Assembly: GCF_038024095.1 (NCBI RefSeq)
Contig: NZ_CP150668.1
Span: 868,001 to 932,000, forward strand
Length of the DNA: 64,000 nucleotides
From: Polaribacter tangerinus
GTDB lineage: Bacteria; Bacteroidota; Bacteroidia; Flavobacteriales; Flavobacteriaceae
Direction of reading: 5' to 3'
Positions 1 to 64,000 of this stretch are shown here, piece by piece. How positions within the stretch are numbered: the stretch's first letter is position 1; each line of letters begins with the position of its first letter. Made by a program: the position numbers and the translations under genes. A model generated the notes under the pieces. It made no database searches. It saw only the letters and a list, made by a program, of their open reading frames with translations, and had not been told where the DNA came from.

Positions 1-688
1 CTACATTTGCAATAAGTGTACTTACGTTTCCTGATGGATGTGGACCAGAAACTGTATGTAGTGTTACATCTTTCAAATCATTGAAAGGAGATGATACATT
101 TTTACCTACAGAAACATGAACTGCACCTTCGGTAAGCTTAGAAACAGCAGAAAGTGCTGCTTGTAATTCTGCTTCTTTACCAGCTAAAGTGTAGGCTAAA
201 TCTGCAGCTAATGGCGCAGTTGGATAACCAGAAACAAAAATTGCCTTAGGCGTTTGGTTTGGATTTGCAACAACATCATAAGGACGCTGTTTTATAAAAG
301 GCCAACAACCAGATGCTAATAAGTGATTTTTCACTTCTTCTGCTGATAGTTTCGCAACATCTTTACTACCAAAATCTGCATATTCTTGGGTTGGAGTTGC
401 AGCTATTTTAATTGCTAAAACCTTTCTTCTTTCTCCACGAACAACCTCTACAACTTTACCAGAAACAGGACTCGGAAATAAAATTCGATCATCACTTTTT
501 GAATAAAAAAGTGAAGTTCCTGCTTTTACTTCGGTACCTTCTTTTGCGGTAAGTTTTGGTGTAATTCCGTGAAAATCTTCTGGCATTACTGCGTAAATAC
601 TACTATTAGAAACTAATTTTGTAGTCTTCTCTGCAGCGCCAACAAGCTTAATATCTAAGCCTTTTTTAATACGAATGTCTTTTGACAT
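1..688 (-). CDS. nqrA: Na+-translocating NADH:quinone reductase subunit A (N-terminal part, cut by window edge)
   Basis: Subunit A of the membrane Na+-NQR complex, which oxidises NADH, reduces quinone and pumps sodium; NqrA is the cytoplasmic-face subunit. Only about 229 N-terminal codons are visible and the gene leaves the window on the left. The start MSKDIRIKKGLDIKLVGAA and the following barrel segment SPVSGKVVEVVRGERR match the NqrA family. The ATG at 688-686 is preceded by a TATTTTTGC -7 box on the same strand. The gene is divergent from the T9SS plug gene. The other nqr subunits would lie outside the window. Identification is firm. Confidence 0.93.
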   Translation of the reverse strand, partial: MSKDIRIKKGLDIKLVGAAEKTTKLVSNSSIYAVMPEDFHGITPKLTAKEGTEVKAGTSLFYSKSDDRILFPSPVSGKVVEVVRGERRKVLAIKIAATPTQEYADFGSKDVAKLSAEEVKNHLLASGCWPFIKQRPYDVVANPNQTPKAIFVSGYPTAPLAADLAYTLAGKEAELQAALSAVSKLTEGAVHVSVGKNVSSPFNDLKDVTLHTVSGPHPSGNVSTLIANV

Positions 689-724
689 AGTAAATTGGAA
701 TATTTAGTTATCTTAAAAATCGAT

Positions 725-733
725 GCAAAAATA
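725..733 (-). promoter_or_regulatory. -7 promoter box of nqrA
   Basis: TATTTTTGC on the minus strand (733 to 725) fits the Bacteroidota TAnnTTTG box. It lies about 37 bases upstream of the nqrA start. No TTTG -33 box is seen at the ideal distance. Confidence 0.45.
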
Positions 734-854
734 ATGGTTTTAAAGAGCATTTTAAATACAAATCTCTTATATATTAGTTAAAAATAGCTTATTTATAACA
801 ATTATAAATAACAAAATATCATTTTGATAATTTAGATATTTTTTTGGCTCGAAA

Positions 855-887
855 TTTGACATTTATCAAAAATGATTGATACTTTTA
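855..887 (+). promoter_or_regulatory. Promoter of the T9SS plug gene
   Basis: TTTG at 855-858, a 21-base spacer, then TACTTTTA at 880-887 (one base off TAnnTTTG). The box ends 4 bases before the ATG at 892, so the transcript would have almost no leader. Confidence 0.45.
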
Positions 888-891
888 CAAT

Positions 892-2106
892 ATGTCAAAA
901 AAATTACTTTTACTAATAACCTTATTATTTGCCTTACAACATCATAGTCAAATAATTAAAACAATCCAACTAAGACCATTACAAGAAAATTCGTTTTCGG
1001 CAATTGTTCCTCTTGGCACCACCCTACAACTATCTTTTGATGACTTGGAGGCAGATAGCAAAGAATATCAATATAAAGTAGAGCATATGACCCACGATTG
1101 GCAAAAAAGTAGATTGTTGGCCAGTCAGTATATAGATGGCTTTCAACAAAACGCTATCATAAACATGACAAATTCTTTTAACACATTGCAAAACTACACG
1201 CACTATTCTGTAGAAATTCCAAACATTAATACCGTAATTACTAAAAGTGGTAATTACCTTCTTTCTGTATTAGATGCCTATGATGAAGTTATTTTTACCA
1301 GAAGATTTGTGCTTTATGAAAATGCGGCAACTATAGGTGTTACAGTAGAGCGAAGCAGAAACACCAAAACTTTAAACTCGCAACAAACCATTCAGTTCTC
1401 AATCAATCACCCTAAAATAACTATTAATAATCCAAATTTAGAGGTTAATGCAGTGATTATTAAAAATAATAATTGGAACGAAATAATTAGCAATTTACAG
1501 CCAACATTTTTTAAACCGAAACAACTTGCATACACCTATACAAATAAAACAAATTTTTGGGGAGGAAATGAATACCTAAACTTCGACAGTAAAATTATTC
1601 GTAATAAAAGTTTGAACATTGTAAAAATTGAGCGCAAAAATATTTTTCATCATTACATTTATCCTTTTGAATACAACGAACTAATAAACTACAGTTATAA
1701 TCCTGATATTAATGGGCAATTTGTAATTAGAACATTGGAAGGAAGAAACAACAATACCGAAGCTGATTATGTGCTAATGCACTTTACGCTGTTAGCAGAT
1801 GAACCTTTTAAAGAGGCTATTTACGTGTATGGAGCGTTTAACGATTTTAGCATTTCCGAAGAAAATAAAATGAAATACAACCCTAGCAAAAAAACATACA
1901 CTGCAAAAATTTTATTAAAACAAGGCTTTTACAATTATACTTTTGCTTCAATTGAAAAAAATATACCCCTAAATACAAACAAAATAAATGGAAGCTTTTT
2001 TGAAACTGAAAACCAATATACTGTAATTGCATATTACAAACCTTTTGGTAGTTTATATGACAGAGTTATAGGAGTTGGAAACACTTTTTTTAATCAAAAT
2101 GAGTAA
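892..2106 (+). CDS. Type IX secretion system plug protein (DUF5103 family)
   Basis: 404 residues with a signal peptide (MSKKLLLLITLLFALQHHSQ) and the DUF5103 family architecture. Conserved-looking stretches include KVEHMTHDWQKS, TNFWGGNEYLNFDSK, and a C-terminal segment YVYGAFNDFSI that resembles a carbohydrate-binding-like beta domain. In Flavobacterium johnsoniae the DUF5103 protein is the Plug that closes the periplasmic side of the SprA translocon when no cargo is bound (established knowledge). It probably acts at the periplasmic face of the outer membrane. apaG follows 54 bases downstream. A cargo with a T9SS tail is encoded at 5592-8897. The family call is confident; the plug role is by homology. 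Confidence 0.85.
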   Translation: MSKKLLLLITLLFALQHHSQIIKTIQLRPLQENSFSAIVPLGTTLQLSFDDLEADSKEYQYKVEHMTHDWQKSRLLASQYIDGFQQNAIINMTNSFNTLQNYTHYSVEIPNINTVITKSGNYLLSVLDAYDEVIFTRRFVLYENAATIGVTVERSRNTKTLNSQQTIQFSINHPKITINNPNLEVNAVIIKNNNWNEIISNLQPTFFKPKQLAYTYTNKTNFWGGNEYLNFDSKIIRNKSLNIVKIERKNIFHHYIYPFEYNELINYSYNPDINGQFVIRTLEGRNNNTEADYVLMHFTLLADEPFKEAIYVYGAFNDFSISEENKMKYNPSKKTYTAKILLKQGFYNYTFASIEKNIPLNTNKINGSFFETENQYTVIAYYKPFGSLYDRVIGVGNTFFNQNE

Positions 2107-2160
2107 AATAAATATTTCTAATTTGTAAATCAGCCTCTAAAAAACTACATTTACCTAATA

Positions 2161-2547
2161 ATGGTACAGCAAATAACAAAAGACATACAAGTTTCTGTTC
2201 ACACAAGCTTTCAAGGAAAAAGCTTTAAAGATAATGAACTCGTAAATATTTTTTCATATACTGTTACCATTGAAAACAAAGGCGAAGAAACTGTAAAATT
2301 AACCGACCGATTTTGGAGTATTTACGATGCATTAAACGGCGTAGAAATTGTAAGTGGCGAGGGCGTGGTAGGACAAACACCTGTAATTAAACCAAAAGAT
2401 GTTTACACCTATAAATCTGGTTGCTTTTTAACTGCAGAAATCGGCGCAATGAAAGGTTTTTATACCATGATAAATTTAGATACTTTCAACCAATTTAAAG
2501 TTTACATTCCTAACTTTCAACTAACAAACCCTATCTTATCAAACTAA
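2161..2547 (+). CDS. apaG: ApaG domain protein (Co2+/Mg2+ efflux-associated)
   Basis: 128 residues, the usual length for ApaG (DUF525), a fibronectin-III-like fold linked to Co2+/Mg2+ resistance and Ap4A phenotypes, with no proven catalytic role. Family-typical segments are FSYTVTIENKGEETVKL, GEGVVGQTPVIKP and SGCFLTAEIGAMKGFYTM. It lies 54 bases after the plug gene and is followed at once, by overlap, by the DUF3667 reading frame, so translation of the two is probably coupled. Confidence 0.9.
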   Translation: MVQQITKDIQVSVHTSFQGKSFKDNELVNIFSYTVTIENKGEETVKLTDRFWSIYDALNGVEIVSGEGVVGQTPVIKPKDVYTYKSGCFLTAEIGAMKGFYTMINLDTFNQFKVYIPNFQLTNPILSN

Positions 2548-3683
2548 AAAAAACAAGTAAAAAACCAGCAACATCACAAAATTTAAACTGCTTAAATTGT
2601 GGACATCCATTAGCTATAAACGATAGATTTTGTGCAGATTGCGGACAAGCAAATAAAGGAGAATATATTAGCTTTAAAAATTTTATCTATGAAATTTTTA
2701 ATGGCTTTTTCTCTTTTGATGCTAAGTTTTGGAAAACCATCATTCCGTTATTAACCAAACCCGGTTTGGTATCTAAGAACTTTGTAGAAGGAAAAAGAAA
2801 CAGGTATTCGAACCCTTTCCGTTTTTACCTTACTATTTCTGTATTTTTCTTTTTAACGCTCGGTGTATCTATGAGTAAAAAGAAATTTGAAGCCTACAAT
2901 AAAGCATATAAAGTTAGTAAAATTGATAGTCTAGCAACAAAAACTAATAACGATTCCATTAAAAAAGAAACTAAAACTGCAAAAATAAAGAATATTGAAG
3001 CGAAAGTTTCTGAACAAATTAACAACTTTATTGTTCCGTTACCTGATAATCTAAAAGACGAAATTATAAAAGAAGCGATTGAGAACAATCAAGATAGTTT
3101 AGCTATAAATATTGGCGATGGCAATAGCTTTTCTTTTGATGGACTTGGCAAATTAAGTTCATTTCATAAATACCAAAAAAAATATCCTAATCTAGAGGTT
3201 GATGAAGCGCTGGATAGCCTGGGATTTGAGAAAAATTTTAAAAATCGATTTTTATATACAAGAGTAGAAACGCTGACCTCTTTGGCTAAAAAAAATAACA
3301 GAGATAAGTTAATAAACGACTTATTGTCTTACGGATCAATTTCGCTTTTTATATTTTTACCATTATTTACACTGTTTCTAAAACTACTTTATATTCGAAG
3401 AAAACACACCTATGTAAATCATCTAATATTTGTATTTCACACCCAAACTGTATTTTTTATGCTATTAACTCTATTTACTATTGTAAATATTTTTACAAAT
3501 ATTTCGAATTTATGGGTACTGCTTTTACTTTTTTTAGTGTATTTATTTCTTGCTATGAAAAAATTTTATCAACAAGGATATCTTAAAACTACACTCAAAT
3601 TTTTACTACTGAATATTGTATACATTCAAATGGCAAGTTTAGGTGTTGTTTTAGTTGCACTTCTTTCTTTTGCTCTCTATTAA
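2538..3683 (+). CDS. DUF3667 membrane protein with N-terminal zinc ribbon; start codon unclear
   Basis: The open frame runs from 2514 to 3683. Its N-terminal part has a zinc ribbon CLNCGHPLAINDRFCADCGQ (coded about 2589-2650) and then KPGLVSKNFVEGKRNRYSNP, typical of DUF3667 proteins. The C-terminal half has about three to four hydrophobic segments. The first ATG, GTG or TTG in frame is the TTG at 2766, which would remove the zinc ribbon. Upstream of it the only near-start codon is ATC at 2538, overlapping the end of apaG by 10 bases; I use it as a provisional start (381 aa). The family is good; the start is uncertain. Function is unknown, with the metal-binding ribbon probably cytoplasmic. 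Confidence 0.7.
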   Translation: MKLKKTSKKPATSQNLNCLNCGHPLAINDRFCADCGQANKGEYISFKNFIYEIFNGFFSFDAKFWKTIIPLLTKPGLVSKNFVEGKRNRYSNPFRFYLTISVFFFLTLGVSMSKKKFEAYNKAYKVSKIDSLATKTNNDSIKKETKTAKIKNIEAKVSEQINNFIVPLPDNLKDEIIKEAIENNQDSLAINIGDGNSFSFDGLGKLSSFHKYQKKYPNLEVDEALDSLGFEKNFKNRFLYTRVETLTSLAKKNNRDKLINDLLSYGSISLFIFLPLFTLFLKLLYIRRKHTYVNHLIFVFHTQTVFFMLLTLFTIVNIFTNISNLWVLLLLFLVYLFLAMKKFYQQGYLKTTLKFLLLNIVYIQMASLGVVLVALLSFALY

Positions 3684-3837
3684 AAACGCCATACAAATAC
3701 ACCCCTTTTTCTTAAAAGCTAAGTAATTAAGTTTCCTTAAAAAACTGCTACCTCTAAATTACTTAAAAAGGTAAAACACATTGCTAAAATGTAAAATACC
3801 ACTTGTTTTATAAGTTTACTAACTCACAAATAAATTG

Positions 3838-3845
3838 TAACTTTG
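3838..3845 (+). promoter_or_regulatory. -7 promoter box of the P5C dehydrogenase gene
   Basis: TAACTTTG fits TAnnTTTG and lies 39 bases before the ATG at 3885. No TTTG is visible about 20 bases upstream. Confidence 0.45.
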
Positions 3846-3884
3846 TTGTTCTTAATTAGTAGATGATAATTTAAAATAAATAAA

Positions 3885-5510
3885 ATGACAAGAGGATTTT
3901 TTAATGTTCCGGTTGCAGTAAATGAGCCCGTAAAAAGCTATGCACCAAACTCTCCAGAAAAAAAAGAGCTTATAGAAACGTATAAATCTATGTACAATAG
4001 TAGTGTAGATGTACCAATGCATATAAATGGCGAAGAGGTAAGAACAGGTAACACCAAAAATATTACTCCTCCTCACGATCACAAACATGTAATAGGACAA
4101 TATCATGTTGCAGAAAAAAAACATGTAGATGAGGCGATAGCAACAGCTTTAGCAGCCAGAGAGGCATGGTCTAGCGTTAGCTGGATGGAAAGAGCCACAA
4201 TTTTTCTGAAAGCTGCCGAGCTATTAGCAGGACCATACAGAGCAAGAATGAATGCAGCAACAATGTTAGCACAATCTAAAAATGTGTTTCAAGCAGAAAT
4301 TGATGCAGCCTGCGAAATGATAGATTTCTTTAAATTTAATGTACAATACATGACCGATATTTTTAAAGACCAACCTGCATCTGCACCTGGTATTTGGAAC
4401 CGTGTAGAGTACAGACCTTTAGAAGGTTTTGTGTATGCTATTTCTCCTTTTAACTTTACTTCTATTGCTGCAAATTTACCAGCGTCTGCCGCATTAATGG
4501 GTAACGTAGTAGTTTGGAAGCCTTCAGACCATCAAGCATACTCTGCACAAGTTATTGTAGATTTGTTTAAAGAGGCTGGCTTACCAGATGGTGTAATAAA
4601 TGTAGTTTACGGAGATCCAGTTATGATTTCTGACACTGTATTGGCTTCTCCAGATTTTTCTGGTTTACATTTTACTGGTTCTACAACAGTATTTAAAAAC
4701 CTATGGAAACAAATAGGTAATAATATTCACAACTATAAAACCTACCCAAGAATAGTTGGAGAAACAGGTGGTAAAGATTTCATTTGGGCTCACAACTCAT
4801 CTAATCCATTACAAGTTGCTACAGCAATAACCAGAGGTGCTTTTGAATATCAAGGTCAGAAATGTTCTGCTGCTTCTCGCGCATACATTCCTGCTTCTTT
4901 ATGGAATGATGTTAAAAAACATTTAACTGCACAGGTAAATGAATTAAAAATGGGATCTCCAGAAGACACCTCAAACTTTATAAATGCCGTAATTCATGAA
5001 GGTTCTTTTGATAAAATTACAAAGTATATAGACGCAGCAAAAGCAGACTCAGATGCAGAAGTTATTTTGGGAGGAAACTACGACAAATCGGTTGGATATT
5101 TTATAGAACCAACCGTAATTTTAGCTAAATCTCCTACTTATGCAACCATGACTACAGAGTTATTTGGTCCTGTTATTACCATTTATATTTATGAAGATGC
5201 AGCATGGGAAGATTCCCTTAAATTAGTAGATGAATCTACCGAATATGCCTTAACTGGTGCTATTTTTTCTAAGGATAGATACATTGTAGAAAAAGCGTCT
5301 AAAGCATTAGAAAATGCCGCAGGTAACTTCTATATAAACGATAAACCAACAGGAGCAGTAGTAGGACAACAACCTTTTGGTGGTGCTAGAGCTTCTGGAA
5401 CAAATGACAAAGCAGGCTCTGCTCAGAACTTATTACGTTGGACTTCTGTAAGACTTATAAAAGAAACCTTTGTGAGTCCCGAAGATTACAAATATCCGTT
5501 CTTAGGATAA
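3885..5510 (+). CDS. pruA: L-glutamate gamma-semialdehyde (1-pyrroline-5-carboxylate) dehydrogenase
   Basis: 541 residues, the normal length for the single-domain P5C dehydrogenases of Bacteroidota. It oxidises glutamate semialdehyde from proline or ornithine breakdown to glutamate, with NAD+. The aldehyde dehydrogenase fold is clear: ISPFNFTSIAANLPASAAL at the cofactor-binding part, the glycine motif HFTGSTTVFK, the catalytic glutamate segment VGETGGKDF, and the nucleophile region GQKCSAASRAYIP. The C-terminal TGAVVGQQPFGGARASGTN is diagnostic of this subgroup. No proline dehydrogenase gene lies beside it. A strong terminator follows. Transcribed alone from its own promoter. Confidence 0.94.
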   Translation: MTRGFFNVPVAVNEPVKSYAPNSPEKKELIETYKSMYNSSVDVPMHINGEEVRTGNTKNITPPHDHKHVIGQYHVAEKKHVDEAIATALAAREAWSSVSWMERATIFLKAAELLAGPYRARMNAATMLAQSKNVFQAEIDAACEMIDFFKFNVQYMTDIFKDQPASAPGIWNRVEYRPLEGFVYAISPFNFTSIAANLPASAALMGNVVVWKPSDHQAYSAQVIVDLFKEAGLPDGVINVVYGDPVMISDTVLASPDFSGLHFTGSTTVFKNLWKQIGNNIHNYKTYPRIVGETGGKDFIWAHNSSNPLQVATAITRGAFEYQGQKCSAASRAYIPASLWNDVKKHLTAQVNELKMGSPEDTSNFINAVIHEGSFDKITKYIDAAKADSDAEVILGGNYDKSVGYFIEPTVILAKSPTYATMTTELFGPVITIYIYEDAAWEDSLKLVDESTEYALTGAIFSKDRYIVEKASKALENAAGNFYINDKPTGAVVGQQPFGGARASGTNDKAGSAQNLLRWTSVRLIKETFVSPEDYKYPFLG

Positions 5511-5526
5511 TTTGAATTAAAATCAT

Positions 5527-5567
5527 AAAATAGCCTCAATTTTATTACTAAAATTGAGGCTATTTTT
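5527..5567 (+). terminator. Rho-independent terminator after the P5C dehydrogenase gene
   Basis: Inverted repeat of about 18 bases (arms around AAAATAGCCTCAATTTTA and its complement) followed by a T run. It may also serve the converging protease gene from the other side. Confidence 0.8.
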
Positions 5568-5591
5568 ATGAACTATATTTGTTAAAGTATT

Positions 5592-8500
5592 TTAATAGAT
5601 AAGTATCTTTCTTGTTACTTGCTTAGATTTAGTCCTTATTTTTAACATATAAATACCTTTTGCTAAAGGTCCAAATTCTAAATTTTCAGAAAATTTATAT
5701 TCAACATTTTTAAAATATTTTTTTTGCACTAAACTACCTTTTAAATCGTATAATTGAACTGAAATTGAACTTTTTTCTAATACATTGAATGATAGTTTAA
5801 AATTACCATTAGAAGGATTCGGATATAAATTAAAATCAATGAAAGTCTCATCATCAATTGAGGCGGTTGGATCGAGAATGGTAACTGAATAATCTTCAGT
5901 TTCTCCCCATTCTGTTAAATGATCTGAGTCACACGCTCCATCACCAAAACCATCGGTTGGATCGTCATACTCTAGAACAACACGCATTCTGGTTTTTCCA
6001 AACCTTGCATCCGAAGGAACAGTTATTGCTCTTGTTAAGGTAACAATATTTGAAGTACTACTAGTACCAGTTCCTAAATCATAACGTTCGGTATTGTTAT
6101 CAAAAACAAAATCTCTATTCCAATCAATAAAAACGTAACAATGATCTTGATAGCCAGCCACATCAAAAGTTACACTAATTGTTTGGTTTTCATTTCTAAG
6201 TAAATTGGTATTTAAAGCAGTAAAATCTTCATAACCATCAACCATGTCATTGCTAGAATTATTATTAATTGTTCCAAAACTTACATTACTAATATATTCA
6301 GATCCACCAGTCTCATCTGTAAAAGTTGACGAACAATAACTAGGTGTTTCTGTGATAAAGGAATGATAATTAGAAAAAGAGCTCTGTGCACAATTATTTA
6401 AACTTTTTACTCTCCAAAAATATAATGTTTGTCCGTTTAAGTTAGTTGTTGTATAACTATTTAAAGTTACAGTTGATGTTTCTATAATATCAGAAAAATT
6501 TAAATCTGTAGCAAGTTCTACAATATAAGAACTTGCATTTATATCTGCCTGCCATTGCAAAACTTGGGTTATAGATGCATTTGTTGTTCCGCTTGTGGGT
6601 GTCGTTAAAACAGGACTCGCTAAACTAGAACTTGTAATATTTAACAACACATCTAATTCTTTACTTACACTTGCAGAAGTTCCTGTAACTTTTACAGTAA
6701 ATTGCTGTGGAGAAACTCCATTAAAATTACTTACTGTCATAGTGATGTTACCACTAGAATTTAAAGTCGTTTGAGAAAAGCTAACCAAAGATCCTGGTGG
6801 GTTACCTGTAGCTGTTAGCGATACTGTATCTGAGAAACCATTAATAAAATTAAAATTCAAATTATAACTTGCCGAATCGCTATTAATATTGCATGCCGAT
6901 AAAACACCACTCTGATTTGAAGGAATAAAAGAAGGAGTTAAAGAACGAATAGAAAAGTTTACAGCATTTACATTGTAAAAAATATTATCTGCAGCAGCAA
7001 CCATAATTCTTGCTGATGTGGTTGCATTTTCTGGAATTATTACTGATTCAGAACCATCATTTGGGGTATTTGATGCTAAAATAATAGGAAAAGTTACACC
7101 TCCATCGGTCGATAATTTTATGGTTACATTCTGGCAATTGATAGGAGCTAAATCGGTATCTCCTTTATTCCAAGTAATAATCTCTGAGTTTCCAGCATCT
7201 AAAGTTATTGCTGAACTTTGTGAAGTGACCGTAAACGGCGCTACATCTACAACGGTAACAGTCATATCATCATAGGCAGTTGCACCACCACCTGCATTAT
7301 TATCTCTAACTAAGAAAGAGAAATTTAAATCTCTGGCATTTGAGGGCAATACTTCCCATGTAGCTGATGTTCCAGAAATTACGTTTGATAATGAAGGTAT
7401 ATATCTTTCTGGTACTGTTTTAGAGGGCAATGAACGAAACATTGGTCCGGAAGAATTAGTAGATAAAGGTGGCATTGTTGCTACATCATTGTCTATTTGC
7501 TCCCAATTATAAGTTAAAGAGTTGGCACCATCTGCATCTGTGGCAGTACCTTTTAAAATAAATGGAGTAGATTTTGGTATGCTGTAATCTGCGCCAGCAT
7601 TGGCAGTAGGAACATTGTTTCCGACTGAGGTTACTGTTGCACAATTTGCAGTAGTGTTTATAATTTGCTGCATTTGAGCAATACTAAAAGAATGAAAATA
7701 ATCATCACTTTGACCTTGAACATTTGGCTGACAAATACCAGCATATCCCATAATAGTAGAACCACTTCCTGGCTCTACAGCACTACTATCAGTTCTATTA
7801 CAACCATTGTTTTGGGTATGAGTTGCTCCAAACTGATGACCTATTTCATGCACTACAAAATCAATATCATATGGATCGCCAATTGGGGCACTTCTGCCGG
7901 TTACACCTTTTGCTTTTTGACCTGGTAAACATACAACTCCTAACCCAGCAATACCGTCTCCGCCGATACTAAAAACATGGCCAATATCATAATTTTCGGT
8001 ACCAATTTCTGTATCGATAATAGTCTGTACTTCATTAATCATTTCATCAGGGTCGCCATCGGTAATATTGTCTGTTGCGGCATCTAAAAATACGATATCT
8101 TCATTATTTGCTACCAAAACCATTTTTACACCTAAATCTTTTTCAAAAATTCCATTTACTCTGGTTATGGTTGTGTTCATTGCAGATAAAACTGCAGCCT
8201 TTTTGACACTTACAGACGCTGAGCTAGCAATATTTTGATTTGTTAAATGAAACTGAGCATACTCTCCACTACACGCAACTGCCAACCTAAAAGTTCTTAG
8301 TTTACCATCATTGGCATTAAATGTAGAAGTGTTTTTTTGAACCAACTGAGTTGCCGTTTCAGCTTTTTTACACTGAAAAGTATCTTGTTCTGAAATAAAA
8401 TCTGTTGATTTATATACAATGTATTTTTGCTTGTCTTTGGTGTAAGGATCTATATATACTGAAGGTTTGTTAGATGAATAAATAACCGCATGAAAACCAT

Positions 8501-8897
8501 CGGTACCCAAGCTTAACCTTGCAAAGGTAGATTTGTCTTCTAAACTTTTAGCTGTAAAAGACTTAATTGTTGGATATTTAGCAGCCAACTGAGGCTCAAA
8601 GTTTGAAGTTTCCTCTACCTTAAAAGTTTCTAAAACTCCCTCAGAATTTGGCAATTTTATGAAACTATTTGATGATTTAGAGCTTGTTTTTCTTTGTAAT
8701 TTATTGGTTAACAATCTAGTATCTAAGGAAAATAAATGAAAATTTGTTGGTAAATTTTCTAGAGTAATAAAAACGGGAACCTGCGATACTTGTTCATTTT
8801 TAGATACTTTTTTCCATTCGTCTTCCTGTGCATGTCCTACTAATGTATATAGAACAGAAAAGACCAACAATATGAGAAGGTTTTTATTAGTGGACAT
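5592..8897 (-). CDS. Secreted reprolysin-like zinc metalloprotease with GEVED and T9SS sorting domains
   Basis: 1101 residues. Order of parts: signal peptide (1-24, ending VGHAQ); a propeptide to about residue 200; a metalloprotease domain with the zinc motif HEIGHQFGATHT starting at His350 and the Met-turn STIMGYAGIC; beta-sandwich/PKD-like repeats; an Fn3-like domain near 760-850; a GEVED domain near 855-1005; and a type A T9SS C-terminal sorting domain (NLYPNPSNGNFKLSF ... GIYMLKIRTKSKQ). The HExxHxxGxxH motif places it in the metzincins. It should be exported by Sec, then carried over the outer membrane by T9SS and released or anchored after tail cleavage. It is divergent from lipB with back-to-back promoters. 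Substrate unknown. Confidence 0.9.
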   Translation of the reverse strand: MSTNKNLLILLVFSVLYTLVGHAQEDEWKKVSKNEQVSQVPVFITLENLPTNFHLFSLDTRLLTNKLQRKTSSKSSNSFIKLPNSEGVLETFKVEETSNFEPQLAAKYPTIKSFTAKSLEDKSTFARLSLGTDGFHAVIYSSNKPSVYIDPYTKDKQKYIVYKSTDFISEQDTFQCKKAETATQLVQKNTSTFNANDGKLRTFRLAVACSGEYAQFHLTNQNIASSASVSVKKAAVLSAMNTTITRVNGIFEKDLGVKMVLVANNEDIVFLDAATDNITDGDPDEMINEVQTIIDTEIGTENYDIGHVFSIGGDGIAGLGVVCLPGQKAKGVTGRSAPIGDPYDIDFVVHEIGHQFGATHTQNNGCNRTDSSAVEPGSGSTIMGYAGICQPNVQGQSDDYFHSFSIAQMQQIINTTANCATVTSVGNNVPTANAGADYSIPKSTPFILKGTATDADGANSLTYNWEQIDNDVATMPPLSTNSSGPMFRSLPSKTVPERYIPSLSNVISGTSATWEVLPSNARDLNFSFLVRDNNAGGGATAYDDMTVTVVDVAPFTVTSQSSAITLDAGNSEIITWNKGDTDLAPINCQNVTIKLSTDGGVTFPIILASNTPNDGSESVIIPENATTSARIMVAAADNIFYNVNAVNFSIRSLTPSFIPSNQSGVLSACNINSDSASYNLNFNFINGFSDTVSLTATGNPPGSLVSFSQTTLNSSGNITMTVSNFNGVSPQQFTVKVTGTSASVSKELDVLLNITSSSLASPVLTTPTSGTTNASITQVLQWQADINASSYIVELATDLNFSDIIETSTVTLNSYTTTNLNGQTLYFWRVKSLNNCAQSSFSNYHSFITETPSYCSSTFTDETGGSEYISNVSFGTINNNSSNDMVDGYEDFTALNTNLLRNENQTISVTFDVAGYQDHCYVFIDWNRDFVFDNNTERYDLGTGTSSTSNIVTLTRAITVPSDARFGKTRMRVVLEYDDPTDGFGDGACDSDHLTEWGETEDYSVTILDPTASIDDETFIDFNLYPNPSNGNFKLSFNVLEKSSISVQLYDLKGSLVQKKYFKNVEYKFSENLEFGPLAKGIYMLKIRTKSKQVTRKILIY

Positions 8898-8926
8898 AAC
8901 GAAGTATTTTACATAAATGACTGCTT

Positions 8927-8934
8927 CAAATATA
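8927..8934 (-). promoter_or_regulatory. -7 promoter box of the metalloprotease gene
   Basis: TATATTTG on the minus strand, about 30 bases before the ATG at 8897. Only 10 bases separate it from the lipB box on the other strand. Confidence 0.5.
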
Positions 8935-8944
8935 ACGAAATATT

Positions 8945-8952
8945 TATCTTTG
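8945..8952 (+). promoter_or_regulatory. -7 promoter box of lipB
   Basis: TATCTTTG, an exact TAnnTTTG match, 11 bases before the lipB ATG. The leader would be very short. Confidence 0.5.
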
Positions 8953-8963
8953 TAAGATATAAA

Positions 8964-9665
8964 ATGAATAGAAACATACTACTTACAGATTTAAAGGTTA
9001 AAGATTTTAAAGAAACTTGGAATTTACAAACCCAATTGTTACAAGAAATTGTTGACATTAAAGTACAAAATCGAAGAAATAATCTAACTCAAGAAACAAA
9101 GAATCATTTTTTGTTTGTAGAACATCCGCATGTTTATACACTTGGAAAAAGTGGCGATGTAAGCAACCTGCTTTTAAACAAAGAACAACTTAAAGAGAAA
9201 AAGGCTACTTTCTATAAAATAAATCGAGGTGGAGATATTACATATCATGGACCAGGGCAAATAGTAGGATACCCAATTTTAGACTTAGAAAATTTTTTTA
9301 CCGATATTCATAAATACCTACGTTTATTAGAAGAAACTATTATCTTAACCATCGCCGAATACGGCTTAAAGGGAGAACGAAGCGAGGGAGAAACAGGTGT
9401 TTGGCTTGATGTTGGCACACCATTTGCCAGAAAAATTTGTGCGCTTGGTATTCGCTCTTCTCGGTGGGTTACCATGCATGGCTTTGCGTTAAATGTGAAT
9501 ACCAATTTGGGGTACTTCGATCATATTATACCTTGTGGTATTCGTGGCAAAGCGGTTGCATCGATGCAAGCTGAACTTGGTAAAAAAATAACTAAAGAAG
9601 AGGTAAAGGAAAAAATATTAAAACACTTTAAAGCTCTTTTTGAAGTGAATGTATTTGTAAAGTAA
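8964..9665 (+). CDS. lipB: Octanoyl-[acyl carrier protein]:protein octanoyltransferase
   Basis: 233 residues. LipB moves the octanoyl group from acyl carrier protein to lipoyl domains (pyruvate and 2-oxoglutarate dehydrogenases, glycine cleavage H), the first step of endogenous lipoylation. Visible motifs are RGGDITYHGPGQIVGYPILDL-type substrate loop (9226-9288) and IPCGIRGKAVASM with the acyl-thioester Cys191 and the conserved Lys of the catalytic pair. Length is normal. A potential lipoylated-complex partner subunit, pyruvate dehydrogenase E1 beta, is far away at 62758. Single gene with its own promoter. Confidence 0.95.
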   Translation: MNRNILLTDLKVKDFKETWNLQTQLLQEIVDIKVQNRRNNLTQETKNHFLFVEHPHVYTLGKSGDVSNLLLNKEQLKEKKATFYKINRGGDITYHGPGQIVGYPILDLENFFTDIHKYLRLLEETIILTIAEYGLKGERSEGETGVWLDVGTPFARKICALGIRSSRWVTMHGFALNVNTNLGYFDHIIPCGIRGKAVASMQAELGKKITKEEVKEKILKHFKALFEVNVFVK

Positions 9666-9722
9666 ACCTTATTAACAAACACAAAATAATGGCTCACTTA
9701 TAAAATTTACTTTACTTTTTTT
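9657..9722. terminator. Possible long-loop terminator between lipB and the nucleoid protein gene
   Basis: Perfect 10-base arms GTAAAGTAAA (9657-9666) and TTTACTTTAC (9706-9715), followed by a T run. The loop is about 39 bases, so the structure is weak. It lies between converging genes. Confidence 0.3.
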
Positions 9723-9730
9723 AATGAATA

Positions 9731-10783
9731 TTATTTCTCTTCGTTAAAATAAACTTTGTAGAATTTCATTTTTTTGTCTTCATCAAAACCTCTTTCTATA
9801 TACTCCGAGGCTGCCTCTGGCGCATCAACATCTAATTTAATGCTAATATTTGTGTCTAATTTTATTTCTGTTTTTAATTTATTTTTTTCTTTCTTCAATA
9901 CAACTCCAGAAACATCAAAATTATTTCTAATTAATACATCATTCAAAGTTTCAAAATGCTTTTTATATTCATCGAATTGCTCTTTGTGCTTCTCGTCACC
10001 AAAAACCTCATCTTTAAAAGCCGCATAATCTACTGTTTCATTTTCTTTAAAATAATCTACTGTGCTTGCTAAGAAATTACCTTGTTCTTGCATACCTAGT
10101 TCTGGTTTTATAACTTCTTCAGAAAACTCTTTACACATTTCTAAGTAGCTTTGTGTATGAGAATTATAATCGTCTGCCAACTTTACAGATAAAAAATTCT
10201 TTATCCAATATTGTGCATCGTAATTATTGTTATCTACAGAGAAAACTACGGTTCCTTCGGTGTCGGATGTATTTAAAATTAAACAACCTTTATCTAACCT
10301 TTTTGTAGAAATTCCCTTTTGTACAACTACATCGAAACTGTCATTATCATCTAAATACGTTTGAAAAAAATCTACCTTATTTTCAATTTTAAAAATACCA
10401 ATAGCTTCTGTTAACACATCTTTATACTCTAAACCCTCTATAAAAACCACCAAAACATCTCCTGTTTTTATCTGTGCAGAATTAGATTGTTCAAACAAAT
10501 GATTAACTATTTTTTTGGAGTAGTCGATAAAACTATTTTCGTCTTTAAAAACTTCTGATGTAAAATTATTTAAATCGTTAAGGCGAACATCTTCATTATT
10601 TGTGAAACGATAACTTTGTGTTAAGGCACCAAAAGGTTTTAGTAAAAAAGACTTCATTATATCGTAACTCTCCTGATCGAAACGAATTAAATCATTTGAA
10701 AACACATTTTGACCACTATTAAATTTATTTGCAACTTTATGAAGAATACACTTAGTAATTTCTGCGCGCGTTTTTTTAATCAT
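9731..10783 (-). CDS. Nucleoid-associated protein (NdpA/YejK, 37-kDa family)
   Basis: 350 residues, near the normal length of the 37-kDa nucleoid-associated proteins found in Gram-negative bacteria. The N-terminus (MIKKTRAEITKCILHKVANK) and segments such as FLKPFGALTQSYRF-like, GDVLVVFIEGLEYKDV and AIGIFKIENKVDFF are family-like. The C-terminal third is charged (FDEYKKHFETLNDVL ... YIERGFDEDKKMKFYKVYF). The family binds nucleoid DNA in E. coli, but its role in Bacteroidota is not defined. It is an isolated gene with a 120-base gap to rnhB. No membrane or signal segment. Confidence 0.85.
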   Translation of the reverse strand: MIKKTRAEITKCILHKVANKFNSGQNVFSNDLIRFDQESYDIMKSFLLKPFGALTQSYRFTNNEDVRLNDLNNFTSEVFKDENSFIDYSKKIVNHLFEQSNSAQIKTGDVLVVFIEGLEYKDVLTEAIGIFKIENKVDFFQTYLDDNDSFDVVVQKGISTKRLDKGCLILNTSDTEGTVVFSVDNNNYDAQYWIKNFLSVKLADDYNSHTQSYLEMCKEFSEEVIKPELGMQEQGNFLASTVDYFKENETVDYAAFKDEVFGDEKHKEQFDEYKKHFETLNDVLIRNNFDVSGVVLKKEKNKLKTEIKLDTNISIKLDVDAPEAASEYIERGFDEDKKMKFYKVYFNEEK

Positions 10784-10906
10784 TTTTAAAATTTTGGAAT
10801 GTAAAAATAGTTGAAGTTTTTAAATAATCTAAAAATAATGATGGTTTATTATAAACTATAATTACTTCTTTAAAAACTAAACTTATAGTGTGTATAAAAA
10901 GTTAAT

Positions 10907-11506
10907 CTATATAGATAACTTTAACTGTTCTGGTAATAACCGAAATGTTTTTCTGTGGTATTTTGTGATGCCAAATTTTCTAATAGCATCTCGGTGTTCT
11001 TTGGTGGGATAGCCTTTATTTTTTTGCCAATTATACATTGGAAATTCGTCATGAATTCTCTTCATATAGCTATCTCTATAAGTTTTTGCAAGCACAGATG
11101 CTGCAGCAATACTTAGGTATTTGGCATCACCTTTTACTATTGTTTCATGCGGAATTTTAGCGTATTTATGAAACTTATTTCCATCAACAATAATAAAATC
11201 TGGAGTTTGTGTAAGCTTGTCTATTGCTCGGTGCATTGCGGCAATTGAAGCCTGCAAAACATTAATTTTATCTACTTCGTCTTGCCAAACGTAAGACACT
11301 GCAAAATCAAGTGCATGTTCTTCTATATAAGGTTTTAGCAAAGTTCTATTTTTTTCAGATAATTGCTTTGAATCGTTTAACAAAGAATGTGAAAAGTTTT
11401 CTGGTAAAATTACTGCAGCCGCAACAACAGGACCTGCTAAACAACCTCTTCCTGCCTCATCGGTTCCTACTTCTAAAGAAAATCCGCTATAATTTAATGC
11501 TAACAT
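10907..11506 (-). CDS. rnhB: Ribonuclease HII
   Basis: 199 residues. Cleaves the RNA strand of RNA-DNA hybrids, including single ribonucleotides in DNA. The signature [20 protein letters not shown] carries the first two catalytic acidic residues. IIVDGNKF and [22 protein letters not shown] supply the others. The C-terminal [21 protein letters not shown] is typical. Length is standard. A candidate -7 box TAATTTTG lies at 11583-11576. Confidence 0.95.
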
Positions 11507-11575
11507 ATTTGCAAAGAAAAGAAAATTTCTTTTATTTTTTATTAATCAACAATTCTTAAAACACCATTTGAATAG

Positions 11576-11583
11576 CAAAATTA
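11576..11583 (-). promoter_or_regulatory. Candidate -7 box of rnhB
   Basis: TAATTTTG on the minus strand, 69 bases upstream of the rnhB ATG. Fits TAnnTTTG but stands alone. Confidence 0.3.
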
Positions 11584-11633
11584 CGGTGATATGATATCAG
11601 AAATTAATCATGAGTAATTTCATTAAATTATTT

Positions 11634-11641
11634 TACATTTG
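11634..11641 (+). promoter_or_regulatory. -7 box of the porin gene
   Basis: TACATTTG followed by C, 18 bases before the ATG at 11660. It overlaps a spurious TTG start at 11639, which argues against that start. Confidence 0.5.
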
Positions 11642-11659
11642 CAGGCGTATAATACTGTT

Positions 11660-13630
11660 ATGACCAAACCTTTATTCATTTTTTTTGTGATTAGTTTTTT
11701 AGGATTTACAAACGTAAATGCTCAAAGAACTTTAGGTAACGAGAAAAGAGAAAGTACTTTTATTAACAACCGTGGTGAACTAGATTCTATTCAAGATACT
11801 TCTTCTATAAAAGTTACCCTTTCTGGAGAAACCAATTATACAGACTATAAAGTATTTTCTCATAAACAAGACACTTCATATATAGACACTACTCTTACAC
11901 TAAAAAAAGAATATTTTTTTAATTATTTACGAAAAGATTTGTTTGAATATTTAGAGTTTCACAACCAAGGACAAACACTAAATAATTTAGCGTATGATTT
12001 TAGCAAAACAGCAAGACTTACGGATATTGGTTTCACAGCAAAACAAGTAAGTTATTTTGAAATTGAAGATATTAAATATTACGAAGTTCCAACTGTTACA
12101 TCAGAAATACTCTATAGAACTGGTCTTGAACAAGGACAAGTTTTAGATGCTTTATTCACTTTAAATTTTTCTAAAAGATTAAATGTATCTCTTGCATATA
12201 AAGGGCTTCGTTCTTTGGGAGCCTACAGACAAGCATTGGTAAGTAATGGTAATTTTAGAGGAAGTTTCCACTATACCACAACAAATAATAGGTACAAAAT
12301 TAGAGGGCATTTGGCAAAACAAGATTTCTTTCATCAAGAAAGTGGTGGACTAACAGTTGATGCTCTTAAAAATTTTACAGAAGATAATCCAGATTTTGAG
12401 TCTAGAGCTCGTTTAGATGTAAATTTAACAAACTCTGAAAGCCAGTTTGATGGTACTAGAGTTTATATAGAACAAAGTTATAAACTAATTTCTAACAAAG
12501 ACTCGTTGTCTGACAGAGACTTTAGTAACTTAAAAATAGGCCATATTCTAAGCACCGAAAATAAATCTTATGAGTTTATTCAAGGTGCATTAACTCCTGC
12601 TTTTTTTGGAAATGCGTCTTCTTCTAATCCACAGAGTAAACAAGCAAAAAGTAGTATTACCAATAACGAATTTCACTTAGCTTTTAAATCAAAATATATT
12701 TTAGGAACCTTTAAAGCTAAAACTAATATCACCAATTTTTCATACGGGTACGACACTATTTTAAATAGCAACAGCAGTATTAATAAATTAAAAATTTCGG
12801 GAAATGCTATTTCCTTCGGAGCAGATTGGAACGCTAGAATTAAAAATTTTCAATTAAACGCTACTGCAAATATTACACCAGGTAACGCCCGTCTTTCGGG
12901 CAACTACATAAAAGGTGAAGCAGTGTATAACAACGGAAAAAAATTTAGTACAAAAGGAACTTTATTGCTAAGTTCAAAATCGCCCAATTTTAACACAATA
13001 CTTCATCAAAGTGAATATGACGAGTACAACTGGCAAAATGAAAATTTTAGTAATGTAAATACGAGAGATTTAGGTTTTGAGCTAAACTCTACACTACTAA
13101 ATGCAAGTGTTAATTTTACGAACTTAGACAATTATACTTATTTCGATGAAGATAATAAGCCAAAACAATTTGCTGCTCAGGTAACTTACTTAAAGGTAAA
13201 AGCAAACAAAGAAATTAAAATTGGCAAATTTGCATTAGACAATACCTTAATGTATCAGAACGTTAGCAATGGAAGTTCGGTATTTAGGGTACCGGAATTT
13301 ACTACGAGAAATACATTTTATTATATGGATTATTGGTTTAAAGGCAAACCCATGTTGGTTCAAATAGGTACCACTTTTAAATACTTTACAAAATATAAAG
13401 CAAATGCATACAATCCGCTTTTAGCAGAATTTACATTGCAAAATACACAAGATATTGGTTTTCCTACTTTTGATGTGTTCTTTAATGCGCAAGTAAGAAG
13501 AACACGTTTATACTTAAAAGTAGATAATGTTACCTCTAGTTTTACAGATAAAAATTATTTTTCGGCTCCAAATTATCCATACAGAGATTTTACCATCCGT
13601 TTTGGGTTGGTATGGAACTGGTTTATTTAG
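11660..13630 (+). CDS. Putative outer-membrane porin (Porin_10 family)
   Basis: 656 residues from the ATG at 11660. That start gives a clean signal peptide (MTKPLFIFFVISFLGFTNVNAQ), whereas the longer TTG frame would put seven extra residues inside the promoter box. After a short acidic region come many alternating polar/aromatic strands, as in a beta-barrel, ending with LYLKVDNVTSSFTDKNYF ... RFGLVWNWFI; the C-terminal aromatic residue fits outer-membrane insertion. The segment YIDTTLTLKKEYFFNYLRKD is typical of the Bacteroidota 'putative porin' family. Substrate is unknown. A small membrane protein gene follows 32 bases on. Confidence 0.8.
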   Translation: MTKPLFIFFVISFLGFTNVNAQRTLGNEKRESTFINNRGELDSIQDTSSIKVTLSGETNYTDYKVFSHKQDTSYIDTTLTLKKEYFFNYLRKDLFEYLEFHNQGQTLNNLAYDFSKTARLTDIGFTAKQVSYFEIEDIKYYEVPTVTSEILYRTGLEQGQVLDALFTLNFSKRLNVSLAYKGLRSLGAYRQALVSNGNFRGSFHYTTTNNRYKIRGHLAKQDFFHQESGGLTVDALKNFTEDNPDFESRARLDVNLTNSESQFDGTRVYIEQSYKLISNKDSLSDRDFSNLKIGHILSTENKSYEFIQGALTPAFFGNASSSNPQSKQAKSSITNNEFHLAFKSKYILGTFKAKTNITNFSYGYDTILNSNSSINKLKISGNAISFGADWNARIKNFQLNATANITPGNARLSGNYIKGEAVYNNGKKFSTKGTLLLSSKSPNFNTILHQSEYDEYNWQNENFSNVNTRDLGFELNSTLLNASVNFTNLDNYTYFDEDNKPKQFAAQVTYLKVKANKEIKIGKFALDNTLMYQNVSNGSSVFRVPEFTTRNTFYYMDYWFKGKPMLVQIGTTFKYFTKYKANAYNPLLAEFTLQNTQDIGFPTFDVFFNAQVRRTRLYLKVDNVTSSFTDKNYFSAPNYPYRDFTIRFGLVWNWFI

Positions 13631-13662
13631 AATCATATTCGGAAAAAAATATAAAAAATACG

Positions 13663-13905
13663 ATGAAAAATCAGCTCAAAAAAAACTGGAAATTATTTTT
13701 AATAGCTAGTTTAACACTTGGTTTAGCTCCCTTTAACCCTCCGCACATTTGGGGAAAAATTAAATGGTTACTTGGTGGAAACGCATTTTCTGGCAATAAC
13801 GCTATGCAGCCTCAAGATTGGTTTGATGTTGCTATGCATGGTACTCCATGGGTTTTACTTATACTATCTGTACTTCTTAACAGCATACCCAATAAAAAAA
13901 AGTAA
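13663..13905 (+). CDS. Small conserved membrane protein of unknown function
   Basis: 80 residues from the ATG at 13663. Two hydrophobic segments (about 12-30, LFLIASLTLGLAPFNPPHIW, and about 58-75, GTPWVLLILSVLLNS) flank a glycine-rich middle. Similar short proteins in flavobacteria are often given unreliable transporter names; nothing in this sequence supports a transport function. It sits just after the porin gene on the same strand and may be co-transcribed. It converges with the NhaC gene. Confidence 0.6.
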   Translation: MKNQLKKNWKLFLIASLTLGLAPFNPPHIWGKIKWLLGGNAFSGNNAMQPQDWFDVAMHGTPWVLLILSVLLNSIPNKKK

Positions 13906-13913
13906 GTACTATT

Positions 13914-15395
13914 TTACTTTACCAATTGCTTTATTTTGATTTTAAACGCTGCGAACAACAAGGTTGTAAAAGGACTAAGGTAATTAAAGATAGCATATAC
14001 AAAATACTCTGCCACAGATACTCCTAAAACACCAGAATGATAAGCGCCACAGGTATTCCAAGGAATTAATACAGACGTAACCGTTCCCGAATCTTCTAAT
14101 GTTCTACTTAAATTTTCTGGAGCCAACCCTTTATCGGCATATGCCTTTGCATACATTTTTCCAGGCACAACAATTGCCAAATATTGGTCTGATGCAGTAA
14201 AGTTTAAACCTATACAAGTAAATACTGTACTCGCAAAAAGTCCGAAAACAGAATCGAAAAGACGCAACATAAAAGCGCTAATTCTTGCTAATGCACCAAT
14301 AGCATCCATAATACCTCCAAACACCATTGCACATAAAATAAGCCAAATAGTTCCTAGCATTTTAGACATACCTCCGGCTGTAAATAAATCTGCTAAAGCA
14401 GTATTTTCTGTTGGTACAGAAGTTTCTACTGTTATTGCTTGTAAAACACCTTTATAAGCAGACTTAAAATCTAGTTCTTGAACACCAGTAATATTAGCAA
14501 CTATATCTGGTTGAAAAATTAGTGCAAAAATTGCTCCGAAAATTGTACCTGCTAATAAAGCAATTAAAGGCGGTGTTTTTTTAGCAATTAAAAGGATAAC
14601 TACTACAGGAACTATAAATAACCAAGGAGAGATATGAAACGATTTTTCTATGTCTAACAATAAGGCGTTCACATCTGCTTCTCCACTAGCACTCTGAGAA
14701 AAACCTAAAATCACAAAAATTATAAGAGTTACTACGATAGTAGGAACTGTTGTAAAAGCCATGTATTTTATATGTGTAAATAAATCTGTTCCAGCCATTG
14801 CTGGCGCAAGATTAGTGGTATCTGACATTGGCGACATTTTGTCTCCGAAATAAGCTCCAGAAAGCACGGCACCAGCTGTCATTCCAATAGAAATTCCTAA
14901 AGCCTCTCCTATACCAATTAATGCGATACCTACCGTTGCAGATGTAGTCCAAGAGCTTCCTGTAGCTACAGAAATAACTGCACAAATAATTAAACAAGCT
15001 GCCAAAAATATTGTTGGATTCAACACTTGTAATCCGTAATAAATCATGGCAGGAATAATTCCACTAATTAACCAAGTTCCTGCCAAAGCACCAACCATTA
15101 GTAAAATTAAAATGGCTCCTGCTGTAGATTTTATGTTTTCGGCAACCTCTTCTATCATTCTATGATACGAAACTTTATTTCTAAAACCTACAAATGCAGC
15201 TACAGCACCGCCCAATAATAAAATAAATTGATTACTTCCACTTAAAGCATCATCACCAAAAACATAAACATTATAGGCCAACATAGCAACCAAGGCAAAA
15301 ACAGGAAATAATGCTTCCCAGATAGTTAACTCTTTGTTATTAATAATTTTTTGATTTTCTATTGATATTTCTGTTAGGTTCTTATCGCTTGGCAT
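13914..15395 (-). CDS. nhaC: Na+/H+ antiporter, NhaC family
   Basis: 493 residues from the ATG at 15395 (MPSDKNLTEIS). A start at 15449 is possible but adds a polar cysteine-containing tail unlike the family. About a dozen hydrophobic helices are present. Typical NhaC segments are GALAGTWLISGIIPAMIYYG, ATGSSWTTSATVGIALIGIG, GAVLSGAYFGDKMSPMSDTT and the late PWNTCGAYHSGVLG. It exchanges sodium for protons in the inner membrane, consistent with a marine, Na+-NQR-bearing cell. Divergent from the YdjM-like gene. Confidence 0.9.
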   Translation of the reverse strand: MPSDKNLTEISIENQKIINNKELTIWEALFPVFALVAMLAYNVYVFGDDALSGSNQFILLLGGAVAAFVGFRNKVSYHRMIEEVAENIKSTAGAILILLMVGALAGTWLISGIIPAMIYYGLQVLNPTIFLAACLIICAVISVATGSSWTTSATVGIALIGIGEALGISIGMTAGAVLSGAYFGDKMSPMSDTTNLAPAMAGTDLFTHIKYMAFTTVPTIVVTLIIFVILGFSQSASGEADVNALLLDIEKSFHISPWLFIVPVVVILLIAKKTPPLIALLAGTIFGAIFALIFQPDIVANITGVQELDFKSAYKGVLQAITVETSVPTENTALADLFTAGGMSKMLGTIWLILCAMVFGGIMDAIGALARISAFMLRLFDSVFGLFASTVFTCIGLNFTASDQYLAIVVPGKMYAKAYADKGLAPENLSRTLEDSGTVTSVLIPWNTCGAYHSGVLGVSVAEYFVYAIFNYLSPFTTLLFAAFKIKIKQLVK

Positions 15396-15464
15396 AGTGT
15401 ATATTTTGGTTTGTAATGTTACGATTTTACATGAAGTTATGCAAATCAAATGAATTGGTTCTAT

Positions 15465-15472
15465 TATATTTG
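15465..15472 (+). promoter_or_regulatory. -7 box of the YdjM-like gene
   Basis: TATATTTG ends 5 bases before the ATG at 15478. If used, the mRNA would start at or within a few bases of the start codon. Confidence 0.5.
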
Positions 15473-15477
15473 TAACT

Positions 15478-16500
15478 ATGGATTCATTAACTCAAATAGT
15501 TTTAGGTGCTGCTTGTGGTGAGCTTGTATTAGGTAAAAAAATAGGCAACAAAGCATTGTTATTTGGAGCTATAGCTGGTACAATTCCAGATTTAGATGTT
15601 TTTATTGGGAAACTTTTTTATCAAAATGAAATACAAGCAATGGTTTTTCATAGAGGCTTTATGCATTCTATTATGTTTGCTATTTTAGGCGCTATTCTAT
15701 TTGGATGGATTACTTTTAGATTATATGATACCCAAAAAAGAAAACATACCACAACTCTAAAAAACTGGATTTCTCTATTTTTCTGGAGCATTTTTACACA
15801 TCCAATTTTAGATTGTTTTACACCTTATGGCACCCAATTATTTGCTCCTTTTTCTGATTACAGAGTAGCTCTAAATACCATTTCTGTTGTAGATCCATTT
15901 TATACACTGCCTTTTTTAATATGTGTAATTGGAGTTTTATTTTTTAAAAGAACTAATAATAGAAGAACCAAATGGTTAAAAACCGGAATTATTATAAGCA
16001 GTATATACTTAACATTTACAGTTGCCAATAAAATATATATCGACACTGTTTTTAAGACATCATTTGACAAAGCACAAATCTTTGTAAATCGTTTTTCTGC
16101 ACAACCAACTATATTTAACAACATACTATGGTACGCTGTTGGAGAAACAGAAGATGCATACCATTTAGCTTTTTACTCTTTATTTGATAAAAAAAACACT
16201 ACTGATAAAATTATTACAATTCCAAAAAGTGGTTCACGATTAGATACAAAGGATGTGAACTTACAAAAACTAATATGGTTTAGTAATGGTTATTACAGTA
16301 TTTCTAAAAATACCAGCTCAAATACCTATAAATATACAGATTTACGATACCCGATGTTGGATACTGAAAATTTAGAAACTAGTGTTTTTAATTTTACACT
16401 AGTAAGAAAAAATAACACATGGGATATTCTACCATTCGCAGGAAATCCTCCAAAAAATGAAGATTTTGTAAAGTTTGTTTCTAGGTTTTGGGGTATTTAG
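15478..16500 (+). CDS. YdjM-like membrane-bound metal-dependent hydrolase
   Basis: 340 residues. The N-terminal half fits the YdjM/LexA-binding membrane hydrolase family: MDSLTQIVLGAACGELVLG, IAGTIPDLDVF, FHRGFMHSIMFA and FTHPILDCFTPYGTQLF contain the conserved Asp and His residues thought to bind metal. Five or so membrane segments lie before about residue 190. The C-terminal part (190-340) is polar and probably external. Substrate unknown. The promoter sits almost on the start codon. Its stop codon lies inside one copy of a 12-base direct repeat. Confidence 0.75.
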   Translation: MDSLTQIVLGAACGELVLGKKIGNKALLFGAIAGTIPDLDVFIGKLFYQNEIQAMVFHRGFMHSIMFAILGAILFGWITFRLYDTQKRKHTTTLKNWISLFFWSIFTHPILDCFTPYGTQLFAPFSDYRVALNTISVVDPFYTLPFLICVIGVLFFKRTNNRRTKWLKTGIIISSIYLTFTVANKIYIDTVFKTSFDKAQIFVNRFSAQPTIFNNILWYAVGETEDAYHLAFYSLFDKKNTTDKIITIPKSGSRLDTKDVNLQKLIWFSNGYYSISKNTSSNTYKYTDLRYPMLDTENLETSVFNFTLVRKNNTWDILPFAGNPPKNEDFVKFVSRFWGI

Positions 16501-16530
16501 TCTTTACTATAATTTATATAGTCTTTACTA
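16498..16530 (+). repeat. 12-base direct repeat at the end of the YdjM-like gene
   Basis: TAGTCTTTACTA occurs at 16498-16509 and again at 16519-16530. The first copy includes the stop codon TAG. It looks like a small local duplication. Confidence 0.5.
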
Positions 16531-17727
16531 CAAAACTCCTACCTCAAATAAGCAACTTTCTATTATTTTATATGTTCTCTCAATATCGTTATCTAAACCA
16601 ATAGAAAAGCGAATTAACCCACTATTTAATCCCATTTGTTGTTGCTCGTCTTCTGGTATTTCTGATGAAGTAGAACTACCTGGCGCAGAAAATAACGTTT
16701 TATAAAAGCCTAAACTAACAGCCAAATATCCAACATTTTTTTTCTGCATTAGTTCCATAAGTATGGTAGCTTTTTCTAGAGAACCCGCATCTATAGTTAG
16801 CATTCCACCGTAACCAAACTCGGCATTCATCATCTTATTAAAAATTTTGTGAGAAGGGTGAAAAGGCAAACCAGGATATACAGTTTTAACACCTTTTTCA
16901 TGAAACTTTTCTGCCAAAAATGCTGCATTTTTACTGTGTTGCTTCATTCTTATATGTAAGGTGCGTAAATTTTTTAAAATAGATGATGCGCGCAAAGAGT
17001 CCATTGTAGCCCCCAACAACATACAAGCGCCATCATTTACACTTCTTAATTCATTAATAAACTCTTGAGTACCACAAATTACACCTCCAACAGTATCTGA
17101 TGAACCATTAATAAATTTTGTTAAACTATGAATTACTACGTCTGCACCTAGTTTAGCTGGCGAAATAGAAAGCGGAGAAAAAGTATTGTCTACTACTAAT
17201 TGTAGATTATATTTTTTTGCTAGTAAAGATAAGCCATTAATATCTGCCACTTCTAACAACGGATTACTAACAGTTTCGCAGTATAAAACTTTGGTATTTT
17301 GCGTAATTGCTGCCTCTACTAAGTCTAGCTTTGTAATGTCTACAAAACTAGTTTTTATACCCAACCTCGGGGTAAAGTTTTTAAGAAAAGCATACGTACC
17401 ACCATAAATAGTTCGACTAGAAACAATGTGATCTCCTGCTCCCGCTAACTGAAGCAACACAGATGTAATTGCTCCCATACCCGAGGCAGAAACATTGGCT
17501 GCTTCTGTACCTTCCATAGTAGCTAATGCCGCTCCCAAATATAAATTACTTGGGGTGGTATGTCTGGCATATAAATGACAACCATCGGTGTTTCCTTCGA
17601 AAGTATCTACCATTGTTTTAGCAGACATAAAAGTATACGTAGAAGAATCTGAAATAGAAGGATTTACTCCTCCAAATTCACCAAAGTTTTGTACATCTTG
17701 AATAGCGTCGGCTGGGTTAAGTTTCAT
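16528..17727 (-). CDS. Cys/Met-metabolism PLP enzyme (methionine gamma-lyase / cystathionine gamma-synthase family)
   Basis: 399 residues from MKLNPADAIQDVQNFG at 17727; an upstream start at 17754 is less likely. PLP-binding lysine is in SLTKFINGSSDTVGG. Other fold landmarks are ATMEGTEAANVSASGMGAI, RTIYGGTYAFLKNF and VLYCETVSNPLLEVADI. Members cleave or exchange sulfur amino acid side chains. The position that holds the active-site cysteine in well-known methionine gamma-lyases (YGCT) is glycine here (YGGT), as in cystathionine enzymes, so the exact reaction is open. It is divergent from an Lrp/AsnC regulator at 17888, which probably controls it and suggests a catabolic role. Confidence 0.82.
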   Translation of the reverse strand: MKLNPADAIQDVQNFGEFGGVNPSISDSSTYTFMSAKTMVDTFEGNTDGCHLYARHTTPSNLYLGAALATMEGTEAANVSASGMGAITSVLLQLAGAGDHIVSSRTIYGGTYAFLKNFTPRLGIKTSFVDITKLDLVEAAITQNTKVLYCETVSNPLLEVADINGLSLLAKKYNLQLVVDNTFSPLSISPAKLGADVVIHSLTKFINGSSDTVGGVICGTQEFINELRSVNDGACMLLGATMDSLRASSILKNLRTLHIRMKQHSKNAAFLAEKFHEKGVKTVYPGLPFHPSHKIFNKMMNAEFGYGGMLTIDAGSLEKATILMELMQKKNVGYLAVSLGFYKTLFSAPGSSTSSEIPEDEQQQMGLNSGLIRFSIGLDNDIERTYKIIESCLFEVGVL

Positions 17728-17887
17728 ATAAATTATTTTTTTAATAATATCCAAAGAGACAAAAATTAAGAATAATAATCAATACATTTAAGCATATATA
17801 GTTTTATTTTCTTTATTTTTGATAAAATTTAGATTTTATATTTAATAAATTAAACATAAACACTTATTTATAGTTTTTTTTTAACCA

Positions 17888-18346
17888 ATGAATTTAGACG
17901 CCACAGACAAAAAGCTCATTTCTTTATTACAAAAAGATAGCAAACAAACCACTAAACAACTTTCTCTTCAATTAAACCTTTCTGTAACAGCTGTATATGA
18001 AAGAATAAAAAAATTAGAAAATCTACATGTAATTGAAAAATATGTAGCAATTATTAACAGAAAAAAAATTGAAAAAGCATTCTTAGTTTTTTGTCATATC
18101 AAATTGGTACAACATTCAATAGAATACGTTACAACTTTTGAGCGAGAAATTTTAAAACTAAGAGAAGTCTCAGAATGTTTTCATGTAAGTGGAGAGTATG
18201 ATTATATTTTAAAGATTTATGTTAAAGATATGGATGAGTACCGAAACTTTATGGTTTCTAAACTAACCGCTATTAAATATATTGGAAGCACACATAGTAC
18301 CTTTGCCATTGAAGAAGTTAAAAATACGACCACCATAAGTTTGTAA
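17888..18346 (+). CDS. Lrp/AsnC family transcriptional regulator
   Basis: 152 residues, normal length. N-terminal winged helix-turn-helix (LDATDKKLISLLQKDSKQTT ... LSVTAVYERIKKLE), then a C-terminal RAM/ACT-like effector domain (VSECFHVSGEYDYILKIYV). These proteins form octamers or dimers and respond to amino acids. It is divergent from the Cys/Met PLP enzyme gene, so regulation of that gene is the likely job (inference). A strong terminator follows directly. Confidence 0.92.
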   Translation: MNLDATDKKLISLLQKDSKQTTKQLSLQLNLSVTAVYERIKKLENLHVIEKYVAIINRKKIEKAFLVFCHIKLVQHSIEYVTTFEREILKLREVSECFHVSGEYDYILKIYVKDMDEYRNFMVSKLTAIKYIGSTHSTFAIEEVKNTTTISL

Positions 18347-18350
18347 TAAA

Positions 18351-18378
18351 AAAACCCAAAACTTTCGTTTTGGGTTTT
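18351..18378. terminator. Bidirectional terminator between lrp and the mini-CDGSH gene
   Basis: Perfect 12-base arms AAAACCCAAAAC and GTTTTGGGTTTT with a 4-base loop. T-rich tracts lie on both sides, so it can end both the Lrp transcript and the yceI transcript coming from the other strand. Confidence 0.85.
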
Positions 18379-18396
18379 TATTAGTATTGTAATTTC

Positions 18397-18486
18397 TTAT
18401 TTATTAACGTGAGAACCATCGCAATTACCGTCTTTGTCTGATGTTAATCCGCAACCACAAGGTCTTCCTTTTGTATAACTATTCAT
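18397..18486 (-). CDS. 29-residue CDGSH-like iron-sulfur mini-protein
   Basis: A short gene, ATG at 18486 and TAA at 18399-18397. The product has RPCGCGL ... DGNCDGSH, giving the ligand pattern C10-x-C12-x9-C22-x3-H26. CDGSH/mitoNEET proteins bind a 2Fe-2S cluster with C-x-C-x8-C-x3-H, so the spacing differs by one residue. It begins 16 bases after the yceI stop on the same strand and is followed by a terminator, so it should be the last gene of that transcript. Cluster binding is inferred from the pattern only; a zinc site is the alternative. Confidence 0.6.
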   Translation of the reverse strand: MNSYTKGRPCGCGLTSDKDGNCDGSHVNK

Positions 18487-18502
18487 AAATTAAAAGTTTA
18501 AA

Positions 18503-19150
18503 TTATGCTTTCGTTTTTACAGTAAAAGAAATTTCCATTAAGTCGTTAATAAACTTATCTTTCAGTGCAGCATCAATTTTCTTAGACTTGTAGGTAATTC
18601 CAAAATCTGTTCTATCTACACTAAAAGTATCACTTTTAAAAGTAGTAACATTTCCTTCAGTAGAAATAACTGCAGGAATGGTAATGCTTTTAGTTGTTTC
18701 TTTAAGAGTTAAATTTCCTGTAACGTGTAGTTTATCTCCTTTGTCTTCGACACTTGTAATTACAAATTTTGAAGTAGGAAAAGCTGCAACGTCAAAGAAA
18801 TCTGGTGATGATAAATGTCCTTTTAAGTCTGCATTTCCTTTAGCATCTGCAGGAATATCTAACACAGTTATAGAGGTCATATCTATCTCAAAAGATCCGG
18901 CAGTTAATGTACCATTTTCTACTACTAAAGAACCTTCCTTTAAACTGATTACTCCGTTATGAGTTCCTGTTGGCTTTGAGCCTAACCATGTAATTTCTGA
19001 TGCCGCAACATCTACATTGTTTTCAAAAGTATCTGCTACTTTAGCTTCAACTTTTACTTCTTCATTAACTTGAACTTTGTCCTTTTTGTTTTCTTTACAG
19101 GCTGTTAAAACTGTCGCAACAACTGCCAACGATAAAATTATTTTCTTCAT
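18503..19150 (-). CDS. YceI family lipoprotein
   Basis: 215 residues from the ATG at 19150; a longer frame from 19201 would bury the signal sequence. The N-terminus MKKIILSLAVVATVLTACKE is a lipoprotein signal with lipobox cysteine. The mature part is a YceI lipocalin-like domain (ASEITWLGSKPTGTHNGVISL ... FEIDMTSITV ... LKGHLSSPDFFDVAAFPTSKF ... TLKETTKSITIPAVI), a fold that binds isoprenoid-like molecules in known members. Localised to an outer or periplasmic membrane face. The mini-CDGSH gene is downstream. A TATATTTG box precedes the gene. Confidence 0.88.
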   Translation of the reverse strand: MKKIILSLAVVATVLTACKENKKDKVQVNEEVKVEAKVADTFENNVDVAASEITWLGSKPTGTHNGVISLKEGSLVVENGTLTAGSFEIDMTSITVLDIPADAKGNADLKGHLSSPDFFDVAAFPTSKFVITSVEDKGDKLHVTGNLTLKETTKSITIPAVISTEGNVTTFKSDTFSVDRTDFGITYKSKKIDAALKDKFINDLMEISFTVKTKA

Positions 19151-19198
19151 TTTTTTAATTAGTTTAGATTTTGTGGAACATTTATTTATTTTCCATGG

Positions 19199-19206
19199 CA
19201 AATATA
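19199..19206 (-). promoter_or_regulatory. -7 box of the yceI/mini-CDGSH transcript
   Basis: TATATTTG followed by C on the minus strand, about 48 bases upstream of the YceI ATG at 19150. Confidence 0.5.
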
Positions 19207-19230
19207 CAATGTGTTTATTTACCCTGGAAA

Positions 19231-19950
19231 CTATTTTTTACTTTTTAGCAAATAATTAACAACATGAGCTGCAGCTTGTAAGCCAAATGCAGCTGGCATA
19301 TAGCTTATGGTGCCATAAAAAGATTTCTTAAAATTAGTACCATCTGTAATTTTTACACTCTCTGCAATTTGCACCTCATCAGAAAACACTGCTTTAACAC
19401 CTTTGTCTACTTTGCGCTCCCTTAATCGTTTTCTTAGCAATCTTGCCATAGTACAATTTTTGGTTTTAGCGATGTCTTTTACTTTAATTTTGGTAGCATT
19501 TAATTTTCCGCCCGCCCCCATAGAAGAAATAATTTTTACTTTTTTTCTTCTTGCTGCAACAATTAAATTAACTTTTGGCGTAATACTATCTATGCAATCC
19601 ATCACATAATCATACTCATTAGACACAATATCATAAGCCTTTTCTGGACTTAAAAACTCTTGTAAAACGGTAAGATTAATTTCTGAATTTATGTCTTTTA
19701 ATCGAGCTGCAATCACACTTGTTTTAGATTGACCAATAGTAGAATCTAAAGCTGGTAACTGTCTGTTTTTATTAGTTTCATCAAAAACATCTCCATCTAC
19801 AATAGTAATATTTTTTACACCTGCTCTTGCAATAAATTCTGCCGCAAAAGAACCCACGCCGCCCAAACCTACTATCAATATATTTGCATTTTGCAATTTA
19901 TCTAACCCGCTTTTTGTTACCAATAATTCGGTTCTTTCTAACCAACTCAT
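19231..19950 (-). CDS. tcdA: tRNA threonylcarbamoyladenosine dehydratase (ThiF/E1-like)
   Basis: 239 residues. The ATP-binding E1-like fold is clear: ILIVGLGGVGSFAAEFIARAG, TIVDGDVFDETNKNRQ, and DCIDSITPKVNLI. TcdA uses ATP to cyclise the t6A base of ANN-decoding tRNAs. The segment MGAGGKLNATKIKVKDIAKT followed by ARLLRKRLRERKV is typical of TcdA rather than of ThiF or MoeB. It overlaps tatD by 4 bases and is the last gene of the rsgA-dtd-tatD-tcdA run, so translation is probably coupled. Confidence 0.9.
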   Translation of the reverse strand: MSWLERTELLVTKSGLDKLQNANILIVGLGGVGSFAAEFIARAGVKNITIVDGDVFDETNKNRQLPALDSTIGQSKTSVIAARLKDINSEINLTVLQEFLSPEKAYDIVSNEYDYVMDCIDSITPKVNLIVAARRKKVKIISSMGAGGKLNATKIKVKDIAKTKNCTMARLLRKRLRERKVDKGVKAVFSDEVQIAESVKITDGTNFKKSFYGTISYMPAAFGLQAAAHVVNYLLKSKK

Positions 19951-20591
19951 AGTGTAAATATTTTTGTAAAATTTTCTGTTAATATTTGCTGTAGTTCTGC
20001 CAAAGACATTTTTTTTAATGTTGCAGCAGTTCTATAAATTTCTTGTATTGATGTTGTCGAAGTATCTGTTTCTAATAAAAAAGCATCTAAAGGAACCTTC
20101 TTAAAAACCTCTTGAAGTTTTTTATTGTGGATAATTGAAGAACCAAATGACAAAAAAACACCATTTTTAAGCAAGCTTTGTGCTACTTGATTATTTTTAT
20201 TAAATCCATGAATAATCCAAGGTTGGTGTACATTTAATTCTTTCTTAATTCTTATAATTTCTTGATAAGCCCTTACACAATGAATTATTAGAGGCTTTGT
20301 AACTTTTTCTGAGAGTAAAATTTGACGTTTAAATAATTGCTCTTGAAATAAAAAATCAGTTTTTATAGCTTTGTCTAAACCACACTCTCCAACGGCTAAA
20401 CAATTTGGGTGCTGAACGGCAGTTTCTAAATTTGCAATATCTTCTAATACATTATCTTTTTTAATAAACCAAGGGTGCAAACCTACAGAAAAGTAATGTG
20501 TAGTGTGAAGTTTATTAGGATATGTATTAAAAATAGTAACTACCTTTTTATGAGAAACTAAATTATGTGAGTGCGCATCAAAAAAAAGCAT
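19947..20591 (-). CDS. TatD family metal-dependent hydrolase
   Basis: 214 residues, shorter than the usual 250-260 of TatD DNases. The metal-binding start is FDAHSHN, with SVGLHPWF, GECGLD, LIIHCVRA and IIHGFN carrying further ligand positions and FLLETD near the end. TatD proteins are metal-dependent 3'-5' nucleases, or hydrolases of unknown substrate. It overlaps tcdA by 4 bases and follows dtd by 5 bases. The short length comes mainly from compact loops; motifs are intact. Confidence 0.82.
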   Translation of the reverse strand: MLFFDAHSHNLVSHKKVVTIFNTYPNKLHTTHYFSVGLHPWFIKKDNVLEDIANLETAVQHPNCLAVGECGLDKAIKTDFLFQEQLFKRQILLSEKVTKPLIIHCVRAYQEIIRIKKELNVHQPWIIHGFNKNNQVAQSLLKNGVFLSFGSSIIHNKKLQEVFKKVPLDAFLLETDTSTTSIQEIYRTAATLKKMSLAELQQILTENFTKIFTL

Positions 20592-20596
20592 GTTAT

Positions 20597-21049
20597 TTAC
20601 TCTTTGTTCTTAGAATCTATAACTATTGTTACTGGTCCGTTGTTGGTCAAACTAACTTTCATATCTGCACCAAACTCACCTTTCCCTACACTTTTACCAA
20701 GCTGATTTTCTAATGTTTTTATGAATTTTTTGTAAAGTGGAATAGCAATTGTTGGTTTTGCAGCTTTTATATAACTTGGTCTGTTACCTTTTTTTGTAGA
20801 AGCGTATAACGTAAACTGACTCACAACAATTATTTCACCATCTACTTCTAGCACAGAATTGTTCATAAGGCCATTTTGATCATCAAAAATACGAAGGTTA
20901 ATAATTTTTCTTACCAAATAATCGATATCTTCCTGAGTGTCATCCTCTACAATACCTAATAAAACAAGAAATCCTGTTGCAATTTCAGCTACTCTTTCTT
21001 GATTGATAGTTACGTTTGCACTCGATACTCTTTGTAAAACAATTTTCAT
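20597..21049 (-). CDS. dtd: D-aminoacyl-tRNA deacylase
   Basis: 150 residues, the standard length. Removes D-amino acids (and glycine) wrongly attached to tRNA. The two diagnostic motifs are present: SQFTLYA and NNGPVTIVID (the GPVT motif). The N-terminus MKIVLQRVSSANVTI is typical. It lies 55 bases after rsgA and 5 bases before tatD in one operon. Confidence 0.95.
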   Translation of the reverse strand: MKIVLQRVSSANVTINQERVAEIATGFLVLLGIVEDDTQEDIDYLVRKIINLRIFDDQNGLMNNSVLEVDGEIIVVSQFTLYASTKKGNRPSYIKAAKPTIAIPLYKKFIKTLENQLGKSVGKGEFGADMKVSLTNNGPVTIVIDSKNKE

Positions 21050-21104
21050 ATTCTAGTAAAATTTACCTCCTACAACTATTTCTATTAAAGTTATGATTTA
21101 ACCC

Positions 21105-22061
21105 TTATTCTTCTCCCCAAACATCTGTTCTAAAATGCTCCTTATCATCTTCTCCTTCTAAAATTTGTAAATAACTTTTATAACGAGACCAAGAAATTTT
21201 ATCTTCTTCCAAGGCTTCTTTTACAGCACAATTCGGTTCTTTGGTATGAATGCAATTGTTAAATTTACAATTTTGTTTTAAGGCAAAAAACTCTGGAAAA
21301 TAATCTCCAAGTTCAAATTTATCAATATCTACTACTCCAAATCCTTTTATACCAGGAGTATCTATAATTTTACCATTAAAACTAAGGTCGAACATTTCGG
21401 CAAAAGTAGTGGTGTGTTTTCCTTGATTGTGCTGGTCGGAAATTTCTTTTGTTTTTAAATCTAAAGTTGGCTCAATGGCATTTACCAAAGTTGATTTTCC
21501 TACACCAGAATGACCAACAAACATTGATGTTTTACCTACCATCATCTCTTTTACAGCAGCAACATTTGTATGTTGAGTAGCAGAAACTTCTAAACATGTG
21601 TATCCGATAGCTTCGTATATATCTTTCAAATACATTACCTCTGCTCGCTCTTCTATTGCATAAGAATCTATCTTATTAAATAACAATATGGTATGTATTC
21701 TGTAAGCTCTTGTAGAAACTAAAAAACGATCTATAAAAGTGGTAAAGGTTGGTGGATTGTTTATGGTAATTAATAAAAAAACTTGATCTATATTTGATGC
21801 AATTACGTGAGTTTGTTTAGAAAGATTAACAGATTTACGTACTATAAAATTGTCTCGATCTAAGATTGTTTTAATAACACCTATTTCTTCATCGCCCTTT
21901 TTTTCTATATCGAAAACTACGCTATCTCCAACGGCTATAGGATTTGTACTTTTAATACCTTTTATTCTGAATTTTCCTTTTATTCTACAGTTGTAAAACC
22001 GACCTTCATCTGTCTTTACCTTGTACCAACTTCCTGTAGATTTATATACGATTCCTACCAT
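21105..22061 (-). CDS. rsgA: Small ribosomal subunit biogenesis GTPase RsgA
   Basis: 318 residues. An N-terminal OB fold (GIVYKSTGSWYKVKTDEGRFY) is followed by a circularly permuted GTPase: LLFNKIDSY (G4) precedes the P-loop GHSGVGKSTLVN (G1) and IDTPGIKGFG (G3). A C-terminal zinc site follows (CKFNNCIHTKEPNC). It helps late maturation of the 30S subunit. First gene of the rsgA-dtd-tatD-tcdA operon. Confidence 0.95.
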   Translation of the reverse strand: MVGIVYKSTGSWYKVKTDEGRFYNCRIKGKFRIKGIKSTNPIAVGDSVVFDIEKKGDEEIGVIKTILDRDNFIVRKSVNLSKQTHVIASNIDQVFLLITINNPPTFTTFIDRFLVSTRAYRIHTILLFNKIDSYAIEERAEVMYLKDIYEAIGYTCLEVSATQHTNVAAVKEMMVGKTSMFVGHSGVGKSTLVNAIEPTLDLKTKEISDQHNQGKHTTTFAEMFDLSFNGKIIDTPGIKGFGVVDIDKFELGDYFPEFFALKQNCKFNNCIHTKEPNCAVKEALEEDKISWSRYKSYLQILEGEDDKEHFRTDVWGEE

Positions 22062-22148
22062 TATTGCAAAGATGCAGAAATTTTGTGAATATGAGAATAT
22101 TGGGTTTATTCATTTTACTTTTTTAAATTTAATTTTTCTTGTACGAAC

Positions 22149-22185
22149 AAAAAAAACCTATTTCGTTCTCACAAATATAGGGTTT
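22149..22185 (-). terminator. Terminator at the end of the aromatic operon region
   Basis: Minus-strand arms AAACCCTAT and ATAGGTTT (one bulged C on the first arm), followed by eight T. It is about 150 bases beyond the last stop codon of the operon. Confidence 0.55.
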
Positions 22186-22331
22186 CGTAACAATCTAAAA
22201 ATAAGGTATACGCAATTGTTTGCGTTAAGGATTGAATGGCCTGTTTGAACTCTTACGCTTTTTGCGTAAAGTGAGTAATGAAAGCCTGACTTTTTTTTGA
22301 TTTTTTTTTAAAATAAAGGAACGCCTTAATA
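22149..22331 (-). ncRNA. Structured 3' region or small RNA downstream of the aromatic operon
   Basis: This stretch lies between the stop of the DAHP synthase/chorismate mutase gene and rsgA. Read on the minus strand it has two short hairpins with similar ACGCAA cores: TTACGC/GCGTAA (22253-22258 with 22264-22269) and ACGCAA/TTGCGT (22210-22215 with 22220-22225). It ends in a terminator-like hairpin with eight T (22185-22149). No ORF is credible. It may be the operon's 3' untranslated end or a separate small RNA; I cannot tell. No clear promoter box was found for an independent transcript. Confidence 0.3.
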
Positions 22332-23414
22332 CTATGCATTAATTATTTTTTCTTGATGATTGATAGATTCTTGATGAATTGCTTTGAACATTTTTAATAC
22401 AAATTCTTCACTTAATCCTTTGCTTTCACCCTCTAAAATCATATTTCCAAGAATCTCGTTCCAACGTTTAGATTGCAAAACTGCTACATTCTTCTCTTTT
22501 TTTAATGCTCCAATTTTATCTGCAATTCCCATACGTTTTCCCATCATTTCGATTAACTGACCATCTACAACATTTATTTGAGCTCTTAAATTTTCTAGAG
22601 AGTCTCTATAACTCGAATCTGTTTCAGTTTCTTTTCTAATTTTTAAATCTTGCATAATTTGCTTCAATTTTGAGGGTGTTACTTGCTGTGCAGCATCACT
22701 CCATGCGTTATCTGGGTCGAAATGAGTTTCTATCATTAATCCATCAAAATTTAAATCTAGGGCTGTTTGAGAAACATCAAAAATCATTTCTCTGTTCCCT
22801 GTAATATGAGAAGGGTCGCAAATTAATGGTAAATCTGGAAATTTATTTTGAAACTCGATTGCTAGCTGCCACTCCGGAATATTTCGATATTTCGATTTTT
22901 CATAAGTTGAAAATCCTCTATGAATGGCGCCTAAATTTTTTATGCCTGCAGTATATAATCTTTCTATTCCTCCTAACCACAAGGCTAAATCTGGATTTAC
23001 CGGATTTTTAACCAATACTATTTTATCTGTACCCTGTAAAGCATCTGCAATTTCTTGCATTATAAAAGGGGAAACAGTAGATCTGGCACCAATCCAAAGT
23101 AAATCTACATCATTTTCTATAGCTAATTTACAATGTGCTGCATTGGCAACTTCTGTACAAGTTTTCATACCTGTTTGCTCTTTTACCTTTTTTAACCAGC
23201 CTAAACCTAGGGCACCAACACCCTCAAAATTTCCAGGTCTTGTTCTTGGTTTCCAAATTCCTGCTCTATAATAGTTTACATCAGAATCTTTTAATTCGTG
23301 TGCAATTTTTAAAACTTGCTCTTCAGTTTCTGCACTACAAGGCCCTGCTATTACTAGTGGATGATCTAATTTCATATCGTCCAACCATGTTCTTAATGCT
23401 GCTGTATTCTTCAT
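22332..23414 (-). CDS. Bifunctional DAHP synthase / chorismate mutase (AroQ type)
   Basis: 360 residues. The N-terminal 260 residues form a type I-beta DAHP synthase barrel (PLVIAGPCSAETEEQVL, RAGIWKPRTRPGNFEG, LVKNPVNPDL, LICDPSHITGNR, IETHFDPDNAWSDA). The C-terminal 90 residues are an AroQ chorismate mutase helix bundle (DSLENLRAQINVVDGQLIEMMGKRMGIADKIGALK). The enzyme starts the shikimate pathway and also commits chorismate to prephenate. Fusions of this order are known in Bacteroidota, for example Prevotella, where prephenate gives feedback control through the mutase domain. Last gene of the attenuator-controlled operon, 22 bases after tyrA. Confidence 0.94.
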   Translation of the reverse strand: MKNTAALRTWLDDMKLDHPLVIAGPCSAETEEQVLKIAHELKDSDVNYYRAGIWKPRTRPGNFEGVGALGLGWLKKVKEQTGMKTCTEVANAAHCKLAIENDVDLLWIGARSTVSPFIMQEIADALQGTDKIVLVKNPVNPDLALWLGGIERLYTAGIKNLGAIHRGFSTYEKSKYRNIPEWQLAIEFQNKFPDLPLICDPSHITGNREMIFDVSQTALDLNFDGLMIETHFDPDNAWSDAAQQVTPSKLKQIMQDLKIRKETETDSSYRDSLENLRAQINVVDGQLIEMMGKRMGIADKIGALKKEKNVAVLQSKRWNEILGNMILEGESKGLSEEFVLKMFKAIHQESINHQEKIINA

Positions 23415-23436
23415 CTTTCTACTGTTTTTGGCTTAT

Positions 23437-24288
23437 TTAATTTATGCCGTTTAAAATTTGTTTTATATAGTTTGTATTCTCCATTTCCTTAAAAATTTCA
23501 GAGAAATTATCTTGTTGCATTAGCTCTTTAAAATGTTGCAAATTGCCAATATATTCTTCTAATGTTTCGATAACATTTTCTTTGTTTTGTTTAAAAATTG
23601 GTGTCCACATTGCAGGACTACTTTTTGCTAAACGAACGGTAGACTCAAAACCAGAACCTGCCATATCGAAAATATCGCGTTCATTTTTTTCTTTTTCTAT
23701 AACTGTTTTTCCTAACATAAATGCACTTATGTGAGACAGGTGCGAAACATACGCAATATGTTTATCATGAGAAACGGCATCCATATAACGAATACGCATT
23801 CCAATAGCTCTAAAAAGGTCTAATGCTGTTTCTTGCAATTTAAAAGTTGTTTTTTCTACTTCGCAAATAATGTTTGTTTTTCCTTTATACAAGCCAGAAA
23901 TGGCTGCTGTTGGCCCAGATTTTTCTGTACCTGCAATGGGGTGACAAGCCAAAAAATTGCGTCTTCTTTTATGATGTTCAACAGCTTTACAAATAGCCTC
24001 TTTTGTAGAACCTGCATCTACAACTAAGGTAGTATCGGAAATTTTATCTAAAATAGTGGGTAGCAATTTTACAGTAGCATCTACAGGAATTGATACAATA
24101 ACCAAATCTGCATTTTCTAAATCGTTTAACGTTGCTTTTTTATCGATTAATTTTAATTCTAATGCTTTGTTTAAGGTCTCGTCTTTTCTACTAATGCCAT
24201 GTAATACAGTATTTGGCAGATGTTTTTTTATATCAATAGCAAAACTGCCACCAATTAAACCAATTCCTATAAAAAATATATTTTTCAT
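23437..24288 (-). CDS. tyrA: Prephenate dehydrogenase
   Basis: 283 residues from MKNIFFIGIGLIGGSFAID at 24288; the longer start at 24318 adds ten residues before the Rossmann strand and is not favoured. NAD-binding GIGLIGGS at residues 7-14, VIVSIPVDATVKLLP, VVDAGSTKEAI, and the catalytic-region FLACHPIAGTEKSGP. It converts prephenate to 4-hydroxyphenylpyruvate for tyrosine. No ACT domain is fused. Fourth structural gene of the aromatic operon. Confidence 0.93.
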   Translation of the reverse strand: MKNIFFIGIGLIGGSFAIDIKKHLPNTVLHGISRKDETLNKALELKLIDKKATLNDLENADLVIVSIPVDATVKLLPTILDKISDTTLVVDAGSTKEAICKAVEHHKRRRNFLACHPIAGTEKSGPTAAISGLYKGKTNIICEVEKTTFKLQETALDLFRAIGMRIRYMDAVSHDKHIAYVSHLSHISAFMLGKTVIEKEKNERDIFDMAGSGFESTVRLAKSSPAMWTPIFKQNKENVIETLEEYIGNLQHFKELMQQDNFSEIFKEMENTNYIKQILNGIN

Positions 24289-24330
24289 TGTATTTATTTT
24301 CAATGGATTAAAGCCCATTGTTTTGATATA

Positions 24331-24537
24331 TTATTCTAATTTCTTTTTGTTCGCTTTTTTTTGAACTTCCTTTTTTTGAAGAGTAATACCAATGGCAACT
24401 CCTAAAGAAAGTCCCAAACTAATTCCTAAAGCTATATTTCCCAGAACTAATCCTATTGCACTTCCTAAGGCAACTCCTAAACTCATCCACAAACCTAACT
24501 TTTTCTTCACTTTTATATTTTTAAAATCAAATGCCAA
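24331..24537 (-). CDS. Small glycine-zipper membrane protein inside the aromatic operon
   Basis: 68 residues. A basic N-terminus (FDFKNIKVKKKLG) leads to a hydrophobic stretch of about 40 residues rich in evenly spaced glycines (SLGVALGSAIGLVLGNIALG and then ISLGLSLGVAIG), ending in a lysine-rich tail. The glycine spacing suggests two tightly packed membrane helices. The two halves look like an internal repeat. It lies 5 bases after the aminotransferase gene and 42 bases before tyrA, so it is co-transcribed. I do not recognise a function; a role in aromatic amino acid metabolism is not shown by the sequence. Confidence 0.7.
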   Translation of the reverse strand: MAFDFKNIKVKKKLGLWMSLGVALGSAIGLVLGNIALGISLGLSLGVAIGITLQKKEVQKKANKKKLE

Positions 24538-24542
24538 CTGAA

Positions 24543-25685
24543 TTAAAATCTACCAATCGCTTCTTTAATCACTTCAGAGGTTACACACAATGAAAAACGG
24601 ATATATCCTTCTCCTTGAGAGCCAAAAATAGTTCCTGGTGTGATAAAAATATTTTTCTCGTAAAGAATACTATCTGTAACTTCTTCAGATTTTTTCCCTT
24701 CAGGAATTTTTGCCCATACAAATAAACCTGTTGCGTTTTTATTGTACACAGCATCTAATTTATCTGCTAATTCCCATATTAGTTTTCTACGTTCTTGATA
24801 AATTTTATTCTGATTAAAAAACCAATCATCAGATAATTGTAAAGCTTCTATAGCACCTTTTTGAATACCATAAAACATACCAGAGTCCATGTTCGATTTT
24901 ACTTTTAATATTTCGTTGATATATGTTGCATTTCCTAAAACCATACCAACTCGCCAACCAGCCATATTAAAGGTTTTACTTAATGAATTTAATTCTAAAG
25001 CAATATCTTTTGCGCCTTTAACTTGTAAGATACTTGTAGGTGTATCATTTAGAATAAAACTATAAGGATTATCATTAACTATTAAAATATGGTGCTTTTT
25101 ACCAAAGGCTACCAACTTTTCGAATGTTTGTAAAGTTGCATTGGTTCCTGTTGGCATATGCGGATAATTTACCCACATAATTTTAACATTACTTAAGTCT
25201 TGTTTTTCTAATTCTTTAAAATTTGGTTGCCAATTAGTCGCATCACTCAAATTATAAAAAAGTGGTTCTGCTCCCACTAATTTTGTTACAGATGTATATG
25301 TTGGATATCCTGGATTTGGAATTAACACTTTATCGCCTTCATTTAAAAAAGCCATAGAAATGTGCATAATCCCCTCTTTACTTCCCATTAATGGCAACAC
25401 TTCATTTTCTGGATTAATTTCTACAGAAAATTTATCTTTGTAAAAAGTAGCAATTGCATTTCTTAATTCAGGTAAGCCCTGATATGACTGATATTTATGT
25501 GCAGAACCATCATGTAAACTTCCTTTAATAGCCTCTAAAACTTTTGCTGGTGGTTGCAAATCTGGAGAGCCAATTCCCATATTGATAATTGGTTTTCCTG
25601 CTGCCATTAACTCTCTTACCTCTCTTAATTTTTTAGAGAAATAGTATTCTTGAACGGTGTCTAATCTTTTTGCAGGCTGTATCAT
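24543..25685 (-). CDS. Class I/II aminotransferase (aromatic/aspartate-type)
   Basis: 380 residues, PLP-dependent fold type I. The Schiff-base lysine lies in LNSLSKTFNMAGWRVG, and other landmarks are INMGIGSPDLQPP, NPGYPTYTSVTKL, VNYPHMPTGTNA and IRFSLCVTSEVIKEA. It shares an operon with prephenate dehydratase and dehydrogenase, so it probably aminates phenylpyruvate and 4-hydroxyphenylpyruvate to Phe and Tyr, or prephenate to arogenate (inference). It starts 1 base before the end of the dehydratase gene region (25687). Confidence 0.9.
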   Translation of the reverse strand: MIQPAKRLDTVQEYYFSKKLREVRELMAAGKPIINMGIGSPDLQPPAKVLEAIKGSLHDGSAHKYQSYQGLPELRNAIATFYKDKFSVEINPENEVLPLMGSKEGIMHISMAFLNEGDKVLIPNPGYPTYTSVTKLVGAEPLFYNLSDATNWQPNFKELEKQDLSNVKIMWVNYPHMPTGTNATLQTFEKLVAFGKKHHILIVNDNPYSFILNDTPTSILQVKGAKDIALELNSLSKTFNMAGWRVGMVLGNATYINEILKVKSNMDSGMFYGIQKGAIEALQLSDDWFFNQNKIYQERRKLIWELADKLDAVYNKNATGLFVWAKIPEGKKSEEVTDSILYEKNIFITPGTIFGSQGEGYIRFSLCVTSEVIKEAIGRF

Positions 25686-25686
25686 C

Positions 25687-26511
25687 TTATTTTCTTCCGT
25701 TTTTATAAGTTCCTAATATTTTAAACTCTTCGGCCATTATTTGTATAACAGCAACTGCTTTCTCATATTCTTTGTAATCATCAAAAGTTACATCTACAAA
25801 AAAGGAATATTTCCAGGGCATTTCTATAACTGGCAAAGATTGAATTTTAGTTAAATTCATTTTACAATCGCTCAACACATTTAAAATAGCTGCCAAACTT
25901 CCTCTTTTATGATTCAATTGAAATTTTAAAGATGCTTTGTTTACCTCTTCGTTTATTACTGGTTTATCCGTTTGTACAATTACAAATCGTGTAGAATTGT
26001 CTTTAATCGTTTGAATTTCATCTTCAATAATTGTCAAATCGAAAATTTCAGCGGCTATTTTTGGAGCAATTGCAGCAATTCCTTTTAAGTTTTCTTTAGA
26101 TATTCTCTTAGCAACCTCAGCAGTATCTACATCTTCTACTAATTTTATATGTGAATGATTTTTAAAAAACTCCTTACATTGTAATAATGCCATAGGATGC
26201 GACCAAACTTCTTTTATATCTTCAATCGTTTGATTCTCTAAACACATTAAATGATGATGAATATTTAAATATTCTTCTCCTATTATATGTAGGTTATTAT
26301 TATCTATTAACGCATAATTAGGAATTATAGACCCTGCAATGGTATTTTCTAACGCCATTACTCCTAAATTGGCAGTTTTATCTAGTAAGCAATCCACCAA
26401 CACATCGAAAGACATGCATTCTTTTAGTTGAATGTTGTTTCCATAAAAGTCGCGAGCAACTTTATGATGGTTTGAGCCTTCTGCTCCTTGGATGGCGATT
26501 GTTTTTTTCAT
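25687..26511 (-). CDS. pheA: Prephenate dehydratase
   Basis: 274 residues: catalytic domain (AIQGAEGSNHHKVARDFYG, VMALENTIAGSIIPNYALI, and the NSTRFVIV segment with the catalytic Thr) and a C-terminal ACT domain (about 190-274). It makes phenylpyruvate. The Phe-binding motifs of well-studied ACT domains, GALxxxL and ESRP, read GSLAAIL and QSLP here, so classical Phe feedback may be altered. First structural gene of the operon, placed directly behind the attenuator terminator (26563-26533). Confidence 0.93.
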   Translation of the reverse strand: MKKTIAIQGAEGSNHHKVARDFYGNNIQLKECMSFDVLVDCLLDKTANLGVMALENTIAGSIIPNYALIDNNNLHIIGEEYLNIHHHLMCLENQTIEDIKEVWSHPMALLQCKEFFKNHSHIKLVEDVDTAEVAKRISKENLKGIAAIAPKIAAEIFDLTIIEDEIQTIKDNSTRFVIVQTDKPVINEEVNKASLKFQLNHKRGSLAAILNVLSDCKMNLTKIQSLPVIEMPWKYSFFVDVTFDDYKEYEKAVAVIQIMAEEFKILGTYKNGRK

Positions 26512-26532
26512 TATTTGTGATAAAAAAATATC

Positions 26533-26563
26533 AAAAAAAAAGCCTCGAAGTAAATTCGAGACT
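26533..26563 (-). terminator. Attenuator terminator in front of the aromatic operon
   Basis: Minus-strand stem AGTCTCGAA (26563-26555), 5-base loop, TTCGAGGCT (26549-26541), then nine T. One G-U pair. It is located between the leader peptide stop and pheA, inside the transcript. Its first arm is shared with the alternative (antiterminator) pairing. Confidence 0.88.
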
Positions 26564-26606
26564 TTATATATAATTTATGCTTCTTAACAACACGATACAA
26601 AGTCTC
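26558..26606 (-). promoter_or_regulatory. Antiterminator pairing of the Phe/Tyr attenuator
   Basis: Minus-strand segment GAGACTTTGTAT (26606-26595) can pair over 12 bases, with one G-U, with ATATAAAGTCTC (26569-26558). The second segment contains the left half of the terminator stem, so the two structures exclude each other. The first segment overlaps codons after the Phe/Tyr run. A ribosome stalled at that run leaves it free; a ribosome at the stop codon covers or disturbs it. Confidence 0.8.
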
Positions 26607-26664
26607 TCCTCTTACTAAAAAAGTAAAAGTAAAAATAGAAACGTGTCCAAGTGTTGTTTAACAT
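26584..26664 (-). CDS. Phe/Tyr-rich leader peptide of the aromatic operon attenuator
   Basis: 26 residues, ATG at 26664-26662 and TAA at 26586-26584. Residues 9-16 are FYFYFYFF; with Trp6 and Phe22 the peptide has six Phe, three Tyr and one Trp. It sits 73 bases upstream of the prephenate dehydratase start, behind a good promoter and ahead of a terminator with a competing antiterminator. This is the classical layout of translation-coupled attenuation (as in E. coli pheA). The mixed Phe and Tyr codons fit an operon that makes both amino acids. A protecting hairpin AACAACAC (26658-26651) with GTGTTGTT (26593-26586) is also possible. The peptide itself needs no function. Confidence 0.85.
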   Translation of the reverse strand: MLNNTWTRFYFYFYFFSKRRDFVSCC

Positions 26665-26686
26665 TTTATGCTCTTTATTTGAGTGA

Positions 26687-26717
26687 CAAATCTAAAGATT
26701 AATTTTAGATATACAAA
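26687..26717 (-). promoter_or_regulatory. Promoter of the aromatic operon leader
   Basis: Minus-strand TTTG (26717-26714), 19-base spacer, TAGATTTG (26694-26687): a full match to the Bacteroidota TTTG/TAnnTTTG pattern with good spacing. The leader ATG follows about 22 bases downstream. Confidence 0.75.
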
Positions 26718-27079
26718 TAATATTGTGTTTTTTATAAAAGAATTGACAATTTGATAAAAAAACCGCAATTAAAACTAAAAATTCTATACTATACATCTAA
26801 ACAAACGCTATTCTTTTAATAATAGTTCTATCTCGTCATCTAAATCAGATAGTTGTATATTATCATCTAAAACCGGATAACCATTATATCTAATTTTACT
26901 ATTTTATAAATAAAGTTAATAATGTTTGTTAATTTAAAACTGTAATTAAAAAGAAAACTACAACATATATCTTGTAATAATAAAAATAATAGCCTGCAAA
27001 CTAATTGTTTACAATTTACTAAAAGGTGTCAAATTAATTTTTTAGCTTACATTATAAGTATATTCGTAAAAAATAATAG
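26718..27079. other. Intergenic region between the aromatic operon and rpsO
   Basis: About 360 bases, very AT-rich. No gene is supported. On the minus strand an open stretch at 26808-26903 (31 codons ending ELLLKE and TAG) has no start codon and may be a gene remnant. No tRNA-like or repeated structure is seen. Confidence 0.4.
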
Positions 27080-27087
27080 TATATTTG
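27080..27087 (+). promoter_or_regulatory. -7 box of rpsO
   Basis: TATATTTG followed by C, 57 bases before the rpsO ATG. Confidence 0.55.
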
Positions 27088-27144
27088 CACCTTCAATAGA
27101 AAAGATCTGTTGAAACGCATAAAAATCATTTAAATAATATTGGC

Positions 27145-27414
27145 ATGTACTTAACAAAAGAAGTAAAAGAAAGTATCTTCGAAAAACACGGTAAAGGAAA
27201 AAACGATACTGGTTCTTCAGAAGGTCAAATTGCGTTATTCACGCACAGAATTAACCATTTAACAGAACATTTAAAAAGAAATCGTAAAGACTTTAACACA
27301 GAGCGTTCATTAGTAATGATGGTTGGTAAGCGTAGAAGCTTATTAGATTATGTAAAGAAAAAAGATATTTTAAGATATCGTGCAATTATTAAAGAATTAG
27401 GAATTAGAAAATAA
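27145..27414 (+). CDS. rpsO: 30S ribosomal protein S15
   Basis: 89 residues, exactly the normal size. Segments DTGSSEGQIALFTHRINHLTEHLK and RRSLLDYVKKKDILRYRAIIKELGIRK are S15 hallmarks. It binds 16S rRNA early in 30S assembly. The rpsO-pnp order is widely conserved in bacteria. A strong terminator separates the two genes here and pnp has its own promoter box. Confidence 0.97.
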   Translation: MYLTKEVKESIFEKHGKGKNDTGSSEGQIALFTHRINHLTEHLKRNRKDFNTERSLVMMVGKRRSLLDYVKKKDILRYRAIIKELGIRK

Positions 27415-27424
27415 TTCTTGCTAT

Positions 27425-27456
27425 AAAGAGGTGCTTAAACGCGCCTCTTTTTTTTT
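27425..27456 (+). terminator. Terminator of rpsO
   Basis: Stem AAAGAGGTGC / GCGCCTCTTT (10 pairs, one G-U), 6-base loop, then a run of T. Confidence 0.85.
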
Positions 27457-27484
27457 GAAACAAACACTTTTAATCTATAAATAT

Positions 27485-27492
27485 TATTTTTG
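27485..27492 (+). promoter_or_regulatory. -7 box of pnp
   Basis: TATTTTTG followed by C, about 150 bases before the pnp start, giving a long leader. Confidence 0.5.
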
Positions 27493-27520
27493 CAGAAGCA
27501 AAAGTTTTCAATAAAATATC

Positions 27521-27610
27521 ATCTGACTAACAAACAGATTTTAATAAAAAGCCAGAATTACCAACAATAATTCTGTATTTCCATTGCAACAACAAACAAC
27601 AACACAACAA
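27521..27610 (+). promoter_or_regulatory. Structured pnp leader with a CA-rich tail
   Basis: Two stem-loops: ATCTG/CAGAT (27521-27525 with 27535-27539) and CAGAATTA/TAATTCTG (27553-27560 with 27568-27575, 7-base loop). A purine-poor CAA-repeat stretch follows up to about 27610. In E. coli PNPase controls its own mRNA through a leader stem; a similar role here is inference. Confidence 0.35.
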
Positions 27611-27643
27611 CACAAAGTATTAAAAAATTAGAGTTAAAATTTT

Positions 27644-29878
27644 ATGATTCCAAAAGTATTTAAAGAGGTAATAGACCTTGGAGATGGAAGAACCATCTCA
27701 TTAGAAACCGGTAAATTAGCAAAACAAGCACACGGTTCTGTTGTTGTTCAAATGGGTAAAGCAATGTTGTTGTGTACAGTAGTTTCTAACTACAAACAAA
27801 GTGATGTTGATTTTTTACCACTTACCGTAGATTACAGAGAAAAATTTGCTGCCGCAGGAAGGTATCCAGGAGGTTTCTTTAAAAGAGAAGCAAGACCAAG
27901 TGATGGCGAAGTGTTAACAATGCGTTTAGTAGATCGTGTTCTACGTCCGTTGTTTCCAAAAGATTACCATGCCGAAACACAAGTTATGATTCAGTTAATG
28001 TCTAATGATGATGATGTAATGCCAGATGCATTGGCAGGTTTAGCAGCTTCTGCAGCTATTCAATTATCAGATATTCCTTTCGAATGCCCAATTTCAGAGG
28101 CGCGTGTTGCAAGAGTTAATGGCGAATTTGTTATTAACCCAACAAGAGCTCAATTGGCAATGTCTGATATAGATATGATGATTGGTGCTTCTGCAGATTC
28201 TGTAATGATGGTAGAAGGTGAAATGGATGAAATTTCAGAAGAAGAAATGGCAGATGCCATTAAATTTGCTCACGATGCTATTAAAGTTCAATGTGCTGCT
28301 CAAATTCGTTTAGCAGAAGCATTTGGTAAAAAAGAAACAAGAGAATACGAAGCAGAGAGAGAAGATGAAGAACTAGCAACAAAAATTAACGATTTTTGTT
28401 ATGATAAATGTTATGCAATTGCAAAAAAGGGAACTTCTAAAGCGGAACGATCTGCCGCCTTTGAAGAAGTTAAAGAAGCTTTAAAAGCAACTTTTACCGA
28501 AGATGAATTGGCAGATTTTGGAGATTTAATAGGTAAGTACTTTAACAAATCTCAAAAAGAAGCAGTAAGAGAATTAACCTTGGCAGAAGGCATTCGATTA
28601 GACGGTAGAAAAACAGATGAAATTAGACCTATTTGGTGTGAAGTAGACTATTTACCATCTGTGCATGGTTCATCAATTTTTACGCGTGGAGAAACACAAG
28701 CTTTAGCCACAGTAACATTAGGTACCTCCAGAGATGCCAATAAAATAGATATGCCATCTTACGAAGGAGAAGAAAACTTTTACTTACACTACAACTTCCC
28801 TCCTTTTTGTACAGGTGAGGCAAGACCTTTAAGAGGGACTTCTAGAAGAGAAGTTGGTCATGGTAATTTAGCACAACGTGGTTTAAAAGGAATGATACCT
28901 AGCGATTGCCCATACACTGTTAGAGTTGTTTCTGAAGTTTTAGAATCTAATGGTTCTTCTTCTATGGCAACAGTTTGTGCAGGTACAATGGCATTAATGG
29001 ATGCTGGTGTAAAAATGACTAGACCTGTTTCAGGTATTGCCATGGGATTAATTTCTGATGGTGAACGTTACGCAGTTTTATCGGATATTTTAGGTGATGA
29101 AGATCACTTAGGAGATATGGACTTTAAAGTAACGGGAACATCTGAAGGAATTACAGCATGTCAAATGGATATTAAAGTTAAAGGTCTTTCTTATGAAATT
29201 TTAGTAAATGCTCTAAAACAAGCAAGAAATGGTCGTTTACATATTTTAGAAAAATTAACAGACACCATACCTACTCCTAATGCAGATGTAAAAGAACATG
29301 CACCGAAAATGGTAAATAGAAGGATTCCTAATGATATGATTGGAGCTTTTATTGGACCAGGTGGTAAACATATTCAAGAATTGCAAAAAGAAACAGGAAC
29401 CACAATTGTAATTACCGAAGACGCTATAACTGAAGAAGGAATTATTGAAATTTTGGGAACAGATCCTGTAGGAATAGAGCAAGTTATTGCCAAAATAGAA
29501 TCGATGTTATTTAAACCTGAAGTTGGAAGTGCTTATGAGGTTAAAGTGATTAAAATGTTAGATTTTGGAGCTGTAGTAGAGTATGTAGAAGCTCCAGGAA
29601 ATGAAGTTTTATTACACGTATCTGAATTAGCATGGGAACGTACAGAAAACGTAACTGATGTTGTAAATATGGGAGACGTTTTTGATGTAAAATACTTTGG
29701 TATAGACCCAAGAACTCGTAAAGAAAAAGTTTCTAGAAAAGCCTTGCTACCTAAACCAGAAGGTTATGTTGCAAGACCTCCTAGAGATGACAAACGCTCT
29801 TCTGGTGGACGAGATAATCGCAATCGAGATAACAGGCGCGATGACAGAAAACCAAGACAACCTAGAAAAGAAGAATAA
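27644..29878 (+). CDS. pnp: Polyribonucleotide nucleotidyltransferase (PNPase)
   Basis: 744 residues. Two RNase PH-like cores (first: [40 protein letters not shown]; second: [40 protein letters not shown]) flank a helical linker. KH ([20 protein letters not shown]) and S1 ([20 protein letters not shown]) domains follow, then an Arg/Asp-rich disordered tail. It degrades RNA 3' to 5' using phosphate. All active-site regions appear intact. A terminator follows directly. Confidence 0.97.
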
Positions 29879-29888
29879 CTCTTATATT

Positions 29889-29922
29889 AAAAATCGATAG
29901 CTTAATAGCTATCGATTTTTTA
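29889..29922 (+). terminator. Terminator of pnp
   Basis: Perfect stem AAAAATCGATAGCT / AGCTATCGATTTTT with a 4-base loop and trailing T. Confidence 0.85.
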
Positions 29923-30016
29923 TTTACATCATTAATAATCAACTATAAAAATAATTGAAAGCTTTTAATCAATTAAGGCACATAATTAATTTGCTTTTAT
30001 TTTCTTTGTAGTTAGA

Positions 30017-31141
30017 ATGAAAATACAAAACATCACTTACTTATCTATTGGAACAAATGAAGGAAATAAAGTTAAAAACCTTCAAAATACCATTCAACTT
30101 ATTGAGCAACAAATTGGTAATGTTTTAAAAATATCAGCCATTTACAAAACACCCTCTTGGGGTTTTAATGGAAATGACTTTTACAACATTTGTATAAAGG
30201 TTGGTACATCAAAAACAGTAGAAAACCTGCTAAAAATCATTTTGAATATAGAACAGCAAATTGGCAGAGAAAGAACAAATAGTTCGGAATATCAAAATAG
30301 AAAAATCGATATTGATATTTTACTATTTAATAACGACATCATTTTATCTGAAAAACTAATAGTACCTCACCCAAAAATGTTAGACAGGTTATTTGTACTA
30401 AAACCACTAGAAGAAATAGCAAAAAATGTAATTCATCCTGCAAATAACAAAACAATTCGAGAATGTTTAGCCGCCACAACAGATAGCTCTAAAATTACCT
30501 TGATAAAAGATACCTTAAAAACAACAATTCCCTTTACAGAAAAATATAATTACATAGCTATAGAAGGAAACATAGGTGCCGGAAAAACATCATTAGCAAA
30601 ATTATTGTCTGAAGAATACAATGCAAAAAAAGTTTTTGAACGTTTTGCAGACAATCCTTTCTTGCCTAAATTTTATAAAAATAAAGAGCGTTATGCATTT
30701 CCATTAGAGATGAGTTTTTTAGCCGACAGATATCAACAATTAAGCGATGATTTGGCACAGTTTGACTTATTTAAGAGTTTCATTATATCAGATTATTATA
30801 TTTTTAAATCTTTAATTTTTGCTCAAATAAATTTAACAAAGGAAGAGTATCATTTATACCGTAAAATGTTCGATATAATGTATAAAGAAATTACAAAACC
30901 CGACTTATATATTTATTTGCATCAAAACACAGATAGGTTATTAGAAAACATTAAAAAAAGAGGGCGCTCTTATGAGCAAAACATAAATGCAGACTATTTA
31001 ATAAAAATTAACAAAGGCTACGAAACATTTATAAAAACTCAAGAAAATTTAAATTTCTTAATCATAGACGTTTCCGATAAAGACTTTGTTAAGAATAAAT
31101 TAGACTACATTTATATCAAAGACAAACTAAATAATTATTAA
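30017..31141 (+). CDS. folK: Fusion: HPPK (FolK) with a C-terminal deoxynucleoside kinase
   Basis: 374 residues. Residues 1-160 are 6-hydroxymethyl-7,8-dihydropterin pyrophosphokinase (YLSIGTNEGNKVKNLQN, TPSWGFNGNDFYNICIKV, RKIDIDILLFND-like, PHPKMLDRLFVLKPLEEI), which makes the pterin precursor of folate. Residues 178-374 are a deoxynucleoside kinase: P-loop GNIGAGKT at 184-191, ERFADNPFLPKFY, ADRYQQL and a lid KKRGRSYEQ. The kinase would phosphorylate deoxynucleosides for salvage; the specificity cannot be read from sequence. This fusion is known in flavobacteria. It links folate supply and deoxynucleotide supply, as do thyA and folA at 56.7-58.1 kb. Confidence 0.9.
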   Translation: MKIQNITYLSIGTNEGNKVKNLQNTIQLIEQQIGNVLKISAIYKTPSWGFNGNDFYNICIKVGTSKTVENLLKIILNIEQQIGRERTNSSEYQNRKIDIDILLFNNDIILSEKLIVPHPKMLDRLFVLKPLEEIAKNVIHPANNKTIRECLAATTDSSKITLIKDTLKTTIPFTEKYNYIAIEGNIGAGKTSLAKLLSEEYNAKKVFERFADNPFLPKFYKNKERYAFPLEMSFLADRYQQLSDDLAQFDLFKSFIISDYYIFKSLIFAQINLTKEEYHLYRKMFDIMYKEITKPDLYIYLHQNTDRLLENIKKRGRSYEQNINADYLIKINKGYETFIKTQENLNFLIIDVSDKDFVKNKLDYIYIKDKLNNY

Positions 31142-31151
31142 AAAAAAACTG

Positions 31152-31159
31152 TATTTTTG
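31152..31159 (+). promoter_or_regulatory. -7 box of the OmpA-family gene
   Basis: TATTTTTG followed by C, 49 bases before the ATG at 31209. Confidence 0.5.
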
Positions 31160-31208
31160 CAATAAAAATAGAGTCCCTATAGTATTAACAAACGTTTAAT
31201 TAGATTCA

Positions 31209-32669
31209 ATGAAAAGATTATTTTTACTTACAATTTTATGTTGTTTTTCAGCAACAGTATTTTTTGCTCAGTTTACTACTGATGAAATTACTTATGGAAA
31301 CAGATTAGATTTAAAAAACACAAATACCTGGGCTATTGGTGGTGGTTTTAGCAACTTTATAATGCATGGTGATTTACGTTCTCTAGGCACTGCTGATGAT
31401 AAAAACTATTATAACTTTGGTGGATATTTGTATGTAAACAAAATGTTTAACCCACTTTTAGGTTTAGAAATGAAATTTTCTTAAAGTGATATTTCTGGTG
31501 GTGCACAAAACTTTTCTAACACTTCTAGTTATTTTGTAGTGTATGGAGACGATGTCTTAAACAACAATAATTTAAATTTTGAAGGAAATTCGTACGGTGC
31601 AGAAATGAACGTAATCTTAAGTTTTTCAAACTTGTACGCTACTAGAAGTTCTAAATGGAACTCTGCAGGATATTTTGGTATTGGTTTTCACCAATACAAC
31701 TCTGTGTTATACGAAAGATTAACAGATGGCACTAACAAACAAATTGTAGATTTTGGTAACAACCCTTCTCGATCTGGTAACAATGCTGCAAGTTCTATAT
31801 ATCTTTCTGCTCAGTTAGGTATAAAAAGAAAGTTAAGCAAGCGATTAGATTTAGAATTCAGAACAGGTATGTACTTTAACTATGACGACCATTTAGATGC
31901 AACTATCTCTAACAGACAAGACTGGGAAACTTTCTTTGTAAGTAGTATTGGTTTATCATATAAATTAGGGAAACAAAAAATATTTACCCTTTGGAGTGGA
32001 GATAATGATGCTAGAAGAGCTAGTAATTTCAAAATTATTGATACCGATAAAGATGGTGTAATGGATCAATTAGATATTGAACCTAACACACCAAAAGGAG
32101 TAATGGTTTATGGTAATGGTAAAGCTATTGATTCTGATGAAGATGGTTTACCAGACTACAAAGATAAATGTCCTTTAGAATTCGGAGAAATGTCTAATAA
32201 CGGTTGTCCAATAGATAAAGATACGGATGGAGATGGAGTAATGGATCGTAAAGATTTATGTCCTGAAACACCTGGTATTGCTCTTAACAAAGGATGCCCT
32301 AAACAAGAGGTTTCAAGCACAACTATTAACCAACAAATTGGTATTTTAGCTTCTAGTATTTACTTTGAAACAAATAGTTCTAAAATACAATCGATATCTT
32401 ATGTAACGATAGATAAAATTATTTCGTTAATTAAAAAAGTAGATATTAACTTCGTAATTGAAGGGCATACAGACAATAGAAACAGCGATAAATACAACTT
32501 ATTTTTATCTCAAAAAAGAGCTGATGCTGTTAAAAATTATATGGTATCTAAAGGAGTTAGTGAAGACAGACTTAAGTCTATAGGTTTTGGTGAGTCTAGA
32601 CCTAAATTCTCTAACTATAATGCCGGTGGAAGACAACTGAACAGAAGAGTTGAAATAAAGCCAGAGTAA
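31209..32669 (+). pseudogene. OmpA-family outer membrane protein interrupted by one in-frame stop
   Basis: The frame starts at 31209 with a signal peptide (MKRLFLLTILCCFSATVFFAQ) and a beta-barrel domain, meets TAA at 31482-31484, and continues in the same frame to 32669. The second part has more barrel strands, three calcium-type TSP3 repeats (DTDKDGVMDQ, DSDEDGLPDYKDKCP, DTDGDGVMDRKDLCP) and a complete OmpA peptidoglycan-binding domain (FVIEGHTDNRNSDKYN ... RRVEIKP). Without the stop the product would be about 486 residues. A single substitution explains it. The rest shows no decay, so the stop is recent, a sequence error, or read through. The promoter and terminator are intact. An internal start for the second part alone (31539) would lack a signal peptide. 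Confidence 0.8.
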
Positions 32670-32697
32670 TTAAAACCTTATAACTTATTATTACATA

Positions 32698-32730
32698 TAA
32701 AAGAGCTTATTTAAATAAGCTCTTTTTTTT
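32698..32730 (+). terminator. Terminator of the OmpA-family gene
   Basis: Self-complementary stretch AAAGAGCTTATTT / AAATAAGCTCTTT with eight T after it. Confidence 0.85.
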
Positions 32731-33030
32731 ATGCAGTAAATTATCTTTAACCAAAAAAAAAGCATAGAACGGATATCTTTAAAAACAAAACTTGTAATTA
32801 AAATTATAAAAATGTACAATAAATTTTAGATGGAAATTCTTCGATTAACTGTAAGAAAAATAATTATAATCAATAGATTGTTATAACAACAAATAATTAA
32901 CTACGAATTAAAATCAACATAGCAATTATTTACAGCAATATCACTATTAGAATAATATAGTAGTAACCCCAAAATATCACTCTTTGCTAATATAAAAGTA
33001 GTAATCTACCTAAGTAATTTAGAGACAAAA
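32731..33030. other. AT-rich intergenic stretch without a recognisable feature
   Basis: About 300 bases between two terminators. The longest ATG frame I see is 18 codons (from about 32831). No repeat or structured RNA stands out. Confidence 0.4.
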
Positions 33031-33061
33031 AAAAAGGTCTTAAATATTTTAAGACCTTTTT
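33031..33061. terminator. Bidirectional terminator below the PID-CTERM-like gene
   Basis: Arms AAAAAGGTCTTAAA (33031-33044) and TTTAAGACCTTTTT (33048-33061), 3-base loop, with A/T runs on both sides. Confidence 0.8.
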
Positions 33062-33088
33062 ATAAAATTAGGGATGAATGAATTAAGA

Positions 33089-33277
33089 TTAAGTATTCTT
33101 ATTATTTTTATAAATACCGAATAAAACTCCTGTAATTGCTAATATACCTGAAATACCATCAATTGGTAAACCCGGAGGGCCAGGAGGGCCCATTGGAGGA
33201 GGTGTAGGGGTTTGTCCGTTACCTACAGATGAAATTAATACTATTAAAAATAATAGCGGTACAAATTGCTTTTTCAA
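33089..33277 (-). CDS. Short secreted PID-CTERM-like peptide
   Basis: 62 residues. A signal peptide (KQFVPLLFLIVLISSVGNGQ) is followed by a proline-rich linker (TPTPPPMGPPGPPGLPIDG), one hydrophobic helix (ISGILAITGVLFGIY) and a short polar tail KNNKNT. The PPGLPID motif before a C-terminal helix matches the PID-CTERM sorting signal seen in Bacteroidota, which is thought to be recognised by an exosortase-like enzyme. No sorting enzyme is visible in this window. The start codon is TTG at 33277; no ATG lies upstream before the stop at 33292. Confidence 0.65.
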   Translation of the reverse strand: MKKQFVPLLFLIVLISSVGNGQTPTPPPMGPPGPPGLPIDGISGILAITGVLFGIYKNNKNT

Positions 33278-33413
33278 AATGATAAAATATTAATTCAATT
33301 ATTTAGTTTACAAAAAAAAGGAATATTAAAAAAAAGAAAATAACTTTTCGTTGAAATGCAACTTTTAGTGGTTGTAAAATACAATTTATACGTTATACTA
33401 AAAGCTATATTGG

Positions 33414-33686
33414 TTAGTTTAAATATTGTTTAATAGCTAGCCTGTGTTCAGGAATACTCTTGTCGTAATTTTTCACTAAAAGTTCAATTATTTCAGGTTT
33501 CATTTTACCAATAAAATTTTTAGAAACATATTTCGCGACGTATAAATTGTAAACCTCATTCTTGCGTTCAAAAATTAAAAAGTGAGTATCGTTAAGTTCG
33601 GAATAAGAAATTTCATTTGAAGAAAACTGCCCTGAAGTATCCCTCAAAAAATCAGAAAACTCATAGTACTTTAAAATATTTTCCAT
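33414..33686 (-). CDS. Small conserved-looking protein, function unknown
   Basis: 90 residues, acidic/basic mixed, no signal or membrane segment: MENILKYYEFSDFLRDTSGQ at the start, a beta-rich middle (HFLIFERKNEVYNLYVAKYV) and a helical end (KPEIIELLVKNYDKSIPEHR). I do not recognise it. It lies 3 bases after the clpS stop and is the last gene of the tpiA-prmA-clpS run on the minus strand, so it is probably translated from the same mRNA as clpS. Confidence 0.6.
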   Translation of the reverse strand: MENILKYYEFSDFLRDTSGQFSSNEISYSELNDTHFLIFERKNEVYNLYVAKYVSKNFIGKMKPEIIELLVKNYDKSIPEHRLAIKQYLN

Positions 33687-33689
33687 AAG

Positions 33690-33965
33690 CTATATTAATT
33701 CAGCAGATAAACCTAACTGAAGTAACTTAGAACATCTTGGTTCTAAATCTTTAAACTCTCCTGATTTAACGGCACATTTTCCTTTGTAATGAACTAAAGT
33801 AGCACATTGCTCAGCTTGCTCTAAAGTATGATCGCAGACCTGAATTAAAGATTCAATTACATGATCGAAAGTGTTCACATCATCATTATGTAAAATAATT
33901 TCATGCTGAAAAACCTCTTGTTCCTTTACGGAAACATCTTCTTGTATTTTTTCTTTTGTACTCAT
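33690..33965 (-). CDS. clpS: ATP-dependent Clp protease adaptor ClpS
   Basis: 91 residues from the ATG at 33965 (a GTG at 33971 would add two residues). The core HEIILHNDDVNTFDHVIESL and the end CAVKSGEFKDLEPRCSKLLQ are ClpS features. It delivers N-degron substrates to ClpAP and binds bulky N-terminal residues. Located 10 bases after prmA. Confidence 0.93.
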   Translation of the reverse strand: MSTKEKIQEDVSVKEQEVFQHEIILHNDDVNTFDHVIESLIQVCDHTLEQAEQCATLVHYKGKCAVKSGEFKDLEPRCSKLLQLGLSAELI

Positions 33966-33975
33966 AGTCACAAAT

Positions 33976-34812
33976 TTACAACTTATTGTATTTTAAAGCA
34001 ACCCAATTATTACGTTCTAAAAAATTTTCTAATTTCAAACCAAATTTAGAAACCTCTTTATCTATTACTTCAATGTCCTCTTTGTAAAATCCACTTAACA
34101 ATAAGACTCCATTTTCTTTTAAAGAGTTGTTATAAACACTCATATCATCCAACAAAATATTTCTATTGATATTTGCTATAATAACATCATATTCCTTTTC
34201 TTTTAAAAGTGATGAATCTCCTTCAAAAACATGAATATTACTACAATTATTACTAGCAACATTCTCTATAGAGTTCTCGTAACACCAATTATCTATATCA
34301 ATAGCATCTATTGGGTTAGCCCCTTTCATTTCTGCAAAAATTGCTAAAATACCAGTTCCACAACCCATGTCTAATACTTTTTTTTCTTTTAAATTTACTT
34401 TCAAGAGATGCTGAACCATCATATATGTTGTTTCGTGATGCCCAGTTCCAAAACTCATTTTAGGCTCAATGACTATATCATACTTTAAATTCGGGTTTTC
34501 ATGAAAAGGTGCACGAATACTTACTAAACTATCAACTTGTATAGGTGTAAAATTTTTCTCCCATTCTGCATTCCAATTTGTTTGAGCAACTTCATTAAAA
34601 TTAAAATCAATGGAAAACTCATCTGATTGTAGACAGTAAATATCTTCTAAAATAAGATTATTCCAATCCTTTTTTTGAATGTAAGCTGTTATCCCTTTTT
34701 CAGTTTCTACAAAACTCTCAAATCCTACACTTCCCAACTCTGCGATTAAAATTTCAGTAGCTGGTTCCTTTGGTAAAACTGTAAAATTGTATTCAATATA
34801 TATATTATCCAT
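33976..34812 (-). CDS. prmA: Ribosomal protein L11 methyltransferase
   Basis: 278 residues. SAM-binding motif VLDMGCGTGILAIFAEMKGA, substrate-linker segment PKMSFGTGHHETTYMM and motif DVIIANINRNILL are PrmA hallmarks. It trimethylates L11 of the large ribosomal subunit. It follows tpiA, but a strong terminator lies between the two, so prmA-clpS may be expressed by read-through or a promoter not recognised here. Confidence 0.94.
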   Translation of the reverse strand: MDNIYIEYNFTVLPKEPATEILIAELGSVGFESFVETEKGITAYIQKKDWNNLILEDIYCLQSDEFSIDFNFNEVAQTNWNAEWEKNFTPIQVDSLVSIRAPFHENPNLKYDIVIEPKMSFGTGHHETTYMMVQHLLKVNLKEKKVLDMGCGTGILAIFAEMKGANPIDAIDIDNWCYENSIENVASNNCSNIHVFEGDSSLLKEKEYDVIIANINRNILLDDMSVYNNSLKENGVLLLSGFYKEDIEVIDKEVSKFGLKLENFLERNNWVALKYNKL

Positions 34813-34824
34813 AAATTGTTTTTC

Positions 34825-34859
34825 AAAAAAAATGCATCAAGATGAAACATCTTGATGCA
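34825..34859 (-). terminator. Terminator after tpiA
   Basis: Perfect 12-base arms TGCATCAAGATG / CATCTTGATGCA with a 3-base loop. Eight T follow on the minus strand. It stands 13 bases before the prmA start. Confidence 0.85.
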
Positions 34860-34890
34860 AATTTATTGGTTTTCTTTTTAAAATCAGCTA

Positions 34891-35649
34891 TTAGATCGCT
34901 TTAATAATAGCTATAAAATCTGAAGCATTTAAAGCTGCACCACCAATTAAACCACCATCTACATCTGGTTTAGAAAAAATTTCCTCTGCATTTGTTGGTT
35001 TAACACTTCCTCCATATAATATCGATACATCATCTGCCACATCTGCTGTATATTTATTGGCAATTAATCCTCTTATAAAAGCATGCATTTCCTGTGCTTG
35101 TTCGGCTGTTGCTGTTTCTCCTGTTCCAATAGCCCAAACAGGTTCATAGGCAAGTATAATACTTTTCCAATCTGATGATTTTAAATGAAATAATGCATTT
35201 TTTAATTGTGCTTCCACTACAGAAAAATGATTATTAGATTTTCTGTCTTCTAAAAGTTCTCCAAAACAAAAAATAGTTTCCATTTGATGTTCAAGTACCG
35301 CAGAAACCTTTTCTGCAAGTGCTGTATCAGTTTCATTAAAATAAGTTCTTCTTTCTGAGTGACCTAAAATTACAGTATTAATACCTATAGATTGTAGCAT
35401 ATCTGCAGAAACTTCACCCGTAAAAGCACCATTTTTAGCCTGATGCATATTTTGTGCAGCTACCTCGATTTTAGATTTCTTGGCAGACTTTAAAGAAGCT
35501 GATAAATTTACAAATGTTGGGGCTACTATTACTCGTGTATTTTTTAATTTACTGAGTTTTAATCCTTTTTTTAAAGCTTTTACTAACTTTTTACTTTCTT
35601 CTTTTGTGTTGTTTAGTTTCCAGTTTCCTGCTACAATCTTGGTTCTCAT
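34891..35649 (-). CDS. tpiA: Triose-phosphate isomerase
   Basis: 252 residues. Interconverts dihydroxyacetone phosphate and glyceraldehyde 3-phosphate. IVAGNWKLNN (active-site Lys), VILGHSERR (catalytic His), ILAYEPVWAIGTG (catalytic Glu and loop 6) and ILYGGSVKPTN are intact. Normal length. Confidence 0.97.
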   Translation of the reverse strand: MRTKIVAGNWKLNNTKEESKKLVKALKKGLKLSKLKNTRVIVAPTFVNLSASLKSAKKSKIEVAAQNMHQAKNGAFTGEVSADMLQSIGINTVILGHSERRTYFNETDTALAEKVSAVLEHQMETIFCFGELLEDRKSNNHFSVVEAQLKNALFHLKSSDWKSIILAYEPVWAIGTGETATAEQAQEMHAFIRGLIANKYTADVADDVSILYGGSVKPTNAEEIFSKPDVDGGLIGGAALNASDFIAIIKAI

Positions 35650-35750
35650 ATTTATATTTTAAAGCAACAATTTGCCAATTAATTCAGATGTAAATTTAAG
35701 GAATGGAAAATAATTAAACGGTTCGAAACTAAATTAGTTACTAAAACGAT

Positions 35751-36245
35751 TTATTGATTTGCGTTTAAAACTTTTTCTATATCTATATCTGCAGCATTGG
35801 TAGCTTTAAATAATGAAATTTGTCCTATTTCATCTACCACCATATATCTAGGTATCCAATTTAAATTTATGAAATCTACAAAGTCACCATTTTTCATTCC
35901 TTTTGGTAAATTGTAGTGACTTCCTGAAATTTGAAATCTACGAATTCCTTGTTTCCATGCTACTTTATTTTTATCAACAGACAAAAATAAAAAGACAACA
36001 TCTGGATATTTTTTTTGTAAAATTTTTACATATTTTAAGCCCTTAACACAATCGCCACACCAAGATGCCCATACATCAATAAACACTTTTTTCCCTTTAT
36101 GCTTTTCTAACATTTTTTCTATAGTTAGCTGATTATTATGCTCTGAATACACAATATCATTAAGCGCCTTATCGGAAAACAAAGTTGGTTGTTCGAAACT
36201 GCAACTACTCATAAGAATAAACACTATTATTGTTAATTTTTTCAT
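35751..36245 (-). CDS. Thioredoxin-like lipoprotein (TlpA type)
   Basis: 164 residues with a lipoprotein signal (KKLTIIVFILMSSCS). The thioredoxin fold has the redox motif WASWCGDC in FIDVWASWCGDCVKGLKY and a cis-proline region NWIPRYMVVDE. It would act as a periplasmic, membrane-tethered thiol-disulfide oxidoreductase. The CGDC dipeptide differs from classic CGPC, which affects redox potential. Partner unknown. It is divergent from pyrF. Confidence 0.82.
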   Translation of the reverse strand: MKKLTIIVFILMSSCSFEQPTLFSDKALNDIVYSEHNNQLTIEKMLEKHKGKKVFIDVWASWCGDCVKGLKYVKILQKKYPDVVFLFLSVDKNKVAWKQGIRRFQISGSHYNLPKGMKNGDFVDFINLNWIPRYMVVDEIGQISLFKATNAADIDIEKVLNANQ

Positions 36246-36318
36246 GGGATGTAATTCTGTTAATTTGTATTTTTGTCATCTTTAAAAGGCATATCTTACA
36301 AAAAACCTTGAAAATAAG

Positions 36319-36326
36319 TATTTTTG
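36319..36326 (+). promoter_or_regulatory. -7 box of pyrF
   Basis: TATTTTTG, 18 bases before the ATG at 36345. A second identical box lies at 36268-36275. Confidence 0.45.
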
Positions 36327-36344
36327 CCTAACTCATTAAAAATT

Positions 36345-37157
36345 ATGACTACACAAGAATTAATAGCTCAAATAAAAAAGAAAAAATCTTTTTTATGTAT
36401 TGGATTAGATGTGGATTTAAATAAAATTCCAAAACACTTGCTAGCTTATGAAGATCCTATTTTTGAATTTAATAAAGCTATTATAGATGCCACTCATCAT
36501 TTATGTGTAGCATACAAACCAAATACTGCATTTTATGAGGCATACGGTTTAAAAGGTTGGCAGTCTCTAAGCAAAACAATTTCATATTTAAATAACAAAT
36601 ATCCAGAAATTTTTACAATTGCAGACGCAAAACGTGGAGATATTGGTAACACCTCTTCTATGTATGCACAAGCGTTTTTTAAAGACTTAGCGTTTGATTC
36701 TGTTACTGTGGCTCCGTATATGGGAAAAGATTCTGTAGAACCGTTTTTAGCATTTCCAAATAAACACACAATTATGCTAGCTTTAACTTCTAATGAAGGG
36801 GCGTTTGATTTTCAAACCAAAAAAGTAAAAGAAAAAGAACTCTATAAAGTTGTTCTAGAAACTTCTAAAGACTGGGAAAATTCAGAAAATTTAATGTATG
36901 TAGTTGGTGCTACTAAGTCATCATATTTTAAAGAAATACGAAAAATAGTACCAAACTCCTTTTTATTGGTTCCAGGAGTTGGTGCACAAGGCGGTAGTCT
37001 TAAAGAAGTTTGCAAATATGGAATTACCAACAATATTGGTTTATTAATTAACTCTTCTAGAGGAATTATTTACGCTTCTAGTAACACCAATTTTGCCTCT
37101 GATGCGGCTGATAAAGCGAGAGAATTACAACTCGAAATGGAAAAATATATCATATAA
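36345..37157 (+). CDS. pyrF: Orotidine 5'-phosphate decarboxylase (type 2)
   Basis: 270 residues from the ATG at 36345; the longer TTG frame begins inside the promoter box and is rejected. The catalytic signature is [13 protein letters not shown], with [14 protein letters not shown] at the start, [11 protein letters not shown] and [10 protein letters not shown] for phosphate binding. It makes UMP, the last step of de novo pyrimidine synthesis. Longer than the E. coli enzyme, as expected for the type 2 subfamily. Single gene, followed by a terminator. Confidence 0.95.
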
Positions 37158-37158
37158 A

Positions 37159-37187
37159 AAAAGCCATAGTTATTAACTATGGCTTTT
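37159..37187. terminator. Shared terminator of pyrF and the susD-like gene
   Basis: Near-perfect palindrome around GCCATAGTTATTAACTATGGC with A and T tracts on either side, between converging genes. Confidence 0.8.
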
Positions 37188-37228
37188 GGTATTGCTTCTT
37201 AACAAAATCTAATTAGAATTTGTAAGTA

Positions 37229-38845
37229 TTAATTTTGATCTGCTTCTGTTAAGTTCGGATTTGCATTAATTTCTGCTTGAGGAATTTTCCAAATCCACGC
37301 ATTATTTACCGATGGCTTGTCTTGCTTAAATCCGTCTTGATATAAAACTTCAGAAGCACCAGAATTTGTTAAATCGATTCCTTCGTCCCATCGAATATGA
37401 TCTAACCAACTGAAGCCTTCTCCATATAGCTCAACTCTTCTTTGAAACTTAATGTGTTCCATTAGTTTCTCTTTCGTATCAAAATCGGTAACATCATAAG
37501 CAGTATCTCTTGCCTCTCCTAAAGGTTTAAGAGCTGCTTGTGCGCCTTGCACATCTTCTAACATAGCTCTTGCCTCTGCCTCTATCAAATACATTTCAGA
37601 AGAACGCATGTAAATAACATCATCCGGATCTATGGTTCCTGGATTTTTTTGTCTGAATTTCACATGCATATATGGGTGCTGGTTATGCCTTGAGGTAATT
37701 CCCCATGCAGCCTCATTATCTCTTCTTGCTTGGTCAAAAGAAGCTTTATCATTGTAATTTGGATCTGTTTGATAACTTCCGCCTTCTCCATTTGCTGCTG
37801 CACCGTTAGTATTAGGAGCCTTTTCTAAAAATAAATCAGCTCTATAATCTGATTCCGGTATCATGTGATATACTTCCTTATTAATAATTTTTGGGTTTCC
37901 TCTATTCTGACTTCCTTGGAAAGTTGGAGAAATATAGTAAAAGTAAGAACGGAAAAATGTAGTTTCAGTTTGTATAACTCTACCACCCCAAATTACTTCA
38001 GATAAATCTGTAGTGTTAAAACCAGACTTCCATCCAGCCTCATCTAACAACGGATAACCTTGTCTAGCTTTGGACGCAGCATCTGCTGCTGCTAACCAAT
38101 TTCCTTCAGATAACGCTATTCTAGCCTTAATACCATAAGCTGTATTTAAATCTAATTGAGACTTGTCTACTCTAGCAGAAGCTTTCTTAAAAAACTCTAT
38201 AGAAGTTGCAATATCCTCGTTAATTTGATCATAAATTACCTGTACCGTAGATCTTGGCTCACTTGTATATGGTGCCTCAGTTTTAAATAATAATGGTACA
38301 CCAGGGTCTGTAGAAGGGTTACCTATTAAATATCCTTTTGCATAGGTAGTTACTAAAGAATGGTAAGCCCATGCTCTGTATGCGTATGCTTGTCCAAGAA
38401 TATTGTTCATATTCGCGTCTATGGTTAAACCATCATCTTTTACTTTATTTATAATTGCATTGGTACTTGCAATAAAGTGGTAACGTTGATACCATAGTTG
38501 CTCTACTGTAGATGTTGTTTCTAATGTATGCGTATTCCATTGAAGTTCAGATCTCATCCAACCATTAGACCTAGCTGTATGAATTAAATCTCCACACATT
38601 ACATCAAACATGGGAACCCAATATTGCATTCCTGCTCTACTGTTAGAGCCTCCGGGAATTATTCCTTGCTGTGCGTACATTAATCGGTGAAGTCCATTTA
38701 AAACCAAAGCCATATTTTCGGGAGTTGATAAAGCATCTCCAGCAGATATTGCATCTGTAGGTTTAGTTTCTAAATAATCTTCGCTACATGATGTTATTGC
38801 GACACTTAGTACCATCAATAACAATACACTTATTTTTTTTAACAT
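37229..38845 (-). CDS. SusD/RagB family outer-membrane lipoprotein
   Basis: 538 residues with a lipoprotein signal (LKKISVLLLMVLSVAITSCS). TPR-like helices and C-terminal RagB/SusD features are present (DDVIYMRSSEMYLIEAEARA, ELYGEGFSWLDHIRWDEG). Such proteins cap a SusC channel at the cell surface and capture glycans or peptides. It lies 33 bases after the susC-like gene. No glycoside hydrolase, protease or sensor gene is next to the pair, so the substrate cannot be inferred. Confidence 0.93.
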   Translation of the reverse strand: MLKKISVLLLMVLSVAITSCSEDYLETKPTDAISAGDALSTPENMALVLNGLHRLMYAQQGIIPGGSNSRAGMQYWVPMFDVMCGDLIHTARSNGWMRSELQWNTHTLETTSTVEQLWYQRYHFIASTNAIINKVKDDGLTIDANMNNILGQAYAYRAWAYHSLVTTYAKGYLIGNPSTDPGVPLLFKTEAPYTSEPRSTVQVIYDQINEDIATSIEFFKKASARVDKSQLDLNTAYGIKARIALSEGNWLAAADAASKARQGYPLLDEAGWKSGFNTTDLSEVIWGGRVIQTETTFFRSYFYYISPTFQGSQNRGNPKIINKEVYHMIPESDYRADLFLEKAPNTNGAAANGEGGSYQTDPNYNDKASFDQARRDNEAAWGITSRHNQHPYMHVKFRQKNPGTIDPDDVIYMRSSEMYLIEAEARAMLEDVQGAQAALKPLGEARDTAYDVTDFDTKEKLMEHIKFQRRVELYGEGFSWLDHIRWDEGIDLTNSGASEVLYQDGFKQDKPSVNNAWIWKIPQAEINANPNLTEADQN

Positions 38846-38878
38846 GATTATTATATTTTATTGTTAATTATTTTGCTA

Positions 38879-41800
38879 TTAAAAAGATACATTTAAACCA
38901 AAAGTTATAATTCTAGAAGGATTAAAATCGTTTCCTGCAGTTGTACCAGATAGGTTATACTGAGGGTTTAAACCTGTTCTTCTACTTTTTAAGAATAAGT
39001 TTTCTCCTGATACATATACTTTTAAGCTATTTACTCCAAAATTATCTGTTACATCTTTATTAAAAGTATATCCAATATTCGCATTCTTAAGTGCTAAAAA
39101 TGAAGCATCTGTTAAAAATCTTGAAGATTGTCCTACAACTTGATCTGTGTTTCCAACCTCTAACCTAGGAACGTCTGTAATGTCTCCAGGCTTTTTCCAA
39201 GAATTTAATGCATCTGGGTGATAAGAGTTACCAAAGTTACCCGTATGCATCATAGCAGAATATCCACCATCTAAAAAGTTTCCTCCAATACCGTATGTAA
39301 ACAGTAAGTCTAGCGAAAATCCTTTGTAGCTAAAATTATTTGAAACTGAACCTAAAACATCTGGAATTGAGGTTTGGTCTGCATAAGCTCTCCCTGCATC
39401 TTGCCAATCGTTGGTAGTTTCATGAACTCCGTTTGCGTCTAATACCGGAACTCTGTTACCATCTGCATCATCTTCATATTTGTAATACAATGCATCCCCA
39501 TTTGCTGGATCCACTCCTGCAGATTGAAAAATAAAGAAATCATATCTAGATCTTCCTTCTTCCCATCTTTTAGAGCCGTTGATAAATGGATCTGGTAATG
39601 ATGTAATTTCATTCTTAAAAGTAGAGGCTTGTAAAGTTAAGTCCCATTTAAAGCCATTTTTATTTACTAAGTGACCTGTTAAACCAACTTCAAAACCAGA
39701 ATTATACATATCTGCTATGTTAAATGGTGCAGTATTTATTCCGTTAGATAAAGGAATTGGTAAATTGTATAATAAGTCTGTTGAGTTTTTCTTGTAATAT
39801 TCTACAGAACCCTCTAAGAAATTGTTAAACAACCCGAATTCTAAAGCAACATCCCAGCTACCTACAGTTTCCCAAGTTAACTTGTTGTTACCTGGATCTG
39901 TAAATACCAATCCAGGGGCACCTGCATTTGAAGTAATAGAATATAAGGCTTGAGAAATAAAGAATCCTAAATTATCATTTCCTACTTGACCATAAGAAGC
40001 TCTTAATTTAAGACGGTCTATAAATGATACATTTTCCATAAATTTCTCTTGATCTATTCTCCAAGAACCACCTACCGAGTAAAAATTACCCCATCTTGCT
40101 TGTTTGCTAAAAGAAGATGAACCATCTCTTCTTGCAGATGCACTGATGTAATATTTGTTATCGAAATTATAGTTTAATCTTGCAAAATATCCTTCAACTC
40201 TTTTTAGAGTACTAGAACCACTTAACCTAACTGGTATAGAAAAATTATCAAATTCATAAATACCTGTAGCTGTTTCTGTTGTAGCTAAACCTCCGTTACT
40301 AGAGTATGCTCTGTCATAATTTTCATGACCTAAAGTAACATCAAAATTATGTACATCATTAAAAGATTTTTTGTATGTCAAAATTTGAGAGAAATTCTGA
40401 ACATCTCTTCTAAACCTTGTTTCTCCATATCTTGCTGTTGGTTGTCCATCACCTACAATAGGATTTTCATAACTTTTATTTATTCCTTCGTTGATATCTC
40501 TACCATAGTTTAATCTTAAATCTAAACCATCTAATATTTTGAAATTAGCATAATATCTAAAACCATAAGTATTATTTCTGTTTAACTCATCGTTTAAAAC
40601 TGCTTCTGCTAATGCATGACGACCAGGATTGTATGGTCTAGAACCAATGTTTAAAGAAGTATCTCCTTCACCAACATCATAAATTGGATTACCAGCAGCA
40701 TCTAGTATTAAATTACCATTTAAGTCATTTAAGTATACAGGATAAATAGAACCAATGCTTTTTGCAAAACCGAATGGGTTTGCAATACTTCCTCCTCTAG
40801 AAGGTGGTCCTTTAGATTCTGAAACAGAAATATTTGCGCTTCCTCCTAAAGAAAGCCACTTATTTACATCAAAATCTGCATTTAAACGTGTTGTAATACG
40901 ATCGAATTTTGAAGTAATCACATATCCTTGCTCATCTAGATAAGATGTTGAGAAAAACACTTTATGATTATCACCTCCAGTAGCAACATTAACAGAATGA
41001 TTCACTCTTGTACCAACTTGGTCTAATACATCGTACCAATCTAAACTTTTATATATTACTTGTGCATTCGGGTTTAATTTACCATCGGTACCAACTATTT
41101 GGTCATTTGGTACATTAAAAGGGTTGTATCCTAATCTGTTGTAAATTTCTGCAGAAGCTCTTGTTGCAGCATTTGAACCGCTTAAGGAATTTTTATAAGC
41201 CTCCCACATTAACTCGTAATACTGACCAGGAGTAACATAATCATACTCAGGAATACCTCTAGTTACTAAACCATACTGAGTAGACACACTTACTTGTGTT
41301 CTTCCTTTAGTACCAGATTTAGTGGTAATTAAAACAACACCATTTGCAGCACGAGCTCCATAAAGTGCTGTTGATGCAGCATCCTTTAAAATTGTCATAG
41401 ATTCAATATCATCTTGATTGATCGTATTTAAAGAACCTTCAAACTGAATTCCGTCGACTATATATAAAGGTGTAGCAGAACCATTAAGTGTTCCAACACC
41501 TCTAATAATAATACCTGGAGATGAACCTGGCTGACCAGAAGCAGCCGTAATTTGAACTCCTGTAGCTTTTCCTTCTATTGCTGCAATTGGAGAAGTTACA
41601 TTTCTTAACGCTAAGTCTTTCGAGCCTACAACATCTGCAGAACCTGTAAATGCCTCTTTGGTTGTAGTTCCGTATGCTACAACAACAACCTCATCTAGCA
41701 CGCTACTATCTTCACTTAAAGTAACATTTATAATAGTAGAGTTTCCTACTGTTTTTTGAACAGTTTTATACCCTAAATATCTAAACACCAAAACTGCACC

Positions 41801-42001
41801 TTTCTTTGCGCTAATTTTGTAGTTTCCATCAAAATCTGTCTCTGTACCAGTTGATGTTCCTTTAACTAATACACTTACACCCGGAAGTGAACCCGAAACA
41901 TCCGACACTTTTCCACTTATTGAAATTTGCTGTGCACTTAGTGAAGTAAAACTTCCAGTAAACAGAAATAACAACAATAAACTCTTGTAAATTTGTTTCA
42001 T
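38879..42001 (-). CDS. SusC/RagA family TonB-linked outer-membrane transporter
   Basis: 1040 residues: signal peptide (ending SFTSLSAQ), carboxypeptidase-regulatory-like domain (ISGKVSDVSGSLPGVSVLVK), TonB box region EVVVVAYGT, plug domain (GVQITAASGQPGSSPGIIIR, YIVDGIQFEG, TILKDAASTALYGARAANGV) and a large beta-barrel ending GLNVSF. It imports material bound by the partner SusD, driven by TonB. The C-terminal aromatic residue is intact. A 198-base upstream gap holds its promoter, which I could not place. Confidence 0.95.
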   Translation of the reverse strand: MKQIYKSLLLLFLFTGSFTSLSAQQISISGKVSDVSGSLPGVSVLVKGTSTGTETDFDGNYKISAKKGAVLVFRYLGYKTVQKTVGNSTIINVTLSEDSSVLDEVVVVAYGTTTKEAFTGSADVVGSKDLALRNVTSPIAAIEGKATGVQITAASGQPGSSPGIIIRGVGTLNGSATPLYIVDGIQFEGSLNTINQDDIESMTILKDAASTALYGARAANGVVLITTKSGTKGRTQVSVSTQYGLVTRGIPEYDYVTPGQYYELMWEAYKNSLSGSNAATRASAEIYNRLGYNPFNVPNDQIVGTDGKLNPNAQVIYKSLDWYDVLDQVGTRVNHSVNVATGGDNHKVFFSTSYLDEQGYVITSKFDRITTRLNADFDVNKWLSLGGSANISVSESKGPPSRGGSIANPFGFAKSIGSIYPVYLNDLNGNLILDAAGNPIYDVGEGDTSLNIGSRPYNPGRHALAEAVLNDELNRNNTYGFRYYANFKILDGLDLRLNYGRDINEGINKSYENPIVGDGQPTARYGETRFRRDVQNFSQILTYKKSFNDVHNFDVTLGHENYDRAYSSNGGLATTETATGIYEFDNFSIPVRLSGSSTLKRVEGYFARLNYNFDNKYYISASARRDGSSSFSKQARWGNFYSVGGSWRIDQEKFMENVSFIDRLKLRASYGQVGNDNLGFFISQALYSITSNAGAPGLVFTDPGNNKLTWETVGSWDVALEFGLFNNFLEGSVEYYKKNSTDLLYNLPIPLSNGINTAPFNIADMYNSGFEVGLTGHLVNKNGFKWDLTLQASTFKNEITSLPDPFINGSKRWEEGRSRYDFFIFQSAGVDPANGDALYYKYEDDADGNRVPVLDANGVHETTNDWQDAGRAYADQTSIPDVLGSVSNNFSYKGFSLDLLFTYGIGGNFLDGGYSAMMHTGNFGNSYHPDALNSWKKPGDITDVPRLEVGNTDQVVGQSSRFLTDASFLALKNANIGYTFNKDVTDNFGVNSLKVYVSGENLFLKSRRTGLNPQYNLSGTTAGNDFNPSRIITFGLNVSF

Positions 42002-42199
42002 AAAATATTTTTTGTTGAATTAATTTGAATTGCTAAACTAAAAATTTTGTTAAAAACAAGTTTAAAATACGTGTATTTAACATTTTTTTTAACACTTAAT
42101 TAACCTAATAATAATGTTTTTGAAACATCAAATTACAAAAAAATGAAAGTTGATATCACACAATTTTTTTGTGACATGAAAAGTTAAACAGTTCGGAGT

Positions 42200-42388
42200 T
42201 TAAGTGACAAATTCTCTATCGAGATATTTAACTTTATCTAATTTCGACATAATTTTCATTGCCTTGTATGCAGCAAAATCACTTTTAGACTCATCTTCGA
42301 AACGATACTCTTTCGATTTTTCAATAAGCCTAGTATGTCGTTCCTCTAAATGTTTTCTGTAGGTTTGTAGTTGGGAAATTTTTGACAT
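42200..42388 (-). CDS. Small helical protein, function unknown
   Basis: 62 residues, charged and predicted helical (SQLQTYRKHLEERHTRLIEK, YKAMKIMSKLDKVKYLDREF). No signal or membrane segment. I do not recognise a named family. It lies upstream of the SusC gene on the same strand, but with a 198-base gap, so an operon is unlikely. The reading frame is clean with an ATG start. Confidence 0.5.
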   Translation of the reverse strand: MSKISQLQTYRKHLEERHTRLIEKSKEYRFEDESKSDFAAYKAMKIMSKLDKVKYLDREFVT

Positions 42389-42445
42389 TTTTAGTTTATT
42401 TTCCTTAAATATAAAAAATATTTTACAGCTAGGTAAACTAAAAAT

Positions 42446-43156
42446 TTATTTATTGTCTTGTAATGCAAAAACTTGCCTTAATAAGGTAGTGTTTCTCAAT
42501 CCAGATTTTTCTCGTATACCCTTTTCTTCAAGTTCAATCATTGTAAAAACTCCTTCTAGAGCTTCTTTAGTAACGTATGTTGTTAAATTAGGACTTACTT
42601 TTGTTACAAAAGGAATTGTATTGTACTTGTTTACTAATTTTTTCCAAATTTTATCTGCCCCAACCTTAGAAAAAGAATTGGTAATAACAGGTTCGAAACT
42701 TGTGTATAAATCGCTACTAGTTTTAGATTTTAAATAATTTGTGGCTGCATTGTTTTCTCCTAACAAAATATTTTTAGCATCTTCGAAAGACATTTCTTTT
42801 ACAGCATTTACAAAAATTGGTGTCGCTGTTTTTACAGCATCCTCTGCTGCTCTATTTAAAACTTTTAACCCTTCATCTGCTAGTTTAGAAAGGCCAATTT
42901 TACGCAATCCTTTATCTACTGCCTGAAGTTCAGGGGGCAGTGCAATTTTTACTAGTTGATTTTTATAAAAACCATCTTTTGCTGTTAATTTAGAAACCTG
43001 ATTTTTAATTCCGTTGTCTAAAGCCTGTTTTAAACCTTTACCTATTTGTTCTTGACTTAAGCCACCTCCAGACGGTAAACTATTAACTGCCTTTTGCAAC
43101 TCGGCGCATCCAACTAATTGAATTGCCATTATAAAAATTAAAAATCTTTTAACCAT
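42446..43156 (-). CDS. DUF4197 lipoprotein
   Basis: 236 residues from MVKRFLIFIMAIQLVGCAEL at 43156, which gives a lipobox cysteine; the longer start at 43192 hides it. The body fits DUF4197 (LSQEQIGKGLKQALDNGIKN, VKIALPPELQAVDKGLRKIG, FEDAKNILLGENNAATNYLK, VTKEALEGVFTMIELEEKGI). Mostly helical, probably periplasmic. Function is unknown in the family. Confidence 0.85.
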   Translation of the reverse strand: MVKRFLIFIMAIQLVGCAELQKAVNSLPSGGGLSQEQIGKGLKQALDNGIKNQVSKLTAKDGFYKNQLVKIALPPELQAVDKGLRKIGLSKLADEGLKVLNRAAEDAVKTATPIFVNAVKEMSFEDAKNILLGENNAATNYLKSKTSSDLYTSFEPVITNSFSKVGADKIWKKLVNKYNTIPFVTKVSPNLTTYVTKEALEGVFTMIELEEKGIREKSGLRNTTLLRQVFALQDNK

Positions 43157-43211
43157 TTTAACTGTATTTACTTTTCTATGTAAGAACCTCAATTTTTGTA
43201 AAAGTCACAAT

Positions 43212-43379
43212 TTACTTCAAAAATGAATCTGTATTTTTATCATATCCATACGGACAATGTTTACAACCACTTTTACAACAAAAACCTCTTTTTAAATGAA
43301 ATTGCTTTGTAAAAACTCTGTAACCTTGTTCGTTAAAATAGAAATCTCCATCCTCTAAAGGAATTCGCTTATTGTACAT
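43212..43379 (-). CDS. DUF5522 cysteine-rich small protein
   Basis: 55 residues from MYNKRIPLEDGDFYFNEQG at 43379. The longer open frame to 43496 runs into a terminator and a neighbouring gene. The signature KRGFCCKSGCKHCPYGYD has four cysteines, likely a metal site (zinc or Fe-S; not decidable here). The DUF5522 family is widespread in Bacteroidota with no known function. Confidence 0.8.
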   Translation of the reverse strand: MYNKRIPLEDGDFYFNEQGYRVFTKQFHLKRGFCCKSGCKHCPYGYDKNTDSFLK

Positions 43380-43406
43380 ACAACAAAAATAGTATTTTAA
43401 TGGAAT

Positions 43407-43438
43407 AAAAAAAGCGTTTATAAAAACGCTTTTTTTTT
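43407..43438 (-). terminator. Terminator after the DUF4136 gene
   Basis: Stem AAAAGCGTTT / AAACGCTTTT with flanking A and T runs, 6 bases after the DUF4136 stop. Confidence 0.75.
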
Positions 43439-43443
43439 GAGGT

Positions 43444-44004
43444 CTACTTTTTAGTTCCAGGTGGAAAACGTGCAATAATTTCTGCCACAAATTCATTAAT
43501 CGTTTCTTCCTTTTTTTCTCTATTCTGAATACGAAGTGCTCCGGTACCTACTCCTTGCCAAACCAATTCCTTTTTATTTTTATCTATAAAATCAATAAAG
43601 AGAGTGCCCTCTGTAAACTGAGATACATTAACGTTTGTATTCATACCGCCAAACATCCAAGGATTCCAACCCCAGCCAAAACCCCAACCCCAGCCCCAGC
43701 CGTTGTTAAAATTTTGCTGATTTACATTAACTCTTTCGCGTGACTTAGTAAAAATACTAACCAACATATCGGGTGTTTCGGACTTAACAAACCCTTTTGC
43801 TAACAGAGCTTTTTCAATGGCTCTTAGTATTCTTTTCTTATCTAAGTCTGAAATATTAGATTTATCTATTCCTGTTTTGTAAAAAGCAAAAGTTTTATAT
43901 TCATTAAAATCAATATTTGCGTCATAATCAACAACAACATTTACAGATTTGCAAGAAGCAAAAACTACCACAAGAACGAGTGTTAAAAGTTTTAAATATT
44001 TCAT
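43444..44004 (-). CDS. DUF4136 lipoprotein with a Trp/Gly-rich insertion
   Basis: 186 residues from the ATG at 44004, giving a lipoprotein signal (MKYLKLLTLVLVVVFASCKS). DUF4136 features: VVVDYDANIDFNEYKTFAFY, DLDKKRILRAIEKALLAKGF and GTLFIDFIDKNKKELVWQG. Near residues 100-118 there is an unusual low-complexity run of alternating Gly and Trp (GWGWGWGFGWGWNPW). Likely periplasmic-facing and envelope-associated. Divergent from icmF. Function unknown. Confidence 0.83.
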   Translation of the reverse strand: MKYLKLLTLVLVVVFASCKSVNVVVDYDANIDFNEYKTFAFYKTGIDKSNISDLDKKRILRAIEKALLAKGFVKSETPDMLVSIFTKSRERVNVNQQNFNNGWGWGWGFGWGWNPWMFGGMNTNVNVSQFTEGTLFIDFIDKNKKELVWQGVGTGALRIQNREKKEETINEFVAEIIARFPPGTKK

Positions 44005-44171
44005 AATTAGAAAATTAATGTTAATATACATAAATATTATCAATAATTATGCCAATGCGTTGTTGTTTCGTACATCACTGATAAAAAAATCATCTTATAA
44101 AACGTTAAAGAATTCCGTTATTTTTTAAGATTTCCGTAAATTGCAGGTCTAAATTATAACATTTATTACGA

Positions 44172-47100
44172 ATGGAACAAATACAAGTTTACAAACCTGT
44201 TAATAAAGTAAGAATTGTAACAGCTGCTGCACTTTTTGATGGTCATGATGCTGCAATAAACATAATGCGAAGAATTATACAATCTACTGGCGTAGAAGTA
44301 ATTCACCTTGGCCATGACAGATCTGTAGAGGAGGTTGTAAATTGTGCTATTCAAGAAGATGTGAATGCAATTGCTATTACTTCTTACCAAGGTGGTCATA
44401 ATGAGTATTTTAAATATATGTTCGATTTATTAAAAGAAAGAAATGCCGGACATATTAAAATTTTTGGTGGTGGTGGTGGTGTCATTCTTCCTGAAGAAAT
44501 TAAAGAATTGATGGATTATGGAATTACTCGAATCTATTCTCCGGATGACGGTCGTGAGCTAGGGTTACAAGGAATGATAAACGACTTAGTAGAAAAATCT
44601 GACTTTCCTCTTGGCAATGAACTACATGTAACACTAAAAGACTTAGAAAATAAAAAGATAGAAAGTATTGCCAGAGTAATATCATCTGCTGAAAATTTTC
44701 CTGACACGGCTAAAGAAACATTACGTGCCATTCATCAAAAAAATAAAAATTCAACAACACCTGTTTTAGGAATTACAGGAACTGGTGGTGCGGGAAAATC
44801 ATCATTGGTAGATGAACTTGTAAGAAGGTTTTTGATTGATTTTCCTAAAAAAACAATTGGATTAATTTCTGTAGATCCTTCAAAAAGAAAAACTGGTGGT
44901 GCACTTTTAGGCGATAGAATTCGAATGAATGCTATAAATAATGAGCGTGTTTATATGCGTTCTTTAGCTACAAGACAGTCTAACTTAGCACTTTCTAAAT
45001 ACGTAAATGAAGCCGTAGAAGTACTAAAAGCTGCTGCTTTCGATTTAATTATTCTTGAAACTTCTGGTATTGGGCAATCTGACACCGAAATTATAGAACA
45101 TTCTGATGCATCTTTATATGTAATGACACCAGAATTTGGTGCGGCTACACAGCTAGAAAAAATAGATATGCTAGATTTTGCAGATTTAGTGGCCATTAAT
45201 AAATTCGACAAAAGAGGCGCTTTAGATGCTGTTAGAGATGTAAAAAAACAGTATATGCGTAATAATAACCTATGGCATATTCACGTAGATGATTTACCTG
45301 TTTATGGTACCATTGCTTCTCAATTTAATGATCCAGGCATGAACACTTTGTACAAAAGGGTGCTAGATAAATTAGTGGAAAAAACAGGTGCCGATTTAAA
45401 ATCTGACATGAAAATAACTAAAGAAATGTCAGAAAAAATATTTGTTATTCCACCTGCAAGAGTAAGATACCTCTCTGAAATTGCCGAAAATAACAGAGCA
45501 TATGATGCCGATGTAAAAAAACAGTACCAAGTTGCTCAGAAGTTATACGGAATATATAAAACAATAGAATCCATCACCAATAATACTCCTACAATAACAA
45601 AAAAAGGATTAAATGAAGATGATATTTTAAAAACAACCACTGTTGACGAAAAAGAGTTTGTAAAACTTTTACTGACACAATTCGAAAAAGTTAAATTAAA
45701 TTTTAACCCTTTAAATTGGGAAATCATTTTAAACTGGCAAAAAAAGGTTCAAAAATACAAAGACCCAATTTACAGTTTTAAAGTGAGAGATAAAGAAATA
45801 AAGATAGCTACTCATAGCGAGTCATTATCTCATTCTCAAATTCCGAAAGTTGCACTCCCAAAATATGAAGCTTGGGGAGATGTTTTAAGATGGAACTTAC
45901 AAGAAAATGTTCCGGGAGAGTTTCCATACACCGCAGGCTTATATCCTTTTAAAAGAACTGGAGAAGATCCTACTAGAATGTTTGCTGGAGAAGGTGGCCC
46001 GGAGAGAACCAACAGACGCTTTCATTATGTTAGTTTAGGAATGGATGCAAAAAGACTCTCTACGGCATTCGATTCTGTAACTTTGTATGGTAATGACCCT
46101 GGAAACAGACCAGATATTTACGGAAAAATAGGAAATGCTGGAGTATCTATTTGTTGCTTAGACGATGCTAAAAAATTGTACTCTGGTTTCGACCTAAGTC
46201 ATCATATGACTTCTGTTTCTATGACTATTAATGGACCTGCACCAATGCTATTGGGTTTCTTTATGAATGCTGCTATAGACCAAAACTGCGAAAAATACAT
46301 TAAAGAACATCAACTAGAAAGTGTTGTAGAAGCCAAATTAAAAGAAACTTATGATGATAAAGGCTTAGAAAGACCAAAATATCAAGGAGACTTACCAAAA
46401 GGTAACAATGGACTAGGATTGATGCTCTTGGGCTTAACAGGAGATTTAGTGCTCCCAAAAGATGTATATGAAGAGATTAAAGCCAACACTCTAGCTCAAG
46501 TAAGAGGTACCGTTCAAGCGGATATCTTAAAAGAAGATCAAGCCCAAAACACCTGCATTTTTTCTACTGAATTTGCGTTGCGCTTAATGGGTGATGTTCA
46601 GGAATATTTTATAGAAAAACAAGTACGAAATTTCTATTCTGTATCCATATCTGGATATCATATTGCAGAGGCTGGCGCAAACCCAATTACACAATTAGCA
46701 CTAACATTATCTAATGGATTTACCTATGTAGAATACTATTTAAGTCGCGGAATGGATATTAATAAGTTCGGCCCTAATTTATCTTTTTTCTTCTCAAACG
46801 GTATCGATCCAGAATATTCTGTAATTGGTCGTGTTGCACGCAAAATATGGGCAAAAGCTATGAAGTACAAATATGGTGCAAATTCTAGAGCTCAAATGTT
46901 AAAATACCATATTCAAACTTCTGGACGTTCGTTACATGCGCAAGAAATTGATTTTAATGATATTCGAACAACTTTACAAGCACTATATGCTATTAACGAT
47001 AATTGCAATTCGCTGCATACCAATGCTTATGATGAAGCAATAACTACACCAACAGAAGAATCTGTAAGACGTGCCATGGCTATTCAGTTGATTATAAATA

Positions 47101-47603
47101 AAGAATTAGGTTTAACAAAAAATGAAAACCCTATTCAAGGAGCTTTTATAATTGAAGAATTGACAGATTTGGTTGAAGAGGCTGTATTATCAGAATTTGA
47201 CAGGATTACAGAAAGAGGAGGTGTTTTAGGTGCGATGGAAACAATGTACCAACGTTCTAAAATTCAAGAGGAAAGTTTATACTATGAAACGCTAAAACAC
47301 AATGGTGAGTTTCCAATTATTGGTGTTAATACTTTCTTGAGCTCTAAAGGCTCTCCAACAGTTCAACCTGCAGAGGTAATAAGAGCCACAGAAAAAGAAA
47401 AACGACAACAAATAAAAACAAAAGAATTACTAAATAAAGCCAATCCAACAAAGGTAGCTGAACAAATAGCAATTTTACAGGAAGCGGCAATTCAAAACGA
47501 AAATTTATTCGAAAAATTAATGGAAGCTACTAAAGTATGTTCTCTTGGACAAATTACAGAGGCTCTATTTAAGGTTGGTGGTCAGTACAGAAGAAACATG
47601 TAA
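44172..47603 (+). CDS. icmF: Fused isobutyryl-CoA mutase (B12-dependent) with G-protein chaperone
   Basis: 1143 residues. Order: N-terminal B12-binding domain (about 10-145, with [15 protein letters not shown] and [14 protein letters not shown]), MeaB-like GTPase (P-loop GTGGAGKS at 203-210, [31 protein letters not shown]), then the mutase substrate domain (about 560-1120, with [38 protein letters not shown] and [21 protein letters not shown]). IcmF interconverts isobutyryl-CoA and butyryl-CoA, and some forms act on pivalyl-CoA. The built-in GTPase loads and protects the cofactor. Length agrees with the family. No partner mutase gene lies beside it. Confidence 0.93.
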
Positions 47604-47681
47604 TTTTTAAAATAATTACACTTTTTTGCATCTTTTTCATCTTTTTTGTTTCTACTATATGAACATAAAAAATAAACACTG

Positions 47682-47789
47682 ATGAAAAATTTTAAAACCA
47701 ATTGTACCTGTAATTGCACAAATTGTAAAGCTGGAAACTGTTCAAATTGTACATGTGTAAATTGTACTTGCAACCAATGCAATTGCTAG
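47682..47789 (+). CDS. Metallothionein-like 35-residue Cys-rich peptide
   Basis: ATG at 47682, TAG at 47787-47789. Eleven of 35 residues are cysteine (positions 8, 10, 12, 15, 20, 23, 25, 28, 30, 33, 35), mainly as C-x-C and C-x2-C, interspersed with Asn and Thr; no aromatic residue after Phe4. This density and spacing resemble metallothioneins, which bind Cu, Zn or Cd in thiolate clusters. No signal peptide, so it would be cytoplasmic. It lies 79 bases after icmF and 74 bases before a sigma factor gene on the same strand. A 14-base inverted repeat lies between it and the sigma gene. Metal binding is inferred from composition; the family name is not certain. Confidence 0.7.
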   Translation: MKNFKTNCTCNCTNCKAGNCSNCTCVNCTCNQCNC

Positions 47790-47799
47790 CAAAATAAAC

Positions 47800-47849
47800 A
47801 CTGTTAAGTAAAATTTATGCCTAATTTTTTATATTTTTTACTTAACAGT
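47800..47849 (+). promoter_or_regulatory. 14-base perfect inverted repeat before the sigma factor gene
   Basis: ACTGTTAAGTAAAA (47800-47813) and its exact complement (47836-47849), separated by 22 bases. No T run follows, so it is not a normal terminator. It ends 14 bases before the sigma gene start and may be an operator or an mRNA hairpin. Confidence 0.55.
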
Positions 47850-47863
47850 AATTTAATACTATC

Positions 47864-48403
47864 ATGAATACACAACAAATTTGGACTTTATACGCACAAG
47901 ACTTAAAAAACTTTATACTTAGTAAAGTAAAAGACAAGAGTATTGCTGATGATATTTTACAAGATACTTTTATAAAAATTCATACAAAAAAACATACTTT
48001 AAAAGATGTTTTAAAATTAAAATCTTGGTGTTTTTCTGTAGCAAGAAACTCTATTAAAAACTATTGGAGAAACCAACAAAATACAGAAGAAATAAATGAA
48101 CTAGAATTGGCAGATACTCAAAAATTAAACAAACATACCGAACAGGATTGCTTGGAAGGTATTTTAAAATCTTTACCTAAAAAATACCGAACTCCACTTT
48201 TCTTATCAGACATTAAAGGGATAAAACAACAAGAAATTGCGAAACGACTTCAGCAGAGTTTACCAGCCACAAAATCTCAAATACAAAGAGCTAGAAAACT
48301 AATAGCAAAAGGATTTATGGATTGCTGTGGTTTTATCCAAAATGAAAAAGGAGTTTTAGTAGGTGAAATTAAAGAAAAAAAGGATTGTAAAATCTGTAGC
48401 TAA
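47864..48403 (+). CDS. RNA polymerase sigma factor, SigZ-like, with cysteine tail
   Basis: 179 residues. Region 2 (KSIADDILQDTFIKIHTKKH, LKSWCFSVARNSIKNYWR) and region 4 (LKSLPKKYRTPLFLSDIKGI, QQEIAKRLQQSLPATKSQIQ) of an ECF sigma factor. The C-terminal tail has MDCCGF ... KKDCKICS, four cysteines that resemble the end of SigZ-type factors. They could bind metal or sense redox state (inference). No anti-sigma gene is adjacent; the Cys-rich peptide gene is directly upstream and is the obvious candidate partner or target. Confidence 0.88.
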   Translation: MNTQQIWTLYAQDLKNFILSKVKDKSIADDILQDTFIKIHTKKHTLKDVLKLKSWCFSVARNSIKNYWRNQQNTEEINELELADTQKLNKHTEQDCLEGILKSLPKKYRTPLFLSDIKGIKQQEIAKRLQQSLPATKSQIQRARKLIAKGFMDCCGFIQNEKGVLVGEIKEKKDCKICS

Positions 48404-48445
48404 CAAAATTGAAGTTAACAAGATTTTTTAATTATTTTTAATATA

Positions 48446-50407
48446 TTACCTTCTTTTTTTTGGCGCCCTACTCACTTTCTTTTTTCTTCTATTAAAAGGA
48501 ATAGCGTCATCAAAAGTATGTTGAGCTTTTTTATGTGTAGTTTTATTTTTTTTCCAAGAATTATTTTCTGGTAATAATCGATTTAATAAGTCTTGTCTCC
48601 CCACTTTTTGAAGAGTTTTTCGTATCCAATCTTTATTTTCTTTTTTATACCAAAAGAAAAATTTATGTTGATCTTCTTTTTCTTTTTTCGTTTTTGGAGT
48701 TCTTGTTGGCTTTAAAGTATAAGGGTGGTAACCAGAATAATAAATAACCGTTGCCACCGTCATTGGTGTTGGTGTAAACCCTTGAACCTGCTCTAACTGA
48801 AAGCCCATATCTTTTGTTTCTGCAGCTAAATTTGCCATATCTTCTACCTCACTTGCTGGATGACTAGAAATAAAATAAGGAATTAACTGAAGATTTAATT
48901 TTTTCTTGATGTTAATTCGATCAAAGCGTTCTTTAAATTTATGAAAATAAGTAAATGATGGCTTTCGCATCAACTTTAAAACTGGGTCTGAAGTGTGTTC
49001 TGGAGCTACTTTTAGTCTACCGGAAACATGCTTTGTCATTACCTCTTCGGTATAATCATCTAACTCTTTCGGATCGGCATTTTTATTAAACTCAGGTACC
49101 AGCATGTCATGGCGAATTCCGCTCCCTATAAAAGATTTTTTTATTTTTGGATGCTTGTCCACAGCCTGATAAAGGTCGGTTAATGGTTTGTGTGAAGTAT
49201 CTAAATTAGAACAAATAACTGGAGAAATACAACTTGGCGCAACACATTTATCGCAAATAGATTGTACTTTTCCTTTCATTTGGTACATATTTGCAGAAGG
49301 ACCACCAATATCAGATAAATACCCTTTAAAGTCTGGCATATTTGCAACTTTATCTACCTCTCTCAAAACAGACTCTTTACTTCTACTAGCAATAAATTTA
49401 CCTTGATGCGCAGAAATTGTACAAAAACTACACCCGCCAAAACAGCCTCTATGAATATTGATAGAAAATTTAATCATTTCAAACGCAGGTATAGGACCTC
49501 GTTTATCATATTTTGGATGCGGCATTCTTGTATAAGGCAAATCGAAAGAACCATCAATTTCCTTCTCTGTCATAGTAGGAAAAGGCGGATTAATTACTAA
49601 TGTTTTTCCTGCTACATCTTGAAGTATTCTTCTAGCCTTTAACTTATTAGACTCTTGCTCTATAACTTTAAAGTTCGAAGCAAAAGTTTTTTTATCTTTT
49701 AAACATGCCTCATGAGAATTTATAACTACATCGTCCCAGCTATTTATTACAGGTAACTTTTCTTTATTTTGATCTATTAAAACAGCTGTTTGCTTAATGT
49801 TTTTTAAACTAGAAAAAGGTACTCCTTTTTGCAATAGTGTTACAATTTCTCTTAAAGGCTGTTCTCCCATTCCGTAAACCAACATATCGGCCTTTGAGGT
49901 TTCTAAAATTGTTGGCATTAACTTATCAGACCAATAATCATAGTGGGTTACTCGTCTTAAAGAAGCTTCAATTCCACCAATTAGAACAGGTACATCAGGA
50001 AACTTTTCTTTTAAAATTTTTGAATAAACAGAAGTGGCATAATCTGGCCTAAAACCCTTATCACCATTTGGTGTATAAGCGTCTTTATCTCTTCGCTTTT
50101 TACTAGCTGTATAATTAGAAACCATCGGATCCATGCAGCCTCCAGTTGCACCAAAAAACAATTTTGGCCGTCCTAACTTCTCGAAATCTTGTAAATTATC
50201 ATTAACGTTAGGTTGTGGCACAATAGCAACCCTTAAACCATAACTTTCTAGGATTCTTCCAATAACTGCTGGTCCAAAAGAAGGATGATCTACATACGCG
50301 TCTCCACTAAATAAAATAACATCTAGTGCATCCCACCCACGTAGTTTTACCTCTTTGTTTGTAGTTGGTAACCAATCGGTTAATTGTAGTTTTTTTGTGC
50401 CTTCCAT
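48446..50407 (-). CDS. YgiQ family radical SAM protein
   Basis: 653 residues from the ATG at 50407; a TTG three codons upstream overlaps the promoter box. Architecture: N-terminal YgiQ domain (DVILFSGDAYVDHPSFGPAV, GGIEASLRRVTHYDYWSDKL), radical SAM core with the 4Fe-4S motif Cys322-x3-Cys326-x2-Cys329 (HRGCFGGCSFCTISAHQG), and a basic, low-complexity C-terminal tail. The reaction of YgiQ is not known. Isolated gene with a promoter box that nearly touches the start codon. Confidence 0.92.
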   Translation of the reverse strand: MEGTKKLQLTDWLPTTNKEVKLRGWDALDVILFSGDAYVDHPSFGPAVIGRILESYGLRVAIVPQPNVNDNLQDFEKLGRPKLFFGATGGCMDPMVSNYTASKKRRDKDAYTPNGDKGFRPDYATSVYSKILKEKFPDVPVLIGGIEASLRRVTHYDYWSDKLMPTILETSKADMLVYGMGEQPLREIVTLLQKGVPFSSLKNIKQTAVLIDQNKEKLPVINSWDDVVINSHEACLKDKKTFASNFKVIEQESNKLKARRILQDVAGKTLVINPPFPTMTEKEIDGSFDLPYTRMPHPKYDKRGPIPAFEMIKFSINIHRGCFGGCSFCTISAHQGKFIASRSKESVLREVDKVANMPDFKGYLSDIGGPSANMYQMKGKVQSICDKCVAPSCISPVICSNLDTSHKPLTDLYQAVDKHPKIKKSFIGSGIRHDMLVPEFNKNADPKELDDYTEEVMTKHVSGRLKVAPEHTSDPVLKLMRKPSFTYFHKFKERFDRINIKKKLNLQLIPYFISSHPASEVEDMANLAAETKDMGFQLEQVQGFTPTPMTVATVIYYSGYHPYTLKPTRTPKTKKEKEDQHKFFFWYKKENKDWIRKTLQKVGRQDLLNRLLPENNSWKKNKTTHKKAQHTFDDAIPFNRRKKKVSRAPKKRR

Positions 50408-50413
50408 ACGTTG

Positions 50414-50421
50414 CAAAAATA
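50414..50421 (-). promoter_or_regulatory. -7 box of the YgiQ gene
   Basis: TATTTTTG followed by C on the minus strand; the box ends 6 bases before the ATG at 50407. A leaderless or nearly leaderless mRNA is implied. Confidence 0.5.
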
Positions 50422-50621
50422 AGCAGAAATAAGTTTAATTGGTAAAAGTTCTAGTATTTTTTAATACCAATTAAAATAAAAAACTATGGATAATTCTTTA
50501 ACTAAATCATATTTTCAGAAAAAATAAATTGAAAAATAATAAAATTGAGGTTTTACCTAAAGATTATTTCTAAAACAGTGCTAACTTTTGTAAATTTAGC
50601 AAAATTAAAATCCTATAAACT

Positions 50622-52535
50622 ATGAAGCATTATCTAATACTGCCATTTGTTGCTTTTTTATTTTTATTTAGCTGCAACACAACTACAGATAATAAGTTAA
50701 AAAAAGACACTTATGTTGTAGATAATTACACTAAAAAAGAGGTGTACATTACTATGAGAGATGGGGTAAAACTGCACACAACCATTTATGCACCCAAAGA
50801 CACTTCTAAAAAATATCCAATCATAATGCAACGAACTCCTTATAGTTCTGCACCTTATGGTGATGGAAAAATGAAGACAAAAATTGGTCCAAATATTCAT
50901 TTAATGAAACAAGGAAATATTATTGTGTATCAGGATGTTCGCGGAAGATGGATGAGTGAAGGTGTTTATGACAATATGCGCGCTTATATTCCTAATAAAA
51001 AAGACAATGAATCTGATGAAGTTTCCGATACCTACGACACCATTGACTGGCTAGTAAAAAATGTAGACAATAATAATGGTAATGTTGGTACTTGGGGAAT
51101 TTCCTATCCAGGTCACTATGCAACAGTTTCTACAATTGATGCTCATCCTGCACTAAAAGCAGCATCTCCACAAGCTTGTATTGGCGACTTCTTTTTTGAT
51201 GATTTTCATCATAATGGTGCTTTTTTACTAAGCTATTTTAGAGCAATTTCTCTTTTTGGAACTTATAAAGATACTCCAACAGACTCTGCGTGGTATTCGT
51301 TTCCTAAAATGAATACACAAGATCAATATCAATTTTTCTTAGATAAAGGCCCTCTAAAAAACTTAAACGAATACTTTCAATACGATAAATTGGATACTAA
51401 AGTAACTGGGAACAAAACTAAAATTGACGATTTTTTCTGGAAAGAAATTACAGAACATCCAAATTACGACTCTGTATGGAAAAGCAAAGGAATTATTCAA
51501 CATTTAAACAAAGTTCCAAGTACTGTTGCTACTATGATAGTTGGTGGCTGGTTTGATGCAGAAGATTTATATGGCCCATTAGAAACTTACAAAGCCATAG
51601 AAAAGCATGGTAAAGAAAACTATAATACTATGGTTTTTGGCCCTTGGGACCATGGTAAATGGGCTCGAAATGGTGTAGAAAATTCGGTGGGAAATTATTA
51701 CTTTGGCGATTCTATTTCTTTAAAATATCAATCGGAAATTGAAACAACATTTTTCAATCACTTCTTAAAAGGCAAAGGAGATAAAAATTCTGGTTTACCT
51801 GAAGCTTACGTATATGACTCTGGAAAAAAAAGTTGGAAATCATTTGATTCTTGGCCACCAGAAAATGTGGTAAAAGAAAACTGGTTTTTATCTGAAAATC
51901 AACAACTAACTTCCTCAAAAGAAAACACAACAGGTATTTCGTTTATTAGTGATATTAAAAGACCTGTACCTTATTCTGAAGATATAAAAACGGTATTTAC
52001 ACCGCGAAAATATATGACAGACGACCAACGATTTGCTGCTAGAAGACCAGATGTTTTAGTCTATGAAACAGATGTGCTAACCGAAGATTATACACTAGCA
52101 GGAGATATTTTAGCAAAACTAAATGTTTCGACTACTGGTAGCGCTGCAGATTGGATTGTAAAAGTTATAGATGTTCACCCTGCTGATGCGAAAGAAAATA
52201 ATAAAAAAATGCAAAATCACCTTAAAATGAGTAACTATCATTTAATGGTTAGAAGTGAAGTAATGCGTGGTAGGTTTAGAAATAGCTTTGAGTTTCCAGA
52301 ACCATTTGTTCCAAACAAAAAAACAGCAGTACACATAAAATTACAAGATGTTTTTCATACTTTTAAAAAAGGACACAAGCTACAAATTCAGGTTCAAAGT
52401 ACTTGGTTCCCTTTAATTGATCTAAATCCACAGACCTACGTAGATAATATTTATAAAGCAGATGAAAAAGATTTTAAAACGCAAACTCATACCGTATTTA
52501 CAGACTCTTCTATAGAATTTTCTGTTTTAAAATAA
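50622..52535 (+). CDS. CocE/NonD (S15) family hydrolase, lipoprotein
   Basis: 637 residues with a lipoprotein signal (LILPFVAFLFLFSCN). The alpha/beta hydrolase with S15/CocE features has the nucleophile elbow GTWGISYPGHYAT, VGGWFDAEDLYG and FGPWDHGKWARNG (catalytic His region), then the jelly-roll C-terminal domain (DWIVKVIDVHPADAKENNKK ... GHKLQIQVQSTWFP). Family members are X-Pro dipeptidyl peptidases or acyl esterases such as cocaine esterase. Substrate not predictable. It is followed after 16 bases by a second, related gene. Confidence 0.88.
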   Translation: MKHYLILPFVAFLFLFSCNTTTDNKLKKDTYVVDNYTKKEVYITMRDGVKLHTTIYAPKDTSKKYPIIMQRTPYSSAPYGDGKMKTKIGPNIHLMKQGNIIVYQDVRGRWMSEGVYDNMRAYIPNKKDNESDEVSDTYDTIDWLVKNVDNNNGNVGTWGISYPGHYATVSTIDAHPALKAASPQACIGDFFFDDFHHNGAFLLSYFRAISLFGTYKDTPTDSAWYSFPKMNTQDQYQFFLDKGPLKNLNEYFQYDKLDTKVTGNKTKIDDFFWKEITEHPNYDSVWKSKGIIQHLNKVPSTVATMIVGGWFDAEDLYGPLETYKAIEKHGKENYNTMVFGPWDHGKWARNGVENSVGNYYFGDSISLKYQSEIETTFFNHFLKGKGDKNSGLPEAYVYDSGKKSWKSFDSWPPENVVKENWFLSENQQLTSSKENTTGISFISDIKRPVPYSEDIKTVFTPRKYMTDDQRFAARRPDVLVYETDVLTEDYTLAGDILAKLNVSTTGSAADWIVKVIDVHPADAKENNKKMQNHLKMSNYHLMVRSEVMRGRFRNSFEFPEPFVPNKKTAVHIKLQDVFHTFKKGHKLQIQVQSTWFPLIDLNPQTYVDNIYKADEKDFKTQTHTVFTDSSIEFSVLK

Positions 52536-52551
52536 CTAAAAAAAATAATCA

Positions 52552-54369
52552 ATGAAAAAAATAGTATTTATAGCAATTTTAATGAGTTATACATTTATAA
52601 TTGCTCAAGAAAAAGTAACACCAATTTTTAAAGATGGAGAAGCACAAATTGTACCTGAATTTGAAGATGAAAGCAAATGGTTACGTCACGATTTATGGGT
52701 AGAAACCACTTTCGATTCTGATGGCGACGGAAAATTAGACCGAATGCATGTATCTGTTACAAGACCTGCTCAAACAGAAACAGAAGGATTAAAACTACCT
52801 GTGGTTTACGAATCGAGTCCGTATTATGCTGGAACCGCAGGAAATGTACCAGGTCTATTTTGGGACGTTAAGCATGAAATTGGCGCTAAGGAAAAACCTA
52901 GAACACGTGTAGAAGTGAAAAGAAGAGGTAAAAGACCAATAATATCAAACTCTCAAATAAAAACATGGGTTCCGAGAGGATATATAGTTGTACATTCCTC
53001 TTCACCCGGAACGGGCTTATCAGATGGCTCGCCAACTGTAGGTGGAGACAACGAATCTCTTGCTCCAAAAGCAGTAATAGACTGGTTAAATGGGCGTGCA
53101 AAAGGCTATACTTCTAGAGAAGGAAACGAAACAGTTACTGCATTTTGGAGTACCGGAAAAGTAGGTATGACAGGTACTTCATATAACGGAACTATACCAC
53201 TAGCAGCTGCTACAACTGGTGTAGATGGTTTAGAGGCTATTATACCTGTGGCTCCAAATACCTCTTACTATCATTACTATCGCTCTAATGGATTGGTAAG
53301 ATCTCCTGGCGGATATCTAGGTGAAGATATCGATGTTTTGTATGATTTTATTCATAGTGGAAAAGAAGAAAACAGACCACGAAATAACCGCGTAGTGAGA
53401 GACAACGAAATGGCTAATGGAATGGACAGGATTACCGGAGATTACAACGATTTTTGGGCTGGCAGAGATTATCTTAACGACATGAAACCAATGAAAGCTG
53501 CACTTTTAATGTCTCATGGTTTTAATGATTGGAATGTAATGCCAGAACATAGCTACAGAATTTACAAAAAAGCATCTGAAATGGGATTACCTACCCAAAT
53601 TTACTATCACCAATATGGTCATGGCGGTCCACCACCACTAAAAATGATGAATCGTTGGTTTACAAAATACTTACACAGAATTAATAATAATGTTGAAAAA
53701 GATGCAAAAGCTTGGATTGTTAGAGAAACTGATACCCCAAATGAACCAACACCATACACAGAATACCCAAATCCGGATGCGAAAAGTGTACAGTTCCACT
53801 TAGTGGCAGGTGCACCAACAGCAGGAAAATTAACAACTGATAAAGAACTAAATAATGCCAAAGAAACTTTAGTAGACAATTATTCTTTTTCTGCAGAAAC
53901 CTTGGCTAAAGCTCCCAATACAAATCATAGATTATTATACGTTACTCCTACCTTAAAAGAAGATATTCATATTTCTGGTACCGCAAGTATTTCTATAAAA
54001 GCTGCTAGCTCTAAAGAGGCAGTTAACTTGTCTGTTTATTTGGTTTCATTACCATGGAACGAGGGTAGAAAAACAAAAATTACTGATAATATAATTACTA
54101 AAGGTTGGGCAGATTTACAAAATTATAAATCACTCACAAAAAGCAAACCTCTTACCAAGGGAAAATTTTATGAGATGACATTTGAGCTTCAGCCAGATGA
54201 TCAAATTATTAAGAAAGGACAACAAATTGGTTTGTTAATATTTTCTAGTGATAATAAACATACAATTTTACCAAAACCTGGTACCGAATTAACTGTAGAC
54301 TTAAGTGGCACAACCCTTAAAATACCTATAGTTGGTGGAAAATTAGCTTTTGAGAAAGCAACTAAATAA
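52552..54369 (+). CDS. Xaa-Pro dipeptidyl-peptidase-like hydrolase (S15)
   Basis: 605 residues with a signal peptide (KKIVFIAILMSYTFIIAQ). S15 features: RMHVSVTRPAQTETEGLKLP, SSSPGTGLSDGSPTVGGDNE, the nucleophile elbow GMTGTSYNGTIPLAA, ALLMSHGFNDWNV and the His region YHQYGHGGPPP, with a C-terminal jelly roll. It resembles true X-prolyl dipeptidyl aminopeptidases more than its neighbour does. The pair likely forms a periplasmic or surface peptide-processing unit (inference). A good terminator follows. Confidence 0.88.
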   Translation: MKKIVFIAILMSYTFIIAQEKVTPIFKDGEAQIVPEFEDESKWLRHDLWVETTFDSDGDGKLDRMHVSVTRPAQTETEGLKLPVVYESSPYYAGTAGNVPGLFWDVKHEIGAKEKPRTRVEVKRRGKRPIISNSQIKTWVPRGYIVVHSSSPGTGLSDGSPTVGGDNESLAPKAVIDWLNGRAKGYTSREGNETVTAFWSTGKVGMTGTSYNGTIPLAAATTGVDGLEAIIPVAPNTSYYHYYRSNGLVRSPGGYLGEDIDVLYDFIHSGKEENRPRNNRVVRDNEMANGMDRITGDYNDFWAGRDYLNDMKPMKAALLMSHGFNDWNVMPEHSYRIYKKASEMGLPTQIYYHQYGHGGPPPLKMMNRWFTKYLHRINNNVEKDAKAWIVRETDTPNEPTPYTEYPNPDAKSVQFHLVAGAPTAGKLTTDKELNNAKETLVDNYSFSAETLAKAPNTNHRLLYVTPTLKEDIHISGTASISIKAASSKEAVNLSVYLVSLPWNEGRKTKITDNIITKGWADLQNYKSLTKSKPLTKGKFYEMTFELQPDDQIIKKGQQIGLLIFSSDNKHTILPKPGTELTVDLSGTTLKIPIVGGKLAFEKATK

Positions 54370-54382
54370 ACAAAATAGAATA

Positions 54383-54422
54383 AATAAGGGCTTTGGTATT
54401 CGAACGAAGCCCTTATTTTTTT
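54383..54422 (+). terminator. Terminator after the S15 pair
   Basis: Stem around AAATAAGGGCTT / AAGCCCTTATTT with a 12-base loop and a T run. Confidence 0.8.
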
Positions 54423-54443
54423 AATTATAAATTAATATAATAA

Positions 54444-54905
54444 ATGACCTCAACCGAAATAGCTTTATTATTGCATAAAGACACCGATAAAATAAAAAGA
54501 ATTGGAGAAATAATAGGAAAAAAAATCTCAAAAAGAGACTGTTTCGACGAACTTAATGAATATGAAAAAACGTTTATTTATATAGATATTTTAGAGCATC
54601 ATGTAAATAATGGCGGTTTTATTCAATTCTTTTTTAATACATCCGGGCAATTTACTCATGAAATATTTCAAGCATATTTGGCAATTAATGCAGAAAAAAC
54701 TGTAGATATACTTACAAAAGCTATTTATTTATTTCCTGAAATACCTGTTCCAAAAAACCATAAAATAAGGCAATATCTATTAATGCAACACAAAGAAAAT
54801 TTAGACTTGTGGGACGATTTAGATATTGAATTTGAAAAAAGTGATGACGATATTATTGCACTAACATTAGATTTTGTTAGCGCTAACATTTTGCATTTCG
54901 ATTAA
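54444..54905 (+). CDS. DUF4375 (DMP19-like) protein
   Basis: 153 residues. The central HHVNNGGFIQFFFNTSGQFT is the DUF4375 signature. The rest is helical, with an acidic C-terminal part (WDDLDIEFEKSDDDII). No signal. DMP19-like proteins have been described as DNA mimics in other bacteria, but nothing here proves that role. Stand-alone gene between a terminator and a converging MazG-like gene. Confidence 0.82.
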   Translation: MTSTEIALLLHKDTDKIKRIGEIIGKKISKRDCFDELNEYEKTFIYIDILEHHVNNGGFIQFFFNTSGQFTHEIFQAYLAINAEKTVDILTKAIYLFPEIPVPKNHKIRQYLLMQHKENLDLWDDLDIEFEKSDDDIIALTLDFVSANILHFD

Positions 54906-54917
54906 TATTTTTGGGTT

Positions 54918-55304
54918 TTATTTCTCTAAAATCTTAGCAATATTTGGCTTAAAATAATTTGGTCCTTTTAAAATTTTACCATCTTCTCTATAAATTGGTT
55001 TTCCATCCTCGCCTAATTTACTCATATTACTTCTTTGAATTTCATCAAATACTTCTGTAATTTTTTCTTGCATCCCATGCTCTACAATTGTACCACATAA
55101 AATATACAACATGTCTCCTAATGCATCTGCAACCTCAACTAAATCGTTATTTTGTGCTGCCTCTAAATATTCTTCATTTTCTTCTTTCATTAAATTAAAG
55201 CGTAGCATATTTCTATCTTCACCAATGTTTGCTGTAGGTTTATTTTTAATTCCCGCACCAAATGCTTTATGAAATTCTTGTACTGCTTTTATTTTATTTT
55301 TCAT
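54918..55304 (-). CDS. MazG-like nucleoside triphosphate pyrophosphohydrolase family protein
   Basis: 128 residues. All-alpha NTP pyrophosphohydrolase features: KEENEEYLEAAQNNDLVEVA then DALGDMLYILCGTIVEHG give the ExxE...ExxD metal-binding pattern. The C-terminal SKLGEDGKPIYREDGKILKG is typical of a PRA-PH-like subgroup. It probably hydrolyses non-canonical NTPs; substrate unknown. Confidence 0.82.
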   Translation of the reverse strand: MKNKIKAVQEFHKAFGAGIKNKPTANIGEDRNMLRFNLMKEENEEYLEAAQNNDLVEVADALGDMLYILCGTIVEHGMQEKITEVFDEIQRSNMSKLGEDGKPIYREDGKILKGPNYFKPNIAKILEK

Positions 55305-55430
55305 CTGTAATTGTATTTGTAAGAATAATATAATTCGTAATTTTGTATGAGATAACTTCTGTTAATTAAGAGCACAATATAAAATAATTCATGGAAGTAC
55401 TTTTGCTAATATTTCATAAAAAATAGAAAA

Positions 55431-55637
55431 ATGTTTTTAAGCGCTTATTTTACAACAGGTAGAATTATTTTTATGATTTTCTTTATTACTGCTTTTTTAG
55501 CTTTAATGATTTATAGTTACCGAAAAGATTTACAAAACCATAAAAGATACTACAAAGGTGCTGGTTTAAAAGTAATTGTGTATGGTGGCTTAATAGTACT
55601 TACCTTTATGGCTATTCGATATTTTACTGGTCATTAA
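55431..55637 (+). CDS. Small membrane protein, function unknown
   Basis: 68 residues with two membrane segments (about 10-27, RIIFMIFFITAFLALMIYSY, and about 47-63, LKVIVYGGLIVLTFMAIRY) joined by a basic loop (RKDLQNHKRYYKGAG). No named family recognised. It is the only gene on the plus strand in this spot and has a clean ATG start. Confidence 0.65.
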   Translation: MFLSAYFTTGRIIFMIFFITAFLALMIYSYRKDLQNHKRYYKGAGLKVIVYGGLIVLTFMAIRYFTGH

Positions 55638-55662
55638 AGTATAAGAACTACTTTAATGTTTT

Positions 55663-56226
55663 TTATAAATTTTGATGATTTTTAAAACAACTTGTGGTAT
55701 GATCGTTCACCACTCCTACTGCCTGCATGTATGCATATACAATTGTTGGTCCTAAAAATTTAAATCCTCTTTTTTTTAATACTTTAGATATTTTTTCGGA
55801 CAATGGTGTTTTTGCAGGTACATCCTCTTTACTTTGAAAATTATTTACAATGGGCTTTCCATCTACAAAAGCCCATAAAAAATTAGCAAAAGAACCATAT
55901 TCTTCTTGAATTTTTATAAACAACTGCGCATTGGTAATGGCACTTCTAATTTTTAAGCTATTTCTAATGATGCCACTATCACTCATTAATAACTGGTATT
56001 TGCTTTCTGGGTAAACGGCTATTTTATGATAATTGAAATTATCAAAAGCCTTCCTAAAGTTTTCTCTTTTATTTAAAATAGTTATCCAACTTACACCCGC
56101 TTGAAAAGTTTCTAAAATTAAAAACTCAAACAGAAGTGCATCATCATATATTGGAACCCCCCACTCATTGTCGTGATAATCTTTATATAACTGACTATCT
56201 GAAACCCAAAAACATCTATGTTTCAT
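55663..56226 (-). CDS. tag: DNA-3-methyladenine glycosylase I
   Basis: 187 residues, standard length. Removes 3-methyladenine from DNA in base excision repair. Landmarks are RCFWVSDSQLYKDYHDNEWG (zinc Cys and substrate-side residues), LETFQAGVSWITILNKRENF, the helix-hairpin-helix part KVLKKRGFKFLGPTIVYAYM and the C-terminal GVVNDHTTSCF with further zinc ligands. Confidence 0.94.
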   Translation of the reverse strand: MKHRCFWVSDSQLYKDYHDNEWGVPIYDDALLFEFLILETFQAGVSWITILNKRENFRKAFDNFNYHKIAVYPESKYQLLMSDSGIIRNSLKIRSAITNAQLFIKIQEEYGSFANFLWAFVDGKPIVNNFQSKEDVPAKTPLSEKISKVLKKRGFKFLGPTIVYAYMQAVGVVNDHTTSCFKNHQNL

Positions 56227-56321
56227 GACTTATATTTTTATAAAAATAGTGTTAAATTTAGAATATAAAGATACTGAAGTCACTATTTTTTATTAAATTA
56301 GGAATATTAAAATCTCTGATT

Positions 56322-56756
56322 ATGAAATTTTTAGCTAATTGTACTGTTTTATTTTTAACCGCGTTTTTTATTGCAGCATGTAGTTCTAACACTATTTTTA
56401 AAAAAAATAATTCGAAAGAAGAACCAGTAGTAATTGCTAATGATAGCCTAGAATATGAAATTATTATTATAGACGTTGGTTTCAATGCTTTTTTAAATAG
56501 TATTGCAGAGCCAGAAGGTTTTTACAGCCAAGAATATATGGAAGCTAGAAACAGAGCTTGGGTAATTACTTGGAATCAAAGAGCAGAAAATCCAACCAGA
56601 TTTAATAACACTATTTACGAAAATTCTATAGACTATCAGCCGACTATAGATTATGGCTACGAAGTAAATTATAAACTTTTTAATTACTTTTTATTTGCAC
56701 AAAGAAAGTACAAAATGAGTTTGGGAGGCGGCTTTAGAACCAATAGAATTCGTTAA
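56322..56756 (+). CDS. DUF6146 family lipoprotein
   Basis: 144 residues with a lipoprotein signal (MKFLANCTVLFLTAFFIAAC). The mature part, YEIIIIDVGFNAFLNSIAEP, NRAWVITWNQRAENPTRFNN and IDYGYEVNYKLFNYFLFAQR, matches a Bacteroidota lipoprotein family of unknown role. It converges with folA and overlaps it by 4 bases at the 3' ends. Confidence 0.75.
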   Translation: MKFLANCTVLFLTAFFIAACSSNTIFKKNNSKEEPVVIANDSLEYEIIIIDVGFNAFLNSIAEPEGFYSQEYMEARNRAWVITWNQRAENPTRFNNTIYENSIDYQPTIDYGYEVNYKLFNYFLFAQRKYKMSLGGGFRTNRIR

Positions 56757-57241
56757 TTTTTTTGATAAGAAATAAAGCTATAATTGTATTTATTTTTATT
56801 ATCTGCTTTAAAATCTTCGCGCGCAACCTCTTTCCAAATCTTTAAGTCTATTTCTGGAAAAAAAACATCTGCCTCAAACTTTTCATGAACCAATGTTATA
56901 TCTAATTGATCTGCTAAATTTTTAGCCATCGTTTCTCTATAAATTTGTGCTCCTCCGATAATAAACACCTCTTTTTGCTCTTTAGCTAATGCCAATGCTT
57001 CTTCCAAACTATTTGCAATTAAGCAATTTTCTTTAGTATAGTTCTTGTTTCTAGTAATAATAATAGTAGTTCTGTTTGGTAAAGGTTTTCCGATAGATTC
57101 GAACGTATTTCTACCCATTATTATAAAATGACCACTAGTTACTTTTTTAAAACGTTTTAAATCTGCTGGTAAATGCCATATTAAATCGTTGTCTTTTCCT
57201 AAGGCATTATTTTTTGCAATTGCTGCGATAACTGTAATCAT
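56753..57241 (-). CDS. folA: Dihydrofolate reductase
   Basis: 162 residues, standard length. Reduces dihydrofolate with NADPH. AIAKNNALGKDNDLIWHLPADLKRFK-type N-terminus (57220-57150), VTSGHFIIMGRNTFESIGKP and VFIIGGAQIYRETMAKNLAD are diagnostic. It follows thyA by 53 bases; thymidylate synthase makes the dihydrofolate that this enzyme recycles, so the pair forms the thymidylate cycle. Confidence 0.96.
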   Translation of the reverse strand: MITVIAAIAKNNALGKDNDLIWHLPADLKRFKKVTSGHFIIMGRNTFESIGKPLPNRTTIIITRNKNYTKENCLIANSLEEALALAKEQKEVFIIGGAQIYRETMAKNLADQLDITLVHEKFEADVFFPEIDLKIWKEVAREDFKADNKNKYNYSFISYQKN

Positions 57242-57294
57242 ATTAACAAAATAAAGTAAAAATAAAATCGAACTAACTTAAAAATTGGAAATCG

Positions 57295-58119
57295 CTATAC
57301 AGACACCTTTCCTTTAATATGCGGATGTGGATTGTAGTTCAAAAGCTCAAAATCATCAAAAGTAAAATCATCAATATTTTTTACAGACGAATTTATTTTC
57401 ATTGTTGGCAATGGTCTTATCTCTCTAGACAGTTGGAGTTCTAACTGTTCTATATGATTTTTATAAATGTGTGCATCACCAAAAGTATGGATAAAATCAC
57501 CTGGTTCGTACCCACAAACCTGAGCAATCATCATAGTAAATAACGCATAACTTGCAATGTTAAAAGGAACTCCCAAAAATATATCTGCACTTCTTTGATA
57601 TAATTGACAAGATAGCTTACCATTAGCTACATAAAATTGAAAAAAAGCATGACACGGAGGAAGTGCTGCCTTACCATTGGCAACGTTTTCTGCAAAACTA
57701 ACAGATGTATCTGGCATTACAGAAGGGTTCCATGCAGCAACCATCATTCTTCTAGAGTCTGGATTTGTTTTTAGTGTATTGATAACCTCCTTTAGCTGGT
57801 CTATATCATCACTATTCCAATTCCTCCATTGATGTCCGTAAACTGGCCCTAAATCGCCATTTTCATCCGCCCAAGAATCCCAAATTTTTACACCATTTTC
57901 TTGCAAATACTTAATATTAGTATCACCCTTTATAAACCAAAGAAGCTCGTGTATAATAGACTTTAAATGTAGTTTTTTTGTGGTGACCATAGGAAATCCT
58001 TTACTTAAATCGAAACGCATTTGGTAACCAAAAACACTTTTTGTACCTGTTCCTGTTCTATCTCCTTTTTCGTTACCGTTTTCTAAAACGTATTTTACTA
58101 ATTTATGATACTGTTCCAT
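57295..58119 (-). CDS. thyA: Thymidylate synthase
   Basis: 274 residues from [15 protein letters not shown] at 58119; the 21-codon extension to 58182 is not family-like. Converts dUMP to dTMP with methylene-tetrahydrofolate. [33 protein letters not shown] segment, [10 protein letters not shown], catalytic cysteine in [12 protein letters not shown], and [20 protein letters not shown] are intact. Directly upstream of folA. Confidence 0.96.
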
Positions 58120-58171
58120 TTTAAAGGGCTTTCTGTGTGTGCTGGTTTTTAATATAAACGATTGTAAAAAT

Positions 58172-58206
58172 AAAAAAAGCACCCGTATTAAGTTTGGATG
58201 CTTTCG
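58172..58206 (-). terminator. Terminator after the nucleoside transporter gene
   Basis: Imperfect stem AAAGCATCC / GGGTGCTTT on the minus strand (one mismatch) with seven T following, between the transporter and thyA. Confidence 0.55.
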
Positions 58207-58256
58207 AAATAATATTTAAAAGTTATTAACTATTATAGTGTATCTTATATTTTAAA

Positions 58257-59963
58257 TTAACCAATAATCATTCCTGCAATAGTTGCAGACATTAACGATG
58301 CAATAGTACCTCCAATAAGTGCTTTCATACCAAACTCAGACAAAGTTTTTCGCTGACCTGGTGCCAAAGAACCGATTCCTCCTATTTGAATTCCTATGGA
58401 AGCAAAATTGGCAAATCCACATAACATATAGGTAGCCATAATTATAGATTTATGATAGGTTAAATGGGTAACATTTGCCACATTTTTTAACTCTGCTAAC
58501 TGAATATATCCTACAAATTCACTTGCAGCTAATTTAATTCCTAAAAGTTGCCCCATTAACGTCATATCTACCGTTGGCACACCAATTAACCACATAAGCG
58601 GTGCAAATGAATAGCCTAATATAAATTCTATAGACAGTTTATCGTATGCTGTATTTAAAGCAATAACATCGTTTAAAGTTGTTAAGCTACCAATTAATCC
58701 TAATCCTCCATTTAGCATAGCTATAACTGCAACAAACACTAATAACATAGCTCCAACATTTACTGCCAAACGCAAACCTTCTGTTGTTCCGTTTGCTATA
58801 GCATCTAAAATATTAGCTCCTATTTTTTCTTGAGAAACAGTAACATCTGTATTTACTGGTTCTGTTTGCGGGTAAAGAATTTTAGAAATTACAATAGCAC
58901 CTGGTGCTGCCATAACAGACGCGGCTAGTAAATGCTTTGCAAAAACCAATTCTAATACTTTATCTCCGCCTCCTAAAAAACCAATGTAAGCAGCTAATAC
59001 AGCGCCTGCCACAGTTGCCATACCACCAATCATTACAAGAAGCATTTCAGATTTATTCATTTTTTCTAAATAAGCCTTAATTAACAAAGGCGCTTCTGTT
59101 TGACCTAAAAAAATGTTTCCAGCAACAGACAAGCTTTCCATACCAGAAATACCTAAAAATTTAGACAGTCCGATGGCAAGCATTTTTACAATCCACTGTA
59201 TAACACCCAAATAAAACAATAACGATGTTAAAGCAGAAAAGAAAATTATGGTTGGCAATACTTGAAATGCAAATATATATCCGAAAGAATCCATATCGGA
59301 AATTAAACCTGCAAACAAAAACTGACTTCCAGATTTAGTATATTCTAAAATTTCGATAAATAATTTTCCAACAAGTTCAAACGCATTCTGAATAAAAGGG
59401 ACTTTTAAAACTCCAATAGCAATAAATAATTGCAACGACAGACCTATTCCTACGCGTTTCCAACTAATTGCTTTTCTATTAGCACTAAATAAAAAAGCAA
59501 TAAAAATTAAAGAAACCATCCCCAAAATCCCTTTCCAAAAACTTGTAAAAGTAAAATCGCTACTTGGTATTATTTCTGAATTAGTGGTTGTAGAATTAAC
59601 AGATTTGCTTACTGATGGATTACTCTTTTTAGAGACTAAAGTATACTCTATGTTTCCTTCCATAACCACCAAACTATCATTAGTTAAAGAAACTATATTA
59701 AAGTATTTTAATGACTTAGATGGTTGTTTAAAACTGAGTATTAATAAATTATTTTGCCTTATATAAGTTCCTGAGCCTAGCGCTGCGCTTTCTATATCAG
59801 GAAAAGTAAAAGTATTATCTGTAAATGAAACTACTTTTAATGAATCATTAACTTCTGTAAGATTTTTATCAGTTATCGATGTAATCTTCCATTCTTTATT
59901 TACATCTTGAGCAACAAAAGAGATTGAAAAAAAGCAAAGAGCAATTAAAAAAATATTTTTCAT
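58257..59963 (-). CDS. Concentrative nucleoside transporter with extra N-terminal periplasmic domain
   Basis: 568 residues. From about residue 140 on it is a CNT (NupC-type) transporter: WKRVGIGLSLQLFIAIGVLK, SGMESLSVAGNIFLGQTEAP, MIGGMATVAGAVLAAYIGFL, MAAPGAIVISKILYPQTEPV and HLTYHKSIIMATYMLCGFAN. CNTs import nucleosides with Na+ or H+. The first 110 residues are a signal peptide (ending FFSISFVAQ) and a small beta-rich, lipocalin-like domain (WKITSITDKNLTEVNDSLKV ... NDSLVVMEGNIEYTLVSK) followed by a Ser/Thr-rich linker. That domain would face the periplasm. Neighbours thyA and folA fit a role in deoxynucleotide supply. Confidence 0.9.
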   Translation of the reverse strand: MKNIFLIALCFFSISFVAQDVNKEWKITSITDKNLTEVNDSLKVVSFTDNTFTFPDIESAALGSGTYIRQNNLLILSFKQPSKSLKYFNIVSLTNDSLVVMEGNIEYTLVSKKSNPSVSKSVNSTTTNSEIIPSSDFTFTSFWKGILGMVSLIFIAFLFSANRKAISWKRVGIGLSLQLFIAIGVLKVPFIQNAFELVGKLFIEILEYTKSGSQFLFAGLISDMDSFGYIFAFQVLPTIIFFSALTSLLFYLGVIQWIVKMLAIGLSKFLGISGMESLSVAGNIFLGQTEAPLLIKAYLEKMNKSEMLLVMIGGMATVAGAVLAAYIGFLGGGDKVLELVFAKHLLAASVMAAPGAIVISKILYPQTEPVNTDVTVSQEKIGANILDAIANGTTEGLRLAVNVGAMLLVFVAVIAMLNGGLGLIGSLTTLNDVIALNTAYDKLSIEFILGYSFAPLMWLIGVPTVDMTLMGQLLGIKLAASEFVGYIQLAELKNVANVTHLTYHKSIIMATYMLCGFANFASIGIQIGGIGSLAPGQRKTLSEFGMKALIGGTIASLMSATIAGMIIG

Positions 59964-59984
59964 AAATTTATGTATATGTAATTG

Positions 59985-60599
59985 TTAAGAGCGTTTGCTA
60001 ATTTCGTCTCTAATTCGGGCAGCTAACTCGTAATTTTCGTCTGAAACTGCTTTGTTTAAATGTTCATTTAATGAAGTAATAGAAAGATTTGAAAACTTAT
60101 TTTCTTCCTCAAAAGTTTCCAACTCTTTCGTATCTGAAGTGTTCTCTTCTCGCATATCGGTATTAGACAACCCAAATTCTTCTTCTATTTTTAAATAGAC
60201 ACCTGCTTTGTCTAAAATATTTTTATAAGTGTAAATTGGTGCCTCAAATCGAACTGCTATAGCAATTGCGTCTGAAGTTCTTGTATCAATCACCTCTTCT
60301 ACTCCATCTTTTTCACAAACTAAACTAGAAAAAAATACTCCGTCTACCAACTTATGAATTATCACTTCTTTTACATTGATAGAAAAACGTTCGGAAAATG
60401 TTTTAAATAAATCGTGAGTTAAAGGTCTTGGTGGTCTTATTTCTTTTTCTAGCGCTATAGCTATAGACTGTGCCTCAAAAGCACCAATGATAATTGGTAA
60501 GGTTCTAGCCCCACCTATCTCGCTTAACACTAAAGCATACGCACCAGTTTGAGTTTGACTATAAGAAATTCCTTTAATGGTTAATTTAATAAAACTCAT
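59985..60599 (-). CDS. Bifunctional nuclease family protein with UVR motif
   Basis: 204 residues. The N-terminal 130 residues match the bifunctional nuclease (BFN/DUF151) family (YALVLSEIGGARTLPIIIGA, AIALEKEIRPPRPLTHDLF, RTSDAIAIAVRFEAPIYTY). An acidic linker leads to a C-terminal UVR-like motif (LNEHLNKAVSDENYELAARI, RDEISKR). BFN members show DNase and RNase activity in plants; in bacteria the role is unclear. It starts 21 bases upstream of the transporter gene and is likely co-transcribed with it. Confidence 0.88.
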   Translation of the reverse strand: MSFIKLTIKGISYSQTQTGAYALVLSEIGGARTLPIIIGAFEAQSIAIALEKEIRPPRPLTHDLFKTFSERFSINVKEVIIHKLVDGVFFSSLVCEKDGVEEVIDTRTSDAIAIAVRFEAPIYTYKNILDKAGVYLKIEEEFGLSNTDMREENTSDTKELETFEEENKFSNLSITSLNEHLNKAVSDENYELAARIRDEISKRS

Positions 60600-60704
60600 A
60601 TATTTCTTTACAAAAATTAAGTATTAAAAGTTGATTTTAAGGGGCACAATTTACTAAAAATTATATAGTGATTCGTGTATTTCTTTTGAATTTGCATAAA
60701 TACT

Positions 60705-60735
60705 AAAAACCTACTAAAATTTTTAGTAGGTTTTG
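60705..60735 (-). terminator. Terminator after etfA
   Basis: Arms AAAACCTACTAAAA (60706-60719) and TTTTAGTAGGTTTT (60721-60734) with T-rich flanks, just beyond the etfA stop on the minus strand. Confidence 0.75.
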
Positions 60736-60757
60736 TAGAATTGAACTAAATTTAAAA

Positions 60758-61714
60758 TTAAGCAGCTTTAAATGCTTTTAACTTTTCTATCAATTGAGGT
60801 ACAACCTCAAAAGCATCTCCTACCACTCCATAATCGGCTGCCTTGAAGAAAGGTGCCTCAGCATCTGTATTAATTACAACTTTAACTTTCGAAGCGTTAA
60901 TACCTGCTAAATGTTGAATTGCACCAGAAATTCCGATAGCAATATATAAGTTTGAAGCTACTGGCTTTCCTGTTTGTCCTACATGCTCTCCATGAGGCCT
61001 CCAGCCCAAATCTGAAACTGGTTTAGAACAAGCAGTGGCAGCATTTAAAACTCCTGCTAACTCCTCTATCATACCCCAATTTTCTGGTCCTTTCATTCCT
61101 CTTCCAGCAGAAACTACAATATCTGCATCTGCAATGGTTACTTTTCCTGTAACTCTTTCTATATTGGTAGAAACCACATTAGACTCTACTATATTTGCCT
61201 CAAAATTTTCGGTAGTTCCAGCAACAGAACTTTCGTGAATCCCGAAAGAATTCTTAGCCAAACCAATTATTTTTTTTGCTGAATGTATTTCTGTATGTGA
61301 AAACGCTTTGTTAGAAAAAGCTTGTCTTTTAACTGTAAAAGGTGCAGTATTTGAAGGTGCTGCAACCACATTTGAAGCATATCCTGCATTTAAGTTTACC
61401 GCCAATAAAGGCGCCATGTACAAACTATCTATACTAGAATCTATAATTATAACGCTAGCATTTTCTTTGTTTGCTGCCTGCTCTAAAAGGCCTGCATATT
61501 TATTTGCATTAAATGTTGATAAGCTATTGTTTGATACGTTCAAAACTTTTTCTGCTCCATAATTGTATAACTCAGATGTTTCATTAACATTTACTGTTAA
61601 AGCAATTAAATTAACTCCTAATTGTGAAGCTACTTTTTTTCCGTAAGAAACTACCTCTAAAGCTGTTTTTTTGAACTTTCCGTCTTTTGAATCGGCAAAA
61701 ACTAAAACTGACAT
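60758..61714 (-). CDS. etfA: Electron transfer flavoprotein subunit alpha
   Basis: 318 residues from MSVLVFADSKDGKFKK at 61714; the longer start at 61735 adds a polar tail. Binds FAD in the ETF heterodimer and passes electrons from acyl-CoA dehydrogenases to ETF:quinone oxidoreductase. The C-terminal FAD-binding domain is clear: VVSAGRGMKGPENWGMIEEL, GWRPHGEHVGQTGKPVASNL, YIAIGISGAIQHLAGI and VVINTDAEAPFFKAADYGVV. It lies 82 bases after etfB. Confidence 0.95.
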   Translation of the reverse strand: MSVLVFADSKDGKFKKTALEVVSYGKKVASQLGVNLIALTVNVNETSELYNYGAEKVLNVSNNSLSTFNANKYAGLLEQAANKENASVIIIDSSIDSLYMAPLLAVNLNAGYASNVVAAPSNTAPFTVKRQAFSNKAFSHTEIHSAKKIIGLAKNSFGIHESSVAGTTENFEANIVESNVVSTNIERVTGKVTIADADIVVSAGRGMKGPENWGMIEELAGVLNAATACSKPVSDLGWRPHGEHVGQTGKPVASNLYIAIGISGAIQHLAGINASKVKVVINTDAEAPFFKAADYGVVGDAFEVVPQLIEKLKAFKAA

Positions 61715-61796
61715 ATTTTTATTATTTGTTGTCATTAAATTATAGAAACCTTCTTATAAAGATTATTCTCTATATTATTAATGAATAGATTATTAT

Positions 61797-62543
61797 TTAA
61801 ATTACTTTGGCCTCGTTGTGAAGCAAGCTAATTAATTCGTCTAAATTTGATGCATCAACTAACTTAACCGGACCTTTTGCAGCAGGTTTCTCATAAGAAG
61901 TTATAGCAGTTGTTGCTTCAGTTCCTGTAGCTTCAAGAACTTGCAATGGTTTTTTACGAGCCATCATAATACCTCTCATATTAGGAATTCTTAAATCCTT
62001 TTCTTCTACAATTCCTTTTTGTCCACCAACAACCAATGGCAAATTAGCAGTTAAAGTTTCATTACCTCCATCTATTTCTCTTTTTAGAGTTGCCGAATTA
62101 TCATCAACCACGATATCTACACAAGCATTTACAAAATTGTAATCAACCAAAGATGCCAACATACCTGGAACCATTTGTCCGTTGTAATCTGCAGACTCTT
62201 TCCCTGCCAATACCAAATCGTAACCTCCATTTTTTACCACCGCTGCCAATTCTTTAGCTACTAAAAAACCATCTGTAGCCTCGGTATTAATTCTAATAGC
62301 ATCATCGGCACCAATAGCCAATGCTTTTCTTAAAGTAGGTTCTGTTTCTGCTCCTCCAACATTTACAACAGTTATAGTTGCACCCTGCTTTTCTTTAAAC
62401 CACATAGCTCTTGTTAAGCAAAACTCATCATAAGGATTAATTACAAACTGTACGCCATTTTTATCAAACTCAGCATTGTTGTTTGTAAAATTAATTTTTG
62501 AAGTGGTATCTGGAACATGACTTATACAGACTAATATTTTCAT
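61797..62543 (-). CDS. etfB: Electron transfer flavoprotein subunit beta
   Basis: 248 residues from MKILVCISHVPDTTSK at 62543; the start at 62573 lies inside the promoter box. ETF-beta landmarks: VINPYDEFCLTRAMWFKEKQ, GADDAIRINTEATDGFLVAK, DLVLAGKESADYNGQMVPGM and MRGIMMARKKPLQVLE (AMP/electron-partner recognition loop). The upstream region has a weak -7 box and a 28-base palindrome that overlaps the expected -33 position. Confidence 0.95.
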   Translation of the reverse strand: MKILVCISHVPDTTSKINFTNNNAEFDKNGVQFVINPYDEFCLTRAMWFKEKQGATITVVNVGGAETEPTLRKALAIGADDAIRINTEATDGFLVAKELAAVVKNGGYDLVLAGKESADYNGQMVPGMLASLVDYNFVNACVDIVVDDNSATLKREIDGGNETLTANLPLVVGGQKGIVEEKDLRIPNMRGIMMARKKPLQVLEATGTEATTAITSYEKPAAKGPVKLVDASNLDELISLLHNEAKVI

Positions 62544-62572
62544 AAATTGATATTTTATATTTTTCTCATCCA

Positions 62573-62580
62573 CGAAAATA
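62573..62580 (-). promoter_or_regulatory. Candidate -7 box of etfBA
   Basis: TATTTTCG on the minus strand, one base off TAnnTTTG, 30 bases before the etfB ATG. Its -33 zone falls inside the palindrome at 62594-62621. Confidence 0.4.
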
Positions 62581-62593
62581 CGGTTTTTTTTTG

Positions 62594-62621
62594 AAATTTA
62601 TTATGCATGCATAATAAATTT
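62594..62621. promoter_or_regulatory. 28-base perfect palindrome, likely operator of etfBA
   Basis: Half-site AAATTTATTATGCA (62594-62607) is followed directly by its exact reverse complement (62608-62621). It is 51-78 bases upstream of the etfB start and covers the place expected for the -33 box. A long uninterrupted palindrome at this position is typical of a dimeric repressor site (TetR- or similar type; inference). No regulator gene is adjacent. Confidence 0.65.
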
Positions 62622-62717
62622 TTAAATATTTAACAGTTTCGAAAACGATTGAAAAAAAGAAAGGTTAAAATTTAATGAGTTTCTAAAAATGAATAAAAAA
62701 ATTGACAATTATTTCCT

Positions 62718-62725
62718 TACTTTTG
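62718..62725 (+). promoter_or_regulatory. -7 box of the pyruvate dehydrogenase E1 beta gene
   Basis: TACTTTTG followed by C, 32 bases before the ATG at 62758. TTGACA sits 13 bases upstream of the box, shorter than the usual spacing. Confidence 0.5.
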
Positions 62726-62757
62726 CACATTATTAAAATTATACAACTTACAGTTCG

Positions 62758-63741
62758 ATGAAAACAGTTCAGTTTAGAGAAGCAATTTGCGAGGCCATGA
62801 GTGAAGAAATGCGCAGAGATGAGAGCATTTACTTAATGGGTGAAGAAGTTGCAGAATATAATGGTGCTTACAAAGCAAGTAAAGGAATGTTAGACGAGTT
62901 TGGTGCAAAGAGAGTTATTGATACTCCGATTGCTGAGCTAGGTTTTGCAGGAATTGCAATTGGTTCTGCCATGAATGGTAACAGACCTATTGTAGAGTAT
63001 ATGACGTTTAACTTCTCTTTGGTTGGAATTGATCAGATTATAAACAACGCCGCAAAAATTAGACAAATGTCTGGTGGTCAATTTAATTGTCCAATTGTTT
63101 TTCGTGGTCCCACTGCTTCTGCAGGTCAGTTAGGTGCTACGCATTCTCAGGCTTTTGAAAACTGGTTTGCAAACACTCCTGGTTTAAAAGTAATTGTTCC
63201 TTCGAATCCTTATGATGCAAAAGGTCTTTTAAAAGCTGCTATTAGAGATGACGATCCAGTTATTTTTATGGAATCTGAGCAAATGTATGGTGATAAAATG
63301 GAAATTCCTGAAGGTGAATATCTTATTCCTATTGGTGTTGCCGATATTAAAAGAGAGGGAACTGATGTAACGATCGTCTCTTTTGGAAAAATAATTAAAG
63401 AAGCCTACACAGCTGCTGATGAGCTAGCTAAAGAAAATATATCTGTAGAAATTATCGACCTAAGAACGGTAAGACCTATGGATCATGCTGCCATAATTAA
63501 GTCTGTAAAAAAGACAAATAGATTGGTAGTACTAGAAGAAGCATGGCCTTTTGCAAGTGTTGCATCAGAAATTACCTACAGAATTCAGGATGAGGCATTT
63601 GATTATTTAGATGCTCCAATTAAAAGAATTACTACGGCGGATACGCCTGCTCCATATTCTCCTGTATTATTAGAAAAATGGATACCGAATGCCAATGATG
63701 TTGTAAATGCTGTAAAAGAAGTAATGTATATTAAGAAATAG
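62758..63741 (+). CDS. pdhB: Pyruvate dehydrogenase E1 component, beta subunit
   Basis: 327 residues, the normal length of separate E1 beta chains. REAICEAMSEEMRRDESIYL, GEEVAEYNGAYKASKGMLDE, DTPIAELGFAGIAIGSAMNG, and FRGPTASAGQLGATHSQAFE are diagnostic; the C-terminal transketolase-like domain ends with EEAWPFASVASEITYRI. With E1 alpha and ThDP it decarboxylates pyruvate and reductively acylates lipoyl-E2. No E1 alpha or E2 gene lies in this window. It is divergent from etfBA and followed by a terminator. Confidence 0.94.
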   Translation: MKTVQFREAICEAMSEEMRRDESIYLMGEEVAEYNGAYKASKGMLDEFGAKRVIDTPIAELGFAGIAIGSAMNGNRPIVEYMTFNFSLVGIDQIINNAAKIRQMSGGQFNCPIVFRGPTASAGQLGATHSQAFENWFANTPGLKVIVPSNPYDAKGLLKAAIRDDDPVIFMESEQMYGDKMEIPEGEYLIPIGVADIKREGTDVTIVSFGKIIKEAYTAADELAKENISVEIIDLRTVRPMDHAAIIKSVKKTNRLVVLEEAWPFASVASEITYRIQDEAFDYLDAPIKRITTADTPAPYSPVLLEKWIPNANDVVNAVKEVMYIKK

Positions 63742-63762
63742 TAATACAATAATATTAACAAA

Positions 63763-63799
63763 TAAATCCTTTTTTCATCACTTTGAAAAGAGGATTTTT
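63763..63799 (+). terminator. Terminator after pdhB
   Basis: Stem AAATCCTTTTTTC / GAAAAGAGGATTT (one G-U) with a following T run. Confidence 0.75.
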
Positions 63800-63850
63800 T
63801 AATGAATAAAAATCACGCTTGTTGCAGCCATAAAAACTTTACAAATAGCA

Positions 63851-63902
63851 AACAAATAGACATCAAATTATACCCAAAAAAACAATCTATTTGTTATTTT
63901 TG
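63851..63902 (+). promoter_or_regulatory. Promoter region of ppa with an inverted repeat
   Basis: -7 box TATTTTTG at 63895-63902. Directly before it, AACAAATAGA (63851-63860) and its exact complement (63886-63895) form a 10-base inverted repeat with a 25-base spacer. The right arm touches the box. Confidence 0.45.
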
Positions 63903-63929
63903 CAGCAAAATTAATAGAAAATTAGACGT

Positions 63930-64000
63930 ATGAGTAGTCACAAAGAAAATATAACTTTCGATGTTTTAATCGAAATACCTAAAGGAAGTAGAAACAAATA
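63930..64000 (+). CDS. ppa: Inorganic pyrophosphatase (first 23 codons, cut by window edge)
   Basis: The frame from the ATG at 63930 reads MSSHKENITFDVLIEIPKGS then RNK and leaves the window. The IEIPKGSRNK segment is the start of family I soluble pyrophosphatases, including the first active-site lysine. The enzyme hydrolyses pyrophosphate and drives biosynthetic reactions. Its own promoter box is present. Confidence 0.85.
   Translation, partial: MSSHKENITFDVLIEIPKGSRNK

Follow-up and report, generated by a model that had tools for sequence, protein, structure and literature searches.

The pheA leader of Escherichia coli contains an ORF with phenylalanine codons, followed by mutually exclusive antiterminator and terminator structures, ahead of the gene for prephenate dehydratase. 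In the thr and ilv systems of the same organism, one leader reads more than one amino acid on behalf of a multi-product operon. Beyond the Proteobacteria, leader peptides are described in the available text of papers on Actinobacteria (PMC1262725) and Firmicutes (PMC2965389; Naville and Gautheret, 2010); these are likewise cases of attenuation, but in other phyla and at other genes. For the Bacteroidota, the available text of a Bacteroides thetaiotaomicron transcriptome (PMC7366714) mentions short ORFs resembling attenuation leaders, and a survey of leader genes (PMC4833913) counts such genes in Bacteroidetes, the word pheA not occurring in its available text.

Closest to the present case is a 2021 transcriptome of Flavobacterium psychrophilum (PMC9723704). 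Its text, taken apart from the supplement, gives clues to leader-peptide attenuation at amino-acid operons, lists a structured 5′ element at pheA with no Rfam match and records the conservation of this element in other genera of the Flavobacteriaceae. That element lies at the same gene, and in the same bacterial family, as the leader described here. Its codons, its pairings and tryptophan do not appear in the text of PMC9723704, supplement excluded, and no published account of them was found in a search that had most subscription journals and supplements outside its scope. We infer that the F. psychrophilum element and ours are the same. The preliminary description of our locus had called such leaders much less documented in Bacteroidota than in Proteobacteria, which is fair, but F. 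psychrophilum attenuation and the pheA element were already present in PMC9723704. The attenuator is known in kind, and its presence in the family is already indicated by the F. psychrophilum work. New, as far as we have seen, are the comparison across the family and class, the finding that codon run and switch point agree, and the Trp codon together with a probable explanation for it.

The leader examined here precedes pheA of Polaribacter tangerinus in a stretch of 64,000 nucleotides, referred to below as the window. Like the E. coli pheA leader, it combines an ORF of aromatic codons with an exclusive antiterminator and terminator. Unlike it, the flavobacterial leaders contain Tyr and often Trp codons as well, and they head a four-enzyme operon that includes DAHP synthase. 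With the E. coli thr and ilv leaders it shares the presence of codons for several amino acids, the difference being that these are aromatic here and perhaps three in number. A further departure from the E. coli pheA leader is that the bacterial group of the window is said to lack Shine–Dalgarno sequences (PMC9723704, in the text available). In our view, its anatomy and conservation make it very probable that the window element attenuates transcription in the classical, ribosome-mediated way.

Architecture of the leader and of the operon behind it

The whole element occupies the minus strand of the window from 26717 to 26533, and pheA starts 3′ of it at 26511 (Table 1). TTTG, which is the usual form of the −33 element in Bacteroidota, is separated from the −7 box by 19 nt. 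The text of PMC9723704 places the −7 box at −12 to −5; if the box sits there in the window, transcription is predicted to start near 26682. The terminator stem comprises 11 pairs and its T tract nine T, the antiterminator has 12 pairs, one of them G–U, and the protector helix has eight (26658–26651 with 26593–26586). The promoter had been read in the preliminary description as TTTG-N19-TAGATTTG, which holds base for base. The 26-codon ORF with FYFYFYFF and the 12-base antiterminator pairing that it proposed are both found in the sequence, and its terminator with nine T is confirmed.

The leader RNA of 148 nt has a lower fold energy than each of 200 dinucleotide shuffles (z = −4.28) and lies 13 kcal/mol below the shuffle mean. 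When the window RNA is folded without a ribosome, the aromatic codons pair with a purine-rich stretch downstream of them, so that the antiterminator arm is buried in a single long hairpin.

Table 1. Features of the putative attenuator and of the downstream operon in the window
Feature	Position	Strand	Sequence	Basis
−33 element	26714..26717	-	TTTG	sequence
−7 box	26687..26694	-	TAGATTTG	sequence
Leader ORF, 26 codons	26584..26664	-	MLNNTWTRFYFYFYFFSKRRDFVSCC	sequence; aromatic leader in 113/114 family genomes
Segment 1, protector helix 5′ arm	26651..26658	-	AACAACAC	minimum-energy fold
Trp codon, codon 6 of leader	26647..26649	-		sequence
Phe/Tyr codons 9–16	26617..26640	-	FYFYFYFF	sequence
Segment 2, antiterminator 5′ arm	26595..26606	-	GAGACTTTGTAT	sequence, duplex
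Protector helix 3′ arm	26586..26593	-	GTGTTGTT	sequence and minimum-energy fold
Segment 3, antiterminator 3′ arm, overlapping terminator 5′ arm	26558..26569	-	ATATAAAGTCTC	sequence, duplex
Intrinsic terminator (stem 26565–26539, T tract 26541–26533)	26533..26565	-		sequence
pheA, prephenate dehydratase	25687..26511	-		PF00800, E 4.8e-53
Class I/II aminotransferase	24543..25685	-		PF00155
68-residue open frame between aminotransferase and tyrA	24331..24537	-		ORF
tyrA, prephenate dehydrogenase	23437..24318	-		NF006307 above cut-off
DAHP synthase fused to chorismate mutase	22332..23414	-		PF00793 and PF01817

Pfam and NCBIfam matches bear out the dehydratase, aminotransferase, dehydrogenase and DAHP synthase that had been assigned downstream. 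The closest named relatives of the window PheA, among the matches listed, belong to Polaribacter, with 91% identity. In 76 of 80 family genomes, from each of which 5.5 kb was taken, the genes for PheA, aminotransferase, TyrA and DAHP synthase follow one another in this order on the same strand, and an rsgA match is next in line within this distance in 43 of those 76. In the window the aromatic operon is followed on the same strand by rsgA and dtd (D-aminoacyl-tRNA deacylase), which occupy 20597–22061 (minus), and then by a TatD-like gene. The 68-residue frame is glycine-rich and hydrophobic and matches nothing in Pfam or NCBIfam at E 0.001. An S15-Flavobacteria ribosomal protein leader (RF03161, 69.5 bits) is located at 27080–27147 on the plus strand, just before an 89-residue frame at 27145.

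Conservation in the family and class

A PheA relative was found in 186 of the 199 family genomes searched. We examined 114 of these, nearly all of different genus codes; they form the listed part, ordered by similarity, in which divergent PheA proteins are under-represented. The main set comprises 110 genomes (L001–L030 and L111–L190), with L279–L282 as the other four. A leader was defined as an ORF that begins with ATG, is 16 to 28 codons long, has five or more F/Y in eight codons and lies no more than 300 nt upstream; 107 of the 110 genomes have one. The leaders of L012 and L127 lie farther upstream, beyond this first 300-nt scan. All four additional genomes have a leader, that of L279 being recognized only if W is counted; in L279, CCCGCC..GGCGGG hairpin repeats (300–650) stand between the attenuator and pheA, which places the leader about 650 nt upstream. 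An aromatic leader ORF (at least five aromatic codons in eight) was found upstream of pheA in 113 of the 114 genomes, L185 being the sole one without it. Five of eight is reached by 67 of 1100 shuffles. With at least six F/Y/W in eight codons within 450 nt of pheA, the count is 107 of 110, compared with 4 of 1100 shuffles.

All 80 of the named loci, which are the best 80 of 180, picked for similarity and mostly from Polaribacter and Tenacibaculum, have a leader. A class-level search outside the family gave 37 PheA matches, 36 of which were fetched; 108 of 149 class genomes had no PheA match in this search and are thus uninformative on leaders. At the 36 pheA loci a leader (at least five of eight) occurs 24 times (13 of 360 shuffles), and 22 of these 24 leaders are followed by a terminator (3 of 120 shuffles). 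Beyond the class, a scan for ORFs alone at 20 loci of different family codes found one such ORF (L328). These counts suggest that leader-peptide attenuation, which was worked out in Proteobacteria, is of old standing and wide distribution at the aromatic operon of Flavobacteriaceae, and that it reaches other members of the class too. The pheA leader element could merit an RNA family entry of its own.

A strict scan for TAnnTTTG matched only 14 of 108 family leaders, and the box was widened to TAnnTT[TA]G after inspection of the upstream DNA. Of 107 family leaders, 103 have the wider form no more than 60 nt upstream of their ATG (134 of 1070 shuffles), and 81 have it 15 to 22 nt upstream (19 of 1070). 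In most genera of the family the −7 box is TAC[TAC]TTAG, mostly 15–22 nt upstream of the leader ATG, and in Polaribacter and Tenacibaculum it is TAnnTTTG.

Conservation in relatives had been set beforehand as a test of the element, and the aromatic leader codons, the terminator and the antiterminator arm do recur across the family. A terminator-like site follows all 108 family leaders, compared with 17 of 540 shuffled regions. On the alignment, pairing in its stem runs at 94 to 98 per cent, more than in any of 1000 shuffles, a share that is biased upwards in that the stems were located by their pairing; several pairs show changes on both sides. For the antiterminator, the mean duplex energy in 107 leaders is −9.4 kcal/mol, compared with −5.0 kcal/mol when the leader is shuffled. 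None of 20 shuffles was as good in 41 of the 107 leaders, and at most one was in 67. The 5′ arm lies at leader nucleotides 50–72 in 102 of the 107; the other five were dropped and four more could not be scored for the three-way comparison, leaving 98. When terminators were swapped between leaders, the mean own-arm pairing was 17.3, compared with a mean of 14.5 and a maximum of 15.0 in 200 permutations, and shared ancestry contributes to this better own-arm pairing.

The three-way states of the central base are G-C-G in 54 leaders, A-U-A in 21, A-U-G in 21 and G-U-G in two (n = 98), as expected of one segment that serves two helices. On the PheA tree the arm base and its partner each change five times; the contrasts are concordant, but only two of them fall on well-supported branches, too few for a test. 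Counts of paired cells by column, made on MAFFT alignments, depend on the reference. With L001 the count is 697, and the highest of 500 shuffles reaches 695; with L118 it is 534, compared with a shuffle mean of 533.7; with L151 it is 510, and no shuffle exceeds 489. These mixed counts stem from a displacement of the arm by one base between two clades, and the shift persisted in a gap-averse realignment. The RNA core CGRGAC is read in two frames, with peptides TGL in one group and NETL in another, which indicates that the RNA and not the peptide is kept there.

The preliminary description had also proposed a third pairing that can protect the antiterminator segment. This is present in the window, but the exact helix is not kept column by column in relatives, where 349 of 850 cells are paired (41%), which is under the shuffle mean of 375. 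Some helix in the place of the protector has a mean of −7.1 in relatives, compared with −3.6 for shuffles, and at most one of 12 shuffles is as good in 67 of 102 rows. The pairing of segment 1 that would free the terminator in an untranslated leader is clear in the window RNA; in relatives some pairing there is stronger than in shuffles, with a weak effect in the folding model.

Stalled ribosomes and the proposed mechanism

The spacing of the leader elements was measured in 102 rows. From the first base of the last aromatic codon to the start of the antiterminator arm the median distance is 14 nt, and from there to the stop codon it is 13 nt (range −8 to 22). The 5′ arm of the antiterminator lies just past a ribosome stalled on the regulatory codons, and the position of the stop codon is such that a ribosome finishing the leader would cover the arm.

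At equilibrium, the window RNA has a P(terminator) of 0.94 both when free of ribosomes and with a ribosome at the stop codon. Stalls at codons 5–13 favour antitermination, with P(terminator) between 0.01 and 0.37; the value is 0.36 at the Trp codon and goes from 0.20 to 0.01 at codons 9 to 12. When the complete RNAs of all 107 leaders are treated in this way, only 25 have any codon that brings P(terminator) below 0.5, and in most leaders the terminator is favoured even with a stalled ribosome. The scarcity of an equilibrium switch suggests that in most relatives the antiterminator would need to form while the terminator is still incomplete, as it does in the classical attenuation model.

A co-transcriptional model, built after the equilibrium result and kept side by side with it, lets the ribosome cover −12 to +15 relative to the P site, at a time when segment 4 is still to be transcribed. 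In this model the share of segment 3 that is bound upstream averages about 0.75 with the ribosome at any of codons 5 to 14, then 0.73, 0.62, 0.41 and 0.37 at codons 15, 16, 17 and 18, respectively. The share of aromatic codons at the same four positions is 0.97, 0.79, 0.26 and 0.08. For the window RNA the values are 0.73 to 0.76 up to codon 16, 0.48 at codon 17 and 0.18 at codon 18; stalls at codons 2–16 favour antitermination, and codon 16, the last Phe of the run, is the last stall that leaves the antiterminator unchanged. Since the codon run and the modelled hold drop at the same place, the regulatory codons end where, in the model, stalling would fail. Segment 3 is held at 0.61 in the untranslated state and at 0.39 with the ribosome at the stop codon. 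With the ribosome stalled at the first aromatic codon, this share is greater than in the stop state by 0.2 in 79 of 107 leaders, and greater than in the untranslated state by 0.2 in only 32. The early non-aromatic codons 2 to 4 score 0.68 to 0.74, near the aromatic ones, a difference to which the model is blind.

The reading of the element as an attenuator, already made in the preliminary description, is supported by the anatomy, by conservation in the family and, in part, by these models, and the sequence of events would be as follows. RNA polymerase would start near 26682 and a ribosome would enter the leader ORF. A shortage of charged tRNA-Phe or tRNA-Tyr, and perhaps of tRNA-Trp, would make the ribosome stall in the aromatic codons and keep segment 1 out of the protector hairpin, leaving 26606–26595 free. 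This segment would pair with 26569–26558 once these are transcribed, blocking the terminator, and the operon of pheA, aminotransferase, tyrA and DAHP synthase would be transcribed. With charged tRNAs available, the ribosome would reach the stop codon at 26584 and cover the antiterminator arm; hairpin 26565–26539 would form and the transcript would end after about 150 nt. In the absence of translation the protector hairpin would close and the terminator would form too, judging from the fold of the window RNA only.

Since AT-rich DNA readily yields aromatic codons, as the 67 of 1100 shuffles at five of eight illustrate, one might suppose that the ORF is accidental and that a fixed terminator causes constitutive partial termination before pheA, with no sensing. 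The fall to 4 of 1100 shuffles at six of eight, compared with 107 of 110 real leaders, and the distances between codon run, antiterminator arm and stop codon render this extremely improbable. The aromatic-rich peptide might instead stall the ribosome by itself, in the manner of the nascent-peptide arrest element tnaC, and the constraint on aromatic residues, including Trp, in one column would suit such an arrest. However, the number and order of F and Y differ between genera, the C-terminal part of the leader changes frame, and in the same genome each of the trp, his, thr and ilv leaders abounds in codons for the amino acid of its own pathway; we consider arrest by the peptide very unlikely.

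A riboswitch or T-box, in which the RNA would sense the amino acid or the tRNA directly and the ORF would be incidental, could present a similar structured 5′ leader with terminator and antiterminator, and the available text of PMC9723704 does list a structured pheA element with no Rfam match. An Rfam scan of the site gave no family at its cut-off, and the best weak match was Phe_leader RF01859 (26 bits compared with a cut-off of 55, E 0.022, 26656–26533, minus strand), of which the window element is not a member. No T-box was found at the gathering level in the window, nor does one appear in the list of 20 matches with E up to 10. Moreover, the feature that recurs in relatives is the F/Y-rich ORF itself, and direct sensing by the RNA is highly unlikely. 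The riboswitch and T-box readings were dropped on the basis of the scan at cut-off and the permissive listing at E up to 10.

Tryptophan codons and sister leaders

The mixture of Phe and Tyr codons had been taken to suggest one sensor for two amino acids. Both kinds of codon are there, but not these only: 75 of 108 family leaders contain a Trp codon (74 of 107 without L012), as do 49 of the 80 named loci and seven of the 24 class leaders outside the family. Compared with the PheA proteins of the same genomes, W is 7.8 times commoner in the leaders, F 5.5 times and Y 4.9 times. In the main W column (108 rows) the residue is W in 42, F in 34, Y in 26 and another in six; Phe or Tyr accordingly fills 60 of the 66 non-W rows, and conversion of TGG to a Phe or Tyr codon takes two base changes. 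The second W column shows a looser pattern (W 30, F 13, Y 2, others 63), in part owing to a mixture of two leader types at that position. On the tree of 98, the presence of W has changed 14 times or more. The W codon of several YFWNGF-type leaders lies inside the protector helix, and part of the conservation of W could therefore be structural.

Type II DAHP synthase (PF01474) was found in none of the 199 family genomes. The genome of the window encodes two PF00793 proteins, and the one outside the operon is KDO-8-phosphate synthase, so the operon enzyme is the only DAHP synthase detected in this genome and Trp synthesis should depend on it. Judging from its codons, the leader may sense each of the three aromatic amino acids. 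We propose tentatively, at slightly less than even chances, that one peptide integrates Phe, Tyr and Trp because of the sole DAHP synthase, with the trp operon under its own Trp-rich leader, and that attenuation is general for amino-acid synthesis in Flavobacteriaceae, operating without Shine–Dalgarno initiation. Attenuation would be at work here although translation in this family starts without Shine–Dalgarno sequences, and the Trp codons make it simple to test whether a single leader reads three amino acids.

Leader-like ORFs precede other amino-acid genes in the genome of the window: the Trp-rich MKNNVQNIWWWNSLNS before trpE, the His-rich MTFTQNHHHHFNNCHQAM before hisG, the Thr-rich MSMQTTTRTTTTITL before a gene of the aspartokinase family with an 815-codon open frame, and the Ile-rich MHKQIVNIISIIIIVFITT before ilvD. 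Terminators follow the trp, his and ilv leaders, and the antiterminators are weak (−4.6, −6.3 and +0.8, respectively); for the thr leader of this genome the terminator site overlaps the leader and is unconvincing, and no antiterminator was found. Together with the Phe/Tyr leader, these four (loci L206, L225, L290 and L295) give one flavobacterial genome five attenuator-like leaders. Among the loci scanned, at least three W in eight codons occur at 18 of 26 trp loci (0 of 260 shuffles), at least three H at all 22 his loci (1 of 220), at least six T/I at eight of ten thr loci (1 of 100) and at least seven I/L/V at five of ten ilv loci (0 of 100).
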